Positions 1-64,000 of a stretch of DNA of 64,000 nucleotides are shown piece by piece. Below the pieces are notes generated by a model, which was given only the letters and a program-made list of their open reading frames with translations, was not told the DNA's origin and did not search any database. The stretch comes from Clostridium sp. KNHs214 (GTDB taxonomy: Bacteria; Bacillota; Clostridia; Clostridiales; Clostridiaceae): assembly GCF_000744935.1 (NCBI RefSeq), contig NZ_JQMW01000011.1:1054001-1118000 (forward strand). The letters are read 5' to 3'. Positions within the stretch are counted from its first letter, which is position 1; each line of letters begins with the position of its first letter. Position numbers and translations under genes: made by a program.

Positions 1-749
1 ATTATTACTCTTTCACATTGGCATTTATTCCAAATGTCTGAAATACCATGTATTTCATTTCCTACAATAATGGCAGTTCTCCCTTTATAGTCAGTATTAT
101 AATAACTTTTACTAGCCTTTAGATCAGTAATAATAATTTTAAATTGATTACTTTTAAGCCACATTATAACGTCTTTTACATCTTTATCTATTACTGGCAG
201 CATAAAGCTAGACCCCATGCTTGATTTTATTAATTTTTGATTTGTTTTTCTCACATTACTATTGCAAATAATTACTCCATCTCCACCAGCCCCATCAACA
301 GACCTTATAATTGTTCCAATATTCCCTGGCTTCGCCAATCCATCAAGTACTACTAGCAAATTGTTCTCCTTCAATTCTATATCATCAAGTTTATACTGGG
401 GAAAACTGCATAATAAAAAAAATCCCTCACCACTATCTCTACTACTTAATCTACTACATAGATTACTTGATATTAAATATGAATTATCTGCTGCACTAAC
501 AATAAATCGGACCATTTCAAGCATAGTTTTGCTTTTAATAAAATCTGGGCAAAACACAAAACTTTTTATTCTTATATTACTATTAATTATCTTTTCATAT
601 GCCCATAGCCCTTCTATAACAAATAAGTTTTCATCCTCAATCTTTTTATTCTTTATTAATTTATTTATATTTCTTACTGAAGGCTCTTTACTGCCAACAA
701 ATTTTAAGTTAGAAAACTCCCTATATAACTCCTCAATATTTATCTCCAT
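1..749 (-). CDS. TrmH/SpoU-family RNA 2'-O-methyltransferase (3' end cut off)
   Basis: SAM-dependent ribose methylase of the SPOUT class, probably acting on rRNA. The minus-strand frame runs without a stop from ATG at 749 to the window edge (249 codons), so the C-terminus lies outside. An N-terminal substrate-binding region of about 110 residues is followed by SPOUT motif 1 (GLAKPGNIGTIIR, with the usual N-x-G-x-x-x-R) and motif 2 (IIVGNEIHGISDIW). Motif 3 (the SLNVSVA-like loop) would fall beyond base 1. Family members are about 260 residues, so little is missing. GGGGTG lies 5-6 bases before the ATG. The exact target nucleotide cannot be told from sequence. Confidence 0.85.
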   Translation of the reverse strand, partial: MEINIEELYREFSNLKFVGSKEPSVRNINKLIKNKKIEDENLFVIEGLWAYEKIINSNIRIKSFVFCPDFIKSKTMLEMVRFIVSAADNSYLISSNLCSRLSSRDSGEGFFLLCSFPQYKLDDIELKENNLLVVLDGLAKPGNIGTIIRSVDGAGGDGVIICNSNVRKTNQKLIKSSMGSSFMLPVIDKDVKDVIMWLKSNQFKIIITDLKASKSYYNTDYKGRTAIIVGNEIHGISDIWNKCQCERVI

Positions 750-845
750 TGTATCACCCCAATTTCTTAAAAACACTGATACAATCATTTTAATATAATT
801 TTATACTACTATAATAGGTAAAAAACATTTCTATATCATTCTTTA

Positions 846-890
846 CAAAAAAGCTACCACTCATTTTATTACTTCAGTGATAGCTTTTTT
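846..890. terminator. Bidirectional hairpin terminator
   Basis: AGCTACCACT (852-861) pairs with AGTGATAGCT (875-884) with one mismatch. The stem is flanked by A6 on the left and T6 on the right, so it has a U-tract in both directions. It lies between the methylase (reading left) and the 3' end of the HAAS gene at 995, which it probably terminates. Confidence 0.7.
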
Positions 891-994
891 GAAGTTTATG
901 TTATTTATAATACAGTTCTGCACAATCCCTATATTGTTATGGAATACCACGTGAACTACCACCGAGACAAGCAACGGTGACTTTTGAGCATTTT

Positions 995-1720
995 CTATAA
1001 AAAATTTCTAATAAACTCTAACAAAAGCTTCCCTATATTAGGATATACTTGCTTTATAGCAGTTATAACCTCATTTGAATTTACTGGCATCTTAAACATA
1101 TATTCACCTGTTCCATGTTGGTTAAAGATAGCTACTATACCTTTGGCTACTCCTCCTATAGCTATATCTGCTCTTGCATATCCGCCTAATGCAATGTGCT
1201 TTGCGATTGCCGCTCCTCCTAAACTTGCTACATAAGCTACAGAAAATCCTCCTATGGATAGCATTCCTGAAAATGCCGCACCACCAATTGCCATTAAAAT
1301 AGCTAAAGATATTCCTCCAAAACTTAAGACTCCTATAGAAACACCTCCAAGGCTAACCAATCCGATAGCCACACTTCCAAATGAAAATATTCCTTTAGCT
1401 ATTCCTAAAGGCTTTGTATTTACATGAACGAGCGGTATCCCAAAAATCTTTGCCTTAGAAACATACTCATATCCATATTTATACCTCCGTCCATACCACC
1501 AACAATTTCTTGTATTTTGTCTAACCTCTAGGTTTTCTCTAAATTCTTCAGCAATTTCTTCCGGATCACCAAGAAGAATATATGGATCATTTTCTCCAGT
1601 AATTTGCTGTTTTTCTATAAGAGATACGTATAAATCCTCTTTTATTCGTTTTCTCTTTTTCCCAACTACCCCTATACTATCTACAATTCCGTCAATGTAA
1701 TCCTGAAAGTCCTTGTTCAT
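995..1720 (-). CDS. HAAS (DUF1700-like) membrane-associated partner of a PadR regulator
   Basis: 241 residues. Residues 1-65 look like a HAAS helical domain (short charged helices ending in LLGDPEEIAEEFREN), a domain commonly encoded directly behind PadR genes. Residues about 100-205 are glycine- and small-residue-rich with a short period (FGSVAIG, LGGVSIG, FGGISLA, IGGFSVA). This resembles either stacked beta-helix turns or a weakly hydrophobic membrane-associated segment. AGGAAG precedes the ATG. The gene starts 18 bases after the PadR stop, so the two are co-transcribed. The likely role is sensing or relay for the PadR repressor at the envelope. The function of the C-terminal repeat is unknown. 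Confidence 0.7.
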   Translation of the reverse strand: MNKDFQDYIDGIVDSIGVVGKKRKRIKEDLYVSLIEKQQITGENDPYILLGDPEEIAEEFRENLEVRQNTRNCWWYGRRYKYGYEYVSKAKIFGIPLVHVNTKPLGIAKGIFSFGSVAIGLVSLGGVSIGVLSFGGISLAILMAIGGAAFSGMLSIGGFSVAYVASLGGAAIAKHIALGGYARADIAIGGVAKGIVAIFNQHGTGEYMFKMPVNSNEVITAIKQVYPNIGKLLLEFIRNFL

Positions 1721-1738
1721 TTATAACACTTCCTTTCC

Positions 1739-2074
1739 CTAAATACCTAAAACTTTATTAGTTATTCCATAAAAATATTTCCATATATCAATTTGCTTCC
1801 TATAAGCTTCAATTCCATTTTTAGTAATTTTATAATATTTTCTTGGAATTTTTCTTTCTCCCTTTGGTACTACACTATAACTTTTAATAAATCCATTATC
1901 CTCTAGCCTATAAAGTACTGGATACAATGTACCCTCTTTCAATTTGTAATATCCTTCACTTATTTCATCTAATAGCTGTATTATTTCATATCCATACATA
2001 TCTTTTTCTGAAATTAGTTTTAAAATTATTATAGATAATGTACCCTTCTTTAGCTGATTATCCAATTCTGGCAA
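1739..2074 (-). CDS. PadR-family transcriptional regulator
   Basis: About 111 residues, typical of a small PadR repressor. A winged helix fills the protein (KGTLSIIILKLISEKDMYGYEIIQLL, then KEGTLYPVLYRLEDNGFI and a YYKITKNG wing). The start is uncertain: GTG at 2083 has the GGGGTGA ribosome site overlapping it, whereas TTG at 2074 is correctly spaced behind that site, so TTG is preferred. It heads a two-gene unit with the HAAS protein, and a long palindrome (2106-2130) lies about 30 bases upstream, which suggests autorepression. The ligand is unknown. Confidence 0.85.
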   Translation of the reverse strand: MPELDNQLKKGTLSIIILKLISEKDMYGYEIIQLLDEISEGYYKLKEGTLYPVLYRLEDNGFIKSYSVVPKGERKIPRKYYKITKNGIEAYRKQIDIWKYFYGITNKVLGI

Positions 2075-2105
2075 AGAGCTCACCCCTCTCTATTATTAGA
2101 TTTCT

Positions 2106-2130
2106 ATATACTTAGTATTACTAAGTATAT
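2106..2130. promoter_or_regulatory. Probable PadR operator (25-bp palindrome)
   Basis: A perfect inverted repeat centred on base 2118: half-sites ATATACTTAGTA and TACTAAGTATAT around a single T. It sits just upstream of the PadR gene, where an autoregulatory operator is expected. PadR operators are typically AT-rich palindromes of this size. Binding by this protein is inferred. Confidence 0.65.
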
Positions 2131-2202
2131 TACTAATTATACTACTTGTAAATACAAACCAATACTTTTTTGCTTAAAATTTCTAATTTGTTTTTGAACA
2201 TT

Positions 2203-2243
2203 AAAAAAGCAGCCCATCACGAATGGATTAGCTACTTTTTTTT
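2203..2243. terminator. Imperfect hairpin with A and T tracts
   Basis: A6 is followed by a stem with CCAT/ATGG at its top and AGC/GCT at its base, then T8. It reads as a terminator in either direction and lies downstream of the radical SAM gene, facing the PadR promoter region. The stem has bulges, so confidence is moderate. Confidence 0.45.
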
Positions 2244-2259
2244 ACTTTATTAGTGACCT

Positions 2260-2379
2260 CTAACAAATTTTCTTAATTTCATCAAAATAAAGTTCCCCCT
2301 TTTGATTTTTTTCAAAGTTGTATTCCTTATCTATCCATGTATGATGAAATGTATTTTCTGATATAGGATAGATTGGCAT
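2260..2379 (-). CDS. 39-residue ORF directly downstream of the peptide maturase
   Basis: A short open frame (starts MPIYPISENTF, ends DEIKKIC) beginning 15 bases after the maturase stop, in another frame. It is polar, aromatic and acidic, and ends in Cys. There is no strong ribosome site (only GAAGAT), so translation would depend on coupling. It could be a small accessory protein, the remnant of a C-terminal extension lost by frameshift, or chance. I do not recognise it. Confidence 0.3.
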   Translation of the reverse strand: MPIYPISENTFHHTWIDKEYNFEKNQKGELYFDEIKKIC

Positions 2380-2393
2380 TACCCATTTATCTT

Positions 2394-3668
2394 CTACGTA
2401 TATTTAAGACAGTAATTTTTTAACTGAACACATACACTTTCTATATCTTTTCCTTCATTTTGCAATTCACTCTGCCATTTTCTCATGCATATTGGTAAAT
2501 TTTCAAATTTTTCATTGGCTATTATATCTTTAATATCTTCATTTATTATATTGCCCATAGAAAAAACGTCATCAGGAACTATCTCACATGGTTTCACGTT
2601 TCCATCTCCACTTATAGCTAAAGAAAAAGTTCCTCCTCCGCACAAAAGACATTTGGAATTTGAATAGGGTTGTATACTATCATGACTCATATTAAAATCA
2701 GAATTATATTCATCTTCCTTATCACAATCTACATTTATTTTATCTTTATACTCCTCTTTTAAAGAATTAAGTACCTTCAAAATTTGTTTTTCTGATAATA
2801 TATCATCCTTATTTGTATTATTTGCCCTTCCTAGTGGAAATAAATATCCAAATCTTATTCTCTTTATATTAAGTTTTATACATAAATTTATTAAATCTAC
2901 TGCCTCTTTAAGAGAATTCTTTGCTAAAATAGAGCCTATAGATGGATAAACATCATTTTTTATAAGTTCTTCAATAGCTGTTATAGCTTTTCTAAAAGAC
3001 CCTTTAGCTCTAGTAAACTTATCATGTTCTTCTTCATTAGCTGAGTATAATGGTATTTGAATATTCTTTAATCCTTTAAATCTATGAGCATTTTGACTAT
3101 TTATTAATGTACCTGTTGTGGTAATAGTTGTTCTAAAATTCTCCTTACAAAAATCTAAAATTTCATAAAAGTCATCATGCAACATAGGCTCACCGCCTGT
3201 AAGCTGTATACTATTCAAATTACCCTTAAAAAAATTAAGAGTTTTTAAAATTGTATCTTTGGATATATATTCCTCCTTTTCATTACTACATTCCTTATAA
3301 CAATGAATACATTTATGGTGACACTTATTAGTAAGGCTGAATATTAAATTATAGGGCATTTTTATTTTTTTGCTACCTGTTACATACATTTCACTATGTA
3401 TAGGTACATTACTACTAGAAATAAACTCTTTTTTACTGTCAACAAACTGAGAAACTTTTTCTCTAACATCTTCAAAATTACCAATTTCTAATTCAGTATC
3501 AATTTCTTTTGCTATGTCATCTATGGTATTTTTTCCATTTATCTTTTCTACTATATATGTTTCTATATCATCTAACATGTATTTTTCAGTATCTCTTATA
3601 ACTACAGAACAATCCCCAAAATAATGTAGATTGCTATCCCCTAAAAAAATTGGATATACTGCGTTCAT
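2394..3668 (-). CDS. Radical SAM/SPASM peptide maturase
   Basis: 424 residues. Residues 1-85 resemble a PqqD-type peptide-binding (RRE) domain. The radical SAM core follows, with Cys116, Cys120 and Cys123 (KCHHKCIHCYKEC) for the SAM-binding 4Fe-4S cluster and LTGGEP near 157-161 for SAM. The C-terminal 90 residues hold eight cysteines or more (CLLC, KPCEIVP, PICM, SVC, NYC), the layout of a SPASM or twitch domain with auxiliary clusters. Such enzymes cross-link or epimerise ribosomal peptides. A 32-residue Cys peptide lies just upstream, separated by a hairpin. The start has AGGAGGGG at good spacing. No exporter or protease is adjacent. The family resembles clostridial Cys-peptide maturases, but I cannot assign a subfamily by eye. 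Confidence 0.85.
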   Translation of the reverse strand: MNAVYPIFLGDSNLHYFGDCSVVIRDTEKYMLDDIETYIVEKINGKNTIDDIAKEIDTELEIGNFEDVREKVSQFVDSKKEFISSSNVPIHSEMYVTGSKKIKMPYNLIFSLTNKCHHKCIHCYKECSNEKEEYISKDTILKTLNFFKGNLNSIQLTGGEPMLHDDFYEILDFCKENFRTTITTTGTLINSQNAHRFKGLKNIQIPLYSANEEEHDKFTRAKGSFRKAITAIEELIKNDVYPSIGSILAKNSLKEAVDLINLCIKLNIKRIRFGYLFPLGRANNTNKDDILSEKQILKVLNSLKEEYKDKINVDCDKEDEYNSDFNMSHDSIQPYSNSKCLLCGGGTFSLAISGDGNVKPCEIVPDDVFSMGNIINEDIKDIIANEKFENLPICMRKWQSELQNEGKDIESVCVQLKNYCLKYT

Positions 3669-3689
3669 GGACTTCCCCTCCTATAATAA

Positions 3690-3720
3690 TGACTGCAAAT
3701 AAATAATATATTCGCAGTCA
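3690..3720 (-). promoter_or_regulatory. Intercistronic hairpin between peptide and maturase
   Basis: TGACTGCGAATA pairs with TATTTGCAGTCA (12 bp with one G-U pair, 7-base loop). It lies in the gap between the peptide gene (ends 3753) and the maturase ribosome site (about 3680). The following bases are only moderately T-rich. A partial terminator or RNA-stabilising hairpin would give more precursor than enzyme, as is usual in such loci. That role is inferred. Confidence 0.6.
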
Positions 3721-3752
3721 AATAAGTTTTGTATTTTTAAATGCTATTCATT

Positions 3753-3851
3753 CTAGTATGGTTCTTCACCAGGTATACCTCTGCGGCATACACATCCTTG
3801 AAGTTTTATAGTTTCTTTTGCTACAAACTGTAAAAATCTTTTTTTAGTCAT
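3753..3851 (-). CDS. Putative Cys-containing RiPP precursor peptide
   Basis: 32 residues. The N-terminal half is basic and amphipathic (MTKKRFLQFVAKETIKLQ), like a leader, and the C-terminal half has a Cys-x-Cys pair followed by Arg-Arg-Gly (GCVCRRGIPGEEPY). A very strong ribosome site (AAAGGAGGG) sits 7-8 bases before the ATG. The next gene, 84 bases downstream and on the same strand, is a radical SAM/SPASM enzyme with a peptide-binding N-terminus, which supports a precursor role. The core probably includes Cys20 and Cys22. The modification and the product's activity are unknown. Confidence 0.65.
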   Translation of the reverse strand: MTKKRFLQFVAKETIKLQGCVCRRGIPGEEPY

Positions 3852-4020
3852 ACTTCTTCCCTCCTTTCTTTTTTGTTTTTTATTTAATATGAATTTATTT
3901 ACTTTATAAATATATGTGCATTTTCATATGTTATTACCGTACATTTCTAAATTATTTTTTTACACATAGTTTAAATTTACATAACATATAACTTATTTAA
4001 CAATAGTCATCCTGCCCACC

Positions 4021-4053
4021 AAAAAAGCTACCACTCCTTAAAATAGTAGTAGC
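4021..4053 (-). terminator. Hairpin with U-tract on the minus strand
   Basis: GCTACCACT pairs with AGTAGTAGC (one mismatch), and the minus strand then runs into T6. No minus-strand gene reads into it, so it may be a relic or may insulate the peptide promoter. The left arm is nearly identical to the hairpin at 846-890. Confidence 0.5.
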
Positions 4054-4308
4054 CTTAAACCTATAATTTAGCATATATAATTTTCTTAATACCACACACT
4101 TATAAAAAAATTTTTCAGTCATATCTTTAATTTTCTCTGCCTTTTATGCTTATTACATATAAATTCATTCTATTTTTAACAAAGTCATCTATTCTCGCAA
4201 AAGTATGCCTATTTCCCCACCCATACTTCAAAAAACAGATTCTATGATATAATAATTTATAAATTATATTATAAAAATTTAGTAAAACAGTTGGAAGGAT
4301 GATTGTAA

Positions 4309-4695
4309 ATGGATTTTAATACTTTTTTCAAAGTTGGAGAAACTGTCGTTAATGAATACATAGTAAAACCAGAAAATACAGCAGACGTCATTGGAAACAC
4401 AGGTGTCAATGTGTTGTCTACACCTAGTATGATTGGATTTATGGAAAATACATCTGCAAATGTAGTAATGGATAAAATGCCTGAAAATTATAGAGTTGTT
4501 GGAACAAAAATTAATGTTGAACATATAAATTCAACACCTATCAACATGAAAGTTACCGTAAAATCAACATTGACATCAATTGAAGGCAAAAAACTTTGCT
4601 ACAATGTAGAAGCTTTCAATGAAAAATTTAAAATAGGTTTTGGAACATATGAGCAGCATATAATTAACTTAGAAAGTTTTTTAGATAAAATTTAA
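4309..4695 (+). CDS. FlK-like hot-dog thioesterase
   Basis: 128 residues, one hot-dog fold resembling the fluoroacetyl-CoA thioesterase FlK family. The FlK catalytic positions appear conserved: Thr38 in VLSTPSMIGFMENT, Glu46 in the same helix and His72 in KINVEHINSTPI, followed by the usual strand ending IGFGTYEQHI. These proteins hydrolyse small acyl-CoA thioesters. The substrate here is unknown, and fluoroacetate is unlikely in this setting. ATG 4309 follows GGAAGGATGA. The gene stands alone, with its own terminator downstream. Confidence 0.8.
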   Translation: MDFNTFFKVGETVVNEYIVKPENTADVIGNTGVNVLSTPSMIGFMENTSANVVMDKMPENYRVVGTKINVEHINSTPINMKVTVKSTLTSIEGKKLCYNVEAFNEKFKIGFGTYEQHIINLESFLDKI

Positions 4696-4768
4696 GAATT
4701 CTAATAGCAAAATCAAAGATTTTAATTGTCACTTTTAGTGTTAACTATAAAAAAGCTCCAAAAAAATA

Positions 4769-4812
4769 GTAGCTCCTACTTGCAAGTGCTTGCTACTGTT
4801 TTTTACTATATT
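4769..4812 (+). terminator. Terminator of the thioesterase gene
   Basis: AGTAGC pairs with GCTACT around an inner ACTTGCAAGT palindrome, followed by GTTTTTT. It lies about 75 bases past the thioesterase stop. Confidence 0.65.
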
Positions 4813-4840
4813 AAATTGTAGTTATACCTATTACATAAAT

Positions 4841-5001
4841 TAAGGCACATTCAAATAAATAACAAGTCAGTATGCTAGTCTATTTTGCGTCATACTGCGT
4901 CAGCAGAACCCACCGATAGTTATACTAGCGGCGGAACCTGCTTCCTTGTCTGACACAAAATATACCTGCATCTTTGACTTGTTATTTATTTTCATGTATC
5001 T
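4841..5001 (+). repeat. Dispersed 160-bp inverted-repeat element, copy A
   Basis: The left end reads TAAGGCACATTCAAATAAAT and then AACAAGTCAGTATGCTAG. The right end is its imperfect reverse complement (TTTGACTTGTTATTT, then CATGTA). The centre carries GCGTCATACTGCGTCAGCAG and CTGCTTCCTTGTCTGACA. Five other full or partial copies occur at 18049, 29692, 36205, 43171 and 62976. No ORF is present. It has the form of a MITE or of a structured RNA. Confidence 0.85.
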
Positions 5002-5014
5002 AATCCTCAAACTT

Positions 5015-5221
5015 TTACTTTTGTAGCTGCTTATTGAGAAGAAATATATTTTCTATTTCATTTCCATGTTCATCATAATATTTTACATCTGCTCCTGTTA
5101 TATATCCTAATGTATCTCTATCAAGTACACTCCCTTGAATCTTTAATAATGCTTTTTCATCCATAGGTAGCTCTACTTCTTTTGTTTCATAATCTCTTTG
5201 GCATACTATCTTTACTTTCAT
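5015..5221 (-). CDS. Small hypothetical protein (68 residues)
   Basis: Starts MKVKIVCQRDYETKEVELP and contains one Cys. The pattern of alternating charged and hydrophobic residues suggests a small beta-rich fold. An upstream in-frame ATG (5230) directly abuts AAAGGAGA, so the ATG at 5221, nine to ten bases downstream, is the better start. It is a single gene next to repeat copy A. I do not recognise the family. Confidence 0.65.
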   Translation of the reverse strand: MKVKIVCQRDYETKEVELPMDEKALLKIQGSVLDRDTLGYITGADVKYYDEHGNEIENIFLLNKQLQK

Positions 5222-5476
5222 GTCTATCATTCTCCTTTATGGTCTTAGTATGCTTAAATAAGCCCTAAAATATTTGACATTACTAATTCTTCCTTATTTT
5301 TTTACTACTACTATTGAAAGTTTATATTTTCTACTTAATAATTATTACCAATTGAGCTTAGCAACATGTCAATCAACCTTAACATTCTTAAATTCTTAAT
5401 ATTTTAGCGTCTCTAGTATCATATTCTTTGAACATACTATTTGCTTTATTAAATTTCATATGTGTATATAGTTTTG

Positions 5477-5511
5477 ACAATGGTACTAGTTGCCTAGGCA
5501 AATACTATTGT
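5477..5511 (-). terminator. Stem-loop after the ABC operon
   Basis: ACAATGGTA pairs with TACTATTGT (one mismatch) around a perfect TTGCCTAGGCAA palindrome, about 15 bases past the permease stop. The U-tract is weak, so it may be a terminator or an RNA 3'-end stabiliser. Confidence 0.5.
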
Positions 5512-5524
5512 ATAAGTAAAGTAC

Positions 5525-6775
5525 TCATTGTACCTGATGTTTTCTAAAAATATTTTTAGTAAACATCAAACAAATAATTGCCATACTTCCATAAACTATT
5601 ACTCGCATTAAAAGTAAACTTATAGTTAATCCCCCAAATGAATAAGACAAATAAGTTGAAAAATCACATTCCATCGCCTTATTGGGTAACAAATATAGAA
5701 TATGATTAAACAATCCATTATCAGCTCCTTTTTTAATAAATAATGAAGCAAATAAAATTATTACTTGAACCATCAAAACCGTAAAAGGTGTTTTAAGTTT
5801 AGCTGATAATATAAGTGTAAAAGCAACACTACCAAGTATTACTACATAAGAAATACCGATACATATGAAAGTACTTAAAGAAAATGTAACTGAATAAGGT
5901 ATTGGTATTAGTGTATCCTTAATTTGAATAGGTAAATTCCATCCATCAATTCCAAAAGCTAAAAGTGGTATAGCTAGTGCAAAAATAAGATTTAATGCAA
6001 ATACTATCGTAGCAAACGCAAATGCTGCTATTATTTTAGCTCCAATTATTTTTGTCTTTCCATATTTAGCTGCCAAAATAATTGCATCAGCCCCAGATTG
6101 GTATTCTCCAGCAAAAATTGGTGCAACCATTATAATTATAGCTAATAATGTAAAGATTAATGCTCCAAGGCTTCTATTTACTGATTCCCATCCTTCGTAG
6201 TAACCATACTTATAGGGCCCTTGTATTTTAGAAATTTTATTTAACCAAAAAGTCTTTTCTTCCTCAGAATAATTTCCACCTTTATGATTCATATTTAGAA
6301 ATGTTGAAACTTTATTATTTCTAATTTTATAAAATCTCGTTCCTTCCTTTGATTTGATTGTAAGTATTTTAGATAAGTCAAAAACTTCATTACCAGGCTC
6401 ACAGTAATTATAAGCTATCATTGAAAGATACTCACGCTTAGGACTTACATACTTAAGATAAATATCATTTTTTAGTGAAACCTCTCCTACCTCATTTTTT
6501 ATGGTGTTTTTAGGATTTGAAAATAGCTTTTGGTAAGCCTTAATGTCTTTTGCCACCTGCTCTTCTGTTATTTCATTAGGAAGCTTTTTAACATCTTCCT
6601 TTTTCAATTCTATTGCCTTAAGCCCTTTATAATCTCCACTTGCATCTAAATATTCAAATTTAGTAATGAATAATGTGGAAAAAATAATAGTAAGTATTAA
6701 ACTAACCAAACTAGTTATAATATTTACTCTTTTTTTCGCTAATTTTTTAAATTCAAACTTTATCAAACTATACAT
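5525..6775 (-). CDS. ABC-2 type transporter permease
   Basis: About 416 residues. One N-terminal membrane helix (IITSLVSLILTIIFSTLFI) is followed by a large extracytoplasmic region (residues about 45-205), then five or six helices from about residue 210 to the end. This is the layout of ABC-2 permeases with a big external loop. The start is set by AAGGTGA in front of the ATG at 6775; an in-frame GTG at 6784 overlaps that site. It follows the ATPase gene by 5-13 bases in a four-gene operon. It probably exports, or gives resistance to, an antimicrobial or lantibiotic-like compound. The substrate is unknown. Confidence 0.85.
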   Translation of the reverse strand: MYSLIKFEFKKLAKKRVNIITSLVSLILTIIFSTLFITKFEYLDASGDYKGLKAIELKKEDVKKLPNEITEEQVAKDIKAYQKLFSNPKNTIKNEVGEVSLKNDIYLKYVSPKREYLSMIAYNYCEPGNEVFDLSKILTIKSKEGTRFYKIRNNKVSTFLNMNHKGGNYSEEEKTFWLNKISKIQGPYKYGYYEGWESVNRSLGALIFTLLAIIIMVAPIFAGEYQSGADAIILAAKYGKTKIIGAKIIAAFAFATIVFALNLIFALAIPLLAFGIDGWNLPIQIKDTLIPIPYSVTFSLSTFICIGISYVVILGSVAFTLILSAKLKTPFTVLMVQVIILFASLFIKKGADNGLFNHILYLLPNKAMECDFSTYLSYSFGGLTISLLLMRVIVYGSMAIICLMFTKNIFRKHQVQ

Positions 6776-6788
6776 AACTTTCACCTTC

Positions 6789-7664
6789 CTATGACTTAAC
6801 TTTGTCTTGAAAATAATATAAATACAGATCTTCTAAAGATGAAGGCACATTAATTGCATTATCCATTGGTTTTTCATGACTAACTATTCTTAAATCCACA
6901 AATCCATTTCTACTGTGTTGCAAATTTACAGCACAATATTTATTACAAAAATAATCTTCTTGTGATTCAGATACTGTACATTTCCATACACTATTTTCAA
7001 TTTCTTTCGTTAAACCCTCAACTGAATTTTTGGTAATAACATTTCCATTTTTCATTATAAGAATTTCATCAGCTATACACTCTACATCTGACACAATATG
7101 AGTAGATAAGATTACTATTTTATCCTTGGAAAAATTTGATATTAAATTACGAAAACGTACTCTTTCTTTTGGATCAAGTCCTACTGTAGGTTCATCTAAA
7201 ACTAAAATTTGAGGATCATTTAATACTGCCTGTGCAATTCCTAATCTTTGTTTCATTCCACCTGAAAAAGTTCTAATTTTTCTATTTACAACAGACTCCA
7301 ACCCTACCATACTTAATAATTCTTTAGTCTTCTCTTTTGCAAATCTTGGCATTAAACCCTTTAAAGAAGCAATGTATAGCATAAATTCTTTCGCTGTAAA
7401 ATCTGGATAATAACCAAAGTTCTGCGGAAGGTATCCTATCAAATCTCTATATTCCTCCCCCATATTTATGTTATTTTTACCATTTAATTTTACTTCCCCT
7501 GAAGTTGGAGTTAACACTCCACAAATTATTCTCATCAAAGTTGTCTTTCCAGCACCATTAGCTCCTAAAAGACCATATATTCCTTCATTTAAATTTAATG
7601 AAAGTTCATTTACTGCAAATTTGCTCCCATATTTTTTCGTTAATCTTTCTATAGATAAATTCAT
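6789..7664 (-). CDS. ABC transporter ATP-binding protein
   Basis: 291 residues. Walker A is GANGAGKTTLMR, the signature is TFSGGMKQRLGIAQ, Walker B is ILVLDEPT, and the H-loop is STHIVSDVE. A C-terminal extension of about 80 residues is like that of BcrA/CcmA-type drug or bacteriocin exporters. The start codon follows AAGGAGG with 7-base spacing. It overlaps the end of the upstream membrane gene by 4 bases (ATGA), so translation is coupled. It pairs with the permease at 5525-6775. Confidence 0.93.
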   Translation of the reverse strand: MNLSIERLTKKYGSKFAVNELSLNLNEGIYGLLGANGAGKTTLMRIICGVLTPTSGEVKLNGKNNINMGEEYRDLIGYLPQNFGYYPDFTAKEFMLYIASLKGLMPRFAKEKTKELLSMVGLESVVNRKIRTFSGGMKQRLGIAQAVLNDPQILVLDEPTVGLDPKERVRFRNLISNFSKDKIVILSTHIVSDVECIADEILIMKNGNVITKNSVEGLTKEIENSVWKCTVSESQEDYFCNKYCAVNLQHSRNGFVDLRIVSHEKPMDNAINVPSSLEDLYLYYFQDKVKS

Positions 7665-8440
7665 ATAATAACCTCCTTAACAACATCATCAAACAAATCT
7701 AATCTCTTCCACATTTTTTTAACTTCAAAAACAAAAATAACTATAGTAATTGCATAAATTAGAATCCAGCTTGATACGTACTTATTTTCATAAATTCCTA
7801 AATCACTAAGTTTTCCCCAAAAAAGTATTGCCATTAATAAAACACTATAAGTTACACAAGCATAATTAAGTTCTTTACCTTTAAAGTATTTCATAATTTG
7901 TATACACCCAGTACATACTAAATTAAAGGGTACAAGTGTATACATAATAACTCTAAGCATACTTACATTCACTAATTTACCTTGAAATACCATTATAATA
8001 ATTAATGCAACACAATCAGTAATACCCAAAATAAGCATTCTTGCAGCTAAAACCTTTTTTAATGAATTCTTAGTAGAAAACTCAATTTCTAACATGCTTT
8101 TATTGTAAACCCTTGATATCTCATCAATGTTGATAATCAATAGAAGAGGAGATAAAATTGATATAACAGAAAAAGTTCTAAAATCCACAGACCTCCAAAT
8201 ACCTGAATTATAAAAAACTAAGCAAATTAATCCTAAAATTAGGGTTTGAAATATCCATGTTCTTTTTCTAATAAAACCAATTTGATATAAAATAAACTGC
8301 TTATTACTCATTCTAAATTTTGGTACGCTTAATGAATTTTCATGAATAAACTTAATTACCTTCATAGGTGCATCTTTGTCATAATTAGGCACATAATAGT
8401 TATTTAGCATTTCCCTCATTTCTCTTTCCTTCCTATTCAT
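7661..8440 (-). CDS. Membrane protein, possible anti-sigma factor
   Basis: 259 residues: about 75 polar N-terminal residues, presumably cytoplasmic, then six hydrophobic segments in three pairs. It overlaps the sigma gene by ATGA (8437-8440). A soluble N-terminus joined to a membrane anchor and coupled to an ECF-type sigma gene suggests a role in holding the sigma factor. No zinc-binding anti-sigma motif is seen. It could instead be a third transporter subunit. No confident family assignment. Confidence 0.6.
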   Translation of the reverse strand: MNRKEREMREMLNNYYVPNYDKDAPMKVIKFIHENSLSVPKFRMSNKQFILYQIGFIRKRTWIFQTLILGLICLVFYNSGIWRSVDFRTFSVISILSPLLLIINIDEISRVYNKSMLEIEFSTKNSLKKVLAARMLILGITDCVALIIIMVFQGKLVNVSMLRVIMYTLVPFNLVCTGCIQIMKYFKGKELNYACVTYSVLLMAILFWGKLSDLGIYENKYVSSWILIYAITIVIFVFEVKKMWKRLDLFDDVVKEVII

Positions 8441-8952
8441 ACTTGTCCTCCTTTCATGTTCTCACTAATTATATTCATCGCCTTTTTTAACCTATATTTT
8501 GTTATAGAAACACCTGCATTCATAATTTTAGCAATATCCTTAATTTTCAGATCCTGATAAAATCTTAAAATTATTATTTCACGTTCTTTTTTAGAAAGCT
8601 TGTCCAACGCTTCTTGTACAATAATTTTGTTTTCTAATTTAGAAATTTCTTCTTCTGAAGAATACTCTTCTACTTCTTTTAAAATATATTTGGATTCTTT
8701 TTTATAAAAGTCTTTACATTCATTTCCTGCAATTACATAGAGATAATTTTCAAATTTCCCGTAGTGCTTATAATTTCCAATATTTTTTATTACTTTCATA
8801 AACACCTCTTGTGTTAAATCTTGTGCAGCCTGCATATTATCTAAATGCCGATAACAATAGTAGTATACTTTTTCGTAATACTTTTTTATTAAATTATCAA
8901 ATAAATATATTTTTCCATCTTTAATCTCCTGTATTACTTTAGTATCCCCCAC
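8437..8952 (-). CDS. ECF-type RNA polymerase sigma factor
   Basis: About 171 residues. Region 2 is seen in YYEKVYYYCYRHLDNMQAAQ and DLTQEVFMKVIKNIGNY, and region 4 in EALDKLSKKEREIIILRFYQ with helix-turn-helix IKDIAKIMNAGVSITKYRLK. GGAGG at about 8960 is placed 8 bases before GTG 8952, which is preferred over TTG at 8967. It heads the operon sigma, membrane protein, ATPase, permease, so it probably controls its own ABC transporter in response to an envelope or peptide signal. Confidence 0.85.
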   Translation of the reverse strand: MGDTKVIQEIKDGKIYLFDNLIKKYYEKVYYYCYRHLDNMQAAQDLTQEVFMKVIKNIGNYKHYGKFENYLYVIAGNECKDFYKKESKYILKEVEEYSSEEEISKLENKIIVQEALDKLSKKEREIIILRFYQDLKIKDIAKIMNAGVSITKYRLKKAMNIISENMKGGQV

Positions 8953-8980
8953 TAATGCCACCTCCAAAACGTTTCATACA

Positions 8981-9010
8981 CTATAACGATTGTAACTCTA
9001 AAAAAGTCAA
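8981..9010 (-). promoter_or_regulatory. Candidate vegetative promoter of the sigma/ABC operon
   Basis: On the minus strand TTGACT is followed 18 bases later by TTATAG, about 30 bases before the sigma start. This looks sigma-A-like; I saw no clear ECF-type -35 repeat. Confidence 0.5.
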
Positions 9011-9044
9011 TAGTTTAATTTTCTTTTTTAGTAAAGTACTTTAG

Positions 9045-9451
9045 TTGAGAAAATTTTATAACATATATTTACAGTTAAAAAGAATTCATAAAAAGTTTTA
9101 CAAAGCAATAATAACTAATATTGTCTTACTGAATCTTGCTAATTGTCATAGAATAACCTTGGGTAAATTTTTAAGTGAAGGTATTTGGAATATTAATTTT
9201 GCATGGAAAGACATTAGAGAGTTTGTTATAAGTTCTATTTATGAATGTTCATCATAAGCTAATTTACCTATATTTGCAATTTATGATGATACTATTGCTG
9301 AAAAAACTAACCGAGTTATTTATCCGAGAGGCTTTGGTATTCAAGTTCAAAATTTTACCCAGTATATTTTAAAAAATGATGTTTGCCTTATTACAGTAAA
9401 CGTTGGCCTATTGAAGTATTCTTTATGAATTTAACCTATTACGCTCCTTAA
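9045..9451 (+). pseudogene. Decayed IS4-family transposase
   Basis: The first 70 codons (TTG start) contain NLANCHRITLGKFLSEGIWN, typical of the N-terminus of clostridial IS4-type DDE transposases. After an in-frame TAA (9255-9257) the same frame goes on to IYDDTIAEKT, which carries the first catalytic Asp block. About 70 codons later, in another frame, comes YSKRWPIEVFF, the C-terminal catalytic-Glu region motif. The middle is lost and several frames are broken. No terminal inverted repeats are obvious. A dead insertion sequence. Confidence 0.75.
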
Positions 9452-9729
9452 TTATTAAAATTACAATTTTATAATTGTATACAATTTATAGTAATATTAA
9501 TCTTACCAAATTATAAAAAGTACATGGTTACTTATGATATAGTTCTCTGAATCAGTAGTAAGTGATGCTTTTCCATCTATTACCTATATATTCATTCTAC
9601 ATAATTGCAGTATAATGTCCAAGTTACAATATGAAAATTCCTTAGTGGATGGTTGCGGAGGGTTTGAACGTTTTATCCTCCTGAACTATTGGTGAACTAT
9701 TTCACCATAGCTAGGGGGTGGTATTGGAT
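9452..9729. other. Gene-free stretch before the 53-residue ORF
   Basis: AT-rich. Nothing coding is visible. Just before the ORF lies a structured leader: GGTGAACTATTTCACC (9691-9706) forms a small hairpin, preceded by GGAGGGTTTGAACG and CCTCCTGAAC, which could alternately pair with it. This could be the 5' UTR of the small gene. Confidence 0.4.
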
Positions 9730-9891
9730 ATGTTTGATACTTTAATAAAGTGTATATCGGTTATTTATGTCATTAGATTAATTCTAAAACATAATCTTTT
9801 TATACATCATTTAAAAATTAAGATTAAGTTTCTTGGTCTTGATATAGAAGTTAAAAGCAAAGAAAAAAGTGCTCCATCCAACGAAGATTAG
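9730..9891 (+). CDS. 53-residue orphan peptide
   Basis: Starts MFDTLIKCISVIYVIRLIL, one hydrophobic helix of about 18 residues. A basic His/Lys segment and LGLDIEVKSKEK follow, with an acidic end (NED). AGGGGGTG lies 9 bases before the ATG. A hairpin terminator overlaps its last codons. One membrane-spanning helix plus a charged tail resembles small membrane peptides or type I toxins, but no antitoxin RNA can be shown. It sits between a dead transposase and a GNAT gene, in an accessory stretch. Confidence 0.5.
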   Translation: MFDTLIKCISVIYVIRLILKHNLFIHHLKIKIKFLGLDIEVKSKEKSAPSNED

Positions 9892-9900
9892 CACTTTCTC
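9866..9900 (+). terminator. Hairpin overlapping the end of the small ORF
   Basis: AAAGTGCT (9866-9873) pairs with AGCACTTT (9890-9897). The T-tract is short (TTTCTC). It overlaps the stop codon of the 53-residue ORF. Confidence 0.5.
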
Positions 9901-9968
9901 TAAGATTCATAATTTATAACATAAATCTAATCCAATAGCCCTAAAACAAAATAAATGTTCTAAGGATT

Positions 9969-9997
9969 GCTTAGTGTTACCAGCACTAAGCTTTTCT
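9969..9997 (+). terminator. Second terminator after the small ORF
   Basis: GCTTAGTG (9969-9976) pairs perfectly with CACTAAGC (9984-9991), followed by TTTTCTT. Confidence 0.7.
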
Positions 9998-10098
9998 TAT
10001 TTATATTATATCAAATCTTCATAAAAAATAAACCTATATAATTTTTTTATTTTAAAATTTTAATCTCAATAATATAAATTGGAATTTATCGATTATTA

Positions 10099-10347
10099 TT
10101 ATAAGTTATAATTATATGCCCAATACCAAAAAGTATTGCTGTTATTATCAAACCAATAACCAAATTCTAACACTGATATATTAAAAATCATTAATCCCAT
10201 TGAACCAAATCTTCCTATCTGCTCAATGATTTCAACTACTTTATTATTATATTTACTTTCAAAGTTTTTTTCTTTCATTGCAAATATAATATTAGGTATC
10301 ATAATTATCATCATAATAATTAACCCATATACATTTAACCAATTCAT
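10099..10347 (-). CDS. Small membrane protein, probably truncated
   Basis: 82 residues. An N-terminal helix (MNWLNVYGLIIMMIIMIPNIIFAM) is followed by EKNFESKYNNKVVEIIEQIGRFGSMGLMIFNI and a Trp/Tyr-rich end. It resembles the first half of a longer multi-helix membrane protein. The next frame after the stop is hydrophobic too, so the 3' part may have been lost by frameshift. The gene follows the GNAT gene by 36 bases on the same strand. Function unknown. Confidence 0.5.
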   Translation of the reverse strand: MNWLNVYGLIIMMIIMIPNIIFAMKEKNFESKYNNKVVEIIEQIGRFGSMGLMIFNISVLEFGYWFDNNSNTFWYWAYNYNL

Positions 10348-10383
10348 TTATCTAAATCCCTTACAAATTTCTAAGAATACTTT

Positions 10384-10821
10384 TTAGTCTCTTTTCAATT
10401 CCCTTTGCATTAAATATTCACTATGACCTGAATCATCATTAACTTGTTCTTTTATTATTTTAAATCCTCTATTTATATAAAACTCTACCGATTTTTTGTT
10501 TTCTTTATATACAGCTAATGTTAGTTCATTATATTTATCTATTGCATAATTTATTAAATTCTTACCAATACCGTTACCTTGAAAAGCTACATCAACAAAT
10601 AACGCGCCTATAAACTCATTATTTATTATACTTATAAACCCTTTTATCCCTTCATTATCTTCATATACAAGAGTCTCAGCTATAGGTATATATACAGTTT
10701 TCACAGTATCATAACTATTCTCCCAATGCTCTTTGTTAATAAAATCATGTGCCTTTATAGTACTTTTTAACCATATATTCATTATATTATCTATATCTGT
10801 ACTTTTAAAATTTCTTATCAT
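10384..10821 (-). CDS. GNAT-family N-acetyltransferase
   Basis: 145 residues with the full GNAT order: N-terminal IRNFKSTDIDNIMNIWLKST, central beta-strands ending IGALFVDVAF, the acetyl-CoA loop QGNGIGKNLINYA, and C-terminal NKKSVEFYINRGFKIIKEQ. It resembles the YjaB/PhnO-like group that acts on small amines or amino acids. The substrate is unknown. It is probably co-transcribed with the small membrane gene downstream. Confidence 0.85.
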   Translation of the reverse strand: MIRNFKSTDIDNIMNIWLKSTIKAHDFINKEHWENSYDTVKTVYIPIAETLVYEDNEGIKGFISIINNEFIGALFVDVAFQGNGIGKNLINYAIDKYNELTLAVYKENKKSVEFYINRGFKIIKEQVNDDSGHSEYLMQRELKRD

Positions 10822-10917
10822 CTTACTTCACTCCTAATCTATGATTTATATTTTAAATTTTATCATTTATCAATAAATAATACCAAGTACATATCTAATT
10901 CTATATTATCTTTGTAC

Positions 10918-10959
10918 AAAAATGCTGTAGTGTAATTCTAACTACACTACAGCATTAAA
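10918..10959 (-). terminator. Perfect 12-bp terminator hairpin
   Basis: TGCTGTAGTGTA (10923-10934) pairs with TACACTACAGCA (10943-10954). On the minus strand TTTTTG follows. It lies 11 bases past the stop of the HTH gene at 10965. Confidence 0.85.
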
Positions 10960-10964
10960 ACTTA

Positions 10965-11234
10965 TTATTTATTATAATCTCTAATAATTCTTCTGATACT
11001 ATGTTCTGTCAAATAAAACTTTTGAGATAGTTCTTTTATACTTTTCCCATTTTTATATTCATTAAGTATTTTTATATTTCTATTCTTAATTTCTCGCCTA
11101 AATCCACTTTCTTCTCCCCAGGATGTTTTATTATTATATTTTTGGGGTATATATACATATTTACCGTCAATATACTCTTGTATTATCTCTAAAATATCTA
11201 AGGGTAAAACTTCCTTTGCATTTTCATATTTCAT
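10965..11234 (-). CDS. CD3324-family HTH protein
   Basis: 89 residues from ATG 11234, chosen because AGGAG lies 7 bases upstream. KEVLPLDILEIIQEYIDGKYVYIPQK then a WGEESGFRREIKNRN stretch and a C-terminal helix-turn-helix (YKNGKSIKELSQKFYLTEHS) match the small CD3324/Mor-like regulators of clostridia. These are thought to bind DNA, with targets unknown. It is a single gene with its own terminator. Confidence 0.75.
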   Translation of the reverse strand: MKYENAKEVLPLDILEIIQEYIDGKYVYIPQKYNNKTSWGEESGFRREIKNRNIKILNEYKNGKSIKELSQKFYLTEHSIRRIIRDYNK

Positions 11235-11605
11235 ACTTTTGCTCCTATCCACTTTTTGATGTACATAGTTGAGCAAAATCTACTATGGCTATAGTTGCCG
11301 TACTAATATTCTATACGGCTCTAAACAAATTTTTATTATAGACTTTGCTCAGAGCCTTCTACACTTTCAAAATGTATAAATTTTCTCATTATATTTCACC
11401 TCAATATATTTTTTTCTATATTTTAATATACTAATTCATTTTATACAATCTCAATAATAACTATATTTCTAAAATTGTTACTTCTTATTTTAAAATATAA
11501 ACTCCTGGCTAAATTATTATTTGTCTATCACTAAAGAATTATTTTCTTCTTTTATTATAACATATTTTGTAAATGTATTATTACTTACGATACGGTATTT
11601 TTACT
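11235..11605. other. Intergenic stretch upstream of the CD3324-type gene
   Basis: About 370 bases with no convincing gene. On the minus strand a 17-codon ORF (11336-11389, MRKFIHFESVEGSEQSL) has GAGGTG 7 bases before its ATG and could be a leader peptide or a gene fragment. CCGTA/TACGG (near 11298-11318) forms a weak hairpin. The rest is AT-rich and featureless. Confidence 0.35.
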
Positions 11606-11646
11606 TATAAAAATAACCCTAGGCAAGTCATATCAATGCCTAAGGT
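11606..11646 (-). terminator. Terminator of rlmH
   Basis: On the minus strand ACCTTAGGCA pairs with TGCCTAGGGT (one G-U), followed by TATTTTTA. It lies 13 bases past the rlmH stop. Confidence 0.75.
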
Positions 11647-11658
11647 AAGAAACCGCAT

Positions 11659-12138
11659 TTACTTATGATACGGTTCACCGCTCCTAATCCTAAAACCTCT
11701 ATAAATCTGCTCTAAAAGCATCACTCTAAATAGTTGATGGGGGAAAGTCATCTTTGAAAAGCAGAGCTTATAATTTGCTCTCTTTAAAATTTCCTGGGAA
11801 AGTCCTAAAGAACCACCTATTATAAAGGCTATGTGGCTACTTCCTTTTAAGGTACATTCTCCTATGAAATCTGACAATTCTTCTGAGGATATCATCTTAC
11901 CCTTTAAATCTAAAGCAACTATATACATATTGTCTTTAAGATGATTTAAAATAGCCTGTCCTTCTTTTTCCTTTATAGCTAATTTCTCTTTTTCTGAGGC
12001 ATTATCAGGAGTTTTTTCATCATGAACTTCTATAAGTTCTAGTTTACAATACCTACCTAATCTCTTGCTATATTCATCTATGGCCATTTTTAAATATTTT
12101 TCTTTAAGCTTCCCTACACTAATTATGGTTATGTTCAT
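11659..12138 (-). CDS. rlmH: 23S rRNA pseudouridine-1915 N3-methyltransferase
   Basis: 159 residues, the standard RlmH length. SPOUT-class enzyme that methylates pseudouridine 1915 in helix 69 of 23S rRNA. Visible hallmarks are the N-terminal MNITIISVGKLKEKYLKMAI, EYSKRLGRY, the SAM-binding HIAFIIGGSLGLSQEI, and the invariant C-terminus MTFPHQLFRVMLLEQIYRGF ending GEPYHK. GGGGGAAAG precedes the ATG. It stands alone with its own terminator. Confidence 0.97.
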   Translation of the reverse strand: MNITIISVGKLKEKYLKMAIDEYSKRLGRYCKLELIEVHDEKTPDNASEKEKLAIKEKEGQAILNHLKDNMYIVALDLKGKMISSEELSDFIGECTLKGSSHIAFIIGGSLGLSQEILKRANYKLCFSKMTFPHQLFRVMLLEQIYRGFRIRSGEPYHK

Positions 12139-12231
12139 AACTTTCCCCCTTGTAGTATATTAATTTTTATGTAAAATAAATTCCTTAGGATTACTTCGCA
12201 TTTTATGCATTCAGTAAATTATTAGAACTAT

Positions 12232-12969
12232 CTATTTAATTTTTAACTTTCCCTCTGCTTCTCTATCCCTTACAGAAACATAGGGACTACCTTTTATATA
12301 AAATCTCCATGGGAAATGGATGGCTTCTTCTGCATAATCTATGCCTATTCTCTTGCACTCAACTATTTCTTTGCCTTTATTGCATTTTTCTTCTATTTCT
12401 TTGCCTACTATTAAGCTATCGTTAAATTTTGTATCTCCTGTTATCTCTTCTGCCTTTTCTCCATTTTCTTGCTTTACTTCCTGAGCTATATATATTTCAT
12501 CACCCATTAAGTTTTTCTTATTCATATATCTATCTATATTTAATGCCATACAAAGCTTTGAAGGCCCTGAAGTTAAATTTATTCTCTGTCTCTTTGTGAG
12601 TTCCCTGTAGCTTATTGAAAATCTATTTTTACTCATTTTCTCTAGTCCTTCTAATGGTTCCAGCGCCCTTACTAAAACTCCCTGTGCATCTCCTTTTGAA
12701 CCAGTTATTACATTAAAGCAAAAGTATTTCCCATATATAAAATATACATAGGCTATGCCACCTTCCGCATATAGCGGCATAACTCTTTCGGTCATTCGAC
12801 CACCATAGGCATGAGAAGCCTTGTCTAATCTAGCTATATAGGCTTCAGTTTCTACTATTCTTCCACTTATTCTTTCTCCATTTACTTCTCTTACCAATAC
12901 TTTACCCAGCAAATCTTGGGCCACTATTAATGCATCCCTTGTAAAAAACTCTCTATCCATCTTCTTCAC
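12232..12969 (-). CDS. DNA-3-methyladenine glycosylase (AAG/Mpg family)
   Basis: Base-excision repair enzyme removing alkylated purines. The family core is present: [30 protein letters not shown] (catalytic Glu region), [48 protein letters not shown], and the ending [16 protein letters not shown]. About 245 residues, longer than the usual 200 because of a polar insert (residues about 165-215, rich in Glu, Lys and Gly). The start is uncertain: GTG 12969 has AAAGGGTG upstream; ATG 12960 is an alternative. Confidence 0.9.
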
Positions 12970-13195
12970 TAAAATCACCCTTTATACCATCAATAATGCT
13001 TTAATAAAATTTTAAATGAGAACTCAAATTTATTTTTTCGCCAACTTATTTTTCTTACAAGTGAGTCACTTTTATAAAATCACAAGTTTTATGTCCTTGT
13101 TAATTTTATAACTGACTTTATCTATTGATTTTATTTTATGTATTTCTAATATTTTAATACGCCATAAAATTTTACAATTAATTTTTACTGAAAAC

Positions 13196-13230
13196 AAGGG
13201 CTGAAGAATTAACCCAACTCCTCAGCCCTT
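13196..13230 (-). terminator. Terminator downstream of the SEC-C gene
   Basis: AAGGGCTGA (13196-13204) pairs perfectly with TCAGCCCTT (13222-13230). The minus strand continues GTTTTCAG. It lies beyond the repeat fragment that follows the SEC-C gene. Confidence 0.7.
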
Positions 13231-13305
13231 ATGCAAAATTCCAATATTCATTTATGATTTTTTATTACTTTTAATAAATTAACAAATAAATGCAATGATT
13301 AAACC

Positions 13306-13386
13306 ACAAAAGGTACAATGCGGTGAAATTATGAAATTTCTCTGTATTGACTTGCATAAGAAACAAAGAAACTATTTAACTCTAAA
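13306..13386. repeat. Half of a foldback element
   Basis: GAAATTATGAAATTTCTCTG, TGACTTGCATAAGAA and AACTATTTAA match the left arm of the 300-bp foldback at 35397-35707 in the same order. The rest of that element is missing. It abuts the stop codon of the SEC-C gene at 13387. Confidence 0.7.
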
Positions 13387-13890
13387 CTACTTTCCTGCTC
13401 CACAACATTTTTTGTATTTCTTTCCACTTCCGCATGGACATGGATCATTTCTTCCTATTTTTTCTTCTTTAACAACAGTTTTAGAGCTTGCCCAAGTTTT
13501 TTTAATTTCCTTTCTCTTCTCTTCTGAGAATATTCCATCCCACTGTGGTAATGTATATAAATAATCCGCTTTTGCATCTAACATATTAAAATATAGCTTT
13601 TCAAAGTTAACTTTAGCATCTATTTCAGTATTTTCTTCAAAGCTTTCTAAAGGTAACTCTTCTTCTAAACTTTCATTAATTCCATCTAAAAATCCCATAA
13701 AGAAAACTGTAGATGCCTCATATTTTTCTGCTAACTCCTTAAATGTTCCCTTTAATTCATTATTGTGAGTTGCTAAAAGCTTAGTATATATGCTTTCTTC
13801 TATAGCACCATATTCATCCCAAAAAGCTTGTTCTCCTCTAGTCTTAACGTAATCTACAACCATATCTGTCCATTGTTTATATAAACTCAT
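13387..13890 (-). CDS. SEC-C motif (metal-binding) protein
   Basis: 167 residues. An acidic, helical N-terminal region of about 140 residues carries no recognised catalytic motif. The C-terminal zinc-binding SEC-C motif is [18 protein letters not shown] (C-x-C then C-C), as in the tail of SecA and many stand-alone proteins. AAAGGAGAT precedes the ATG. It is a single gene. The role is unknown. Its stop codon directly adjoins a foldback-element half. Confidence 0.8.
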
Positions 13891-14064
13891 AATTTCTATC
13901 TCCTTTTACTTAATATTACTTTATGCTTTAAATATATCTTATTATAATTAAATTTGTAACTATTTTCAAGTACCCGCTTATCAATTGTAACCTTACTTAG
14001 GTACCTTTTATAGTTTTAATAGAATCAATTCTCAAAATAGAACTATTTTTAAACAAAATATACT

Positions 14065-14628
14065 TTATTTTATAATATCAACTTCTGCCCTTCCCATGGG
14101 TTTAGATATATCTACATTTCCACCTAAAGTATCTATATTTTTATTTTCTATCAGTATACTTACTTTATTAATGTAATCTAAACTAGTAAGAGAATATACT
14201 ATACTCTTTAGACATATTATTTCTTTTTGCTTATCCATTTTAGATTTAGCTTCAGAACTTAAATTAACATATGCTACGCCATCTTTTACTGAAACATTAA
14301 GAACTCTAGTCTCCCTGCTCAATATTGGATCTAATTTACTTTCTGTAGAAGGACCATTTATCAATTCTTCCATTACCGTTTTAGCGATAATTTCTTTCTT
14401 ATTCATTACTCTTGGCTCTTTAGCAAATTGCTCTTTTCCTTTGTTTTTAGAGCTATCAAAATACAAATCTACAGATAAAAAGTTTTCCTTTTCTTCCTTA
14501 GATAATTTTATATTTTCTAATTTTTCCTTATTAAGAGAACTTATCTTATCTTTTTTTTCACATCCTGTAAATGTTATTGTACATGCTAACAATAATACAG
14601 TAAAGAATGCACAAAACTTTTTAATCAT
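14065..14628 (-). CDS. GerMN-domain lipoprotein
   Basis: About 187 residues. Lipoprotein signal: IKKFCAFFTVLLLACTITF then TGC, with the lipidated Cys near residue 23. The rest is a GerMN domain (SVDLYFDSS, KTVMEELINGP, VLNVSVKDGVAYVNLSSE), known from the spore-germination protein GerM and from LpqB. It is an outer-face lipoprotein probably acting in sporulation or cell-wall assembly. ATG 14628 is preferred because GGAG lies 8 bases before it. The gene begins 12 bases after the WalJ-type gene, so they are co-transcribed. Confidence 0.85.
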   Translation of the reverse strand: MIKKFCAFFTVLLLACTITFTGCEKKDKISSLNKEKLENIKLSKEEKENFLSVDLYFDSSKNKGKEQFAKEPRVMNKKEIIAKTVMEELINGPSTESKLDPILSRETRVLNVSVKDGVAYVNLSSEAKSKMDKQKEIICLKSIVYSLTSLDYINKVSILIENKNIDTLGGNVDISKPMGRAEVDIIK

Positions 14629-14640
14629 ATAAAACACTCC

Positions 14641-15426
14641 TTAAAAATTTATATACCCACTAGGTTTACTTCTTTCTGCCACTCTTAATTCTATGTCCTT
14701 TCCCTGTTTAAGCCCACCATCATTTAGTATATTTAATACTGTTTGATAAGCTAAATCTGGATGATTATTTGTCTTACTTAAATGACCTAAAAAAATAGTT
14801 TTCTTCTTATCTTTCATTATGTCCACTATAGCCTTACCACAATCATCATTGGATAAATGCCCCACGTTACTCAAAATTCTTCTTTTTAAGTTATATGGGT
14901 ATGGCCCAAATTTTAACATCTCTACATCATGATTACTTTCAAGTAAAATTACATCACAATCACTTATAGCGTCCTTTACCTCTTTAGAAAAGTGACCTAA
15001 ATCAGTAGCTATACATGCCTTTTTGTTGTTATGGCAAATAGCATATCCCTTAGGATTTGCTGCATCGTGAGATATTGTAAAGTTTAATATCTCCACATCT
15101 TTTATTTCAATAGAAGCACTTTGAAGTACTTTTATATTATGTTCTTTAATCTTACCTATATTATGACACATTGCGTTCCAAGTATCCTCATTGGCATATA
15201 TAGGTATGTCGTATTTCCTCGAAAGCACTCCAACTCCTTTTACATGGTCTATATGCTCATGAGTTATAAATATGCCGTCAATATCATTAGGTTTTTCTCC
15301 TATTGTGCTTAGTGCATTTTCAATATGTTTTCCAGGCAATCCAGCATCAACTAATATTTTAGTATTCTCTGTGCCTACAAAAATGCTATTGCCACTACTC
15401 CCACTATATAAAGGACAAAATATCAT
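14641..15426 (-). CDS. MBL-fold metallohydrolase (YycJ/WalJ-like)
   Basis: 261 residues. Metallo-beta-lactamase fold with the metal-binding THEHIDHVKG motif near residue 56, and further ligands in ISHDA, ATDLGH, LESNHD and LGHLSKTNNH. SGSSGNSIFVG at the N-terminus and the overall length match the WalJ/YycJ exonuclease-like group, linked to DNA metabolism and cell-wall control. It lies between murA and the GerM lipoprotein. The gene near murA is common in clostridia. Confidence 0.9.
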   Translation of the reverse strand: MIFCPLYSGSSGNSIFVGTENTKILVDAGLPGKHIENALSTIGEKPNDIDGIFITHEHIDHVKGVGVLSRKYDIPIYANEDTWNAMCHNIGKIKEHNIKVLQSASIEIKDVEILNFTISHDAANPKGYAICHNNKKACIATDLGHFSKEVKDAISDCDVILLESNHDVEMLKFGPYPYNLKRRILSNVGHLSNDDCGKAIVDIMKDKKKTIFLGHLSKTNNHPDLAYQTVLNILNDGGLKQGKDIELRVAERSKPSGYINF

Positions 15427-15450
15427 ATTTACATAATCTCCATTTCTAAT

Positions 15451-16710
15451 CTATATGTTTTCTTCTCTTCTTATATTTGCACCTAATTCTCTAAATTTTT
15501 CTTCTATATGCGGATACCCTCTGTCTATATGCTCTATTCCTATTATCTGTGATTCCCCTTCAGCCATTAAAGCAGCTATTACCATAGCAGCTCCAGCTCT
15601 TAAATCTGTAGCCTTTAACACTGCCCCTGTTAACTTATCTATTCCATCGATTATTGCCGTTCTTCCTTCTACCTTTACTAAAGCTCCCATTTTCTTTAAT
15701 TCATCTACATGTTTAAATCTGTTTTCCCATATACTTTCATTAACTATACTTCTTCCCTTAGCTGTACACAATAAAGAAGTCATTGGTTGCTGTATGTCTG
15801 TAGGAAAACCTGGATAAGGTAATGTTTTTATGTTTATTGCCTTTAAATCCTTATGGCTTATGACTTTAACAGAATCACCATTTGGAACAATTTCCACTCC
15901 TGTTTCTACAAGTTTTGCTGAAATAGATTCTAAGTGCTTTGGTATCACATTTCTAATTGTAACTTCGCCACCACAAGCTGCTGTAGCTATCATATATGTT
16001 CCTGCTTCTATTTGGTCAGGAATTACACTGTAGTTACAACCAACTAGCTTTTCTACACCAAATACCTTTATAACATCAGTTCCAGCGCCCTTTATATTTG
16101 CTCCCATTGAATTTAAAAAATTCGCCACATCGACTACATGAGGTTCCTTAGCAACATTTTCAAGTACAGTTACTCCTTCAGCCAAAGTAGCTGCTAACAT
16201 AACATTAATAGTGGCTCCTACGCTGACTACATCAAAGAATATCTTAGTTCCAACTAACTTGTCCGCTTTAACTATTATAGCTCCATGCTCTATAACCACA
16301 TCTGCACCTAATGCCTCAAATCCCTTTATGTGTTGGTCTATTGGTCTTACCCCTATTGGACACCCCCCTGGGAGTTCTACTTTAGCCTTTTTAAATCTTG
16401 CTAAAAGAGCCCCTATTAAATAGTAGGAAGCTCTCATCTTTCTTGCATCTTCTGTGCAAGCATCTGTACTATTTAAATTACTACTATCTATATGTGCAGT
16501 ATTTCTCTCTTTATTTACTTTACAACCTAAGTTTTCCAGTATTCTCTCTAAACAATGAACATCTTCTATGTCAGGAATATTATCTATTTTACAAACACCT
16601 TCACTCGCCAATATAGCTGCTGGTAAAATAGCTACCGCAGCATTCTTTGCTCCGCTGATTTCAACTTCTCCAAAAAGTTTATTTCCACCATTTATAATCA
16701 ACTTTTCCAT
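15451..16710 (-). CDS. murA: UDP-N-acetylglucosamine 1-carboxyvinyltransferase
   Basis: 419 residues. First committed step of peptidoglycan synthesis: transfer of enolpyruvate from PEP to UDP-GlcNAc. Seen: [16 protein letters not shown] (Lys22, Asn23), the catalytic loop with Cys117 in [29 protein letters not shown], and [12 protein letters not shown]. The Cys form is the fosfomycin-sensitive type. Firmicutes often carry two copies; which paralogue this is cannot be told from the window. GAGGATG precedes the ATG. Confidence 0.96.
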
Positions 16711-16926
16711 TTATAATATCCATCCTCACTATACGATAATTTTAAAATTAATTCACAAAGATTATTATATCATAACTTAATTATTTTTTAATAATATTTT
16801 TAAATTTATATTCAAGTAAATTCTGTATTTATATTAAGTTTATTTTAAAACATTATAAAAAAAATACTAATATGATATAATAATAATAAATCTAGTAAAT
16901 AAATATACTAATTTGGGGGATGGCAA

Positions 16927-17469
16927 ATGAAATATGAAGTAGTAGCTTTATTCGATACCAGCTCAACCTATCACATGGACAATATTCTTAATAGAGCATG
17001 CAGAAAATATAGATTAACAAAAAATTTCCCAAGTGCATATGTACATCTTGGTACTGTTTGGGACATAAAAATAGAGGACTTGGACTCAATAGTATATAAG
17101 GTTCTAAAACCTTATAAAAAATTTAAAGTTCAACTAAATAATAATATATTGGTAGATGAAAGTAATAAACTTATTAGTTTAAAAGTTGAAAATAAGGGAT
17201 ATATCACTAGAATAGCTAGAAACCTAAATGAAACGCTTTCTTTATCTGGATTTTCTGTTAAAACTCAAAATGAAAAAAATGAACTATATATTCCTTTAGC
17301 CAATATTCTTAGTAATAAAAGAAATTACTTTCTTAAAAATAATAATTTTCATCCTCTATGGAATTCAAACCAAAATTATACTTTTAAAGTAAATAGAATA
17401 GAGGTTTGGAAAAATTCAAATAATAAAAAAGACTCTAGTATAAAAAAATACGAGTTAAGAGATTATTAA
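16927..17469 (+). CDS. Degenerate 2H-phosphoesterase paralogue
   Basis: 180 residues, the same length as its downstream neighbour and alignable to it (MKYEVVALFD versus MKYYLVALFD, KPYKKFKVQL versus KDYKKFQVKI, RIEVWK versus KIELWS). In the 2H fold two His-x-Thr/Ser motifs make the active site. Here the first position reads YVHLGTV (His kept, pattern altered) and the second reads LYIPLAN (His replaced by Tyr). It has probably lost phosphodiesterase activity and may bind RNA or a nucleotide. GGGGGATGG precedes the ATG. The two genes are 20 bases apart. Confidence 0.7.
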   Translation: MKYEVVALFDTSSTYHMDNILNRACRKYRLTKNFPSAYVHLGTVWDIKIEDLDSIVYKVLKPYKKFKVQLNNNILVDESNKLISLKVENKGYITRIARNLNETLSLSGFSVKTQNEKNELYIPLANILSNKRNYFLKNNNFHPLWNSNQNYTFKVNRIEVWKNSNNKKDSSIKKYELRDY

Positions 17470-17489
17470 ATCATACAGGAGGCCTTAAA

Positions 17490-18032
17490 ATGAAATACTA
17501 CCTTGTGGCTCTGTTTGATAAAAATACCTACAAACGTTTAGAAAAAATTCAAATTGAACTTTCTAATAAGTATAATCTTTATAGTAAATTACCAAAGTTA
17601 CACATAACATTGGAAATAATAGAAGACCCTAACTTAGATAAATTGCAAGAAATTATCTCTAATATACTAAAAGATTATAAAAAATTCCAAGTTAAAATAA
17701 AGGACGTTATCTGCTTTTATCCACCATATAAATCTGTAAATCTTAAAGTGGATGAAGAAGGTCCAATCACAGATTTATCTAAATCCTTTAATAAAATATT
17801 AGGAGACCACAAATTTAATGTTAGGGATAACATTAAAGATTGGGATTTACATGTTTCTATTGCAAACACCAACTTTTCCTCTAGAGAATGGTCTCGGGAA
17901 GAATTTGTACAAGCTTGTACCTTACTTAAAAGCCAAAAATGCGACTTTTGGGGCACTATTGAGAAAATAGAACTTTGGAGTCCTATAAATGATTATGATA
18001 AAATGATTATACACAGTTATCAGCTTAAATAA
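17490..18032 (+). CDS. 2H-phosphoesterase (2'-5' RNA ligase/LigT-like)
   Basis: 180 residues. Both active-site motifs of the 2H fold are intact: LHITLE near residue 41 and LHVSIAN near residue 119, each H-x-T/S. Family members hydrolyse 2',3'-cyclic phosphates or act on tRNA fragments; the physiological substrate is unknown. AGGAGG lies 7 bases before the ATG. It is co-transcribed with the degenerate upstream copy. Dispersed repeat copy B begins 17 bases after its stop. Confidence 0.75.
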   Translation: MKYYLVALFDKNTYKRLEKIQIELSNKYNLYSKLPKLHITLEIIEDPNLDKLQEIISNILKDYKKFQVKIKDVICFYPPYKSVNLKVDEEGPITDLSKSFNKILGDHKFNVRDNIKDWDLHVSIANTNFSSREWSREEFVQACTLLKSQKCDFWGTIEKIELWSPINDYDKMIIHSYQLK

Positions 18033-18048
18033 ATTCAATAGCCAAGCT

Positions 18049-18210
18049 TAGGCACATTCAAATAAATAACAAGTCAGTATGCTAGTCTATTTTGCGTCAT
18101 ACTGCATCAGCAGAACCCACCGATAGTCCTACTATCGGCGGAACCTGCTTCCTTGTCTGGCACAAAATATACCAGCATCTTTGACTTGTTATTTCTTTTC
18201 ATGTACCTTA
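18049..18210 (+). repeat. Dispersed 160-bp inverted-repeat element, copy B
   Basis: Full-length copy, nearly identical to copy A at 4841 (same orientation). It carries a cleaner central hairpin, CCGATAGT/ACTATCGG at 18120-18138. It ends CATGTACCTTA. Confidence 0.9.
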
Positions 18211-18322
18211 TCTAATTTTATTTTATTATTTTTTTCTGTAATCGTTTCACAATCTTTCAATATTTTTAAAAATCAGATAAAATGTATTTATACTCTTAAA
18301 ATTAGAAAGGCGGCTTTTATTT

Positions 18323-18805
18323 ATGAGATTTGACAGGTTGTTCTCTTTGCAAAAAGATTTAAACAATCATATAGAGCAAGCGCATAATTTAACTGGTCCA
18401 CTTCTATCTAAAAAAATACTAGCTTTACAAGTTGAAATTGGAGAGTTAGCCAATGAAACCAGGTGCTTTAAATACTGGAGTAAACAAGGTCCTTCAAGTA
18501 AAGATATAATTCTTGAGGAATATGTAGATTGCCTACATTTCATATTAAGCATTGGTCTTGATAAAGGTTATGAAAATATAGATTTTATATCTACACAACC
18601 CGAAACTGAAATTATTCAACAATTTTTAAATCTATTTATAGACATAAATGACTTCATAACTTGTAATTCAAAGGACCACTACATAACTTTATTTCAAGAT
18701 TTTATTTCACTAGGGTTTAGCCTAAATTTTTCAATAGAAGATATTGAAAATGGCTATTTTAAAAAAAATAAATTAAATCATAAACGTCAAGAACAAGGAT
18801 ACTAA
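18323..18805 (+). CDS. Dimeric all-alpha dUTPase
   Basis: 160 residues. The MazG-like, all-alpha dUTPase pattern is clear: LQVEIGELANETRCFKYW (E-x-x-E acidic metal site and the substrate-binding Lys/Trp) and EEYVDCLHFILSIGLDKGY (E-x-x-D). The enzyme hydrolyses dUTP and dUDP to dUMP and keeps uracil out of DNA. It is unrelated to the trimeric Dut. The ribosome site is weak (AGAAAGG). Not clearly in an operon. Confidence 0.85.
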   Translation: MRFDRLFSLQKDLNNHIEQAHNLTGPLLSKKILALQVEIGELANETRCFKYWSKQGPSSKDIILEEYVDCLHFILSIGLDKGYENIDFISTQPETEIIQQFLNLFIDINDFITCNSKDHYITLFQDFISLGFSLNFSIEDIENGYFKKNKLNHKRQEQGY

Positions 18806-18873
18806 TCTCTACCTCCCATATTAAAGTAATACATATTAATATTATGGTTAAAATATTATGGGAGGGTGATTTT

Positions 18874-19305
18874 ATGATTGGATTATTAATGTCTATAATA
18901 TCTGGGATTTGTATGAGTCTCCAAGGCGTATTTAACACTAGATTAGGCGAAAAAATAGGTACTTGGGAAACAAATGTCTTTGTTCAAGGTACTGGTTTTG
19001 TTATTACTTTAGTAATACTACTTCTAGCAGGAAAGGGTAATTTTAAAAATATAAAATCTGCAAATAAGTTATATCTCCTCGGGGGCGTTCTAGGAGTAAT
19101 AATAATATTCACAGTTATGGAAGGCATATCAAAGCTAGGACCAACATATTCCATTGCTACTATATTAATTTCACAGCTAGCTGCTGCCGCTCTAATAGAC
19201 GCCTTTGGAGCTTTTGGCAGTGAACAATTACATTTTGGTGTGACTAAATATATTGGTTTAGGGCTTATGATATTGGGTATAGTATTGTTCAAATGGAGGG
19301 GCTAA
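18874..19305 (+). CDS. DUF606/YdcZ-type small DMT transporter
   Basis: 143 residues from ATG 18874, which has GGGAGGGTGA at the right distance. Upstream in-frame codons lack a ribosome site. Five hydrophobic segments, with the family's GICMSLQGVFNTRLGEKIGTWETNVFVQGTGF and the ending KYIGLGLMILGIVLFKW. These half-size members of the drug/metabolite superfamily work as dimers. The substrate is unknown. It is followed by a LysR gene 31 bases on, which may regulate it. Confidence 0.88.
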   Translation: MIGLLMSIISGICMSLQGVFNTRLGEKIGTWETNVFVQGTGFVITLVILLLAGKGNFKNIKSANKLYLLGGVLGVIIIFTVMEGISKLGPTYSIATILISQLAAAALIDAFGAFGSEQLHFGVTKYIGLGLMILGIVLFKWRG

Positions 19306-19336
19306 TTTTCTTATAAAATTTTAAGGGGGATGTTTC

Positions 19337-20233
19337 ATGGATTTTAAGCAAATAGAAGCTTTTATAAGCGTTGCTAAGCTAAAAAGTTTCTCAAAAGCTG
19401 CAAATGACATTTTTTTATCACAACCTACTATAAGTTCTCATATTTCTAGTTTAGAAAAAGATTTAAGTGTACAACTTTTCGATAGGACTTCTAAAGAAGT
19501 AAACTTAACACCGGCCGGAGAATCTTTCCTGGAATATGCCATAGATATAATAAATATTAGAAATAATGCTATAAGCCATGTTTCTTGTTTTAACAATAAT
19601 ATATGTGGCAAGCTAAGCTTATTAGCTAGCACTACTCCTTGTAATTCAATAGTCCCAAAATTAATTTTAAAATTTAGCGGTAAATATCCTGAAACCACTT
19701 TTGATGTAAAAGAACTCAGTTCAGGTAATATTGTTAAAAACATTTTAAACTTCGACCATGAACTAGGAATAGTTGGAACTTACATAGAAGATGACAAAAT
19801 TAAAAGCTATAAATTACTAGACGATGAGCTAGTTGTAATTTCTAGTAAGAATCTAAATTTACCTGATTTAGTAGATGTAGATACATTAAAAAAACAAAAA
19901 TTTATAATGAGAGAGAAATCTTCCGCTACTAGAGCTACTATGGAAGTTGAATTCAAAAAATACGGTATAAATTTAAATTCTCTAAATATTATATGTGAAG
20001 TAAACAACATAGACACTCTAATTCAGTTTGTAAATACAGGCATGGGAATTTCTATAGTTTCCAAGAAAATTTTTGAAAACTGTTCTAATTCAAACAAACT
20101 AAAAATAAGTAAAATAAAAGACATAAATATTAATAGAGGAATATACTTAATAATAAATTTCAAACGTACATTAACACCTTGCGGAAAAGCTTTTCTAAAA
20201 CTTTGTGCTGATGAGTACAACCTTAAATTATAA
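19337..20233 (+). CDS. LysR-family transcriptional regulator
   Basis: 298 residues. The N-terminal winged helix-turn-helix is standard (MDFKQIEAFISVAKLKSFSK, AANDIFLSQPTISSHISSLE, LFDRTSKEVNLTPAG). The C-terminal periplasmic-binding-like effector domain starts near residue 90 (GKLSLLASTTPCNSIVPKLI). It resembles the CysL/sulfur-selenium group in which clostridia have several members; the ligand is unknown. AGGGGGATG lies before the ATG. Same strand as the DMT transporter. Confidence 0.92.
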   Translation: MDFKQIEAFISVAKLKSFSKAANDIFLSQPTISSHISSLEKDLSVQLFDRTSKEVNLTPAGESFLEYAIDIINIRNNAISHVSCFNNNICGKLSLLASTTPCNSIVPKLILKFSGKYPETTFDVKELSSGNIVKNILNFDHELGIVGTYIEDDKIKSYKLLDDELVVISSKNLNLPDLVDVDTLKKQKFIMREKSSATRATMEVEFKKYGINLNSLNIICEVNNIDTLIQFVNTGMGISIVSKKIFENCSNSNKLKISKIKDININRGIYLIINFKRTLTPCGKAFLKLCADEYNLKL

Positions 20234-20261
20234 TATTACAAAATATTCATGGCCAATAAAA

Positions 20262-20320
20262 TAAGCTGAAATTTAACTAGAGTTTTTTACTCCATGTAAA
20301 TTTCAGCTTACAACTTTTTT
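20262..20320. terminator. Shared terminator between convergent genes
   Basis: TAAGCTGAAATTTA (20262-20275) pairs perfectly with TAAATTTCAGCTTA (20297-20310). CAACTTTTTT follows on the plus strand and TTTTATTG on the minus strand. It serves the LysR gene and overlaps the tail of the zinc-ribbon gene's 3' side. Confidence 0.85.
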
Positions 20321-20501
20321 AGTGGCACCCTCCACAACATGAACAGTTTCCACCACAGGAATTCTTTCCATAATACTTTCCCTTATAAACTCTTTCCACT
20401 TCTTCACTATTGCATTTAGGACATTTGACCTTTTCATCCGATGAAGCTATCTCAAAAAATTCACTTCCGCATTTTTTGCATTTAAAATCAATTATTGGCA
20501 T
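20319..20501 (-). CDS. FmdB-type zinc-ribbon protein
   Basis: 60 residues from ATG 20501, with GGAGG 8 bases upstream. The first 40 residues form the FmdB zinc ribbon (PIIDFKCKKCGSEFFEI then VKCPKCNSEEVERVY, two C-x-x-C knuckles). The tail is Cys/His/Gly-rich (SCGGNCSCCGGCH) and could bind more metal. Family role unknown; possibly regulatory or a metal store. Confidence 0.85.
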   Translation of the reverse strand: MPIIDFKCKKCGSEFFEIASSDEKVKCPKCNSEEVERVYKGKYYGKNSCGGNCSCCGGCH

Positions 20502-20667
20502 AATAATTACCTCCAAACCTATAAATTTTTTTATTTATATAATTATAAAGATATTTATTTCATATACTAAATTATATAAAACCTCATTTTTATTTTAACA
20601 CTTAGCTTTATTTTAAACTATAATATAGTGTAATATAGTGTAACACTTTTAGGGGGTTTTTTATATA

Positions 20668-21870
20668 ATGTTTTCATTTAAAAATAAGTTAGAAAAAAAC
20701 TTAAAAATATCCCTAGATAACAATGAGTATAAAAACTACAGAGTATTGATTCACTATAAAACTCTAAAGAAAAAGATAGAAAGTAAAATTAGCCGCTATA
20801 AGGGAAATATAATTAGGAACATTTCAAGTTTAAACACATTTTGTGCTTACGTTTCCCCCTACACCCTAAGTAGGCTGCTAGAGCATCCAGAAATAGATTA
20901 TGCTTGTTTTGATGAAATTGCCTTAATATGTGGTGAGGAGCAAAGTATAGAAGAAGCGAATAAAATTTCCCTTAAAGGAAACTACAGATTAACTGGAAGA
21001 GGAATAGGCATTGGATTAGTTGATACTGGAGTTTATCCTCATGAGGATTTAAAAAAACCTTTTAATAAAATAGTGCAATTTAGAGATTTAATTAGAGATT
21101 GTAATTACCCTTATGATGATAACGGTCATGGTACTTTCATAAGCGGTCTTTTATGTGGTAGCGGTGAAAGTTCAAATGGTAGATTTAAAGGGATTGCAGA
21201 GAACAGTCATATATACTGTATAAAAGCTTTTAATGGTACTGGAAAAGGCTTTATTGCTGACATACTATTTGCTTTAGAAACATTAATAGAAGAAAGCGAA
21301 TTAAATAACATAAAGCTAATTTGCCTCCCCTTTGAATGCTTAAATAATAATTCTTTTATACTCTCTCTATTTGATGCCATATTTAAAAATGCTCAGGAAA
21401 AAGGTATTACAATTCTTGTACCTGCTGGACATAATGGAAATACACAAGGTTCTATAAGGGGTATTGCTACTCTAAGTAGTTGTATTACTGTAGGTGGAAT
21501 AGACACTTGCCATTATCCTGCTAAACCTTATGAATTTTCTTCTTCAGGCCCTTATAAAAACTTTCAAAAACCAGATTTAGTAGCAGCTTGTGTAAACTTA
21601 ACCTCTCTAAATAGCGATACATCTTATCTATCACAAAGAAACAATATGAAAATATATCCTAAACCCATAAAAAAACCCTATACCTTCTACACTGGTACAT
21701 CTTGTGCTACAGCTTATGTATGTGGGCTTTGTGCATTATTATTGGAAAATGATCCTAATTTAAAATTTGAAGATACTTTATCCTTACTAAAGGTTTCTTG
21801 TACCCTGCTAAATATGCCTAAAACTCTGCAAGGAAGTGGAATAATAGATATAGATAAACTTTTACCTTAA
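20668..21870 (+). CDS. Subtilisin-like serine protease (S8), apparently cytoplasmic
   Basis: 400 residues with the full catalytic triad: Asp119 in GIGLVDTGVYPHEDL, His154 in DNGHGTFISG and Ser345 in TGTSCATAY. The oxyanion residue is probably Asn256 (VPAGHNGN). Residues 1-95 look like an inhibitor I9-type propeptide (VLIHYKTLKKKI, ISSLNTFCAYVSP). No signal peptide or anchor is visible, and eleven or more cysteines are present, so it probably acts inside the cell or spore. AGGGGG precedes the ATG. It sits alone, upstream of ferritin. The target is unknown. Confidence 0.92.
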   Translation: MFSFKNKLEKNLKISLDNNEYKNYRVLIHYKTLKKKIESKISRYKGNIIRNISSLNTFCAYVSPYTLSRLLEHPEIDYACFDEIALICGEEQSIEEANKISLKGNYRLTGRGIGIGLVDTGVYPHEDLKKPFNKIVQFRDLIRDCNYPYDDNGHGTFISGLLCGSGESSNGRFKGIAENSHIYCIKAFNGTGKGFIADILFALETLIEESELNNIKLICLPFECLNNNSFILSLFDAIFKNAQEKGITILVPAGHNGNTQGSIRGIATLSSCITVGGIDTCHYPAKPYEFSSSGPYKNFQKPDLVAACVNLTSLNSDTSYLSQRNNMKIYPKPIKKPYTFYTGTSCATAYVCGLCALLLENDPNLKFEDTLSLLKVSCTLLNMPKTLQGSGIIDIDKLLP

Positions 21871-22017
21871 TTCTTGTAATTCTTCGCTTTTTAAAATATA
21901 GTTTTGTATGATAAACATATAAAATTATATAATCCTTGCAAAAATTGCTAATGAATATTATAATTTAATTAACTAATAATATTTATTATTAGATATTATT
22001 TATGAGGAGTGATTGAT

Positions 22018-22527
22018 ATGATTAGCCAAAGATTATTTGATGAACTAAACAAACAGGTTAACTATGAATTTTATTCTGAATACCTTTATTTAGCAATGGC
22101 CGCATACTGTGAATCGTTAGATTTGGAGGGTTTTGGAAATTTCTTTAAAGTTCAAGCAGAAGAAGAAAGATTCCATGCTATGAAACTTTTCAATTATATA
22201 AATGAAATGGATGGAAGAGTTACTTTAGATGCCATAGAAAAACCTTGTAATGAATATGAGTCTGCTTTAAATGTATTTGAAAAAGCTCTAGAACATGAAA
22301 AGTTTGTAACTAGCAGAATCTATCATCTTAGCGATATAGCTACTGAAGAAAGAGAGCATGCTACTATAAGCTTCTTAAAATGGTATATAGACGAACAAGT
22401 AGAAGAAGAAGCCAGTTTCAGTAAACTTGTAAAAAAACTTAAATTATTAAAAGATGACAGCCACGGTTTATTCATGTTAGACTCTGAACTTGCTCAAAGA
22501 ACTTTCACACCACCAGTTACTAACTAA
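22018..22527 (+). CDS. ftnA: Bacterial non-haem ferritin
   Basis: 169 residues from ATG 22018 (AGGAG 8 bases upstream). Iron-storage four-helix bundle. Ferroxidase ligands: Glu in YEFYSEYLYLAMAAY, EEERFH (Glu and His) in the second helix, and the downstream Glu residues in EEREHATISFLKWY. No haem-binding Met as in bacterioferritin. It stores Fe(III) and limits peroxide damage. It is followed by a structured repeat element that may double as its terminator. Confidence 0.93.
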   Translation: MISQRLFDELNKQVNYEFYSEYLYLAMAAYCESLDLEGFGNFFKVQAEEERFHAMKLFNYINEMDGRVTLDAIEKPCNEYESALNVFEKALEHEKFVTSRIYHLSDIATEEREHATISFLKWYIDEQVEEEASFSKLVKKLKLLKDDSHGLFMLDSELAQRTFTPPVTN

Positions 22528-22540
22528 AAGCATATATTAC

Positions 22541-22651
22541 GAAGTAAGTGCAATAAGAAAAATCACACTTTAAGTTCATAAAAAAATTGTAATTTGGGAC
22601 TAATCACAATTTTTTTATTCCCTTAAAGTGTGATTTTTCGGTTCATGCATA
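22541..22651. repeat. Foldback element F1
   Basis: Outer arms AAAAATCACACTTTAAG and CTTAAAGTGTGATTTTT pair perfectly. An inner stem AAAAAAATTGT/ACAATTTTTTT follows. The outermost ends, TATGCATGAACCG and CTTATTGCACTT on the minus strand, are shared with F3 (39820-40080), yet four consecutive bases of the outer stem differ in both arms in a complementary way. It may also terminate ferritin transcription. Confidence 0.75.
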
Positions 22652-22704
22652 GTTTAGGCCTACTATTTGTGTCATTAGGTAAAGTATATATAAGCCATTA
22701 TGTA

Positions 22705-23267
22705 TTATTTTCTTTTTATATAATAATCACTATAAGGAAAGGTGTTGTTCTCTAATTTGTCAAAACTATTATTCTCCAAGGCTAAAACTCTTTCTTCATC
22801 GTCTTTAGTTGCTTTAATGATAATATTTTTAATATCAAAGTCTGCATAAAAATTATCAGAAACCATTCTTAAAATTTCAGATAAAACTATTTTATTTTCA
22901 AGAGATGAAATGATGTCTATTCTTAATATACCAGTCTGACAAGCACCATCCCAAAATCTTGTTGTATTAGGAACGGGTGCTATTTCGATAGTGCCTACTA
23001 TCTTATTTGTCTGCTTATGATTAATACTCCATCTTATATAAAATCTATCGTCAAATTCTTGCTCCACCCCTTAATCCCCTTTATTACAGTGTCAATATTG
23101 CGTGTATCCCATACACCGCCACAATTATCATTATTCATACGATTTTTAGTAATCGAATCAGAATAGCACTCAAATAAGTCTATTGCGTCTTCCTCTTTAA
23201 CTTTTGTAAATATTAAGTTATTGGTTTCATAAACTGGACACTTATCAAATGGATTAATATTACTCAT
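22705..23267 (-). pseudogene. Frameshifted GNAT acetyltransferase
   Basis: Two overlapping frames make one RimJ/RimL-like GNAT. The first (ATG 23267, behind GGGGG) covers the N-terminus (NNLIFTKVKEEDAIDLFECY) and ends past GIKGW. The second continues EQEFDDRFYIRWSINHKQ and TNKIVGTIEIAPVP to the C-terminus (FDKLENNTFPYSDYYIKR). A single-base deletion near 23060, in the GGGGTGGAGC run, explains the break. It could be a real pseudogene or a sequencing error; only re-sequencing can tell. Confidence 0.75.
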
Positions 23268-23339
23268 TATTGGATACCCCCATCTTTGTATATATAACTT
23301 TCATATAATTATATAGCATATTGTTATATAATTTCAAAT

Positions 23340-23545
23340 ACTTAGCATAATTAGTTCTTTTATTGGCGGCAGCCAGCCTAAATACTAAAGCTAAGATTTA
23401 TATAACCCTATGCCTTACGTCAAAATATATTAAGTCTTATTTACCTTTTTATTTTGATAAGTAATTATTTATTACTCTGGAAGTTTAGCACTTTAAAATT
23501 TTGGAGCGTGGCCCCGTTGATTTATAATGAATAATAGAGATATAG
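23340..23545. repeat. Repeat-derived spacer before F2
   Basis: No gene. TTATTGGCGGCAGCCAGCCTAAATAC recurs with two changes at 39462, also ahead of a foldback element, and TGCCTTACGTCAAAAT recurs near 39635. This suggests a compound mobile remnant. Confidence 0.55.
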
Positions 23546-23785
23546 ACTGAAAAATATGTCTTTAAGGTAACAATAAATATACTTTTTTAGACTATTGAGC
23601 TAGCCTTAGAAATTCTTTGTTTTCAAATTTCAATACCCGTTAAGAAGCTTTCATGTTTGAGCGCCGTCAGAAGCGAGTTTGAAAGATTTAGGGTATTGAA
23701 ATTTGAAAACATTAGAATTTCTTGGCGTATTGCGAGTAGTCTAAGAAAATATATTTATTGTAGACTTAAAGACAGATTTTTCTTT
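23546..23785. repeat. Foldback element F2
   Basis: A near-complete palindrome of about 240 bp. The interior is almost identical to F3 at 39820 (CTAGCCTTAGAAATTC, CGTTAAGAAGCTTTCATG, GAAGCGAGTTTGAAAG, CTTGGCGTATTGCGA). Its right end overlaps the last codons and the stop of the symporter gene at 23766. Confidence 0.85.
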
Positions 23786-24935
23786 TAGCAATGGTATCTA
23801 CAATTATTGCTATAGCTCCATCGCCTGTAACATTAGTAGCTGTTCCAAAACTATCTTGTGCAGCATGAAGGGCAATCATAAGTCCCTGCTGAGCTAAGTT
23901 AAACATAAGCATATCTTGAAGAAGTCCCAAAGATGCCATAACTCCTCCACCTGGTATTCCAGGTGCCGCTACCATAGTTACCCCTAGCATTAATATAAAT
24001 GGGAACATAACGCTAAAAGTTGGAATAACACCATTCATAATCATAACTCCCATAGATGCTAATACTAAAGTTATTGTATCACCCGCTAAATGTATAGTGG
24101 CACATAGTGGAATGACAAAATCATTTATACCCTCTGAAATATTATTCTTCCTTGCACTTTCCAAAGTTATAGGTATAGTTGCTGCTGATGATTGAGTTCC
24201 TAAAGCAGTAAAGTATGCTGGCATCATATTCTTAATAGACTTAAAAGGTTTTTTTCCACTTACCATCCATGCCACACTATACTGTACCAGTAAATAAGCT
24301 ATTTGAAGTAAAAATAAAATAATATATACTGATGAAAATGCCTTTAATGTTCTGAATATATCCCCGGAAATAGTCAATTTAACAAATATGCCTATAATGT
24401 ACACTGGTACAAAAGGTATTAATATATTTTTAACTACTAAAGATACTATATCTTGAAAATCCTTTGCACCTTGAAGTAATGTCTTTCCTTTTATTTTTGA
24501 CATTCCAACCCCAAGCATAAAAGCCATTACAAGTGCTGTCATTACTCCCATAACAGGATCTATCTTTAATGAAAAATAGGGTTTTATATCTACTCCTGAT
24601 TTTTTAGTTATTTCTCCTGCCTTCAATACCTTCGGTAATATAGACATTCCTACAAAATATGAAACTGTGCCCGCTATTACAGTTGAAATGTATGCAATAG
24701 CAGCAGTCAACGCTAATAGTTTTCCTGATTCTTTTCCCAAATCAGCAATTCCTGGTGCCACAAAAGCTATTATTATACAAGGAATTATAAATCCTAAAAA
24801 AGCCCCAAATAATTCACTAAATGTAACAAAAGCTCTAGGTATAGCGTAATTGCCCACCTTCAATGATACTGACCCGATAATAATTCCTAAAATGATTCCT
24901 AATATAAGTCTTGGTAATAAACCTATCTTTTTCAT
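23766..24935 (-). CDS. Dicarboxylate/amino acid:cation symporter (DAACS)
   Basis: 389 residues, about eight membrane helices and two re-entrant hairpins. Family signatures: GTQSSAATIPITLESA (first hairpin), LCATIHLAGDTITL, and NVTGDGAIAIIVD (the N-x-x-G-D substrate/Na+ site). It imports glutamate, aspartate, serine/threonine or dicarboxylates with Na+ or H+; which one is unclear. AGGGGG precedes the ATG. Its C-terminus (KRKICL, stop) is encoded by the end of foldback element F2, so the original tail was probably replaced. Confidence 0.9.
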   Translation of the reverse strand: MKKIGLLPRLILGIILGIIIGSVSLKVGNYAIPRAFVTFSELFGAFLGFIIPCIIIAFVAPGIADLGKESGKLLALTAAIAYISTVIAGTVSYFVGMSILPKVLKAGEITKKSGVDIKPYFSLKIDPVMGVMTALVMAFMLGVGMSKIKGKTLLQGAKDFQDIVSLVVKNILIPFVPVYIIGIFVKLTISGDIFRTLKAFSSVYIILFLLQIAYLLVQYSVAWMVSGKKPFKSIKNMMPAYFTALGTQSSAATIPITLESARKNNISEGINDFVIPLCATIHLAGDTITLVLASMGVMIMNGVIPTFSVMFPFILMLGVTMVAAPGIPGGGVMASLGLLQDMLMFNLAQQGLMIALHAAQDSFGTATNVTGDGAIAIIVDTIAKRKICL

Positions 24936-25209
24936 CTGTTAGCCCCCTTCTATTTACGTATGAATTTTTTAGCTAAATTTCATCAAATCTTAAAACAGCC
25001 TACTATTGCCTCCCTTTTCTATTTTGTATGTATCTAACATACATTTGTGTTTTATAAATTAAAAAATATGTTAACACCTTTTTTAAAGCCTGTCAACATA
25101 TTTCTTTAACACATTTTCTTTAATCTCTTTAATTTCTTTAATACATTTTCTTTAATTTTTTCATAATATTAAATTATGCACTTATAATTTTGCTATGATT
25201 CTTCCTAGT

Positions 25210-27582
25210 TTATGTATTTTTAAATATTTCTTGAGCTATTTTAACGGATTCTCTAGCATCTTTTGCATAGTAATTAGCACCTATGTTTTTTGCGTAATCT
25301 GAATTTAAAACCGCACCACCTACAAAAACCTCTACATCTAATCCATTGTCTTTCAAGGCTTTAATAGTTTCTTCCATACTCTTTACAGTAGTGGTCATCA
25401 AAGCACTTAAGCCTACTAATTTTGTACCTCTTGCTTTTGCCTCTTCCACCACTTTTTTAACTGGTACATCTTTTCCTAAATCAATTACTTTAAATCCATA
25501 GTTTTCTAGAAGCAATTTAACTATGTTTTTACCTATATCGTGAATATCTCCCTGCACTGTTGCTAGTATTATTTCACCTTTGTAGACCTCTTGCTTTCCC
25601 TGCTCTTTAATACTCTTTTTTATTACGTTAAAGGCACCTTTAACTGTTTCTGCTGATTGAATAAGTTGAGGTAAAAATATCTCTCCTTCTTCATACTTTT
25701 TGCCTACTTCATCTAATGCGGGTATTAAATATCCCTCTATAATTTCTAAAGAATTTCTAAACTTTAAAAGCTCCCTTGTAGCATTTACAGTTTCTTCTTT
25801 TAAACCAGCTATAACCATATGCTTTAAACTTTTATCCTCTACCTGACTTTGTGGCTTGTACTTCTCTTTATATGTAATTATTCTTTCTACATAGTCTCCT
25901 CCTCCAATATCATCTCCAGCAATAACTCTATAAGCATATACAGTGTTCATAGCCTCTCTATCCATGGGATTTATTATCACTGCATCAACTCCCATAGCTA
26001 ATGCCATAGATAGATATGTTCTATCTAAAAGTCTTCTATTAGGGAGTCCAAAAGATATATTGGTTATTCCTAGCAAAGTTTTAACTCTCAATCTTTCTTT
26101 TACTAATCTAACAGTTTTTAAAGTTTCTATGGCTTCTTTCTGTTGCGCTGATACTGTAAGTACCAATGAATCTATTAATATATTTTCCTTAGGAATACCA
26201 TACTCTTGAGCCTTATTTACTATTCTTTCTGCTATATCAAATCTCTCTTCTGCAGTAGAAGGTACTCCATTTTCATCCAAAGTTAACCCTATTACGCAAG
26301 CACCGTATTTCTTAACTATAGGGAATATTTTTTCCATGACTTCTTTTCTGCCATTTACAGAATTTATAATTGGCTTACCATTATATACTCTAACTGCCGC
26401 CTCAATAACCTGGCTGTCTGAACTATCAATTTGAAGAGGTGTATTTATAATTGCTTGGATTTCTTTTATTGCCTTTACCATAATTTCTTTTTCATCTATC
26501 CCAGGCAAACCTAAATTTATATCTATAAAATCTACACCACTGTCCTTTTGCTTAACCACCTGATTAAGTAGAAAATCTATATCCCCATTTTCTAATGCTT
26601 CTTTGAAATCTTTTTTACCTGTAGGATTTATTCTGTCACTTGCCACCTTAGCTCCTTCATCTATTATAATTGTCTTAGAGGAGCTACACAAAGTAGTGAT
26701 TTTGGGCGTATTATTTTCAACCACTTTCATGCCTTTAATGAGTTTCACCGTCTCTTCTATATACCTTTCATCTGTTCCACAGCATCCCCCTAAAATACTT
26801 GCCCCCATCTGTGCTATATTCTTCATGCTTATTGCAAATTCCTCTGGCCCTAAACTATAAGTTAGCTTTCCATCTTGAATATGCGGAAGTCCTGCATTAG
26901 GCTGAACCATAATAGGCAAATGGGCATACTTACAAATCTCTCTAATTATATTTTTAATTTCCGTAGGACCAAAGGAGCAATTAACCCCAAGGGCATCCAC
27001 TCCTAAGCTTTCCAGTATGGTCACCATAGTCAGAGGATCCGTGCCACTTAAAGTTCTTCCATCTTCCCCAAAGGTCATGGTACATACTATAGGTAAATCT
27101 GTGTTTTCCTTGGCAGCTAATACTGCCGCCTTAGCCTCATATACATCTGACATGGTCTCAATTAATATAAGGTCGCATCCAGCTTTATAACCTACTACTA
27201 TTTGCCTTTTAAATATATTGTAAGCTTCCTCAAAACTCAAAATTCCCATAGGTTCTAAAAGCTGTCCAATAGGCCCCACGTCAAGAGCTACATATTTGCC
27301 ATCACCAGATTTTTTAGCAATGTTTACTGCACTTTCAATTATCTCTTCTACGGTAAAATTAGTATCCTTTAACTTATATTCATTAGCGCCAAAGGTATTA
27401 GTGGTAATTATATCTGCTCCTGCTTTTATATATTTTTGATGTATTTCAGTAATTTTATTTGGGTGAAGTATGTTATAAGTTTCTGGAATCTCTCCTGCCA
27501 ACAAACCGCTTTTTTGCAGCATAGTGCCCATGGCACCATCAAAAAATAAAATTTCTTTGCCTAATCTCTCTCTAATGATCAC
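25210..27582 (-). CDS. metH: B12-dependent methionine synthase lacking the activation domain
   Basis: About 790 residues. Domains in order: homocysteine-binding barrel (residues 1-285, zinc ligands GGCCGTDERYI near 266), pterin-binding barrel (about 300-560; INPTGKKDFKEAL, DINLGLPGI), helical cap, and cobalamin domain (VQGDIHDIGKNIVKLLL near 679, D-x-H-x-x-G ligating cobalt). It moves methyl from methyl-THF to homocysteine. The C-terminal SAM-reactivation domain is absent; the gene just upstream encodes it separately and overlaps by about 11 bases. GTG 27582 is preferred (AGGATGAGGG upstream); ATG 27594 abuts its ribosome site. Confidence 0.93.
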   Translation of the reverse strand: MIIRERLGKEILFFDGAMGTMLQKSGLLAGEIPETYNILHPNKITEIHQKYIKAGADIITTNTFGANEYKLKDTNFTVEEIIESAVNIAKKSGDGKYVALDVGPIGQLLEPMGILSFEEAYNIFKRQIVVGYKAGCDLILIETMSDVYEAKAAVLAAKENTDLPIVCTMTFGEDGRTLSGTDPLTMVTILESLGVDALGVNCSFGPTEIKNIIREICKYAHLPIMVQPNAGLPHIQDGKLTYSLGPEEFAISMKNIAQMGASILGGCCGTDERYIEETVKLIKGMKVVENNTPKITTLCSSSKTIIIDEGAKVASDRINPTGKKDFKEALENGDIDFLLNQVVKQKDSGVDFIDINLGLPGIDEKEIMVKAIKEIQAIINTPLQIDSSDSQVIEAAVRVYNGKPIINSVNGRKEVMEKIFPIVKKYGACVIGLTLDENGVPSTAEERFDIAERIVNKAQEYGIPKENILIDSLVLTVSAQQKEAIETLKTVRLVKERLRVKTLLGITNISFGLPNRRLLDRTYLSMALAMGVDAVIINPMDREAMNTVYAYRVIAGDDIGGGDYVERIITYKEKYKPQSQVEDKSLKHMVIAGLKEETVNATRELLKFRNSLEIIEGYLIPALDEVGKKYEEGEIFLPQLIQSAETVKGAFNVIKKSIKEQGKQEVYKGEIILATVQGDIHDIGKNIVKLLLENYGFKVIDLGKDVPVKKVVEEAKARGTKLVGLSALMTTTVKSMEETIKALKDNGLDVEVFVGGAVLNSDYAKNIGANYYAKDARESVKIAQEIFKNT

Positions 27583-28234
27583 AATAGCCCTCATCCTTTC
27601 TGTATGCACAACTTTTATAATTACTACAATTTTTACAGTGTCCTTTTTTATTAAATTCTTTATCTCCAATTCCTATTAATGCAGTCACCGATTTTCTCGG
27701 CATAAGAATAAAGTTATCAGTACAGGTAAGACCTATCTTATAAGCCCCTAAAACTCTAAGTATATCCTTTTGAATTTCTATATTAAAGTCACCATATCCA
27801 GGGCTATACCTATGGGTAATAAATAGACCTTGTTTCTGTGCAAAACTCTTAATATTGCCCTCTACCTTATCACATAGAATCTCTACTGCTGCTGTAGCGC
27901 AGGCATCTAATACTGTAGCTTTAGTAAGATTAACTCTTTCATTATACCTTATGATTTTTTCTATGACCCCTCCTATAGTAACTGCCATAACAGTACAGCG
28001 TTTAGCATTACATAGGTGACTTTGGATATTTCCTCCCTTTAATACAATATTTGTACCCTCCAGCTCCATACCCTCTTCTTTTTTTATTATTGGAAATACA
28101 TTATACAAAAAATGCTCCTGAACAGCTTTTTCTGTTTCCTCTATACAGTCATCTATAAGCTTATCCATATTCTTATCTATATATTGTCCCCTATAACCTA
28201 AATATCTAAGCACTTCTTTTTTATCTATTGCCAT
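27572..28234 (-). CDS. Stand-alone methionine synthase activation-domain protein
   Basis: About 220 residues from ATG 28234, 9 bases after the cinA stop. Matches the C-terminal reactivation domain of MetH: EVLRYLGYRGQYIDKNMDKL at the N-terminus, THRYSPGYGDFNIEIQK (the RxSPGYGD SAM-binding motif) and MPRKSVTALIGIG. It binds SAM and remethylates cob(II)alamin in the truncated MetH encoded next. A Cys-rich tail (HCKNCSNYKSCAYRK) is present. Its last codons overlap the metH start. Confidence 0.9.
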   Translation of the reverse strand: MAIDKKEVLRYLGYRGQYIDKNMDKLIDDCIEETEKAVQEHFLYNVFPIIKKEEGMELEGTNIVLKGGNIQSHLCNAKRCTVMAVTIGGVIEKIIRYNERVNLTKATVLDACATAAVEILCDKVEGNIKSFAQKQGLFITHRYSPGYGDFNIEIQKDILRVLGAYKIGLTCTDNFILMPRKSVTALIGIGDKEFNKKGHCKNCSNYKSCAYRKDEGYCDH

Positions 28235-28242
28235 AAAGACCA

Positions 28243-29478
28243 CTACTTCCCAATTAATTCTCTTCTTAGCCAATCTAGTGATTTGATAACAGCCGCTTCT
28301 CTTATCTTTTGCCTATTACCATTTAAATTCAACTCCTTGGTTTTCACTTTTCCATTTATATAAAGACCTAAATAAACTAAGCCCACTGGCCTTTTCTCTG
28401 TTCCTCCCCCTGGTCCAGCTATTCCTGTAGTAGATAATCCTATATTTGTTCCTGCCTCCTTGGCTATACCTTCAGCCATTTCTGCTGCAGTTTCAGCACT
28501 AACTGCATCATATACGTCTAGAGTTTCTTTTCTAACACCTAATCTTTTGATTTTCGCTTCATTACTATATGTTACTGCACCTTCTAAGAATACAGAAGAT
28601 ATCCCAGGATAATTTATTAACTTCCCTGATAAAAGGCCTCCAGTACAAGATTCTGCCGTAGATATAGTTAAATTATTTTTAATTAAAATTTTAGCCACCT
28701 CATCTTCTATAGTGGTATTTCCTTCACCATATACATTTATACCTAACCTATCCCTTAAAAGCTTCTCTAAGGGTTCTATAATTTTCTTAGCTTCTTCTTC
28801 CTTGTTAGCTTTGGCGGTTATCCTAAAGGTTACCTCTCCATCCTTAGCATAAGGAGCCACTGTAGGATTAGTTTGATTATCTAAAATATCTTGTATCATC
28901 TCTACTGCTCTGCTTTCTCCTAAACCTATTACTCTTAATACTTTTGAGTACAAAACTCCTGAAGTATATTTTTTAATATAAGGCACAAAAGATTCTTCAA
29001 ACATAGGAACAAGTTCCTTTGGTGGTCCTGGAAAAACTGCTACTATTTTATTTTTATGTTCTAATATGCAGCCTGGCGCAGTGCCGTTGTTATTAGTCAT
29101 TATAATAGCATCCTCTGGAAAATACGCCTGCTTTTTATTGCTTTCTGGCATATACCTACGAGATTTATTGAAATATCCTCCTATTCTGTCCAATGACTCC
29201 TTATGAATTACAGCTTTTTTGTTTAAAAATTCAAATACTGTTTCCTTGGTAAGATCATCTTTAGTAGGTCCAAGTCCCCCAGTAGTTATAACTAAATCCG
29301 CTCTTGTAAAGGCCAATTCCAAGGCTTTTTTTAATCTACCTGGATTGTCCCCAACTACCCCTTGAAAAAATACCTCTATACCTAAATCTGCTAGCCTTTT
29401 AGATACATACTGTGCATCTGTATTAATTATATCTCCTAGTAATATCTCCGTTCCTACAGCTAAAATCTCTGCTTTCAT
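28243..29478 (-). CDS. cinA: CinA family protein
   Basis: 411 residues. The N-terminal half is a MoCF-type domain (ILAVGTEILLGDIINTDAQY, TTGGLGPTKDDLT, VAVFPGPPKE). The C-terminal half is the NMN-deamidase/CinA-C domain (TAESCTGGLLSGKL, GISSVFLEGAVTYSNEAK, TTGIAGPGGG). It salvages the pyridine-nucleotide by-product NMN and was named for competence. It heads the transcript containing the two methionine synthase genes. Confidence 0.93.
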   Translation of the reverse strand: MKAEILAVGTEILLGDIINTDAQYVSKRLADLGIEVFFQGVVGDNPGRLKKALELAFTRADLVITTGGLGPTKDDLTKETVFEFLNKKAVIHKESLDRIGGYFNKSRRYMPESNKKQAYFPEDAIIMTNNNGTAPGCILEHKNKIVAVFPGPPKELVPMFEESFVPYIKKYTSGVLYSKVLRVIGLGESRAVEMIQDILDNQTNPTVAPYAKDGEVTFRITAKANKEEEAKKIIEPLEKLLRDRLGINVYGEGNTTIEDEVAKILIKNNLTISTAESCTGGLLSGKLINYPGISSVFLEGAVTYSNEAKIKRLGVRKETLDVYDAVSAETAAEMAEGIAKEAGTNIGLSTTGIAGPGGGTEKRPVGLVYLGLYINGKVKTKELNLNGNRQKIREAAVIKSLDWLRRELIGK

Positions 29479-29691
29479 ATTTATTCCTTCTTTCTATAAT
29501 GTCTCGTATATACCCATACAAGAATTTTATTTATATATTCAATCCCTTATTATAAGTATAACATTTTATTCAATGTTGTTTTTACAAAATATTGAAACAT
29601 ATTATTAATCAAATGTCTTCTATATCACTGTCCTCACATATGCTTTTCTGAATGTTTTGTTATTTTTTTATTTCTTATTATAAATAAAAAT

Positions 29692-29855
29692 TAAGGTACA
29701 TAAAAAGAAATAACAAGTCAAAGATGCTAGTATATTTTGCGTCAGACAAGGAAGCAGGTTCCGCCTTTGGTAGGACTATCCGCGGGTTCTGCTGACGCAG
29801 TATGATGCAAAATAGACTAGCATGCTGACTTATTATTTATTTGAATGTGCCTTAA
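29692..29855 (-). repeat. Dispersed 160-bp inverted-repeat element, copy C
   Basis: Full-length copy, inverted relative to A and B. It begins TTAAGGTACATAAAAAGAAA and ends TTTGAATGTGCCTTAA. The TAA stop of the large signalling gene (29852-29854) is formed by its last bases. Confidence 0.9.
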
Positions 29856-32800
29856 ATCATATTGCTTATAATTTTAGCTAAGGTATCAACAAAATTGAAA
29901 TCTTCAAAGCCAAACTCTTTAGTTCTAACAGAAGCCGATAGGTATAAAACAGCGTTAATATTGTCGTTTTTAATCAGTGGTACTACAACTATTGAGTGCC
30001 AATCTGGTGACCCAGTTATTGTATCTTTTTGTATTACATTATCCCAGTCAATAGCATATATACCGTGTTTCTTTTTCACTACTGACTTTATCATATCATC
30101 ATTTAAATTAATATTCTTATTCCACTGTTCTTCAAAAGCTTTTCTTGAAAAACTTTCCGTTATGCTCTCATCTTTTATCTTTAACAATGTTCCATACTGA
30201 GCTTCAGTTATTTCAATTATTCTACCTAAACTTTTATATATTTTTTCTTCTAAACTCATATTTTGATTTAATAGTTCTATTAGTTCTACCATAACTAACA
30301 CGTTTCTATTGTTTTGCACTTCATTTCCAGTTATTATACCTGTGAGTTTATTTGTTACTTTGACTTTATTTATTATATCCTCTTGCCAAATTCTACATTG
30401 GTTTCTTCCTCTTTCTTTGGCTACATAAAGAGCCTGGTCTACCTTTTCTATCAACTGTTGTTTCCATTGCCCATGCTCTGGATATGCAACTATACCCATG
30501 CTTACTGTAATATTATCTTTATCTCCTAAAATATGAGCCTGCTCAATTTTTTGTCTTAGTTTTTCAGCAACTTCTTTAGCATCCTCTATACTAATATTTT
30601 TAAGCAAAATAATAAATTCTTCACCGCCATACCTACCACATATATCAGTACTTCTTATATTATTTTTTACTATACTACATACCTGTTTGAGTACTTCATC
30701 ACCTGTTTGATGTCCATATTTATCATTTATATTCTTAAAATAATCTAAATCAAACATAATCATAGAGAATATTCCTTTATTTTCTGCTGCCATATCTAAA
30801 TTTTTTTCTATCTCTTCTTCTAAATATTTTCTTGTCAAAGTTGAAGTTAATTTATCATATGCAGCTATTTTATTTAATTTATATTTTTCTATAATTAAGC
30901 CAATTAAACCATTTAGTAAAGTACAATTTTTTAGGGATTTAATATTAAAATTATTTAATGCTCTATCTGAATTTACATAAACATATGCCATTATATTATT
31001 GTCATATACTTCATTGTCTCTACCTTCAAAACCTCTACGATTCTCCAATTGAAGAATTACAGGAATACATATACATGCTTTTATATTCTTTAAATTTTCA
31101 ATGTCGTTGGTTTTATATTTATCAATATTAGAAACCAGTACTATATCTTTATTTATCTTACATAAATTTAAAATATTTATATCTTCTTGTGTTAGAAATT
31201 TATCATTTCCACTGTATATAATTTTTTCAAATCCATTGTTTTTTTCCTCAATTATATAGGCATTTGTCCCCATTGTAACATAAAGCATATATTGGAGTAT
31301 TAACTTTAAGTTGTCCATTTCATTTGAAGTCAACTTTTTTAGAACGGATTTTATGTCGTGTACTTGATTATGATATAGTGAGCTATAGAAATTTTTAACA
31401 GACTTTACAAAGTGTTTATTATCCATTATATTCTTGTAGTTTATAAAACTTAATACATCCTGTATTTCTTTTATATCTATTTCTTTTATGTCTATTTCTT
31501 TTATGTCTATTTCTTTTGTATTTATTTTATTTGAAGCCTTAGAATTTCCATAATAGTATTCTTTTATATATTTCAATGTGCCTACGATTTCTTTTATATT
31601 ATAAAAACTTATAAAAGTCTTTTTGTACTTTTCTGGCAACTGTTTTATTATATCCATTAATACTTCGCAGCATTCAAAATAATATACAAATGAATTAAAA
31701 TAATCTTCTTTTTTAAAATAATAGCTTCCTATATCACTACAAACTCTACTTTCTAATTTTTTATTTCCTTCTTTTTTAGCAAAATCTAAAACACTACTTA
31801 AGGCTTTTAATTGATTGTTCTCGCTATATAAAGCCTCTAAATAATTTATATACATTTTTAAATAATTTATTTCCCTATTATCTGAAAGCTCTATGATCTC
31901 TTTTAATATTTCTTTTCCTTCACTATACCTGCCCCTGTCATATAAAAAGCTTGCTACTTTACACAACCACTGAATTTTTACATTACTATTATTAACCTTG
32001 AATAATAGTTCTTTCATATCATTTACTATTTGTGTTATTCCGTCTTCCTCACTTTTAATTAGTTCTATATATTTTAATAAAAATTGACTATTAATTTGAA
32101 CTAATGGTTCCTCTTTATCTATGGAGTTTACTACCCTTTTTAAAAATTTTTTAGAACTTTCCAAATCACCAAATTCCAGAGCCAGTTCACCAAAAGCACT
32201 ATAATACTCCAAAATGTCTTTATCGTTTATATGGTACTTGTCCAATTCTTTTCTCGACAAATTACAATACTCATAAGCTTTTTGATAGTTCCCTATCTTA
32301 AGATGTATTTTGGCTTGAAATACATAAGAATAAAATACATTAGCTTCTAAATCATATTTTTTAGCCTTTTCTTCAACTCTTTGAAAATATCTTAAAGCAG
32401 CATAATAGTCCTGCTGATAAAAATACCCTTCCCCTAAATTGTTAATAGCAATTATTTCACTAATTATTAAATTGTTTTTTCTGCTTATTTCAATAATTTC
32501 ATTATAAACTCTAGAAGCTCTTTCAGTATCTTGATAAAAATCACCATATATAACGCCCTTATTATTAAGTGCTATTACTAAACCTTCTGGTTTATTTAGC
32601 TTTGTAAATACTTCTATGCTATTATCTAATGCTTCATCTGCCTTTACTGGCTCGCTATTTACTATGAATATAAATGAAAGCATATTATAAAAAGGCCCTT
32701 TATTTGCTTCAAACTCACCTAGGCAAAGTTTAATAGATTGATTACATATGTCTTCTGCTTCCTTGTATCTTCCTTGCACATTATACAATCTAGCTTGCAT

Positions 32801-35254
32801 TAGTCTGTAATCTAGATAATTCCCTAAATCCTGTTCCTTATTAGCTATTTTAGCTGCTTGATTTACACATACTTCCATAAGATCTATTTCATTTTTCTCA
32901 GAATATATAGCAGCTTTTTTATTTAAACTATATGTTTCATATTTTAGGGCATTTAATTTTTTACTCTCTTGTTGTAATATGTTCAAGTATTTTATAGCTT
33001 CATTAAACTCTCCTATATGCTTATTTAGTTCTGCTATCTCCATAATTATTTTTAAGTTGTTCAAATTTAAACTTTTTTTATCTAAAGCCTTCATCGCGTT
33101 TTTTAGATTTTTTATAGCCTCCACATAGTTATTGTATTTTTTCATTTTGCTAGCATTTTCAAGACAGTAGTCTATAACCTTCTCATTTTGATGAGATTTT
33201 TGAAGATGATATATAAGTTCCTCTATATAATTTTCATATCCTTCTATATACTGCTTTTCCACAAACTCTGCTGCCAACTTATGCTTACTTTGTTGTTCTT
33301 TTTCTGTTATTCTTCCATATACTAAATCTTTAAATAGCTTATTATAAAAATCATATACAAAACCTTGATCGCCTATTTTTTTACATAAAATTCCTTTATC
33401 CAAAATAATCTCTATTCGTTTTTTAACTTCATCTTTTTCATAGCCACTCATAAATATTATATTTTCTATGGAAATTGGATTTAGAAAGATAGATATAATA
33501 GACAAAATATCATAACTTATGTCATCTATGTCTTCAATTTGATTTATCAATATTTGATTTATGTCGGAAGGAATAGGGATATCGCTATACTCATAATCCG
33601 TACTCCAATATCCAGTTTCTTTGTTTACATATATTATTCCACTATAATAAAAGTTTTTAATTACTTCCTCTATAAACAATGGATTTCCATAACTTTTATT
33701 ATAAATTAAACGAGAAAAATACTTAGGTATATCATGCATGCCTAAAATACTTTTTATCATTTCTCCTGTTTTTTCTTCATCTAGTCCATTTAAAAGAATA
33801 TTCCTAGCATTTTCCTTGAATTTTATATTTTCTATAAATTGAAGAGTATTTTTGTTTAGTACATGCTGACCGTCACAATATGATAATATAATTAATATAC
33901 TTTTATTTTTCACTTGCCTTTTGCATAGATAATCTAGGATTTCAATTGAAAAATTATCTGCTAAGTGAATATCATCTATAATTATTATCATTGATTTATA
34001 CTTAGTAAAATCATTTATAAACCCATTAATTCTATTTAATAGCTTTAGCCTTTCTTTAGGAATATCTAAGCTTTCGTCATGAAGTATATTTTTGCTATAG
34101 TGATTATCTGATATAAATTTTACTAAATCCTCTTCATATTTCTCTAAAACTTCATGCTCACACTCAGCTACTATTTGCCTTAATATATCTTTAAAAGGTT
34201 GATTCTCTCTATTATTCAAAGCAAAACTATAATATACATTAGCTTTATTATATGTAAGTAAGTTTTTTATGCTATTTAAAAACTTAGTCTTACCTATACC
34301 TGTATCCCCATGAATTAATAGTAGCTTGTCCTTAGAATTGTCTGGCAATATCTCTGCATACTGCTTAACTACTAAACTTACTTCTTCATTTCTACCTATT
34401 AATTTAGTATTTAAATTCAGCTTCTTTACATCCTCTATGTTTTCAAGCTTATAGTCTACATCTAACATATAATTTATATCCTTGATTATATCCCTTACGG
34501 AATCATACTGGACTTTATTTAGTGTACATTTTTTTATTATTATTTGGACTTTATCTAAAAAGAACTTAGATAAATCTCTTTTAACCTCAATACCTTCCTT
34601 TTTAAAAATGCTAGCTGTAAAATGCCCATATTGTTCTATGCATAAATAAAACAGTATTTTACCTAGAGCTTCTATATCACATCTTATATTCTTATCGCTA
34701 CTCTTTTGATGCTTTCTATTTTTCCTATTATAATAATTTCCCGCACCATTAACTGCTTCTAATTTTACAGTTGGAACATCTTTAAGTTTTACATCATCTA
34801 TTCCTTCATTGTCTACAACACATATATTACTAAAATTTAATTCTCCATAAGTGAATCCTTTTAAGTGCATATAATCTATGCCTTGACACAATTTAATAAA
34901 CAAGTCTAGCATTTCTTTTTCACCATATAAATTACTTATGAGCGCCTTAAATCTTTTATTATCATCATAATACTCATTGGTAAAAAAGTATTTTATATCC
35001 CCTAATCTTTTGTTATCAATTAAATTTATAATTCCAAAATCGTATACTTTATTTATTCTAGGGCAATCCACATTTGTCCATACTATAAAATCTTCTATAT
35101 AGTAATCAATTAATGACTTAGGAACCCTTTCGTAATTAATTATATTTAGCATAACTTTCTTTTGTAAAGTTAGATCATAAACTAAATATGAAGAAGCTAC
35201 CTTATTCTGTTTTATAAATTTCAAAACCCTATACCTATTATTTATAATTTCCAT
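29852..35254 (-). CDS. Giant signalling protein: pseudokinase-AAA-TPR-GAF-GGDEF-GAF
   Basis: 1800 residues from ATG 35254 (GGGGAAGTG upstream). Residues 1-270 resemble a protein kinase, but the HRD catalytic loop reads FTYGELNFSNICV, so activity is doubtful. Residues 280-560: an AAA/NACHT-like ATPase with GDTGIGKT near 318 and IIIIDDIHLAD near 426. Residues about 650-1230: helical TPR-type repeats. GAF-like region about 1320-1450. GGDEF domain with FDLDYFKNINDKYGH and GRYGGEEF near 1541; RSTD five residues before it is an allosteric I-site, so it should make c-di-GMP with product inhibition. A second GAF domain ends the protein. No membrane segment. It probably couples a ligand-sensing ATPase to c-di-GMP. 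Copy C supplies its stop. Confidence 0.85.
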   Translation of the reverse strand: MEIINNRYRVLKFIKQNKVASSYLVYDLTLQKKVMLNIINYERVPKSLIDYYIEDFIVWTNVDCPRINKVYDFGIINLIDNKRLGDIKYFFTNEYYDDNKRFKALISNLYGEKEMLDLFIKLCQGIDYMHLKGFTYGELNFSNICVVDNEGIDDVKLKDVPTVKLEAVNGAGNYYNRKNRKHQKSSDKNIRCDIEALGKILFYLCIEQYGHFTASIFKKEGIEVKRDLSKFFLDKVQIIIKKCTLNKVQYDSVRDIIKDINYMLDVDYKLENIEDVKKLNLNTKLIGRNEEVSLVVKQYAEILPDNSKDKLLLIHGDTGIGKTKFLNSIKNLLTYNKANVYYSFALNNRENQPFKDILRQIVAECEHEVLEKYEEDLVKFISDNHYSKNILHDESLDIPKERLKLLNRINGFINDFTKYKSMIIIIDDIHLADNFSIEILDYLCKRQVKNKSILIILSYCDGQHVLNKNTLQFIENIKFKENARNILLNGLDEEKTGEMIKSILGMHDIPKYFSRLIYNKSYGNPLFIEEVIKNFYYSGIIYVNKETGYWSTDYEYSDIPIPSDINQILINQIEDIDDISYDILSIISIFLNPISIENIIFMSGYEKDEVKKRIEIILDKGILCKKIGDQGFVYDFYNKLFKDLVYGRITEKEQQSKHKLAAEFVEKQYIEGYENYIEELIYHLQKSHQNEKVIDYCLENASKMKKYNNYVEAIKNLKNAMKALDKKSLNLNNLKIIMEIAELNKHIGEFNEAIKYLNILQQESKKLNALKYETYSLNKKAAIYSEKNEIDLMEVCVNQAAKIANKEQDLGNYLDYRLMQARLYNVQGRYKEAEDICNQSIKLCLGEFEANKGPFYNMLSFIFIVNSEPVKADEALDNSIEVFTKLNKPEGLVIALNNKGVIYGDFYQDTERASRVYNEIIEISRKNNLIISEIIAINNLGEGYFYQQDYYAALRYFQRVEEKAKKYDLEANVFYSYVFQAKIHLKIGNYQKAYEYCNLSRKELDKYHINDKDILEYYSAFGELALEFGDLESSKKFLKRVVNSIDKEEPLVQINSQFLLKYIELIKSEEDGITQIVNDMKELLFKVNNSNVKIQWLCKVASFLYDRGRYSEGKEILKEIIELSDNREINYLKMYINYLEALYSENNQLKALSSVLDFAKKEGNKKLESRVCSDIGSYYFKKEDYFNSFVYYFECCEVLMDIIKQLPEKYKKTFISFYNIKEIVGTLKYIKEYYYGNSKASNKINTKEIDIKEIDIKEIDIKEIQDVLSFINYKNIMDNKHFVKSVKNFYSSLYHNQVHDIKSVLKKLTSNEMDNLKLILQYMLYVTMGTNAYIIEEKNNGFEKIIYSGNDKFLTQEDINILNLCKINKDIVLVSNIDKYKTNDIENLKNIKACICIPVILQLENRRGFEGRDNEVYDNNIMAYVYVNSDRALNNFNIKSLKNCTLLNGLIGLIIEKYKLNKIAAYDKLTSTLTRKYLEEEIEKNLDMAAENKGIFSMIMFDLDYFKNINDKYGHQTGDEVLKQVCSIVKNNIRSTDICGRYGGEEFIILLKNISIEDAKEVAEKLRQKIEQAHILGDKDNITVSMGIVAYPEHGQWKQQLIEKVDQALYVAKERGRNQCRIWQEDIINKVKVTNKLTGIITGNEVQNNRNVLVMVELIELLNQNMSLEEKIYKSLGRIIEITEAQYGTLLKIKDESITESFSRKAFEEQWNKNINLNDDMIKSVVKKKHGIYAIDWDNVIQKDTITGSPDWHSIVVVPLIKNDNINAVLYLSASVRTKEFGFEDFNFVDTLAKIISNMI
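31462..31521 (-). repeat. In-frame 15-bp tandem repeat (IDIKE units)
   Basis: Inside the giant gene three to four near-perfect copies of a 15-base unit encode repeated IDIKE. It sits in a linker near residue 1255, before the first GAF-like region. Copy number could vary by slippage without a frameshift. Confidence 0.85.
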
Positions 35255-35396
35255 TAAAACACTTCCCCAATGTAAAATGATTATAACTTTAATATACCAC
35301 ATAATTTTGAAATTATTAACATTTTTTTAAAACTTATTTTTAAAATTTTAACATCTTTTTATTTATTCATAGCAAAATAATATTTTTTATTATTAT

Positions 35397-35707
35397 GATT
35401 ATCCCACAATAAGTATTACATTGCTTGAATTATGAAATTTCTCTGGAATGACTTGCATAAGAAGCGAAGGAACTATTTAAATTTAATTTTAGAAATTCTT
35501 CTTTTAGACAGATAAAATTATCGTAAGCCTGGCAAGGACGCCAGGCTAGCGAACCTGAGGCAGGACGCTGAATGTGAGCGTTAGATAATTTTATATGGCT
35601 AAAAGATTAGAATTTCTTAAATTAAATTTATTGTTCCTAGCTCTTATGCAAATCATGGAGGAGAAATTTCATAATTCCATTACATTCTACCTTATTGTGG
35701 GTTAATC
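35397..35707. repeat. Foldback element F5 (about 310 bp)
   Basis: Two arms of about 120 bases are imperfect reverse complements: CCCACAATAAG, GAATTATGAAATTTCTC, CTTGCATAAGA and ATAAAATTATC on the left all reappear complemented on the right. The centre holds GCCTGGC/GCCAGGC and a second hairpin (AGCG...CGCT). No ORF. A half copy lies at 13306-13386. It fills most of the gap upstream of the giant gene. Confidence 0.85.
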
Positions 35708-35715
35708 ATTATTAT

Positions 35716-35745
35716 AAAAAAAACTGATGGATCGCTTTCCATCAG
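35716..35745 (-). terminator. Terminator of the YciI-like gene
   Basis: CTGATGG (35724-35730) pairs with CCATCAG (35739-35745), followed on the minus strand by T8. It lies 17 bases past the gene's stop. Confidence 0.85.
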
Positions 35746-35761
35746 AATATATCATAAATCT

Positions 35762-36034
35762 CTATGTAAACATAGTAACAGATAAATTTTTATATTGGTA
35801 TCCCTTATGCTTTACAAACGAATTATTATTTGCTAACCTCTTAGCCTCTTCTACATCTTTTGCCTTAAAAACAAAACAACCACTATTTTTGTTATATACC
35901 CCGCCACCTATTAAATACTTTCCATTCAGGTTTTTACCATTTAAACAATTTATTTTAGCATCAGAATGTTTAGCACTTGTTTCTTTTTCTCCTGTGTCAT
36001 AGGAAATCTTAACAAAATAATTATCTTTACCCAA
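35762..36034 (-). CDS. YciI-like small protein
   Basis: 90 residues. The C-terminal half (SGCFVFKAKDVEEAKRLANN, NSFVKHKGYQYKNLSV) resembles YCII-type ferredoxin-like alpha/beta barrels, in which a helix of the form eeAkrla precedes a DPF-like turn (here NNSF). The N-terminal half (KDNYFVKISYDTGEKETSAK) gives the first strand. The usual catalytic His/Asp are not evident. GGGGGG precedes the ATG. Function unknown. Confidence 0.55.
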   Translation of the reverse strand: MGKDNYFVKISYDTGEKETSAKHSDAKINCLNGKNLNGKYLIGGGVYNKNSGCFVFKAKDVEEAKRLANNNSFVKHKGYQYKNLSVTMFT

Positions 36035-36204
36035 TTTAAATACCCCCCATGCAAAACTGATTTGCTAATACCATTGTATCGAACATTCGTTCGCAAGTCA
36101 ATAGAAAAAAAGATTACCTTGAAACTTTTTTTATTTTCAAAATAATCCTTTATGTTGTCTATACCATATATGGCCACTCCGATACTATTTTAAATATAAT
36201 CTAT

Positions 36205-36364
36205 TTAGGCACATTCAAATAAATAATAAATCAATATGCTAGTTTATTTTCCGTCATACTGCGTCATCAGGACCCGCCGATAACATTGCGACAGAACCTG
36301 ATTCCTTGTCTGACACAAAATATACTAGCACATTTGACTTGTTATTTCTTTTCATATACCTTAG
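36205..36364 (+). repeat. Dispersed 160-bp inverted-repeat element, copy D
   Basis: Full-length but diverged copy in the A/B orientation, with a degraded central hairpin. Its right end (TTGACTTGTTATTTCTTTTC) runs into the reading frame of the P-type ATPase and provides that protein's last residues and stop. Confidence 0.85.
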
Positions 36365-38546
36365 GTTTATACTTTAAAATTCTCATAGAATTAAATATAG
36401 CAATAAGTGCCACTCCCACATCTGCAAAAACTGCTTCCCACATATTTGCTATACCTAATGCTCCCATTAATAATACTGCAAATTTTACGCCCAATGCAAA
36501 AATTATATTTTGCATTACTATCTTTCTTGTAAACTTAGATATATCTATTGCAGTAACTACTTTGGATGGTTCATCTGTCATAAGAACTATATCTGCAGCC
36601 TCAATTGCAGCATCAGAACCTAATCCTCCCATAGCTATTCCTATATCTGCTCTTGTTAAAACTGGTGCGTCATTTACTCCATCTCCTACAAAAGCAATCC
36701 TTCTATTTTTTCCAAGGTTACTCTGTTCTTTTTCAAATATATCCACTTTATCTCCAGGTAAAAGTTCACTATAAACCTTGTCTAAATTTAACTCTCGTCC
36801 TATACCTTCCCCTACAGTTTTATTATCACCAGTAAGCATAATTGTATTTTTTACACCTATATTCTTAAGTCTTCTTAAAGCCTCTTTAGAGTCCTTTTTT
36901 AATTTATCTGATATTACTATATATCCTAAAAATTCACCCTCTGCTGCTACATAAACTACAGTGCCTAATTCTCTAGCTTCTTTAACAACTATGTTTTGCC
37001 ACTTCATTAATTTATCATTACCCGCAAGCACTCTTTTACCCATTACATCTACTTTAATTCCCTTACCAGATACTTCCTCATAATTACTAATTACATCCTT
37101 ATATATTTCTTTACCATAATATTTTCTAATAGAACTAGCAATGGGATGATTAGAGTAAGCCTCTGCATAAGCTACATATTTAACCAACTCATCTTCACTT
37201 ATACCAGTATTAGGAACCACACTAGTAACTTGAAATACACCTTCTGTCAAGGTGCCTGTCTTATCAAATACTAAAGTTTCTACACTATTTAAAGCTTCTA
37301 AGTAGTTACCACCTTTTACTAATATTCCATTTTTTGATGCATTTCCTATACCTGCAAAGAATCCAAGAGGTACGGAAATTACTAGTGCACAAGGGCAGGA
37401 CACCACAAGGAAAATTAAAGCTCTTTTTAACCAATATGCAAACTCAGCTCCCGGTACCACTATTGGTGGTATCACTGCTAAGGCTAAAGCACTAAACACT
37501 ACTATGGGTGTGTAATATCTAGCAAATTTTGTTATAAATTGTTCTGTTTGAGCCTTTTTAGCACCTGCATTTTCTACTAAATCTAGTATCTTTGATACAG
37601 CAGATTCAGAAAACCTCTTAGTTACTTTAATAGTCAACACACCATTCATATTTATAAAACCACTTAAAATTTCATCTCCCACACTAACACTTCTTGGCAA
37701 TGATTCACCTGTTAAATTAGATGTATTTACCATGGATTCACCTTCTAAAACGACTCCATCTAAAGGTACTTTTTCTCCAGGCTTAACTAATATAACATCC
37801 TCAATTTTTACTTCCTCAGGTGATACTTCTTTATACTCATTTTCTACCTTTATCCTAGCTACTTCTGGCCTAATATTCATAAGGTCTGCTATAGATTTTC
37901 TAGACTTATTAACTGCTCTATCTTGGAATGCCTCTCCAACTTTATAAAACAGCATTACAAACACAGCCTCTGGAAAATCTCCTATAGAAAAGGCTCCTAC
38001 TGTTGCTATAAACATTAAGAAATTTTCATCAAATATTTCTCCTTTGAAAATATTTCTTAAAGCTCTTAAAGCTACATCGCCGCCTATAAGTATATAGCTA
38101 CCTAGATACATAATTAACTCTACATAATTAGAAAATTTAAAAATGGATACAATTATAAATATTATTGTTCCTGCCACGACCATTAACACATTATTTTTAT
38201 CTAATCCCTCCTGTCCATGGGCATGAGTATGGGAATGAGAATGTTTATGACCATGGTTATGATCACTGCTAATTTCTTTATCTACTGGCTTTTGAACGTT
38301 TTTTTCTTCAACCACCACATGTGGTTCAATACTATTAACTATTTCTTTTACTTTTTTTTCTACATGGTTAATTTTATTTTCCTCTTTTAAATCTATAATT
38401 AAAGTTGAAGTACTAAAATTAAGTACTGCTTGTTCTACTTCTTCTAATGAATTTACTTTTCTTTCTATTTTGGCCGCACATCCAGCACATCCTAAACCCT
38501 TAAGTATATATTGTTTATTTAATTTGCATTGTTTATCCTTGCCCAT
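36342..38546 (-). CDS. cadA: Cd2+/Zn2+/Pb2+-exporting P1B-type ATPase
   Basis: 734 residues. N-terminal heavy-metal domain with C-x-x-C (GLGCAGCAAKIERKV), then a His-rich linker (HNHGHKHSHSHTHAHG). P-type core: SCPCAL transmembrane metal site (about residue 384), phosphorylated DKTGTLTEG (about 434), TGE loop (LTGESLP), and GDGVNDAPVL. CPC with the His-rich stretch fits Zn/Cd/Pb efflux. It follows the ArsR/CadC repressor by 30 bases. The last residues (KVYEKK) and the TAA come from repeat copy D. Confidence 0.93.
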   Translation of the reverse strand: MGKDKQCKLNKQYILKGLGCAGCAAKIERKVNSLEEVEQAVLNFSTSTLIIDLKEENKINHVEKKVKEIVNSIEPHVVVEEKNVQKPVDKEISSDHNHGHKHSHSHTHAHGQEGLDKNNVLMVVAGTIIFIIVSIFKFSNYVELIMYLGSYILIGGDVALRALRNIFKGEIFDENFLMFIATVGAFSIGDFPEAVFVMLFYKVGEAFQDRAVNKSRKSIADLMNIRPEVARIKVENEYKEVSPEEVKIEDVILVKPGEKVPLDGVVLEGESMVNTSNLTGESLPRSVSVGDEILSGFINMNGVLTIKVTKRFSESAVSKILDLVENAGAKKAQTEQFITKFARYYTPIVVFSALALAVIPPIVVPGAEFAYWLKRALIFLVVSCPCALVISVPLGFFAGIGNASKNGILVKGGNYLEALNSVETLVFDKTGTLTEGVFQVTSVVPNTGISEDELVKYVAYAEAYSNHPIASSIRKYYGKEIYKDVISNYEEVSGKGIKVDVMGKRVLAGNDKLMKWQNIVVKEARELGTVVYVAAEGEFLGYIVISDKLKKDSKEALRRLKNIGVKNTIMLTGDNKTVGEGIGRELNLDKVYSELLPGDKVDIFEKEQSNLGKNRRIAFVGDGVNDAPVLTRADIGIAMGGLGSDAAIEAADIVLMTDEPSKVVTAIDISKFTRKIVMQNIIFALGVKFAVLLMGALGIANMWEAVFADVGVALIAIFNSMRILKYKPKVYEKK

Positions 38547-38576
38547 AGGTTTTCCCCCCTATTCCTTATATTTTAT

Positions 38577-38936
38577 CTACTCCATAACATGATCAAAGCC
38601 TTGTTTTAAAACACTTCTTATATGATCATCATCTAAGGAATAATACACTACTTTACCATCTCTTCTAAACTTAACAAGCTTACTCTGCCTTAAAGTTTTC
38701 AGTTGGTGTGATATAGCTGATTGACTCATACTAAGCAAATTAGATATATCACATACGCACATTTCTTCTATGGAAAGAGCATAAAGAATTTTTAATCTTG
38801 TAGAATCTCCAAATATCTTAAAAAAATCTGCTAGTTGAAATAATATTTCCTCCTCAGGTAAATCGTTCTTAACATGTTGTAAAGCACCCTCATGTATACT
38901 ATAACAACTACATATCTCCGTATTTTTATTATCCAT
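38577..38936 (-). CDS. cadC: ArsR/CadC-type metal-sensing repressor
   Basis: 119 residues. Winged helix: ADFFKIFGDSTRLKILYALS, then MCVCDISNLLSMSQSAISHQ, LKTLRQSKLVKFRRDGKVVYY. CVCD in the alpha-3 helix and CSC near the N-terminus (EICSCYSIHEG) give the CadC-like soft-metal site. The C-terminal DDHIRSVLKQGFDH could hold the alpha-5 zinc site. It should release the operator when Cd, Pb or Zn binds and so induce the ATPase gene downstream. Confidence 0.92.
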   Translation of the reverse strand: MDNKNTEICSCYSIHEGALQHVKNDLPEEEILFQLADFFKIFGDSTRLKILYALSIEEMCVCDISNLLSMSQSAISHQLKTLRQSKLVKFRRDGKVVYYSLDDDHIRSVLKQGFDHVME

Positions 38937-38966
38937 ATTTTTACCCCCTACTTATTATTTATGTTT

Positions 38967-38995
38967 CTATATATGTTCATATGTTCATATGTCAA
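38967..38995 (-). promoter_or_regulatory. cadC-cadA promoter with embedded operator repeats
   Basis: On the minus strand TTGACA is followed after 17 bases by ATATAG. The spacer is built of repeated ATATGAAC units (ATATGAACATATGAACATAT), the kind of imperfect palindrome bound by ArsR-family repressors. Repressor binding would block polymerase directly. Confidence 0.7.
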
Positions 38996-39059
38996 TATGA
39001 TAATATCATAATTTTAATATCGTTGCAACATAAATATAAGAATATATTGTGACATAATG

Positions 39060-39300
39060 CATTGAGGAAAATCTGATTTTAATTCCGTAATAAATGTGTA
39101 ATTGGGGACTGTTCACAATACGCCAAGAACTTCTAAATGTCTCACAGTTAAAGCCCCTAAAGCTTTCAAACTCGCTTCTTACATTGCTCAAATAATGAAA
39201 GCTTCTTAACGGGTCTTTAACTGTGAGACATAAGAAGTTCTAAGGCTAGTTCAATAGTCCCCAATTACACATTTATTACTACATTAAAATCAGATTTTTA
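39060..39300. repeat. Foldback element F4
   Basis: Arms from AAAATCTGATTTTAAT (39068) to ATTAAAATCAGATTTTT (39299). On the minus strand it shares with F2 and F3 the segments CTAGCCTTAGAA, CGTTAAGAAGCTTTCAT, GAAGCGAGTTTGAAAGC and CTTGGCGTATTG. Its long stem (39127-39153 with 39215-39240) has a different sequence from theirs, still complementary. Confidence 0.85.
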
Positions 39301-39333
39301 GTTTAATATGTTTATGGTTGGAGAGAGAAGCCT

Positions 39334-39792
39334 ACTAAAGGATGATTTTCCTCCACTATGTTACGGAAAATCTTTAATTAAATAAATGGGATAACAAAAA
39401 GCTATAACTGTTTTATTAAATGGAGTAGTTATAGCTTTTCTTTAAGGGCTTAAAAATTTTTTATTGGCGATAGCCAGCCTAAATACGTAGGCATGATTAG
39501 GATTTATATAAAAATATATAACTTTAATTGTTAGATAAATAAGAACTTGTAGATAAGTAATAAGTAATAGGTAATAGATAAGAAGTAATACCTTTTACCT
39601 GGTCTAAATTACAAATTCTGATTTGTACAAACAACTGCCTTACGGCAAAATGAATTGAATTTTAGTTATTATTTTATTTTAATAGGTACCATATAACTTT
39701 TCGAAAGGCTCCGCCTAAAAAATATTATGAGCGCCTTTCTATTTATAAATTAAAGATTTTCCATAGCGAAGCGGAGGAAAATTATCCTTTAG
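39334..39792. repeat. Remnant bounded by 49-bp inverted repeats
   Basis: 39334-39382 and 39744-39792 are inverted copies (GGATGATTTTCCTCC versus GGATAATTTTCCTCC, GGAAAATCTTTAATT in both). The roughly 360 bases between hold no gene: a perfect hairpin AAAAGCTATAACT/AGTTATAGCTTTT (39397-39439), the segment TTATTGGCGATAGCCAGCCT shared with 23362, and a GGCTCCGCC-rich hairpin near 39707. Confidence 0.7.
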
Positions 39793-39819
39793 TCAGCTAT
39801 ATTCCTCCTCTGATAGCTT

Positions 39820-40080
39820 ATGCATGAACCGAAAAATCTGTCTTTAAGGTAATAATAAATATATTTTCTTAGACTATTGAGCTAGCCTTAGAAATTCTTT
39901 GTTTTCAAATTTCAATACCCGTTAAGAAGCTTTCATGTTTGAGCGCCGTAAGAAGCGAGTTTGAAAGCTTTAGGGTATTGAAATTTGAAAACATTAGAAT
40001 TTCTTGGCGTATTGCGAACAGTCTAGAAAATATATTTATTGTGGACTTAAAGACAGATTTTTCTTATTGCACTTGCTTCA
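39820..40080. repeat. Foldback element F3
   Basis: A 260-bp near-palindrome: ends TATGCATGAACCGAAAAATC and GATTTTTCTTATTGCACTTG, stem 39891-39917 with 39976-40003. Almost identical inside to F2. Its ends are shared with F1. Confidence 0.9.
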
Positions 40081-40143
40081 CAATATTGTTATGTTGTGTG
40101 TTATAATTTATGTAGAAGTATATTATAGATTGGAGTGAGAATC

Positions 40144-40422
40144 ATGAGTGAAAACTATAAATTTTTCCAACACAAAAACTGCGAATACTTCCCTTGTCAT
40201 AAAGTTAAAGATTCTTCCACTTTTAACTGCTTATTTTGTTTTTGCCCACTATATGGCTTAGGAGATAAATGCGGTGGAAACTTTAAATATACAGATAATG
40301 GTATAAAAGATTGCACCAATTGCTTAATTCCTCATTCTAAGAATGGTTATGAGTATATAATGTCTAAAATGCCTGAAGTTATGAAACTAGCTTCAACTAA
40401 TAGAAATAAAAAAGAAGATTAA
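40144..40422 (+). CDS. Cysteine-rich small domain protein
   Basis: 92 residues from ATG 40144 (GGAG 8 bases upstream; GTG 40135 is too close to it). Cysteines are spaced as in the cysteine-rich small-domain family (KNCEYFPCHK, FNCLFCFCPLYGLGDKCGG, KDCTNCLIPH), with eight or nine likely metal ligands. Such proteins may bind zinc or an Fe-S cluster and sometimes lie near cobalamin genes. Function unproven. Confidence 0.8.
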   Translation: MSENYKFFQHKNCEYFPCHKVKDSSTFNCLFCFCPLYGLGDKCGGNFKYTDNGIKDCTNCLIPHSKNGYEYIMSKMPEVMKLASTNRNKKED

Positions 40423-40444
40423 AATTTTACTGATTTACAATAGT

Positions 40445-40492
40445 AAAAGCATATGTTGAATCCAAAGTATTCAGTGTTCAACGTATGCTTTT
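40445..40492. terminator. Shared terminator of convergent genes
   Basis: AAAAGCATATGTTGAA (40445-40460) pairs with TTCAACGTATGCTTTT (40477-40492) with one G-U. It is A/T-flanked on both sides. It lies between the Cys-rich gene and the TIM-barrel gene. Confidence 0.85.
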
Positions 40493-40508
40493 ATTATATT
40501 TAAATATA

Positions 40509-41192
40509 TTACTCAAACCTGTCGTCAGAGTATTGCTTTCTATATTTATTCATTATATCCCTAAATATCTGTGCTGTGGACGGTGGTGTCACAGTTATGG
40601 CATTAGCCCCTGCATCTATAGCTCTCTTTATACTCTCTTCATTAGGTCCACCTGTAGCTATTATAGGAATTTCCTTAAACTGTTCCCTTATTTTCTTTAC
40701 TATCATAGGAGTTCTATCTGCTCCACTTACATTTATTATATTAGCCCCCGCTTCTATACGTGACCTAATATCCTCATATTCTGAAACCACTGTTACTACT
40801 ATAGGAATATCTATGGTTTCTCTCATATTTCTTATAACTTCATTAGGTGTAGGATTATTAACTACTACTCCCATAGCCCCTTTAAATTCAGCATCCAGTG
40901 CTAAGTTCACCACTCTTTTGCCTGTAGTTATGCCTCCTCCCACTCCACAGAAAATAGGTATATCTGAAGATATAACTAACGCTTGAGTTATAATGGGTTG
41001 AGGAGTAAATGGATATACTGCAATAACAGCATCTGCATTAGTATTCCTTATTATAGCAACATCAGTTGAGAAAATAAACGATTTCAATCTTTTCCCAAAT
41101 ACCTTTATTCCGCTAGCATCCCTTATAACTGGTGGCAATTCTATAATATGATTTCTTAGAGCCCCTTTAACTTCTGGAACGAACTTTGCCAA
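40509..41192 (-). CDS. TIM-barrel phosphate-binding-type protein
   Basis: About 227 residues. Repeating beta/alpha units with a C-terminal phosphate-binding pattern (IIATGGPNEESIKRAIDAGA, NAITVTPPSTAQIFRD) and GVGGGITTGKRV resemble ThiG/IGPS/nitronate-type barrels. No catalytic residue can be named. AGGAGGGG lies inside the longer frame and points to TTG 41192 as start rather than ATG 41228. Conserved in clostridia by memory of the pattern; role unknown. Confidence 0.6.
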   Translation of the reverse strand: MAKFVPEVKGALRNHIIELPPVIRDASGIKVFGKRLKSFIFSTDVAIIRNTNADAVIAVYPFTPQPIITQALVISSDIPIFCGVGGGITTGKRVVNLALDAEFKGAMGVVVNNPTPNEVIRNMRETIDIPIVVTVVSEYEDIRSRIEAGANIINVSGADRTPMIVKKIREQFKEIPIIATGGPNEESIKRAIDAGANAITVTPPSTAQIFRDIMNKYRKQYSDDRFE

Positions 41193-41389
41193 GTTTCTCC
41201 CCTCCTTCTGCCTTATTTTTTTCAACATACAAATATTCTCTTTAAGTTTGCTTATTCCTTTATTTTTTATCTAGTATTCAATAATTTACACTAAAAATGA
41301 ATTAAAATCAATAATTTAACTAATAATATTATTATAGTTTTTTTCATGCTTCATGGCAGTTAAAAAATCACAATAAAAGGAGATAAATT

Positions 41390-41533
41390 ATGTCTGAAAA
41401 TCATAATAAAACGAATAAAAAAGTAGCCGAAGATATAGAAAATGCTTTTAAAGAACATAAAAATAGTGAAACCTCTGTAAGTGGATTTAAGGAAAGGGAT
41501 TTAGAACCTTCAAGAAAAAATTTAAAAAGATAA
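41390..41533 (+). CDS. 47-residue hydrophilic protein
   Basis: Starts MSENHNKTNKKVAEDIENAF and ends SRKNLKR. Very hydrophilic, with no Cys and no hydrophobic segment, probably helical in the middle. AAAGGAGAT lies 5-6 bases before the ATG, and a classic terminator follows the stop by 18 bases, so this is a well-formed small gene. I do not recognise the family. The composition is reminiscent of small spore-associated proteins, but that is a guess. Confidence 0.65.
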   Translation: MSENHNKTNKKVAEDIENAFKEHKNSETSVSGFKERDLEPSRKNLKR

Positions 41534-41550
41534 AACTATTTACTTGTGAA

Positions 41551-41582
41551 CTACCGCAGAGACAAGCATCGGTAGCTTTTTT
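41551..41582 (+). terminator. Terminator of the 47-residue gene
   Basis: CTACCG (41551-41556) pairs with CGGTAG (41570-41575), then CTTTTTT. The loop contains GAGACAAGC, also found in the hairpin at 957-982. Confidence 0.8.
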
Positions 41583-41635
41583 GTAGAAAGTTTCCTTTTT
41601 AAGTTTCCTCTAACATGGTTAGATAGCCTTATTTC

Positions 41636-41670
41636 TAATTTATGAGCCATATCGAATGGCTCATAAATTA
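41636..41670. other. Perfect 15-bp palindrome without U-tract
   Basis: TAATTTATGAGCCAT and ATGGCTCATAAATTA separated by 5 bases. It lies between the small gene and the DUF402 gene (minus, ends 41720). It may be an operator or an mRNA 3'-end hairpin. Confidence 0.6.
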
Positions 41671-41719
41671 TGTCTTTACATCCTTCAACACAAGCAAGGA
41701 ATCCAAGATATACATGCAT

Positions 41720-42256
41720 TTATAATTTTTCTATATACTCTAAGTATCGTTTACTAGAATTTAGTATGTGGCTTCTACCTTCATTTATTTCTTTTACCAG
41801 CTTTTTAGTTTCAGCCCAAGCTAACTTGTATTCCCCTTCTGTTACATCTCCCTTTTTTAATGCTTCTTCCAATTCATCTCCGTCTAAAATTACCAATTCA
41901 CCCCTAGGAAGTACCACTATATCCAAATATAAATCATCAAAATAAGGTATTCCTTTTCTATTTATTCTAGGTTCTCTACATATATCAAAATACCACTGTA
42001 TGATTTCTTTTTTATCATTTACCATAGTTGTAAGTGCATAGTTTTTTCCTTCTGGAAACTGCTGCATCCATAAATAACCCTTATCTGCTAAAAGCAATTG
42101 TCTTCCTAGGACTTCCTTTTTTAAAGGATCTGTAACCTCATCTATGTATATTGCAGAAATATATCCTTTAAAATCTTCATTATCTATGTATGTTAATTTA
42201 AATCTCTTTTTTAGAACTCTTATCCAATTCTCTTTATCTGCAAACTTTCTCTTCAT
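41720..42256 (-). CDS. DUF402 (FomD/Ntdp-like) protein
   Basis: About 178 residues. DUF402 core: LLADKGYLWMQQFPEGKNYA, WYFDICREPRINRKGIPYFD, DLYLDIVVLPRGELVILDGD, ELEEALKKGDVT. The conserved Asp and Arg residues match the Ntdp group, which hydrolyses nucleoside tri- and diphosphates or related phosphonates with a metal. ATG 42256 follows AGGTGG. A single gene. Confidence 0.85.
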   Translation of the reverse strand: MKRKFADKENWIRVLKKRFKLTYIDNEDFKGYISAIYIDEVTDPLKKEVLGRQLLLADKGYLWMQQFPEGKNYALTTMVNDKKEIIQWYFDICREPRINRKGIPYFDDLYLDIVVLPRGELVILDGDELEEALKKGDVTEGEYKLAWAETKKLVKEINEGRSHILNSSKRYLEYIEKL

Positions 42257-42517
42257 AAACAACCACCTAACCCTTTATTAACCCTATTATTTACTTATAT
42301 TATACCATTAACTCTTACTAGTTATAATTATTTATATATTTTTTTAAATATATTTACATTAATCTCATTGTAAAATTATATATTTATAAAGAAATTTAAG
42401 TTATTTATAAATAATTCAAATTTCGCAGTTATAAAATAAAAATGTTAAAATATTTAAATTAATCACGGTTTCCTATTATTATCTTGTAAAATAGATTTAT
42501 ATCTACATTTTATAGAC

Positions 42518-42534
42518 TTTGACTTTCTTTGACC
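42518..42534. promoter_or_regulatory. CtsR operator in front of hsp20
   Basis: On the minus strand it reads GGTCAAA-GAA-AGTCAAA, an exact fit to the CtsR consensus (two direct heptads separated by three bases). It overlaps the -35 region of the promoter of the small heat-shock gene. Confidence 0.85.
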
Positions 42535-42547
42535 TTTGTTGTATTAT
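42519..42547 (+). promoter_or_regulatory. hsp20 promoter
   Basis: TTGACT (42519-42524), 17 bases, TATTAT (42542-42547). It is overlapped by the CtsR box, so heat induction by CtsR release is expected. Confidence 0.65.
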
Positions 42548-42590
42548 ATATTTGTAATAAAGATTAAATATTTTTAGGAGGTTGTTATTT

Positions 42591-43031
42591 ATGTTTGATT
42601 TAGTTCCTTTTAGAAGAAACAATATAATGAAAAGAGATGATTATTTCAACAAATTCTTTGACAACTTCTTTAAAGATGATTTCTTTAGCTCTAATGAACT
42701 AATGGGAAATTCTTTTAGAGTTGATGTTAAAGAAACAGATACTGATTATATGATCGAGGCTGAATTACCAGGTATAAACAAAGAATCTATAAATGTAGAA
42801 TACACTAACAATTATCTAACAATTTCTGCTAAAAAAGAAGATAAGATAGAAGATACCACTTCAAATTACGTAAGGAGAGAAATTTCCTACGGTGAATTTA
42901 AGAGAAGTTTCTATGTGGATAATGTAAATGATACAGATATAAAAGCAGAATTCTCAAATGGAATATTAAAAATAAATCTTCCTAAAAAAGAAGTAGGTAA
43001 AACTGATACTAAAAAAATAGAAATTCAATAA
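42591..43031 (+). CDS. Small heat-shock protein Hsp20
   Basis: 146 residues from ATG 42591 (GGAGG 9 bases upstream). Alpha-crystallin domain of residues about 35-140: FRVDVKETDTDYMIEAELPG, INKESINVEYTNNYLTISAK, the strand FKRSFYVD, and the A-x-F-x-N-G-I-L motif (AEFSNGILKINLP). A holdase chaperone that keeps unfolded proteins soluble. A CtsR operator covers its promoter. It is followed by a strong hairpin. Confidence 0.93.
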   Translation: MFDLVPFRRNNIMKRDDYFNKFFDNFFKDDFFSSNELMGNSFRVDVKETDTDYMIEAELPGINKESINVEYTNNYLTISAKKEDKIEDTTSNYVRREISYGEFKRSFYVDNVNDTDIKAEFSNGILKINLPKKEVGKTDTKKIEIQ

Positions 43032-43089
43032 TAACTAAAAACTTCATCCCCCAATTAAATCAAATGCTTGAAGTTAAATTTAAAAATTC

Positions 43090-43135
43090 AAAGAGAGATA
43101 AGGACTTTAATCTTATGAAGTCCTTATCTCTCTTT
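43090..43135 (+). terminator. hsp20 terminator
   Basis: AAAGAGAGATAAGGACTT (43090-43107) pairs perfectly with AAGTCCTTATCTCTCTTT (43118-43135). Confidence 0.8.
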
Positions 43136-43170
43136 ACTTATATTTATCATATATTATCATAGAATCTAAA

Positions 43171-43257
43171 TTAGGTACATGAAAAGAAATAACAAGTGAA
43201 AAATGCTAGTATATTTTGTGTCAGACAAAGAAGCAGGTTCCATACTCTGGACCCTAG
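43171..43257 (-). repeat. Dispersed inverted-repeat element, copy E (half)
   Basis: Carries the TTAGGTACATGAAAAGAAAT end and the adjoining GCTAGTATATTTTGTGTCAG and AGAAGCAGGTTCC, then breaks off. The other half is missing. It sits immediately after the accA stop (43262). Confidence 0.8.
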
Positions 43258-43261
43258 CCCT

Positions 43262-44059
43262 CTAATATACACCCATTTTCCTAAATTTCTTATATCTACC
43301 TTCTAAAAGTTCTTCTGTAGACAACTTCCTTAGCACCTTTAGAATTTCTAATAAATTATTTTTAATATCTAAAGCAACATCTTCAACAGCTTCATGTGCT
43401 CCACCTTCTGGTTCTTTTATTATCTTATCTATTATTCCTAAACTTACAAGATCTTCTGCTGTTATTTTCATAATGTTGGCAGCTTCTTTTGCTCTAGAAG
43501 AATCCTTCCACAGTATAGTTGCAAGTCCTTCTGGGGACAATATAGAATATATGGAGTTCTCAAGCATCCACACCTGATCACCTACTGCTAGTGCAAGTGC
43601 TCCTCCGCTGCCACCTTCACCAATAACTATAGATATAATTGGTGTTTTTAATTTAGACATTTCCAGTAAATTTCTAGCTATAGCCTCTCCTTGACCTCTC
43701 TCCTCTGCTCCTACACCACAAAAAGCACCTGGAGTATCTACAAAGCAAATTACAGGTCTTTTAAATTTTTCTGCCTGCTTCATAAGTCTTAAAGCCTTTC
43801 TGTATCCTTCTGGATTTGCCATGCCAAAATTTCTCTTTATATTTTCCTTAGTATTTTTTCCTTTCTGCTGTGCTATTATGGTAACTGGAATATCCTCAAG
43901 TTCACCAATACCGCCTAATATACAACTATCATCTCCAAAATACCTATCTCCATGAAACTCTATAAAAGAATTAAATATTATATCTATATAATCAAGAGCA
44001 GTGGGTCTTTCCACCATTCTCGCTATTTTCAGCTTTTCCCAAGGAGTTAAATTGCTCAT
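43262..44059 (-). CDS. accA: Acetyl-CoA carboxylase carboxyltransferase, alpha subunit
   Basis: 265 residues, crotonase-like fold. Binds carboxybiotin with AccD and moves CO2 to acetyl-CoA, giving malonyl-CoA. Seen: [60 protein letters not shown] and [20 protein letters not shown]. Shorter than the Gram-negative form, as usual for Firmicutes. Last gene of the fab/acc operon. Confidence 0.95.
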
Positions 44060-44075
44060 TTTTTCACCTCCACAG

Positions 44076-44939
44076 CTATTTATGCATCCTAAGAATTTGT
44101 CCTAAAGTTCTTTTTAATTCTGTCCTGCTAACTATTTTGTCTATAAATCCTTTTTCTAGTAAAAATTCCGCAGTTTGAAATTCCTTAGGTAAGGTTTGAT
44201 TTATGGTTTGCTGAATTACTCTCTTTCCTGCAAAGCCTATTAAGGCTCCTGGTTCTGCAAGAATTATATCTCCAAGCATAGCAAAACTAGCTGTTACTCC
44301 ACCTGTAGTGGGATCCGTAAGTACCGTTATATATAAAAGCCCTTCATCACTATGTTTTCCCAGAGCGCTACTAGTTTTAGCCATCTGCATAAGTGATATC
44401 ATTCCCTCCTGCATTCTAGCTCCCCCTGAAGTAGTAAAAATTATTATAGGGAGTCTTTCCTGCGTTGCTCTTTCTATAGCTCTAGTAATTTTTTCACCTA
44501 CTACAGCTCCCATGCTTCCCATCATAAAATTACTATCCATAACTGCAATTACAGCTTTATATCCATGAATCCTACAAGTTCCAGTAACCACTGCATCCTT
44601 TTCTCCAGATTTCTTACCTTCCTTTTCTAGTTTGTCATAGTACTGGGGAAAATTAAGTATATTTTTACTTTCTATATTTGCATCCATTTCCATAAAAGTG
44701 CCTTCATCACAAATTAACTTTATTCTTTCTCTAGCACTTAATCTAAAATTATAGTTGCAATTTGTACATATATTTAAATTTCTTTCCACATCTTCTTTGT
44801 ATATAATGTTTCCACAGCTCTCACATTTTATCCACATTCCATCAGGTATACTAGGTTTTTTATCAACATTATCCACAATGTTTTTCTCTTCTACTTGAAT
44901 ATATTTATCTTTTTTTAAAAGCTTTCTAAATTTAAACAT
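44076..44939 (-). CDS. accD: Acetyl-CoA carboxylase carboxyltransferase, beta subunit
   Basis: 287 residues. N-terminal zinc finger ([20 protein letters not shown] then CTNC, four Cys) followed by the crotonase-like domain ([49 protein letters not shown]). Partner of AccA. The gene lies 15 bases from accC and 16 from accA. Confidence 0.95.
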
Positions 44940-44954
44940 AGGTCTTTACCTACC

Positions 44955-46298
44955 TTACTTTAAAAATTGACTTTCTATAAAGCCTGTGTGGAAATCTCCA
45001 GACACAAATTTCTCATTATTTAATATGTCAAATTGAAAATCTATATTTGTGTCTACTCCTTCTATTATAAATTCTCCAAGAGCCCTTCGCATCCTCATTA
45101 TAGCTTCATCTCTGGTTTCTCCATAAACTATTAGCTTTCCAATCATGGAATCATAGTTTGGAGGAATTTTATAACCTTGATATACTGCCGAATCAAGTCT
45201 TACTCCTAATCCTCCAGGTACATAAAGATACTCTATTTCTCCTGGACAAGGCATAAAACCCTTATTAGGATTTTCTGCATTTATTCTACATTCTATAGCA
45301 TGACCTTTTATTTTTATATCTTCTTGCTTTAAAGATAGCTTTTCTCCACTGGCTATTTTTATTTGCATTTTGATAAGATCTACTCCTGTTACCATTTCAG
45401 TTATGGGATGTTCTACTTGTATTCTAGTATTCATCTCCATGAAGTAAAAATTTTCTCTACTGTCTACTAAAAATTCAATGGTACCAGCATTACTATATCC
45501 CGCAGCTTTAGCTGCTCTAACAGCTACTTCACCCATTTTATTTCTAAGCTTTTCATCTAGTACAGTAGATGGTGCTTCTTCTAGTACCTTTTGATTTCTT
45601 CTCTGAAGTGAGCAATCTCTTTCCCCTAAATGAATTATATTTCCATACTTATCTGCTAATATTTGAAACTCTATATGCCTAGGTTTTTCTATGAACTTTT
45701 CAATATACATGCTGTCATCTCCAAAGGCTGCCTTAGCTTCACTTTTAGCACTTCTAAAGGAATTTAAGAATTCTTCTTCTTCCCTCACTATTCTTATTCC
45801 TCTTCCTCCACCACCTGCAGATGCCTTTATCATTACAGGGAAACCTATATCTTTAGCAATGTAACGTCCTTCTTCTTCATTGCGTACAGCACCTTCTGAA
45901 CCTCTTATAACCGGGACCTGCGCCTCTTTCATAATTTCTTTTGCCTTTGATTTATTTCCCAATTTTTCTATTACATCAGAATCAGGTCCTATAAATACTA
46001 TGTTGCAATCTTTGCACATGTGAGCAAACTTGCTATTTTCTGATAAAAATCCAAAGCCCGGATGTATAGCTTCTGCTCCTGTAAGCACTGTAGCACTTAT
46101 TATGTTTTCCATATTTAAATAACTATCTTTAGATTTAGCTCCGCCTATACAAACTCCTTCATCAGCTAGCTGAACATGAAGAGCATCCTTGTCAGCTTCT
46201 GAATAAACTGCTACAGTCTCTATACCCATTTCTCTACAAGCTCTTATTATTCTAACTGCAATTTCTCCTCTATTTGCAATTAATATCTTACTGAACAA
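44955..46298 (-). CDS. accC: Biotin carboxylase
   Basis: 447 residues, ATP-grasp fold. Carboxylates biotin on AccB. Seen: ILIANRGEIAVRIIRACREM, the glycine-rich ATP loop KASAGGGGRGIRIV, the catalytic stretch EFLVDSRENFYFMEMNTRIQ and QVEHPITEMVTGVDLIKMQI, and C-terminal GEFIIEGVDTNIDFQ. Full length. Confidence 0.96.
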   Translation of the reverse strand: MFSKILIANRGEIAVRIIRACREMGIETVAVYSEADKDALHVQLADEGVCIGGAKSKDSYLNMENIISATVLTGAEAIHPGFGFLSENSKFAHMCKDCNIVFIGPDSDVIEKLGNKSKAKEIMKEAQVPVIRGSEGAVRNEEEGRYIAKDIGFPVMIKASAGGGGRGIRIVREEEEFLNSFRSAKSEAKAAFGDDSMYIEKFIEKPRHIEFQILADKYGNIIHLGERDCSLQRRNQKVLEEAPSTVLDEKLRNKMGEVAVRAAKAAGYSNAGTIEFLVDSRENFYFMEMNTRIQVEHPITEMVTGVDLIKMQIKIASGEKLSLKQEDIKIKGHAIECRINAENPNKGFMPCPGEIEYLYVPGGLGVRLDSAVYQGYKIPPNYDSMIGKLIVYGETRDEAIMRMRRALGEFIIEGVDTNIDFQFDILNNEKFVSGDFHTGFIESQFLK

Positions 46299-46317
46299 TT
46301 AAATCACCTCGCCGTTT

Positions 46318-46758
46318 TTACCCTATAGCAAAAGTAAGCTCGCCTTCAGCTGCCTTTTGTCCATTTACTGTAGCTACTGCTTTTCCTACTCCCATAGGAC
46401 CTTTTCTTTTTATTATTTCCACTTCTAACTTAAGTACGTCTCCTGGTATTACTTTTCTTCTAAATCTAGCCTTATTTATTCCACCAAAATATCCTATCTT
46501 GCCTTTATATTCTTCTAAGCTTAAAAGGGCTACTGCTCCAACCTGAGCCAATGCTTCTATTATTAAAACTCCTGGCATAACAGGTTCACCTGGAAAATGG
46601 CCTTGAAAAAAATATTCATTCATGGTGACATTTTTATATCCTACTGCTTTAACTCCTGGTTCCAATTCTTCTATTTTATCCACTAATAAAACTGGATATC
46701 TATGAGGTATTATTTCCATTATTTCTTTTATATTAAGACTTCTGCTCATATCCTCCAT
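46318..46758 (-). CDS. fabZ: 3-hydroxyacyl-ACP dehydratase
   Basis: 146 residues, hot-dog fold. Catalytic His in [14 protein letters not shown] and Glu in [18 protein letters not shown], with [14 protein letters not shown] between. Dehydrates 3-hydroxyacyl-ACP in the elongation cycle. GGAGG lies 9 bases before the ATG. Confidence 0.95.
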
Positions 46759-46895
46759 AAATTATTACCTCCAAACAATATATTTAATGAATTAATTTAA
46801 TTCCACTTTGGCACTATAAAATTATATTGTATTTACTTTATTCATCTCAATGTAGAACTTGAAAATTTTGTGAGAAAGTTGAGAATTTAATACTT

Positions 46896-46935
46896 TGAAT
46901 CCTCAATCCTTAAAGTATCCCTTAGGACTGAGGAT
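46896..46935 (-). other. Hairpin in the accB-fabZ gap
   Basis: ATCCTCAATCCT (46899-46910) pairs with AGGACTGAGGAT (46924-46935) with one mismatch and no U-tract. It is the largest structure in the 183-base gap within the operon and may be a processing or stability element. Confidence 0.5.
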
Positions 46936-46941
46936 ATTATA

Positions 46942-47457
46942 TTATCTTTTTTTTATTTTAAAAAGTGGCTGACCATACTCCACCATATCTTCATTTTTCA
47001 CAAGTATATCTACTATTTCACCATCTACTTCTGCTTCTATATCATTCATAAGCTTCATGGCCTCTATTATGCATAATGTTGTTCCCTTATTAACTACCGA
47101 ACCTATATTTACAAAGTCATCCTTGTCTGGAGATGGTGCTGCATAGAAAGTACCAACTATAGGTGATTTAACGATTTCTATATTTTTATCCTCCTGAATA
47201 TCTGAGGCTTGTTTTTCTGTTTCTCTTTGAACTTCTCTTTCTAAAGCAACTTCCTTTTTAAAAGAGTTTTCTTCTCTTTTAGCTGCTGCTACATTATCAG
47301 ATACTTCTTTAGAATTATTTCCTTCTACTAATATCTTCTCTTCTTTGCCCATTTTTAGATGTATTCCATCTATCTCTATTTCAAAAGAAGTAAGCTTTGA
47401 CTCGCTAACAGTATTTATCAAATCACATATTTCTTTGTAATTCATACTATCTGTCAT
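46942..47457 (-). CDS. accB: Biotin carboxyl carrier protein
   Basis: 171 residues. C-terminal biotinyl domain with the biotinylated Lys in [20 protein letters not shown]. The middle (residues about 55-90) is a Lys/Glu-rich linker. Its start overlaps the fabF stop by about 11 bases. An alternative ATG (47445) is possible. Confidence 0.95.
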
Positions 47458-48688
47458 CCCATTTCTTTATTATTATAGTTGCATTATGACCTCCAAATCC
47501 AAGTGAATTGGATAATGCATAAGTTATATCTTGTTTTCTTCCCACATTAGGAACGTAATCAAGATCACATTCTTCATCTTTTACCTTATAGCCAACAGTT
47601 GGAGGTATAAATCCCTCTTGTAGAGCCCTTATACAAATTATAGCTTCTACGGCTCCTGCAGCTCCTAAAAGGTGTCCTGTCATGGATTTTGTTGAACTTA
47701 CAGGTATTTTATAAGCCCTCTCCCCAAATACATTCTTTATAGCTGCTGTTTCAAATTTATCATTATATGGTGTACTTGTTCCATGAGCATTTATATAATC
47801 TATATCCTCTTCTTTTATTCCTGCGTCTTCGATAGCAAGCTTCATAGCCCTAGCTCCGCCTTCTCCATCTGGTGCTGGTGAAGTTATATGATATGCATCA
47901 CAAGTCATACTATAACCTTTCATTTCAGCATATATTTTAGCTCCTCTTTTTTTAGCATGCTCTAGTGATTCTAGCACAACAATTCCAGCTCCTTCACCAA
48001 TTACAAAACCATCTCTCTCCTTATCAAAAGGAATAGATGCTCTCTTAGGATCTTCACTTTTACTTAAAGCAGTAAGCGAAGCAAAACCTGCCACTGTAAG
48101 CGGCGTTATGGATCCTTCACTTCCCCCTGCTATTACTACATCCGCATAACCATGTTCTATAAGTCTGAAAGCATCTCCTATGGCATTAGTACCTGTGGCA
48201 CAAGCTGTAACTACAGTAGTACATGGACCTTTAGCTCCAAATTTTATAGCTATGTTTCCTGCAGCCATATTTCCTATTAACATAGGTATCATAAAAGGTG
48301 AAACCCTAGAAGGTCCTTTTTCCAAGAGTTTTTTGTGCTCTCCTTCTAATGTAAGTATTCCACCCACTCCTGAGCCTACTAAAACTCCGAATCTTTCTTT
48401 ATTTATTTTTTCCAAATCTAATTTTGAATCCTTTACTGCCTCTTCTGCAGCTACCATGGCTAGCTGACAATATCTATCCATTCTCTTAGCTTCTCTTCTA
48501 TCCATGTAATCTTTAGGATCAAAATCTTTAACTTCTGCTGCAACCTTTACCTTTTGATCACTAGCATCAAATCCTTTTATAAAATCTATCCCTGTCACTC
48601 CATTTTTTATATTATTCCAAAATGTATCTACATCATTACCTACAGGAGTAATTGCACCTACTCCCGTAACAACAACTGCTCTCTTCAT
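47447..48688 (-). CDS. fabF: 3-oxoacyl-ACP synthase II
   Basis: 413 residues, condensing-enzyme fold. Catalytic Cys in [17 protein letters not shown], His in [15 protein letters not shown] and His in [17 protein letters not shown]. Elongates malonyl-ACP with acyl-ACP. 109 bases separate it from fabG upstream. Confidence 0.96.
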
Positions 48689-48797
48689 AATTTATCATCC
48701 CTCTATTCTTGATTCTCAATTCTACATTCTTAATTTGTGAAAATTCCCTGATCTATTTTAATACTACTTTCCCTATATCAATTGTCTATTGTGAATT

Positions 48798-49538
48798 CTA
48801 CATAACCATTCCGCCATCTACATTTATAACCTGGCCTGTTATATACTTTGCCTCATCACCAGCTAAAAATGTCACTGCATTAGCTACATCCTCTGGATTT
48901 CCTAATCTCTTTAGTGGAATAGTATTTATAGCTCCTTCTTTAACCTTTTCAGATAATACTGCTGTCATATCTGTACTTATAAATCCTGGAGCCACTGCGT
49001 TTACATTTATTCCTCTTGAAGCTAATTCTTTAGCAGCGGATTTAGTCATACCTATAATTCCTGCTTTAGCTGCCGCATAGTTTATTTGTCCTGCATTTCC
49101 TACAAGCCCAACTACAGAAGATATGTTTACTATTTTTCCACTTCTTTGCTTCATCATTATCTTGCTAACATGTTTTAAGCAATTAAAAGCTCCCTTAAGA
49201 TTTACTTCTATTACTTTATCAAATTCCTCTTCCTTCATTCTAAGTATTAAAGTATCCTTAGTTATTCCTGCATTATTTACAAGAATATCTACTGAACCTA
49301 ATTTTTCAAAGGCTTTATTTATCATACTCTCTGCCTCTGAAAAAATACTTACATCTCCCTCTATAGCTAATGCCTTTACTCCCTTAGCTTCTATCTCTTT
49401 TACTAGTTCTTCGGCCTTTTCTTTATTACTTCTATAATTTATAACTATATTAGCTCCTTTTTCAGCCAGCTTTAAAGCTATTGCTCTTCCTATTCCTCTG
49501 CTAGCTCCCGTTACTATAGCATTCTTACCTTTTAACAC
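48798..49538 (-). CDS. fabG: 3-oxoacyl-ACP reductase
   Basis: 246 residues, SDR fold. NADPH loop [24 protein letters not shown] motif ([13 protein letters not shown]), catalytic Ser and Y-x-x-x-K in [14 protein letters not shown] and [20 protein letters not shown], ending [10 protein letters not shown]. Confidence 0.96.
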
Positions 49539-49640
49539 ATAATCCTCTCCTTTACCAAGTTATTCTTGAAAAAACTTATTCAAGGCTATGTCGGCTCCCA
49601 TCTACCTAGATTTTTAACACTGTCACGCTAGGGATAAAAC

Positions 49641-50573
49641 CTAATTTTTTAAAACACTTATGGCTTTTTCTAGTGAATCTAAATCCTCTATATTTAACAC
49701 TTTTAGCTTTCTATCTATCTTTTTTACAAAACCACTTAAAACTTTTCCTGGACCTATTTCTACAAATGTATCCACTCCAGCTTCTATCATTTTATTAATA
49801 GTATGCTCCCACATTACGGAAGACATTACTTGATTTTTTAAGTTTTCCTTTATTTCCTTGCATTGAATATAGTCTCCTGTAACATTAGTTATAAGAGGTA
49901 TTTGTAATTCCTTTATGTGCACATGTTCCAATTCTTTATATAAGTTTTTTGCAGCCTCCTTTAACATGGATGTGTGAAAAGGGCCACTCACATCTAAAAG
50001 TACAGCTCTTTTAGCTCCTTTTTCTTTCAATATATTTACAGCCAGCTCTACAGCCCTTATTTCCCCGGCAATTACTATTTGCCCTGGACAGTTATAATTA
50101 GCCACTTCCACTATTCCTTCTTTTGAAGCTTCCTTACAACACTCTTTAACCATATCTTTATCTAATCCCATAATAGCTGCCATGGTGCCTACTCCCTGCG
50201 GCACAGCTTCTTGCATTAATCTTCCTCTTTTTTTTACAAGTTTTACTGCATCCTCAAATTCCATTGCTCCGCTGGAAACTAGTGCTGAGTATTCTCCCAA
50301 GCTTAATCCTGCAACTATATCTGGCTTAATTCCCTTGTCCTCTACAACCCTTAATGCTGCTATGCTTGTAGTCAATATAGCAGGTTGAGTATTTTCGGTT
50401 TTATCTAATTCTTCTTTGGAACCCTGAAAGCATATACTACTTATGCTAAATCCTAAAGCTTCATCAGCCTTTTTAAATACATCTCTAGAAACATCTATAT
50501 TTAGTGCTAATTCTTTTCCCATACCCACATATTGGGCCCCCTGCCCTGAGAACAAAAATGCTATTTTGCCCAT
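49641..50573 (-). CDS. fabD: Malonyl-CoA:ACP transacylase
   Basis: 310 residues from ATG 50573 (AGGAGG upstream); earlier in-frame codons lack a ribosome site. FLFSGQGAQYVGMGKELA, catalytic Ser in AGLSLGEYSALVSSG, His in SGPFHTSMLKEA, and GPGKVLSGFVKK. Loads malonyl onto ACP. Confidence 0.96.
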   Translation of the reverse strand: MGKIAFLFSGQGAQYVGMGKELALNIDVSRDVFKKADEALGFSISSICFQGSKEELDKTENTQPAILTTSIAALRVVEDKGIKPDIVAGLSLGEYSALVSSGAMEFEDAVKLVKKRGRLMQEAVPQGVGTMAAIMGLDKDMVKECCKEASKEGIVEVANYNCPGQIVIAGEIRAVELAVNILKEKGAKRAVLLDVSGPFHTSMLKEAAKNLYKELEHVHIKELQIPLITNVTGDYIQCKEIKENLKNQVMSSVMWEHTINKMIEAGVDTFVEIGPGKVLSGFVKKIDRKLKVLNIEDLDSLEKAISVLKN

Positions 50574-50622
50574 ATTTAATCCTCCTAAAGTGTTCCTTTG
50601 CATAATCAAACAACCTATAAAA

Positions 50623-51561
50623 CTATCTTTTTACCATACGCTCTATTATTTTTTCTGCATCATTAAACATTTCTTGAACAATCTCCTTACAACTTCCTCT
50701 TTTACATATAAGACCTGCTATTTGACCAGCCATAACTGATCCGCCTACCATATCGCCCTCACGAGCAGCTTTTCTCAATGCTCCTGCTCCTAATTTTTCA
50801 ATTTCCTCTAAGGCTGCATTTTCTTTTTCTAAAGCTGTATATTTTCTTGATAGCTGATTTCTAAGAACCCTAACTGGATGACCTGTACTTCTTCCAGTTA
50901 CTACTGAATCTATATCCTTAGCTGCTATTACTTTTTCCTTATAGTTTTCATGCACGGTACATTCGTCTGCTACCAAAAATCTAGTTCCCACTTGTACACC
51001 TTCTGCTCCTAGCATAAAAGCTGCTGCCAATCCTCTTCCATCTCCAATACCACCAGCACCTATCACTGGTATATTAACTGAATCTACCACTTGTGGAAGT
51101 AGAGCCATAGTAGTTAGCTCACCTATGTGTCCGCCAGCTTCACATCCCTCAGCTATTATAGCGTCTGCCCCTGCTTTTTCCATTCTTTTAGCTAAAGCAG
51201 TAGATGCCACTACTGGTATTACCTTTATATCATGCTGTTTCCACATATCCATATACTTGCCTGGATTACCTGCCCCTGTAGTTACAACCTTTACTCCTTC
51301 TTCGCAAACCAACTGAGCTATTTCATCTGCATTTTCGCTTAAAAGCATTATATTAACTCCAAAAGGCTTATTTGTAAGCTTTTTTGCCATTCTTATTTCT
51401 TCTCTTACATAATCAGTTGGAGCATTTCCTGCTGCTATTATTCCAAGACCTCCTGCATTAGCTACTGCTGCTGCTAAAGTTCCATCTGCAATCCATGCCA
51501 TAGCCCCCTGAATTATTGGATACTTAACATTTATAATTTCGCAAAATTTTGTATGAAACAT
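50623..51561 (-). CDS. fabK: Enoyl-ACP reductase II (FMN)
   Basis: About 312 residues, TIM-barrel flavoprotein related to nitronate monooxygenases. Signatures: YPIIQGAMAWIADGTLAAAV, AGGLGIIAAGNAP, ADAIIAEGCEAGGHIGE, VIGAGGIGDGRGLAAAFMLG. FabK-type reductases tolerate triclosan, unlike FabI. The start is either of two adjacent ATGs; the second (51561) is better spaced from GAGG. Confidence 0.95.
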   Translation of the reverse strand: MFHTKFCEIINVKYPIIQGAMAWIADGTLAAAVANAGGLGIIAAGNAPTDYVREEIRMAKKLTNKPFGVNIMLLSENADEIAQLVCEEGVKVVTTGAGNPGKYMDMWKQHDIKVIPVVASTALAKRMEKAGADAIIAEGCEAGGHIGELTTMALLPQVVDSVNIPVIGAGGIGDGRGLAAAFMLGAEGVQVGTRFLVADECTVHENYKEKVIAAKDIDSVVTGRSTGHPVRVLRNQLSRKYTALEKENAALEEIEKLGAGALRKAAREGDMVGGSVMAGQIAGLICKRGSCKEIVQEMFNDAEKIIERMVKR

Positions 51562-51599
51562 CATAACACCTCTATATTTTCTGCTATAATATATTTGAA

Positions 51600-51760
51600 C
51601 TATAATACCTAAACTTTTTTTATTTTATATTTGGGGAAATCTCTTTTGGTTTCCCTCCTTTTTTATATAGTTTATTAATTGCTGTAAATATATCAAGCGG
51701 AATAGTTGTTACTACTTTATAATCTTATATAAATGCCAGCAATACTATTCCGTCTTGAAT
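51600..51760 (-). other. acpP-fabK gap with two hairpins
   Basis: 198 bases without a gene. CGGAATAGT pairs with ACTATTCCG (about 51698-51755), and GGGAAA pairs with TTTCCC (51634-51654) with a T-tract only on the plus side. These could set a separate 3' end for the acpP message. Confidence 0.45.
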
Positions 51761-51762
51761 TT

Positions 51763-51996
51763 TTACTTTTCTATTTTTAACTCTACGTATTTAACTATGT
51801 CGCCTACTGTTTTCATATTTTCAATGTCTTCATTTGGTATCTCAATGTTAAATTCATCCTCCAAAGACATAACTATTTCGAATATTTCTAATGAATCTAC
51901 TCCTAAATCATCTGTGAAAGTTGAATTTAATTGTACTTCATCTTCTTCTATTGATAATTGTTCTGCTATTATTTTTTTTATCTTTTCAAAAGCCAT
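51763..51996 (-). CDS. acpP: Acyl carrier protein
   Basis: 77 residues, acidic four-helix protein. The phosphopantetheine site is the Ser of DDLGVDSLEIFEIVMSLEDE. Carries the growing acyl chain for all Fab enzymes. AGGAGG precedes the ATG. Confidence 0.96.
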   Translation of the reverse strand: MAFEKIKKIIAEQLSIEEDEVQLNSTFTDDLGVDSLEIFEIVMSLEDEFNIEIPNEDIENMKTVGDIVKYVELKIEK

Positions 51997-52126
51997 TTTT
52001 ACTCCTCCTAAAATAATGAAATATTTTTATATGTTTTAAAACTATACCACTTTTATAAATTTTCATTTTCTATATTGCAATGTCATAACTTGCAAATTCT
52101 TTATTACAGCTAGTCATTAGTAAAAC

Positions 52127-53113
52127 TTACCATTGTATAAGACTATAACCCCAAGTAAGTCCTCCTCCAAAGGCTACAAGTATAATCTTATCACCCTTTT
52201 TTAAAAGACCATCCTTATTCATTTCGTCTAGTGCTATTGGGACACTGGCACCAGAAGTATTTCCATACTTATTTAAATTGATATAAAACTTACTTTCATC
52301 TACTTCTAATTTTTTAGCTGCAAAATCTATTATCCTTAAATTTGCTTGATGAGGAACTATATATTTTATCTCCTCAATACTACACCCAGTATTCTTAAGT
52401 GCTTCCTTTACACTATCTACTATGGTAGTAACTGCAAATTTAAATATATCTTTTCCATTCATTCCTATTTTTAAACTACCTTGCATCTCTTTATCTAAAG
52501 TTTTCTTCTCTACATATGGATTTTCCACAAAAGCTGTTTTACAAGTTAAAGATGACCATTTATCCCCTTGTGCTCCTAACTTTATATCTAGTATTCCTTC
52601 CTTGTCACTGCAAGAAAGCACTGCAGCTCCAGCTCCATCTCCAAATAACACACAAGTACTTCTATCCTTCCAATCCAATATTTTAGATAGTACTTCTGCT
52701 CCTATAATCAGTGCTTTTTTACATCTTCCACTTTTCATGAAATTCTTAGCTATCTCCATAGTATAAATAAATCCTGAGCAAGCTGCAGATATATCAAAGC
52801 ACACTGCATTGTTTACTCCTATTTTACTTTGAACCACACAAGCAGTAGATGGTACAAAATAATCTGGTGAAGTGGTAGCTACTATCATCAAATCAATATC
52901 CTCAGCACTTATATTTGCATCCTTCATAGCCTCAATAGCTGCTTTAGCTGCTAAGTCTGAAGTATTTTCTTCTTTAGTTATCCTTCTTTCCTTTATTCCG
53001 GTTCTACTGCATATCCACTCATGGTTAGTGTCCATTATTTTTGATAAGTCATCATTACTTACAATTAATTCAGGAAGGTAACTTCCTGTACCTATAATCT
53101 CTATACCATTCAT
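52127..53113 (-). CDS. fabH: 3-oxoacyl-ACP synthase III
   Basis: 328 residues. Starts chain synthesis by condensing acetyl-CoA (or a branched acyl-CoA) with malonyl-ACP. Catalytic triad: Cys in FDISAACSGFIYTMEIA, His in IVPHQANLRIIDFAA, Asn in NKYGNTSGASVPIALDEM. Second gene of the operon, 89 bases after the repressor gene. Confidence 0.96.
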   Translation of the reverse strand: MNGIEIIGTGSYLPELIVSNDDLSKIMDTNHEWICSRTGIKERRITKEENTSDLAAKAAIEAMKDANISAEDIDLMIVATTSPDYFVPSTACVVQSKIGVNNAVCFDISAACSGFIYTMEIAKNFMKSGRCKKALIIGAEVLSKILDWKDRSTCVLFGDGAGAAVLSCSDKEGILDIKLGAQGDKWSSLTCKTAFVENPYVEKKTLDKEMQGSLKIGMNGKDIFKFAVTTIVDSVKEALKNTGCSIEEIKYIVPHQANLRIIDFAAKKLEVDESKFYINLNKYGNTSGASVPIALDEMNKDGLLKKGDKIILVAFGGGLTWGYSLIQW

Positions 53114-53175
53114 TTTTATACCTCTTATCTAAAGATATTTTCCTATTACAACTCTCTAACTATTTTTTCGCTTAC

Positions 53176-53198
53176 TTCTAGTAGCTTTCCTACTAGAA
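53176..53198 (-). other. Hairpin between fabT and fabH
   Basis: TTCTAGTAG and CTACTAGAA form a perfect 9-bp stem with a 5-base loop. There is no U-tract. It may be a processing or partial-attenuation point behind the repressor gene. Confidence 0.5.
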
Positions 53199-53201
53199 AC
53201 A

Positions 53202-53654
53202 CTACTTATGAAGATGATACTTTTCTTTAAAGAAATTATTTAATTTATCTAAAGATTTTATTAGTATACCTTCTTCTTCTTTTGTTAATCCCTCTATAGT
53301 AGCTTTAACCATATCAGAATGAAATTTTTCATGTACCCTATAGGCTAATTTACCTTTTCTTGTTAAAGCTATCTGCACTACTCTTCTGTCCATTTCATCT
53401 CTTTTTCTTTCTACATAACCCTTTTTAACTAAATTGTTTATAGCCGTAGTAAGAGTTCCTACTGTTATGTCTAATGCCTTAGCTACTTCAGTCATAGTCT
53501 TAGTCTCATACATACCAATAGCTTCTATAGTGTGTATTTCTGTAATAGATAACTCACTAAAGGCCCCTTCTTTTAATGCTTTTTGTTCTATTTCCAATAT
53601 ATCGTTAAAAGTTTCTACTAGAAGTTCATTTAAAATGTTGTACGCTTCCTTCAT
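53202..53654 (-). CDS. fabT: MarR-type repressor of fatty-acid synthesis (FabT-like)
   Basis: 150 residues from ATG 53654. Winged helix: LSITEIHTIEAIGMYETKTM, TEVAKALDITVGTLTTAINN, LVKKGYVERKRDEMDRRVVQ. It heads the fab operon, and its promoter carries two TTTGA...TCAAA palindromes, the site type bound by FabT, which represses with long acyl-ACP as co-repressor. The assignment rests on position and operator. Confidence 0.85.
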   Translation of the reverse strand: MKEAYNILNELLVETFNDILEIEQKALKEGAFSELSITEIHTIEAIGMYETKTMTEVAKALDITVGTLTTAINNLVKKGYVERKRDEMDRRVVQIALTRKGKLAYRVHEKFHSDMVKATIEGLTKEEEGILIKSLDKLNNFFKEKYHLHK

Positions 53655-53673
53655 CTTTATCACCACCATTAAT

Positions 53674-53702
53674 TTTGACCATCAAATATTTTGATAATCA
53701 AA
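53674..53702. promoter_or_regulatory. Two FabT-type operators
   Basis: 53690-53702 is the perfect palindrome TTTGATAATCAAA. 53674-53686 is TTTGACCATCAAA. Their centres are 16 bases apart, and they cover the region from the -10 box to the transcription start. Confidence 0.8.
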
Positions 53703-53730
53703 GTATATATGAATTAGGTTTTTATGTCAA
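53702..53730 (-). promoter_or_regulatory. fab operon promoter
   Basis: On the minus strand TTGACA, 17 bases, TATACT. This is close to the vegetative consensus, with the operators immediately downstream. Confidence 0.85.
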
Positions 53731-53739
53731 TAAATTTTT

Positions 53740-53949
53740 TGATTATTCTTCTAATTTTACCCAAAACACTTTAAAATTAATTCTTTGTTCACAAATAAAA
53801 GGCCGTATAACTCTAGACCCACTTTCTAAAGCCACACAGCCTCCTCAAAACTTTTATTATTTACTTTCCTACCTATCACCACTAAACCTCTAGCAAACTA
53901 TCCCTCTAATTTACTTCCTATCACTCTAGCCCTCTGACACCCTAGCCCA
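53740..53949. other. Gap between the fab and kam operons
   Basis: About 210 bases without a gene. The right part is pyrimidine-rich with loose repeats of CCTATCAC and CTAGCC(C/T)(C/T)T. No clear terminator hairpin for the lysine operon was found here. Confidence 0.4.
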
Positions 53950-54738
53950 CTAAATAAGTCCTCTCTCCACTATATCTGTCACAGCAAATGTAGCTACATC
54001 ATCTGCATATTTTCCTGGTCCAAAACCCGCATCATATCCTAATTCTTTAGCTAATTCATGAGTTATTCTTGGTCCTCCACATATCAAAACTATCTTATCC
54101 CTTAAACCTTCTGCCTCTAAAAGTTCTACAAGATTTGTTAAATTTTGAATGTGTATATTTTTCTGTGTTACTGTTTGAGATACCAAAAGTACATCTGCTT
54201 TTATTTCTATAGCTTTCTTTATGAAATCTTCATTTTCCACTTGACTTCCTAAATTATGTGCTTCTATCATCTGGTATCTTTCAAGTCCATAGTGTCCTGC
54301 ATATCCCTTCATGTTCATTACCGCGTCTATTCCAACGGTATGAGCATCTGTACCAGTGCTAGCACCTAATATTACTATCTTCCTCTTTATATGCTCTCTT
54401 ATATAATCATCCACTTCTTTCATGGACATGGTATCCACTTCTACTGATTGAACGTGGATAGCTTCATAATCTATAGTTTCAACACAACTGCCATAAGCTA
54501 CAAAAAAGGTGAAGTTTTTATCTAAAGGCTTGTGATGAACTATAGAAGGCTCTAACAACCCCATTTTTTTAACTAATTGTTTTGCTGTCTCTACAGCTTT
54601 ATCTCCATCTGGTACTGGTAAAGTAAAGCTTAATTGCACTTTACCATCATTCATAGTATCTCCATATGGCTTAACCTTTGTTAGATCCAGTGTCTTGTCA
54701 AAATCCTTTTTGTCTGTTGAGTATAATCCTGCACTCAT
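53950..54738 (-). CDS. kamE: Lysine 5,6-aminomutase beta subunit
   Basis: 262 residues. Adenosylcobalamin subunit: cobalt-ligand motif in VILGASTGTDAHTVGIDAVM (D-x-H-x-x-G), SQTVTQKNIHIQNL and CGGPRITHELA in the B12 fold. The Lys that binds PLP in the resting enzyme belongs to this subunit. The start overlaps the kamD stop (TAATG). Confidence 0.95.
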   Translation of the reverse strand: MSAGLYSTDKKDFDKTLDLTKVKPYGDTMNDGKVQLSFTLPVPDGDKAVETAKQLVKKMGLLEPSIVHHKPLDKNFTFFVAYGSCVETIDYEAIHVQSVEVDTMSMKEVDDYIREHIKRKIVILGASTGTDAHTVGIDAVMNMKGYAGHYGLERYQMIEAHNLGSQVENEDFIKKAIEIKADVLLVSQTVTQKNIHIQNLTNLVELLEAEGLRDKIVLICGGPRITHELAKELGYDAGFGPGKYADDVATFAVTDIVERGLI

Positions 54739-56294
54739 TATTTTTCACCTCCAAGCATTAGGTCAATAAATGGATTAAAGTACTTGGAATCTTTCTCCAC
54801 AACCCCTTCGCGGCCTTTTCCACCATCTATAGGCCTCTTTATGTTAGCAAATTTACCTTTTTCTATAGTTGTAAATAATCCTTCTTTTTCTATATCCCTT
54901 AAAAGAGTATATGCATTGTTTAGAACCTCGTCTGCTCTCTTTTGAATCATTCCGCCATCCTTAAAGGTAATTTCATTTCCAAAGTCCTTCATGTTATTAA
55001 ATATATATCTTGCATTTTCAATAGATAGTGCTCTGTCCGACATAAATGGAGTGTGAATTGCTTCTGTTAACATTCCAAGCAAGTGAATCTTTTGTCCTGT
55101 CATTATAGTTACCATATTAAATAACGCATCCTGAACTTGACCCTTAAATATATCTCCTGTCATAAATTTAGTTGGAGGCATATACTTTAAAGGTGCTTTA
55201 GGGAATATTTCTCTTGCCATTTGTGCTTGAGCTAATTCATATAAAAAACCATTCTCTAATTCTGGATCCATTTCAAAAGCATGACCTAAGCCTTGTTGCT
55301 CTTCTGGTAGTCCTGCCATTAAAGCAAATTGCTCATTTATTAATTGAGAAGCTAGCACTGTATGAGCTTCCTCTACAGCATCTGAAGTAGTTAAGTAGTT
55401 GTCTTCTCCTGTATTTATAATTACCCCTGCATATCCATTTATAGCTCTTGAGAAAAATTGATCTACTAGAGTTCTCTTCATATTTATATCTCTAAACAAA
55501 ATTCCGTATAAAGCATCATTAAGCATTACATCAAGTCTTTCAAGAGCTCCCATAGCCGCTATTTCTGGCATGCAAAGTCCTGAACAGTAATTACAAAGTC
55601 TTATATATCTATGAAGTTCTTCTCCAACTTCATCTAAAGCCTTTCTCATAAGTCTAAAGTTTTCTTGAGTAGCTACAGTTCCTCCAAAACCTTCAGTGGT
55701 TTCACCATATGGTACATAATCAAGAAGACTTTGACCTGTAGTTCTTATAACAGCAATAACATCCGCACCTTGTCTTGCTGCAGCCACTGCTTGTGTTATA
55801 TCTTCATGTATATTACCTGTAGCAACTATTAAATATAAATAAGGTCCTTGTTTATCGCCAAATTCTTCAAGCTTTGCTTCCCTTTTATTTCTATTTTCTT
55901 TTATTTTCTTTACGTATTTTTTAGCTTCAGAAATTACTGCCATCTTTATTTCAAATTCATCATTCATAGGAAGCTTAGTTAAATCTAATTCTCCTTTAGA
56001 TACTTTCTGAGCTATTTCTTGGGGTGTCAGCTTAGTTTCAACCATAGCATTTCCTATAAAGTTGGCAGCTCCTAATGAAAGTCCATTTCCTTTTTTAATA
56101 TTATCCACTACTACATTTGGAAGTGGCACATTTAATTCATCTACTCCGTCTATTCCTAGAAGTCTGCACACAGTTCTCTCTACAGCTATTGTTGTATGTC
56201 TATCTATAAAATTTTGGGTGTCCTTGGCTATGTTTCTAGCACATTCTCTAGCTTTATTTACAACTTCCCAGTTTAAATTTAATTTACTTTCCAT
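54738..56294 (-). CDS. kamD: Lysine 5,6-aminomutase alpha subunit
   Basis: 518 residues from ATG 56294, with AGGGGG 6 bases upstream. PLP- and B12-dependent TIM barrel that shifts the terminal amino group of D-lysine or L-beta-lysine to C5. Seen: HEDITQAVAAARQGADVIAV, RTTGQSLLDYVPYGETTEGF, LCNYCSGLCMPEIAAMGALE, QALFNMVTI-type helices. Overlaps the kamC stop by 11 bases. Confidence 0.95.
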   Translation of the reverse strand: MESKLNLNWEVVNKARECARNIAKDTQNFIDRHTTIAVERTVCRLLGIDGVDELNVPLPNVVVDNIKKGNGLSLGAANFIGNAMVETKLTPQEIAQKVSKGELDLTKLPMNDEFEIKMAVISEAKKYVKKIKENRNKREAKLEEFGDKQGPYLYLIVATGNIHEDITQAVAAARQGADVIAVIRTTGQSLLDYVPYGETTEGFGGTVATQENFRLMRKALDEVGEELHRYIRLCNYCSGLCMPEIAAMGALERLDVMLNDALYGILFRDINMKRTLVDQFFSRAINGYAGVIINTGEDNYLTTSDAVEEAHTVLASQLINEQFALMAGLPEEQQGLGHAFEMDPELENGFLYELAQAQMAREIFPKAPLKYMPPTKFMTGDIFKGQVQDALFNMVTIMTGQKIHLLGMLTEAIHTPFMSDRALSIENARYIFNNMKDFGNEITFKDGGMIQKRADEVLNNAYTLLRDIEKEGLFTTIEKGKFANIKRPIDGGKGREGVVEKDSKYFNPFIDLMLGGEK

Positions 56295-57765
56295 GGTCAT
56301 CCCCCTTTGCATAAAATTCTTTTATGATGTCCACTATACCCTCTTCGATTCCAAGAAGCGTAGCTATATTTAAGGCATCCTTAGGCACTTTATTTTTTCT
56401 AGATACCCTCTCCAATCTATAGTCCATATGCTCTTGAATTATCTCTACAGATGCCCTTTTATTTAAATCTATTTTTCTTTTCAAAATTTCAAAATTAACA
56501 TTTTTAAGTCCCACAACTTGGTAGTGAACCATTCCCTTTTCAACTACCCCATCATAGTGAGTAGATATTAATGTTACTGAATTAAATTTATTTAAATATC
56601 TGCATAGAGCTTTTACAAGATAACACCCTTCTTTGGGATTTGTACCCCTTGCAAACTCATCCAAAACAATAAATCCCTGCCATCTCTTAGCGCATTCCAT
56701 AACAGAATTAAGTTTAATTATCTCCGCACCAAAAGTACTTAATCCCTTAGATATAGATTGCATATCATCTGATATAAATCCTATAAAGTCAATGTTTGGA
56801 ATAATAGCCTCTTCACAAAATACAAAAAAACCCATATTGCCTAAAAAAACATTCAAAACAGCTGTTTTCAATGTTACACTCTTTCCCCCCATATTTGCTC
56901 CAGTTATAATGGATACCCCTTCCCTTAAATCTACACTTATAGGGGTAAACTCCTTGCCTTTTCTTTCTAGTAATTCTTCTATTTGAGGGTTTACTGCATT
57001 TTTTAAGCATATTCGCATATCATCACATATACATGGTTTTATTCCTCTATATTTTATTGACATTTTCCCCTTAGCCATCAATAAATCTAGTGCTCCAATA
57101 ATGTGAATATCCTTATCTAGCTTTTCCGTATATGAAGCTAATTTTTTTGTTAATTCCTTTCTTATTTTAAATTCTTCCTTATCCTCTAAAACTACATAAT
57201 TCAGACGTTCTTCTTTCAATATTTTTATTTTTTCTTCGTCCATCTCTATTAATATTCGCTCTTCTAAAGCTCTTTTCTTTTCTCTTATTTCTTTTAAATT
57301 ATAAGAATACGCATCATAAATGTAAAAAGTAGGCATTTTTTTATTTTCCGGATCTAGTAATTTAAACGCATCATTTAATTCCTCTAAACAAAGCTCAGAT
57401 ATATCTAAATGTAAATTATTCATAGCATCTATAATTTCATTAACTAAACTGCAAAAACTTTTAATTTCAAAGAGTTCCACATCATCTAGAGCATTTAGTT
57501 CTTTACATCTTTTTATAGAATTTCTTATGTCCTTTACCTTACAAAAGGCGCATTCAATTTTTCCGTATTCAAACTCATGCTCTTTTAAGCTATTAGTTAC
57601 TTTTTCCAAATTACCTAATTCATGTATAAGCTTATCTTTATCTTTTCTAAGGAAAGGTTTTAAATTCTTCTTTTTATCTCTTCCATAACAAGTCATTACA
57701 TTTAGCTCATCCATTATAAATTCAAATCCCACTTGAGCCTTTTGATTTTCATCTAAAAATCTCAT
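56284..57765 (-). CDS. kamC: MutS-related ATPase KamC, aminomutase reactivase
   Basis: 493 residues. The C-terminal half is the MutS domain V ATPase: Walker A TGANMGGKSVTLKT, Walker B FIVLDEFARGTNPKEG, ISTHYDG. The N-terminal half is helical and lacks the mismatch-binding domain. In lysine-fermentation clusters this gene lies between kamB and kamD and is thought to reactivate the B12 enzyme. The role is known by context rather than seen in sequence. Confidence 0.8.
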   Translation of the reverse strand: MRFLDENQKAQVGFEFIMDELNVMTCYGRDKKKNLKPFLRKDKDKLIHELGNLEKVTNSLKEHEFEYGKIECAFCKVKDIRNSIKRCKELNALDDVELFEIKSFCSLVNEIIDAMNNLHLDISELCLEELNDAFKLLDPENKKMPTFYIYDAYSYNLKEIREKKRALEERILIEMDEEKIKILKEERLNYVVLEDKEEFKIRKELTKKLASYTEKLDKDIHIIGALDLLMAKGKMSIKYRGIKPCICDDMRICLKNAVNPQIEELLERKGKEFTPISVDLREGVSIITGANMGGKSVTLKTAVLNVFLGNMGFFVFCEEAIIPNIDFIGFISDDMQSISKGLSTFGAEIIKLNSVMECAKRWQGFIVLDEFARGTNPKEGCYLVKALCRYLNKFNSVTLISTHYDGVVEKGMVHYQVVGLKNVNFEILKRKIDLNKRASVEIIQEHMDYRLERVSRKNKVPKDALNIATLLGIEEGIVDIIKEFYAKGDDHGK

Positions 57766-58794
57766 TTAATCGCCTCCCATTACGTCTATTACTGGTATAC
57801 TTACTTTCCTTCTTATTTTTTCTATAAATTCCTCTCTAGGAAATTCATATCCATAAGGAGACGTAGGGTTTACAGTTACACATATTACATTTATAGTGTT
57901 TATACCTTTTATTTTTCCCCCTAGTTTTTTAAATTTATGTAGAGTATCTTTTTTTATAAATATTTTCGTACCATCCTCTACCAATATAGTTTTATCTTTA
58001 ATTTTATCTGGATATTTACAAATATCCTCTAAAAATTTATCTGAAAGAATTCCCTTTACTACAATATATTTTGAATTTCCCCCTAATTTGTCTATCAGCA
58101 ACTTAGCTCCTTCTAAAGCCATTAAAACATCTATATTTTCTATACTTCCATCCCCATTTATTATTCCCAACTTATAATTTTCATATATTAAATTTGCCTT
58201 TTTCTTTATCTCTTCATCTTTTATGCCCTCTATTGATAAATTTTTCAGTGTGCTCACCGTACTGTCCACTACTTTGTTCATGTCTCTATCTAATGCTGCT
58301 CCTGTAGACAATATGGCAGCTTCCGTAATTATAGGACATGCACTACTTTTTCTGCTTATCGCACCATCTACTAAAACAATCTTACAGCCAAATTCTAAAA
58401 GTTTATGACATACGTATGATATATATACATTTATTGAAGGCCCTCCCAATTCTATATATCCGTCACTTAACGCTCTAACTATTATAACCTCTCCCATGGG
58501 CGTACTTATGCCCGTGGTATAAATTATTTCCCTTGTTATATCCCCATTTGATAGACACTGTTTTGCCGTGGCAATCAATGTGCCTTTTTCTACATATATT
58601 TTAGGCTTTTCCGTACTTGTAACCCTATCTACTTCTTCTCCATCTCTTCCTATGGAAGTAAGTCCAAGGGAGATCTTCCCCCTTGAACTATTTATTAAAT
58701 GATTTAATACAGTAGTTTTGCCTACATTTTTATCCATACCTATTATGGATAAACTGTTGTATTTATCTACAACATCTAGTAGACTAATCTTCAT
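57766..58794 (-). CDS. kamB: KamB, aminomutase reactivase partner
   Basis: 342 residues. P-loop in SIIGMDKNVGKTTVLNHLIN, then GKISLGLTSIGRDGEEVDR, LVDGAISRKSSACPIITEAA, and a C-terminal VICVTVNPTSPYGYEFPR. It looks like a nucleotide-binding protein. It pairs with KamC in the conserved order kamA-kamB-kamC-kamD. The start overlaps the kamA stop by 11 bases. Confidence 0.8.
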   Translation of the reverse strand: MKISLLDVVDKYNSLSIIGMDKNVGKTTVLNHLINSSRGKISLGLTSIGRDGEEVDRVTSTEKPKIYVEKGTLIATAKQCLSNGDITREIIYTTGISTPMGEVIIVRALSDGYIELGGPSINVYISYVCHKLLEFGCKIVLVDGAISRKSSACPIITEAAILSTGAALDRDMNKVVDSTVSTLKNLSIEGIKDEEIKKKANLIYENYKLGIINGDGSIENIDVLMALEGAKLLIDKLGGNSKYIVVKGILSDKFLEDICKYPDKIKDKTILVEDGTKIFIKKDTLHKFKKLGGKIKGINTINVICVTVNPTSPYGYEFPREEFIEKIRRKVSIPVIDVMGGD

Positions 58795-60043
58795 TATGTT
58801 TCCCTCTTAAATTTCTCTCAAGTCCTACAGGTTCCAATGACATTTTTTCGTCTTTTATAAGTGAAGCAACGCCTATAAGTTTATCTTTTCTCTTTTTCTC
58901 ACACACTTCACAATGACATTCTGAATGATAGTTTTGTGGTTCCTTGTAGGTAGTTATAACACCTTCAAAATTTCTAAGAATAACTCTATTTTCTCCTTGA
59001 GATACTACGTAGTTTGGCATTACAGGTATTTTACCACCACCACCAGGAGCATCTACTACAAAAGTAGGAACGCAGAAGCCTGATGTATGTCCTCTTAAAC
59101 CTTCCATTATCTCTATGCCCTTAGCCACTGAAGTCCTAAAATGTTCAAGACCCATGGATAAGTCACATTGATAAATATAGTAAGGTCTTACTCTTATTTT
59201 TACCAGTTCATGAACTAGCTCTCTCATTACATGCACGCAATCGTTTACGCCTTTTAATAGAACTGATTGATTTCCAAGAGGCACCCCTGCATCTGCAAGT
59301 TTTGCACAAGCTCTTTTTGAATCCTCTGTTATTTCATTTGGATGGTTAAAATGAGTATTTAACCAAACCGGATGATATTTTTTAAGCATATTTACAAGAT
59401 CGTCTGTAATCCTCATAGGAAGAACTACAGGTGCTCTTGAACCTATTCTTACTATTTCCACGTGAGGTATTGCTCTTAATTTCTTTATTATGTATTCCAA
59501 AACATCATCAGAAACTAAAAGAGCATCTCCACCGGATAATAAAACATCTCTTACAGAAGGTGTATTGGCTATATATTCTATAGCTTTATCTATTTGCTCC
59601 ATTGGAAGAGATTTATCATTATGCCCTGCAAATCTTCTTCTTGTACAATGTCTACAATACATAGAACATTGGTCAGTTATTAAAAAAAGTACTCTGTCTG
59701 GATATCTATGTGTTATACCAGGCACTGGTGAATCTGTGTCTTCATGTAACGGGTCAAGTAAATCAGCCTCTGATTTATGCACTTCTAAAGCTGTTGGAAT
59801 TGCTTCTTTTCTTATAGGGTCAAAAGGATCATTAATGTCAATTAAGGATAGGTAATATGGAGTTATTGCCATTCTTAAAGTGTTTGTACAAGTTCTTACT
59901 CCTTCCTCTTCTTCTGCAGTAAGAGGTATATATTTCTTAAGTTCCTCAACGTCTTCTATTCTATTCTTAACTTGCCACTTCCAGTCATACCATTCCTGGT
60001 CACTTACATTCGGAAATAATTCCTGCCTTCGATTTACCTTCAA
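58784..60043 (-). CDS. kamA: Lysine 2,3-aminomutase
   Basis: 419 residues from TTG 60043 (GGGGGG 7 bases upstream). Radical SAM/PLP enzyme making beta-lysine. Seen: radical SAM C-x-x-x-C-x-x-C in CSMYCRHCTRRRFAG, LLSGGDALLVSDDVLEYI, LNTHFNHPNEI, PLP Lys in DAPGGGGKIPVMPNYV, and the C-terminal zinc Cys residues (SECHCEVCEKKRK). First enzyme of the pathway. Confidence 0.96.
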   Translation of the reverse strand: MKVNRRQELFPNVSDQEWYDWKWQVKNRIEDVEELKKYIPLTAEEEEGVRTCTNTLRMAITPYYLSLIDINDPFDPIRKEAIPTALEVHKSEADLLDPLHEDTDSPVPGITHRYPDRVLFLITDQCSMYCRHCTRRRFAGHNDKSLPMEQIDKAIEYIANTPSVRDVLLSGGDALLVSDDVLEYIIKKLRAIPHVEIVRIGSRAPVVLPMRITDDLVNMLKKYHPVWLNTHFNHPNEITEDSKRACAKLADAGVPLGNQSVLLKGVNDCVHVMRELVHELVKIRVRPYYIYQCDLSMGLEHFRTSVAKGIEIMEGLRGHTSGFCVPTFVVDAPGGGGKIPVMPNYVVSQGENRVILRNFEGVITTYKEPQNYHSECHCEVCEKKRKDKLIGVASLIKDEKMSLEPVGLERNLRGKHNED

Positions 60044-60145
60044 GATAATTCCCCCCATTTATTACTTTATTACTTTTTTGCAACATTCCCCGTTTTTATG
60101 ATTAGTTATAAAATATCCCTCTTGCCTAGGAAACTAGCTAATATT

Positions 60146-61180
60146 TTAGATATATCTTTCTTCAAATATTTTTCTTAAAGTTTCACTTTCTCTTAATTCT
60201 TGTAATGTTATCTCTGCATGATCTTTAGTATATCCATTTCCTACTATCATGGTAACGTCTTTTCCTACACCTTCTGCTCCAAGTGCCGCTTTTGTAAAGC
60301 TTGTAGCCATTGAGAAAAAGTAAACTACCCCATTATCTCTAACTGGTAATATACAGGACATTTCAGTGTTTGGTATATTTACACAGCTTATAGATATATC
60401 TACTTCTTTTCCTTTGTTAGCTTCCAACGTTTTATTTAAAACAGCCATTGGTTCTTGTGCACTAGTTACTATAGCTTTATGGCAGAATCCCCATTTTATT
60501 AGATTATCAGCTTGTGCTTGTTTTCTTACCATAGCTATTACATTACCAGTTGGTCCAACTCTCTTTTTAGCTTCATAGCAACAAAGCATGCCTGATTTTC
60601 CAGCAGCTCCTAATACTAAAACACTATCTCCTGGTTTAACTAATTTTGCAGTTTGAGCTGGTGCTCCTGCTACGTCTAATGCAGCAAGTGCAAGGTTTTC
60701 TGGCATATCATCTGGAAGTTTTGCATATATTCCACTTTCAAACAATATTGCTTGGCCTTTTATGTCCACTCTATCTATTTCTGGTTTAACATCCAATATC
60801 TCTTCTATTTTTAAAGGTGTTAGTGATAGTGAAACTAGAGAAGCTATTTTATCCCCAACTTTTAAATCTCTGTCTTTTAAATCTTCTCCTATTTTAGCAA
60901 CTGTTCCTATAAACATTCCGCCTGATCCAGTTACAGGGTTTTGCTGTTTTCCTCTTTCACCTACTATTTCCATTATTTTTGCTTTGATTTTTTCTATGTT
61001 TCCGCCTGCTTCTTCTTCAATTTGCGTAAAGCTTGCTGAGTCTATGTTTAACGATTGGACGTCTACCAATATTTCATTGCTATATATTTCCATATTATTG
61101 TCGATTTTATAAGCCGCTTGAGTTAACACTCCTTGTGGCTCAAGTACTCTGTGAGAACCGTATTTACATCCTTTTTTCAT
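60146..61180 (-). CDS. kdd: L-erythro-3,5-diaminohexanoate dehydrogenase
   Basis: 344 residues. Oxidises 3,5-diaminohexanoate to 5-amino-3-oxohexanoate with NAD(P). GCKYGSHRVLEPQGVLTQAA at the N-terminus and VLVLGAAGKSGMLCCYEAKK (Rossmann G-x-x-G-x-x-G variant) mark the family. GGGGG precedes the ATG. Confidence 0.93.
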   Translation of the reverse strand: MKKGCKYGSHRVLEPQGVLTQAAYKIDNNMEIYSNEILVDVQSLNIDSASFTQIEEEAGGNIEKIKAKIMEIVGERGKQQNPVTGSGGMFIGTVAKIGEDLKDRDLKVGDKIASLVSLSLTPLKIEEILDVKPEIDRVDIKGQAILFESGIYAKLPDDMPENLALAALDVAGAPAQTAKLVKPGDSVLVLGAAGKSGMLCCYEAKKRVGPTGNVIAMVRKQAQADNLIKWGFCHKAIVTSAQEPMAVLNKTLEANKGKEVDISISCVNIPNTEMSCILPVRDNGVVYFFSMATSFTKAALGAEGVGKDVTMIVGNGYTKDHAEITLQELRESETLRKIFEERYI

Positions 61181-61193
61181 AATAAATCCCCCT

Positions 61194-62015
61194 TTATTTT
61201 TTTAATCCTAATATTTCTCTTGCCTCATTTGGTGTAGCTATTTCTCTTCCAAATTCTTTAGCAAGTCTAACTGCTTTTTCTACAAGTTCTGCATTAGATT
61301 TAGCAAGTACTCCCTTTGATAAATAAATATTATCCTCATATCCAACTCTTACATGACCACCCATTAATATAGCCATAACTGCCATAGGAAATTGATTTCT
61401 ACCTATGCCAGACACTGTAAATGTAGATCCTTCTGGTATACTGCCTGCCATAAATACAAGATCTCTTGGTTCTGCACTTATGCCCCCATTAACTCCCATA
61501 ACAAAATTAAAATGCATTGGAGTCTTTATATATCCTTTTTTGCAAAGTCTTTTAGCCATGTCTATCATGCCTTTATCAAAAACCTCTACCTCTGGTTTTA
61601 TTCCTAGAGCTATCATTTTTTCACCAAATTCTTTTATAGTGTTTTCAGTATTTACAAATATATCGTCTCCACCAAAATTACATGTACCACAATCTAATGT
61701 AGCCATTTCTGGATTTAACTCTGTAGGTTGAAGTCTTTCAGCATTTGTCATGCCTACAGCTCCTCCAGTAGATGGCTGTACAATTACATCTGGGCATCTT
61801 TTCTTAATTTCATCTATGCATGCTTTAAATCTTTCTTTTGATTGAGTTGGTGTGCCGTCATCCTCTCTAACATGCAAATGTATTATACTTGCTCCTGCTT
61901 TATAAGCCTTTTCCGCTTCATCTCCTATTTCCTGCACAGTATAAGGTACTGCAGGATTGTGTTCCTTTGTGACTTCTGCCCCGCATATAGCTGCCGTTAT
62001 TATAAGTTTTTCCAA
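61194..62015 (-). CDS. kce: 3-keto-5-aminohexanoate cleavage enzyme
   Basis: About 273 residues. Zn-dependent BKACE-family TIM barrel that, with acetyl-CoA, splits 3-keto-5-aminohexanoate into acetoacetate and 3-aminobutyryl-CoA. Seen: LIITAAICGAEVTKE, IIHLHVREDDGTPT (zinc His pair), PEMATLDCGTCNFGGDDIFV, VMAILMGGHVRVGYEDNIYL. TTG 62015 is preferred: GGGGGTG lies 6 bases before it. Confidence 0.94.
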   Translation of the reverse strand: MEKLIITAAICGAEVTKEHNPAVPYTVQEIGDEAEKAYKAGASIIHLHVREDDGTPTQSKERFKACIDEIKKRCPDVIVQPSTGGAVGMTNAERLQPTELNPEMATLDCGTCNFGGDDIFVNTENTIKEFGEKMIALGIKPEVEVFDKGMIDMAKRLCKKGYIKTPMHFNFVMGVNGGISAEPRDLVFMAGSIPEGSTFTVSGIGRNQFPMAVMAILMGGHVRVGYEDNIYLSKGVLAKSNAELVEKAVRLAKEFGREIATPNEAREILGLKK

Positions 62016-62138
62016 TGTATACACCCCCAAATTAGTGGGCTAGTGGCTAGTGGGCCAGTTGGCTAGTATAAAGCTTAACCTTCTAGCTAATTACTACACT
62101 GGTATACTAGCTTACTAGCATATTATTATATTATTTTT

Positions 62139-62519
62139 TTACTTTCTTTGTTTGTCTTTTGGAACTACACAAGTTCCGCTAGCTTTACATACCACTATAG
62201 GCTCTTCTAGAACCTCTGCTGCTGAATCATTTAAATCTGTTCTTGGTATTATAACCTTTCTTGCTTCAAAAACCATTTTCCTTGATGTGTTTCCCTCACT
62301 TACTATTTCTCCCTCTGCTTCTATATAGTCTCCTGCATAAACTGGTGCTAAAAATTCTACACTGTCGTAAGCTCTAAATAACCCTTCGTCTCCATCATGT
62401 CTTATTAAAAGTTCTGTAGCCACATCTCCGAAAAGCTGCAACATTCTTGCTCCATCTACTAGATTTCCACCATAGTGAGCATCATGACTGCTCATTCTCA
62501 TTCTTATTAAAGCTTTCAT
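62139..62519 (-). CDS. kal: 3-aminobutyryl-CoA ammonia lyase
   Basis: 126 residues, hot-dog fold. Removes ammonia from L-3-aminobutyryl-CoA to give crotonyl-CoA, which feeds butyrate formation. [20 protein letters not shown] and [20 protein letters not shown] match the family. GGGGGT precedes the ATG. First gene of the operon, behind the riboswitch-like leader. Confidence 0.93.
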
Positions 62520-62550
62520 TTACATACCCCCAACAAACATTTTATTAGCA

Positions 62551-62621
62551 CTAAAAATATAAAGAGCTATTTATGCAATGAAAAGATTTATTATATCCCT
62601 TTCATTACATAAATAGCTCTT
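62551..62621 (-). terminator. Leader terminator (expression platform)
   Basis: The 22-base arms 62600-62621 and 62562-62583 pair with one mismatch, followed on the minus strand by TATATTTTTA. Its first arm includes the bases that also pair with the 5' strand of aptamer helix P1. Confidence 0.85.
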
Positions 62622-62785
62622 CACAACAAAGGTCATGACAATTAAAAAGTATTTACACTTCTTAACCAAAGGTATACTCAAGAACAAATAAACCCTTTCG
62701 GCAGGTAAACCCTTCACTCTTAACTTTGGAGGTTCTTCTCCTTAACATTTAAAAATTACCGTAAACCCGCTCCTCTATTTATGTA
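62606..62785 (-). promoter_or_regulatory. Lysine riboswitch (L box) leader
   Basis: Read on the minus strand: TACATAAATAG (62785-62775) then AGGAGCGGGT, GGTAA, a GGAG/CCTCC hairpin, AGAGTGAAGGGTTTACC, the conserved TGCCGAAAGG, CCTTTGGTTAAG, an AAGT/ACTT hairpin, and CTATTTATGTA (62616-62606) closing P1 with 11 perfect pairs. GCGGGT/ACCTGC and AAAGG/CCTTT place the core helices as in known lysine aptamers (GAGGNGCG, GAAGGG, GCCGAAG, CTTTGG). P1 formation and the terminator exclude each other, so binding should turn the operon on. Confidence 0.8.
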
Positions 62786-62819
62786 CATTTTTTAAGTTTG
62801 TTTTTTAATTCACAATATT

Positions 62820-62848
62820 ATTATAATATTACTACTTCCGCTAGTCAA
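62820..62848 (-). promoter_or_regulatory. Lysine operon promoter
   Basis: On the minus strand TTGACT, 17 bases, TATAAT, ending about 35 bases before the aptamer. This is a near-consensus vegetative promoter. Confidence 0.85.
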
Positions 62849-62913
62849 TATATTTTTCAGAAAATTAAAATGTTTGCTATTATTTAGAAAACATTAACTA
62901 TTAAATAAAACAA

Positions 62914-62946
62914 GGGATATAAGCACATGTATTATACTTATATCCC
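62914..62946 (-). terminator. Terminator after the small gene at 63067
   Basis: GGGATATAAG (62914-62923) pairs perfectly with CTTATATCCC (62937-62946). TTGTTTTATTT follows on the minus strand. Confidence 0.75.
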
Positions 62947-62975
62947 ATATTTATATATCACTATAATTATTTATT

Positions 62976-63049
62976 TTAGGCACATTCAAATAAATAATAA
63001 TTCAGTATGCTAGTATATTTGGCTTGTTATTTATTTTCATGTACCTTAG
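62976..63049 (+). repeat. Dispersed inverted-repeat element, copy F (internally deleted)
   Basis: Keeps both ends (TTAGGCACATTCAAATAAAT and TATTTTCATGTACCTTA) and the first 45 bases but lacks about 85 bases of the centre. This shape is usual in internally deleted non-autonomous elements. Confidence 0.85.
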
Positions 63050-63066
63050 TATTTTATATTTTAAAA

Positions 63067-63240
63067 TTATTCTCTTCTCATTCTTTTTTCATTGGTACTT
63101 TCTTTTTTACCTAATTTTTTTGATTCACCATTTGCTCCTATTTCTTTTGACATTTCAACTTCCATGTCTCTCATTTCTGACTTTGTTTTTGGATTCATCT
63201 TTTTGTTATCCTTATTATTTTTATTATTTTTATGTGCCAT
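63067..63240 (-). CDS. 57-residue hydrophilic protein with hairpin-spaced ribosome site
   Basis: Starts MAHKNNKNNKDNKKMNPKTK and continues with SEMRDMEVEMSKEIG and a basic end. Very rich in Lys, Asn and Glu, with no hydrophobic segment; it could be spore- or nucleic-acid-associated, but the family is unknown. A perfect 9-bp hairpin (63248-63256 with 63272-63280) lies between GGAGG (63284-63288) and the ATG at 63240. Folding it brings the two to about 9 bases. Confidence 0.5.
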   Translation of the reverse strand: MAHKNNKNNKDNKKMNPKTKSEMRDMEVEMSKEIGANGESKKLGKKESTNEKRMRRE

Positions 63241-63420
63241 GAATTTTGTTACAGATGATGCCAAGCAGAGTATCTGTAACCTTCCTCCCTTCATTTATGA
63301 TTTTTATTTTTGCGGCCACTTTCTCTTATAAATCTATATTTCTTGGCATTTCAACGTGGCTACAAGTGATTAATTTTAATTTACCCCTAAAATAAAAAAA
63401 TATACATAAGGTACATAAAA

Positions 63421-63459
63421 ATAGCTGCCCTGCTTTTTACATATGTTCTAGGCAACTAT
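63421..63459 (-). terminator. degV terminator
   Basis: ATAGCTGCC (63421-63429) pairs with GGCAACTAT (63451-63459) with one mismatch. On the minus strand TTTTTATG follows. It lies 30 bases past the degV stop. Confidence 0.7.
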
Positions 63460-63488
63460 TCCCAATATCTTGAATTATATTAAAATCT

Positions 63489-64000
63489 CTATATTTCTCT
63501 TCCCTTTCCTATAAAACATAAAGATAGCATGTCCGGTCCTGTATGAGAGGCTATAACTGGTCCCACAAAATTCATCATGGTTTCTTTCACTCCAAACTCC
63601 TCTTTAACTATCTGCTTTAAATATATTGCATCTTCTAGACAATCTCCATGGCTTATCATAATTCGTTGATTTCCAGGTTCCACAACTCTTTCCCTAAACT
63701 TTTCTAATAGGTACTTTATAGCTTTTTTTCTTCCCCTTACATTTGTAACATTTACAAGCTTTCCTTCATTATTTATAAATATAATTGGATTTATTTTCAT
63801 TAATGTTCCTATAGTAGCAGCAGTAGCAGATATTCTTCCTCCATACCTTAAATGTTTCAAAGTGCCTACCATAAACCAATGATTTATATTTAATTTATTA
63901 TCTTCAATCCATTTTATTATTTCTTCCTTTGAACGCCCTTTTTTCATCATCTCTACTGCGTTATATACTAATATACCTTGTCCTATACACGCGCTTTTGC
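63489..64000 (-). CDS. DegV family fatty-acid-binding protein (5' end cut off)
   Basis: 170 residues of the C-terminal part; the frame is open to the window edge, and the ATG at 63950 is internal. DegV features: GQGILVYNAVEMMKKGRSKE, the GTLKHLRYGGRISATAATIG segment, IKINP-like core KINPIIFINNEGKL, and the ending FVGPVIASHTGPDMLSLCFI. DegV/FakB proteins hold a fatty acid for phosphorylation by the FakA kinase. Confidence 0.92.
   Translation of the reverse strand, partial: KSACIGQGILVYNAVEMMKKGRSKEEIIKWIEDNKLNINHWFMVGTLKHLRYGGRISATAATIGTLMKINPIIFINNEGKLVNVTNVRGRKKAIKYLLEKFRERVVEPGNQRIMISHGDCLEDAIYLKQIVKEEFGVKETMMNFVGPVIASHTGPDMLSLCFIGKGREI

Follow-up and report, generated by a model that had tools for sequence, protein, structure and literature searches.

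The question raised by this locus was why copies of one intergenic foldback, sharing the same loops, should carry long stems of different sequence. The first-pass annotation had put this down to covariation in a selected RNA or single-stranded-DNA structure, with template-switch correction of palindromes as a possible mimic. The window (the whole stretch analysed, 64,000 nt) belongs to a member of Haloimpatiens (Clostridiaceae) whose nearest named relative is H. lingqiaonensis; this genome (G000) was compared with a second (G001) and a third (G002) species of the genus, and with more distant relatives.

Structure of the foldbacks in the window

F2 (23549-23783, + strand), F3 (39831-40063, +) and F4 (39068-39298, -) are imperfect palindromes of approximately 232 nt. 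When folded as single-stranded DNA, F3 gave -66.8 kcal/mol (z -14.0) and F4 gave -72.6 kcal/mol (z -17.7), and for neither was any of 200 shuffles as stable. The segments CTAGCCTTAGAA, GAAGCGAGTTTGAAAG and CTTGGCGTATTG were found without mismatch in all three foldbacks, as had been claimed, and at no other site in the window; the accompanying claim that these segments are unpaired was correct for the remaining conserved loops but not for AGAA/TTCT and TGAAAG, which are paired. The parts that are both conserved and unpaired are ATTGArCTAGCyTT, TTrGCGTAyTGyGAAC and the loop of the hairpin. The long stems of F4 and F3 do differ in sequence, each being complementary to itself, and the outer stems of F1 and F3 differ by compensated changes (CACA/TGTG versus TGTC/GACA), both as first noted. 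F1 (22534-22651, -) proved to be a core-deleted copy, lacking the inner hairpin, of an end belonging to a third stem class, D; F2 and F3 belong to class A and F4 to class B.

F4 and F3 are the convergent ends of a composite of approximately 1.06 kb (39036-40100). It consists of an outer left end, (A)TAAGAATATATTGTGACATAATGCATTGAGG (39036-39067, +), which is the terminus common to class B ends; F4, scoring 142.2 bits at 39106-39260 with covariance model R2 (described below); a noncoding middle with small hairpins (39299-39830), in which 39299-39387 and 39741-39830 are the inner parts of end modules of approximately 345 bp; F3 (152.1 bits with R2 at 39871-40024); and an outer right end (40064-40100, -; reverse complement TAACAATATTGTGAAGCAAGTGCAATAAG). 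Six further genomic positions carry the composite nearly full length at 93-99% identity (C11:50701, C13:496443, C11:43560, C11:1139324, C11:1331891 and C11:93839), and the repeat unit is thus larger than a single foldback. A second composite, at about 22525-23800, runs from F1 to F2, its right end. The outer end of F1 adjoins the stop codon of a ferritin gene (TAA, 22525-22527). An SDF transporter ORF on the minus strand ends inside F2 at 23766, with its last codons at 23766-23783, so that F2 supplies the C-terminus of the protein and its stop codon.

Copy number and distribution

The core GAAGCGAGTTTGAAAG gave 71 matches with at most one mismatch in the 4.27 Mb genome and none in a reversed control. 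Forty paired elements were catalogued, 38 in this genome (the window element included) and two in the second species; most are 0.8-1.8 kb in length and in all of them the two ends face outward.

Two covariance models were used to collect homologues, as the first-pass annotation had proposed. With model R1 (28 sequences), 61 of 207 genomes from the family contained the fold; with R2 (83 sequences), the count for the order was 96 of 226 genomes at E<=1e-5 and about 69 of 226 at E<=1e-12, E-values for both models being rough and weak matches possibly generic long hairpins. Per-genome copy numbers are lower bounds because 13-14 candidates were scored per genome. The distribution is patchy in comparison with that of the lysine riboswitch, which was found in 55 of 59 genomes. 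No match to the foldbacks was obtained in phages and plasmids by DNA similarity; a core-motif scan of viral contigs returned three stretches, two without a model match and one with a weak match (31.8 bits).

Covariation and type of pairing

Among 28 Haloimpatiens copies, 97.2% of cells were paired, compared to 84.5% after shuffling and 31-55% when the arms were slid, with 266 two-sided cells. For 83 copies from many genera the covariation score was 0.714, against 0.176 for shuffled and at most 0.14 (maximum 0.136) for slid alignments, which is far above background. Across both alignments, 36-39 pairs covaried, with 266-1019 two-sided cells, and the controls were passed; the 83-sequence alignment had been fitted to the covariance model, and MAFFT alignment A1, which was not model-fitted, gave the same pattern.

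The pairing was exclusively Watson-Crick and symmetrical between the two strands. G-U made up 1.9% of pairs, the ratio of G-U to A-C was 1.7 and that of one-sided to two-sided changes was 0.046 (these figures leave out one column that is always G-T, a probable loop position), compared to 10.7%, 13.4 and 0.56, respectively, for the lysine riboswitch of the same clade. G-U was equally rare in foldback copies lying between tandem and between convergent genes. A G-U pair becomes A-C when read from the opposite strand, so near-parity of the two implies that RNA of neither strand is favoured, and the scarcity of G-U places the constraint on DNA, or on both strands, rather than on one RNA. The tolerance of G-U on the transcribed strand that is general for structured RNA was thus seen in the riboswitch and not in the foldbacks. 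The original statement that the covariation marks selected RNA or single-stranded-DNA structure holds in its DNA half, where a single-stranded or cruciform form fits; its RNA half is disfavoured. Strong covariation and a fixed orientation relative to the gene would suit one-strand selection for an sRNA, a riboregulator or an element of the 3' UTR, but in view of these G-U figures, together with the patchy presence and the lack of an Rfam match, such a structured RNA is very unlikely. The comparison with a riboswitch from the same genomes separates pairing at the DNA level from pairing at the RNA level; for many of the candidate RNAs held in databases covariation is the only evidence, and some of them may be DNA structures.

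Conserved loops and changes within stem classes

The loops were conserved across genera (consensus T-GAaCaAGC-TTAG, CGTtAAGAA, AGCGAGTTT, TTTAG and GCG.A..G.GAa), and columns of internal loops exceeded those of stems in conservation, their mean top-base frequencies being 0.80 and 0.69, respectively. Six stem sequences share these loops: A, B and D in this genome, and A1, C and E mainly in the second species. Class A, with F2 and F3, was compared in 45 distinct copies and class B, with F4, in 22; F1 and others make up class D.

Approximately 227 of approximately 243 stem changes within classes (single or paired) were one-sided. The remaining 16 or so compensated cells correspond to about nine independent events, where about 0.9 would be expected by chance. 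One-sided changes in class B (28 A-C versus 20 G-U) showed no RNA bias, unlike those of class A in this genome (62 G-U versus 25 A-C). As changes within classes are mostly uncompensated, selection seems to act on a replicating pool; so single copies drift and break, and it is mainly in the copies that spread or take the place of others that complementarity is maintained.

These data bear on the possibility that the foldbacks are neutral palindromes in which template-switch (quasi-palindrome) correction maintains the complementarity of the arms, with the loops merely escaping it. Strict Watson-Crick pairing and the excess of independent compensated events are what such correction would leave behind. 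However, it should erase asymmetric loops, which are instead constant over many genera, and most within-class changes remain uncorrected; correction alone is therefore insufficient as a mimic, and we consider this explanation unlikely.

Two chimeric foldbacks were also observed, in which arms of two classes are joined inside the conserved hairpin and do not match each other: L093 (1459-1691, -; class A then B) and L042 (1363-1671; class D then A).

Position at gene ends and history of orthologous sites

The foldbacks sit at gene 3' ends, in many cases flush with the stop codon and where a terminator would otherwise stand. Among 74 copies outside Haloimpatiens with both neighbours called (by simple ORF calls), 43 lay between convergent genes, 29 between tandem genes and two between a divergent pair; apart from a few exceptions, it was always the same end of the fold that adjoined the stop codon. 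In Haloimpatiens, 46 of the 74 ends facing an ORF have the stop codon of that ORF as their exact starting point (TAA in 38, TAG in 6 and TGA in 2). The window composite at 39036-40100 is an exception to this rule, being flanked by an arsR-type gene and a zf-like gene whose promoters diverge. In other genera the foldback ends carry an A-tract or T-tract. Many termini begin with TA, but termini also coincide with TAA, TAG or TGA stops, and sites in the third species differ over the whole intergenic region; no clean target duplication was seen at the sites compared.

At the two orthologous sites compared in the third species, plain rho-independent terminators were present. Many elements of the second species occupy the same gene ends as elements of this genome, often with another stem class (A versus C or E, B versus C or E, D versus A1), and the window site is also occupied in H. 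lingqiaonensis (L101). Since most of the Haloimpatiens sites checked are common to two species, no recent insertion was caught there. The same gene ends also carry foldbacks within genus g6 and between g6 and g9; at these sites 219 compensated and 90 one-sided differences were counted, along with class switches. At one g6 site the foldback is intact in G079, while in G080, whose flank is 99% identical, its core has been deleted, and further genomes showed more remnants or an ordinary terminator. At pyrG, one of 14 species (G086) carries a unit, which appears to start at the terminator T-tract. Across these comparisons, foldbacks persist at orthologous sites, switch stem class in place and lose their cores as they decay.

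That foldbacks have remained for so long at the same gene ends, even in two different genera, is compatible with a host function as well. The chief rival explanation is that the host retains the foldbacks as bidirectional transcription terminators or as protectors of mRNA 3' ends, with copies homogenised by gene conversion. Both strands would then have to fold, so that G-U would be avoided on both; the location just past stop codons of mostly convergent genes, the A-tract and T-tract ends, the ordinary terminators where the unit is absent and the predominance of compensated differences at orthologous sites all agree with this. Against it, G-U is no more frequent in tandem copies, where one strand alone is the transcript of the gene, the T-tract-side stems are AT-rich and the hairpin, at 230 nt, is unlike intrinsic terminators, copies gather broken pairs, among which class B shows no preference for G-U over A-C, the genes on either side of the window copy are divergent, and conserved asymmetric loops are unnecessary for termination. 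On balance this explanation is possible but somewhat doubtful.

Comparison with known families and candidate enzymes

Rfam 15 gave no match on F1-F4, and foldbacks of relatives gave at most sub-threshold chance matches, in agreement with the earlier view that no named family fits; a clostridial family of such foldbacks was not found in the literature either. The family is a clade-wide, uncatalogued structured repeat.

The attC sites of integrons are recognised as folded single strands with conserved loops and a free complementary stem, and lie directly after the stop codon in fixed orientation. The foldbacks share the conserved loops, free complementary stems, position and fixed orientation, but are longer; no cassette array or integrase was noticed, and host genes are in the same order at the sites compared with the third species. 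An R-box (GTTRRRY/RYYYAAC) was not apparent by eye at the base of the hairpin. EFAR of Enterococcus faecalis, which Venditti and colleagues are said to have described in 2007, is reportedly modular and inserts into stem-loops, terminators included. EFAR/Efa-1 resembles the foldbacks in being an intergenic palindromic repeat (about 170 nt) in tens of copies (PMC2267715 for Efa-1). Efa-1 consists of two adjacent hairpins and occurs in one species (PMC2267715), unlike the single long hairpin of about 230 nt seen here, with its conserved internal loops and covarying stems in many genera. Intergenic long stem-loop repeats in many copies are also represented by bcr1 of the Bacillus cereus group and by ERIC (PMC2267715). 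These are like the foldbacks in location, form and high copy number but belong to other lineages. A conserved set of internal loops with free stems is not known for bcr1 or ERIC.

REP/BIME elements, which are associated with RAYT (Y1) proteins, are likewise extragenic palindromes at gene ends, and the host encodes RAYT-like Y1 proteins. REPs, however, are 20-40 bp (PMC3733652), against about 230 nt for the foldbacks, and the distribution of RAYT does not follow that of the foldback: 56 genomes had both, 27 the foldback only, 65 RAYT only and 59 neither. Mobilisation as REP elements by RAYT was rejected on this weak co-occurrence (odds ratio 1.9, P = 0.04). Derivation from an IS630/Tc1-mariner MITE (terminal inverted repeats with DDE_3) was also rejected, PF13358 having no match in the genome itself. 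With DDE_3 and RAYT as candidates, no transposase or recombinase was linked to the foldbacks.

Four RAYT-like Y1 transposase genes were observed in the host (L306, 868-1791; L307, 1669-2604; L308, 1420-1971; L309, 1496-2086), of which two (307 and 311 aa) have a long extension at the C-terminus. No foldback was found beside these four genes, save a weak TwoAYGGAY-like match.

A possible folded-DNA repeat

We put at about an even chance the reading that the foldbacks are non-autonomous folded-DNA repeats that target gene ends and terminators and operate in the manner of attC, IS200 ends or REPs. The recognised form would be a folded DNA strand of about 230 nt (hairpin or cruciform), presumably active as single-stranded DNA, in which the variable stems are set by internal loops that are fixed and sequence-specific and by a terminal hairpin that is likewise fixed. 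A putative DNA-processing enzyme (transposase or recombinase) would read the loops of this strand and copy or exchange units, so that stems could drift only as exact complements; its activity would cause one stem class to take the place of another at a given site and would leave single copies free to decay. Copies lie at gene 3' ends in fixed orientation, beside or in place of the transcription terminator, their spread presumably being due to present mobility, and the window composite of about 1 kb may represent two inverted units that spread together. More specifically, it is tentatively possible that an undescribed recombination system, attC-like but unrelated to attC, operates on folded DNA over the Clostridiaceae and swaps stem classes at gene 3' ends through such a loop-reading enzyme. 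If an enzyme does read the loops, this would be a new route for rewriting gene ends, terminators and chromosome organisation, and would bear on the question of how genes acquire attC-like sites.

Other foldbacks in the window

A second intergenic foldback repeat of approximately 165 nt was observed; its arms are long and paired (AGGCACATTCAAATAAATAACAAGTCA...GACTTGTTATTTCTTTTCATGTACCT), and its unpaired loops are large. Copies lie at 4835-5015, 18042-18222, 29690-29865 (-) and 36195-36375, with partial copies at 43143-43241 and 62973-63053; none was matched by R1 or R2.

TwoAYGGAY RNA (RF01731) did not match F1-F4, its sole match in the window being at 35477-35631. This copy resembles the foldbacks in being long and AT-rich and in scoring 43.7-44.8 bits with the models, but its terminal loops are distinct. 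The match was not taken as a sign of kinship, since these scores are no higher than those of true foldbacks on the wrong strand (46-51 bits). The copy lies inside a larger foldback at 35398-35710 (arms GATTATCCCACAATAAG...CTTATTGTGGGTTAATC), and the TwoAYGGAY motif of Rfam may itself be a palindromic repeat. Part of the arms of 35398-35710 recurs at 13310-13385.
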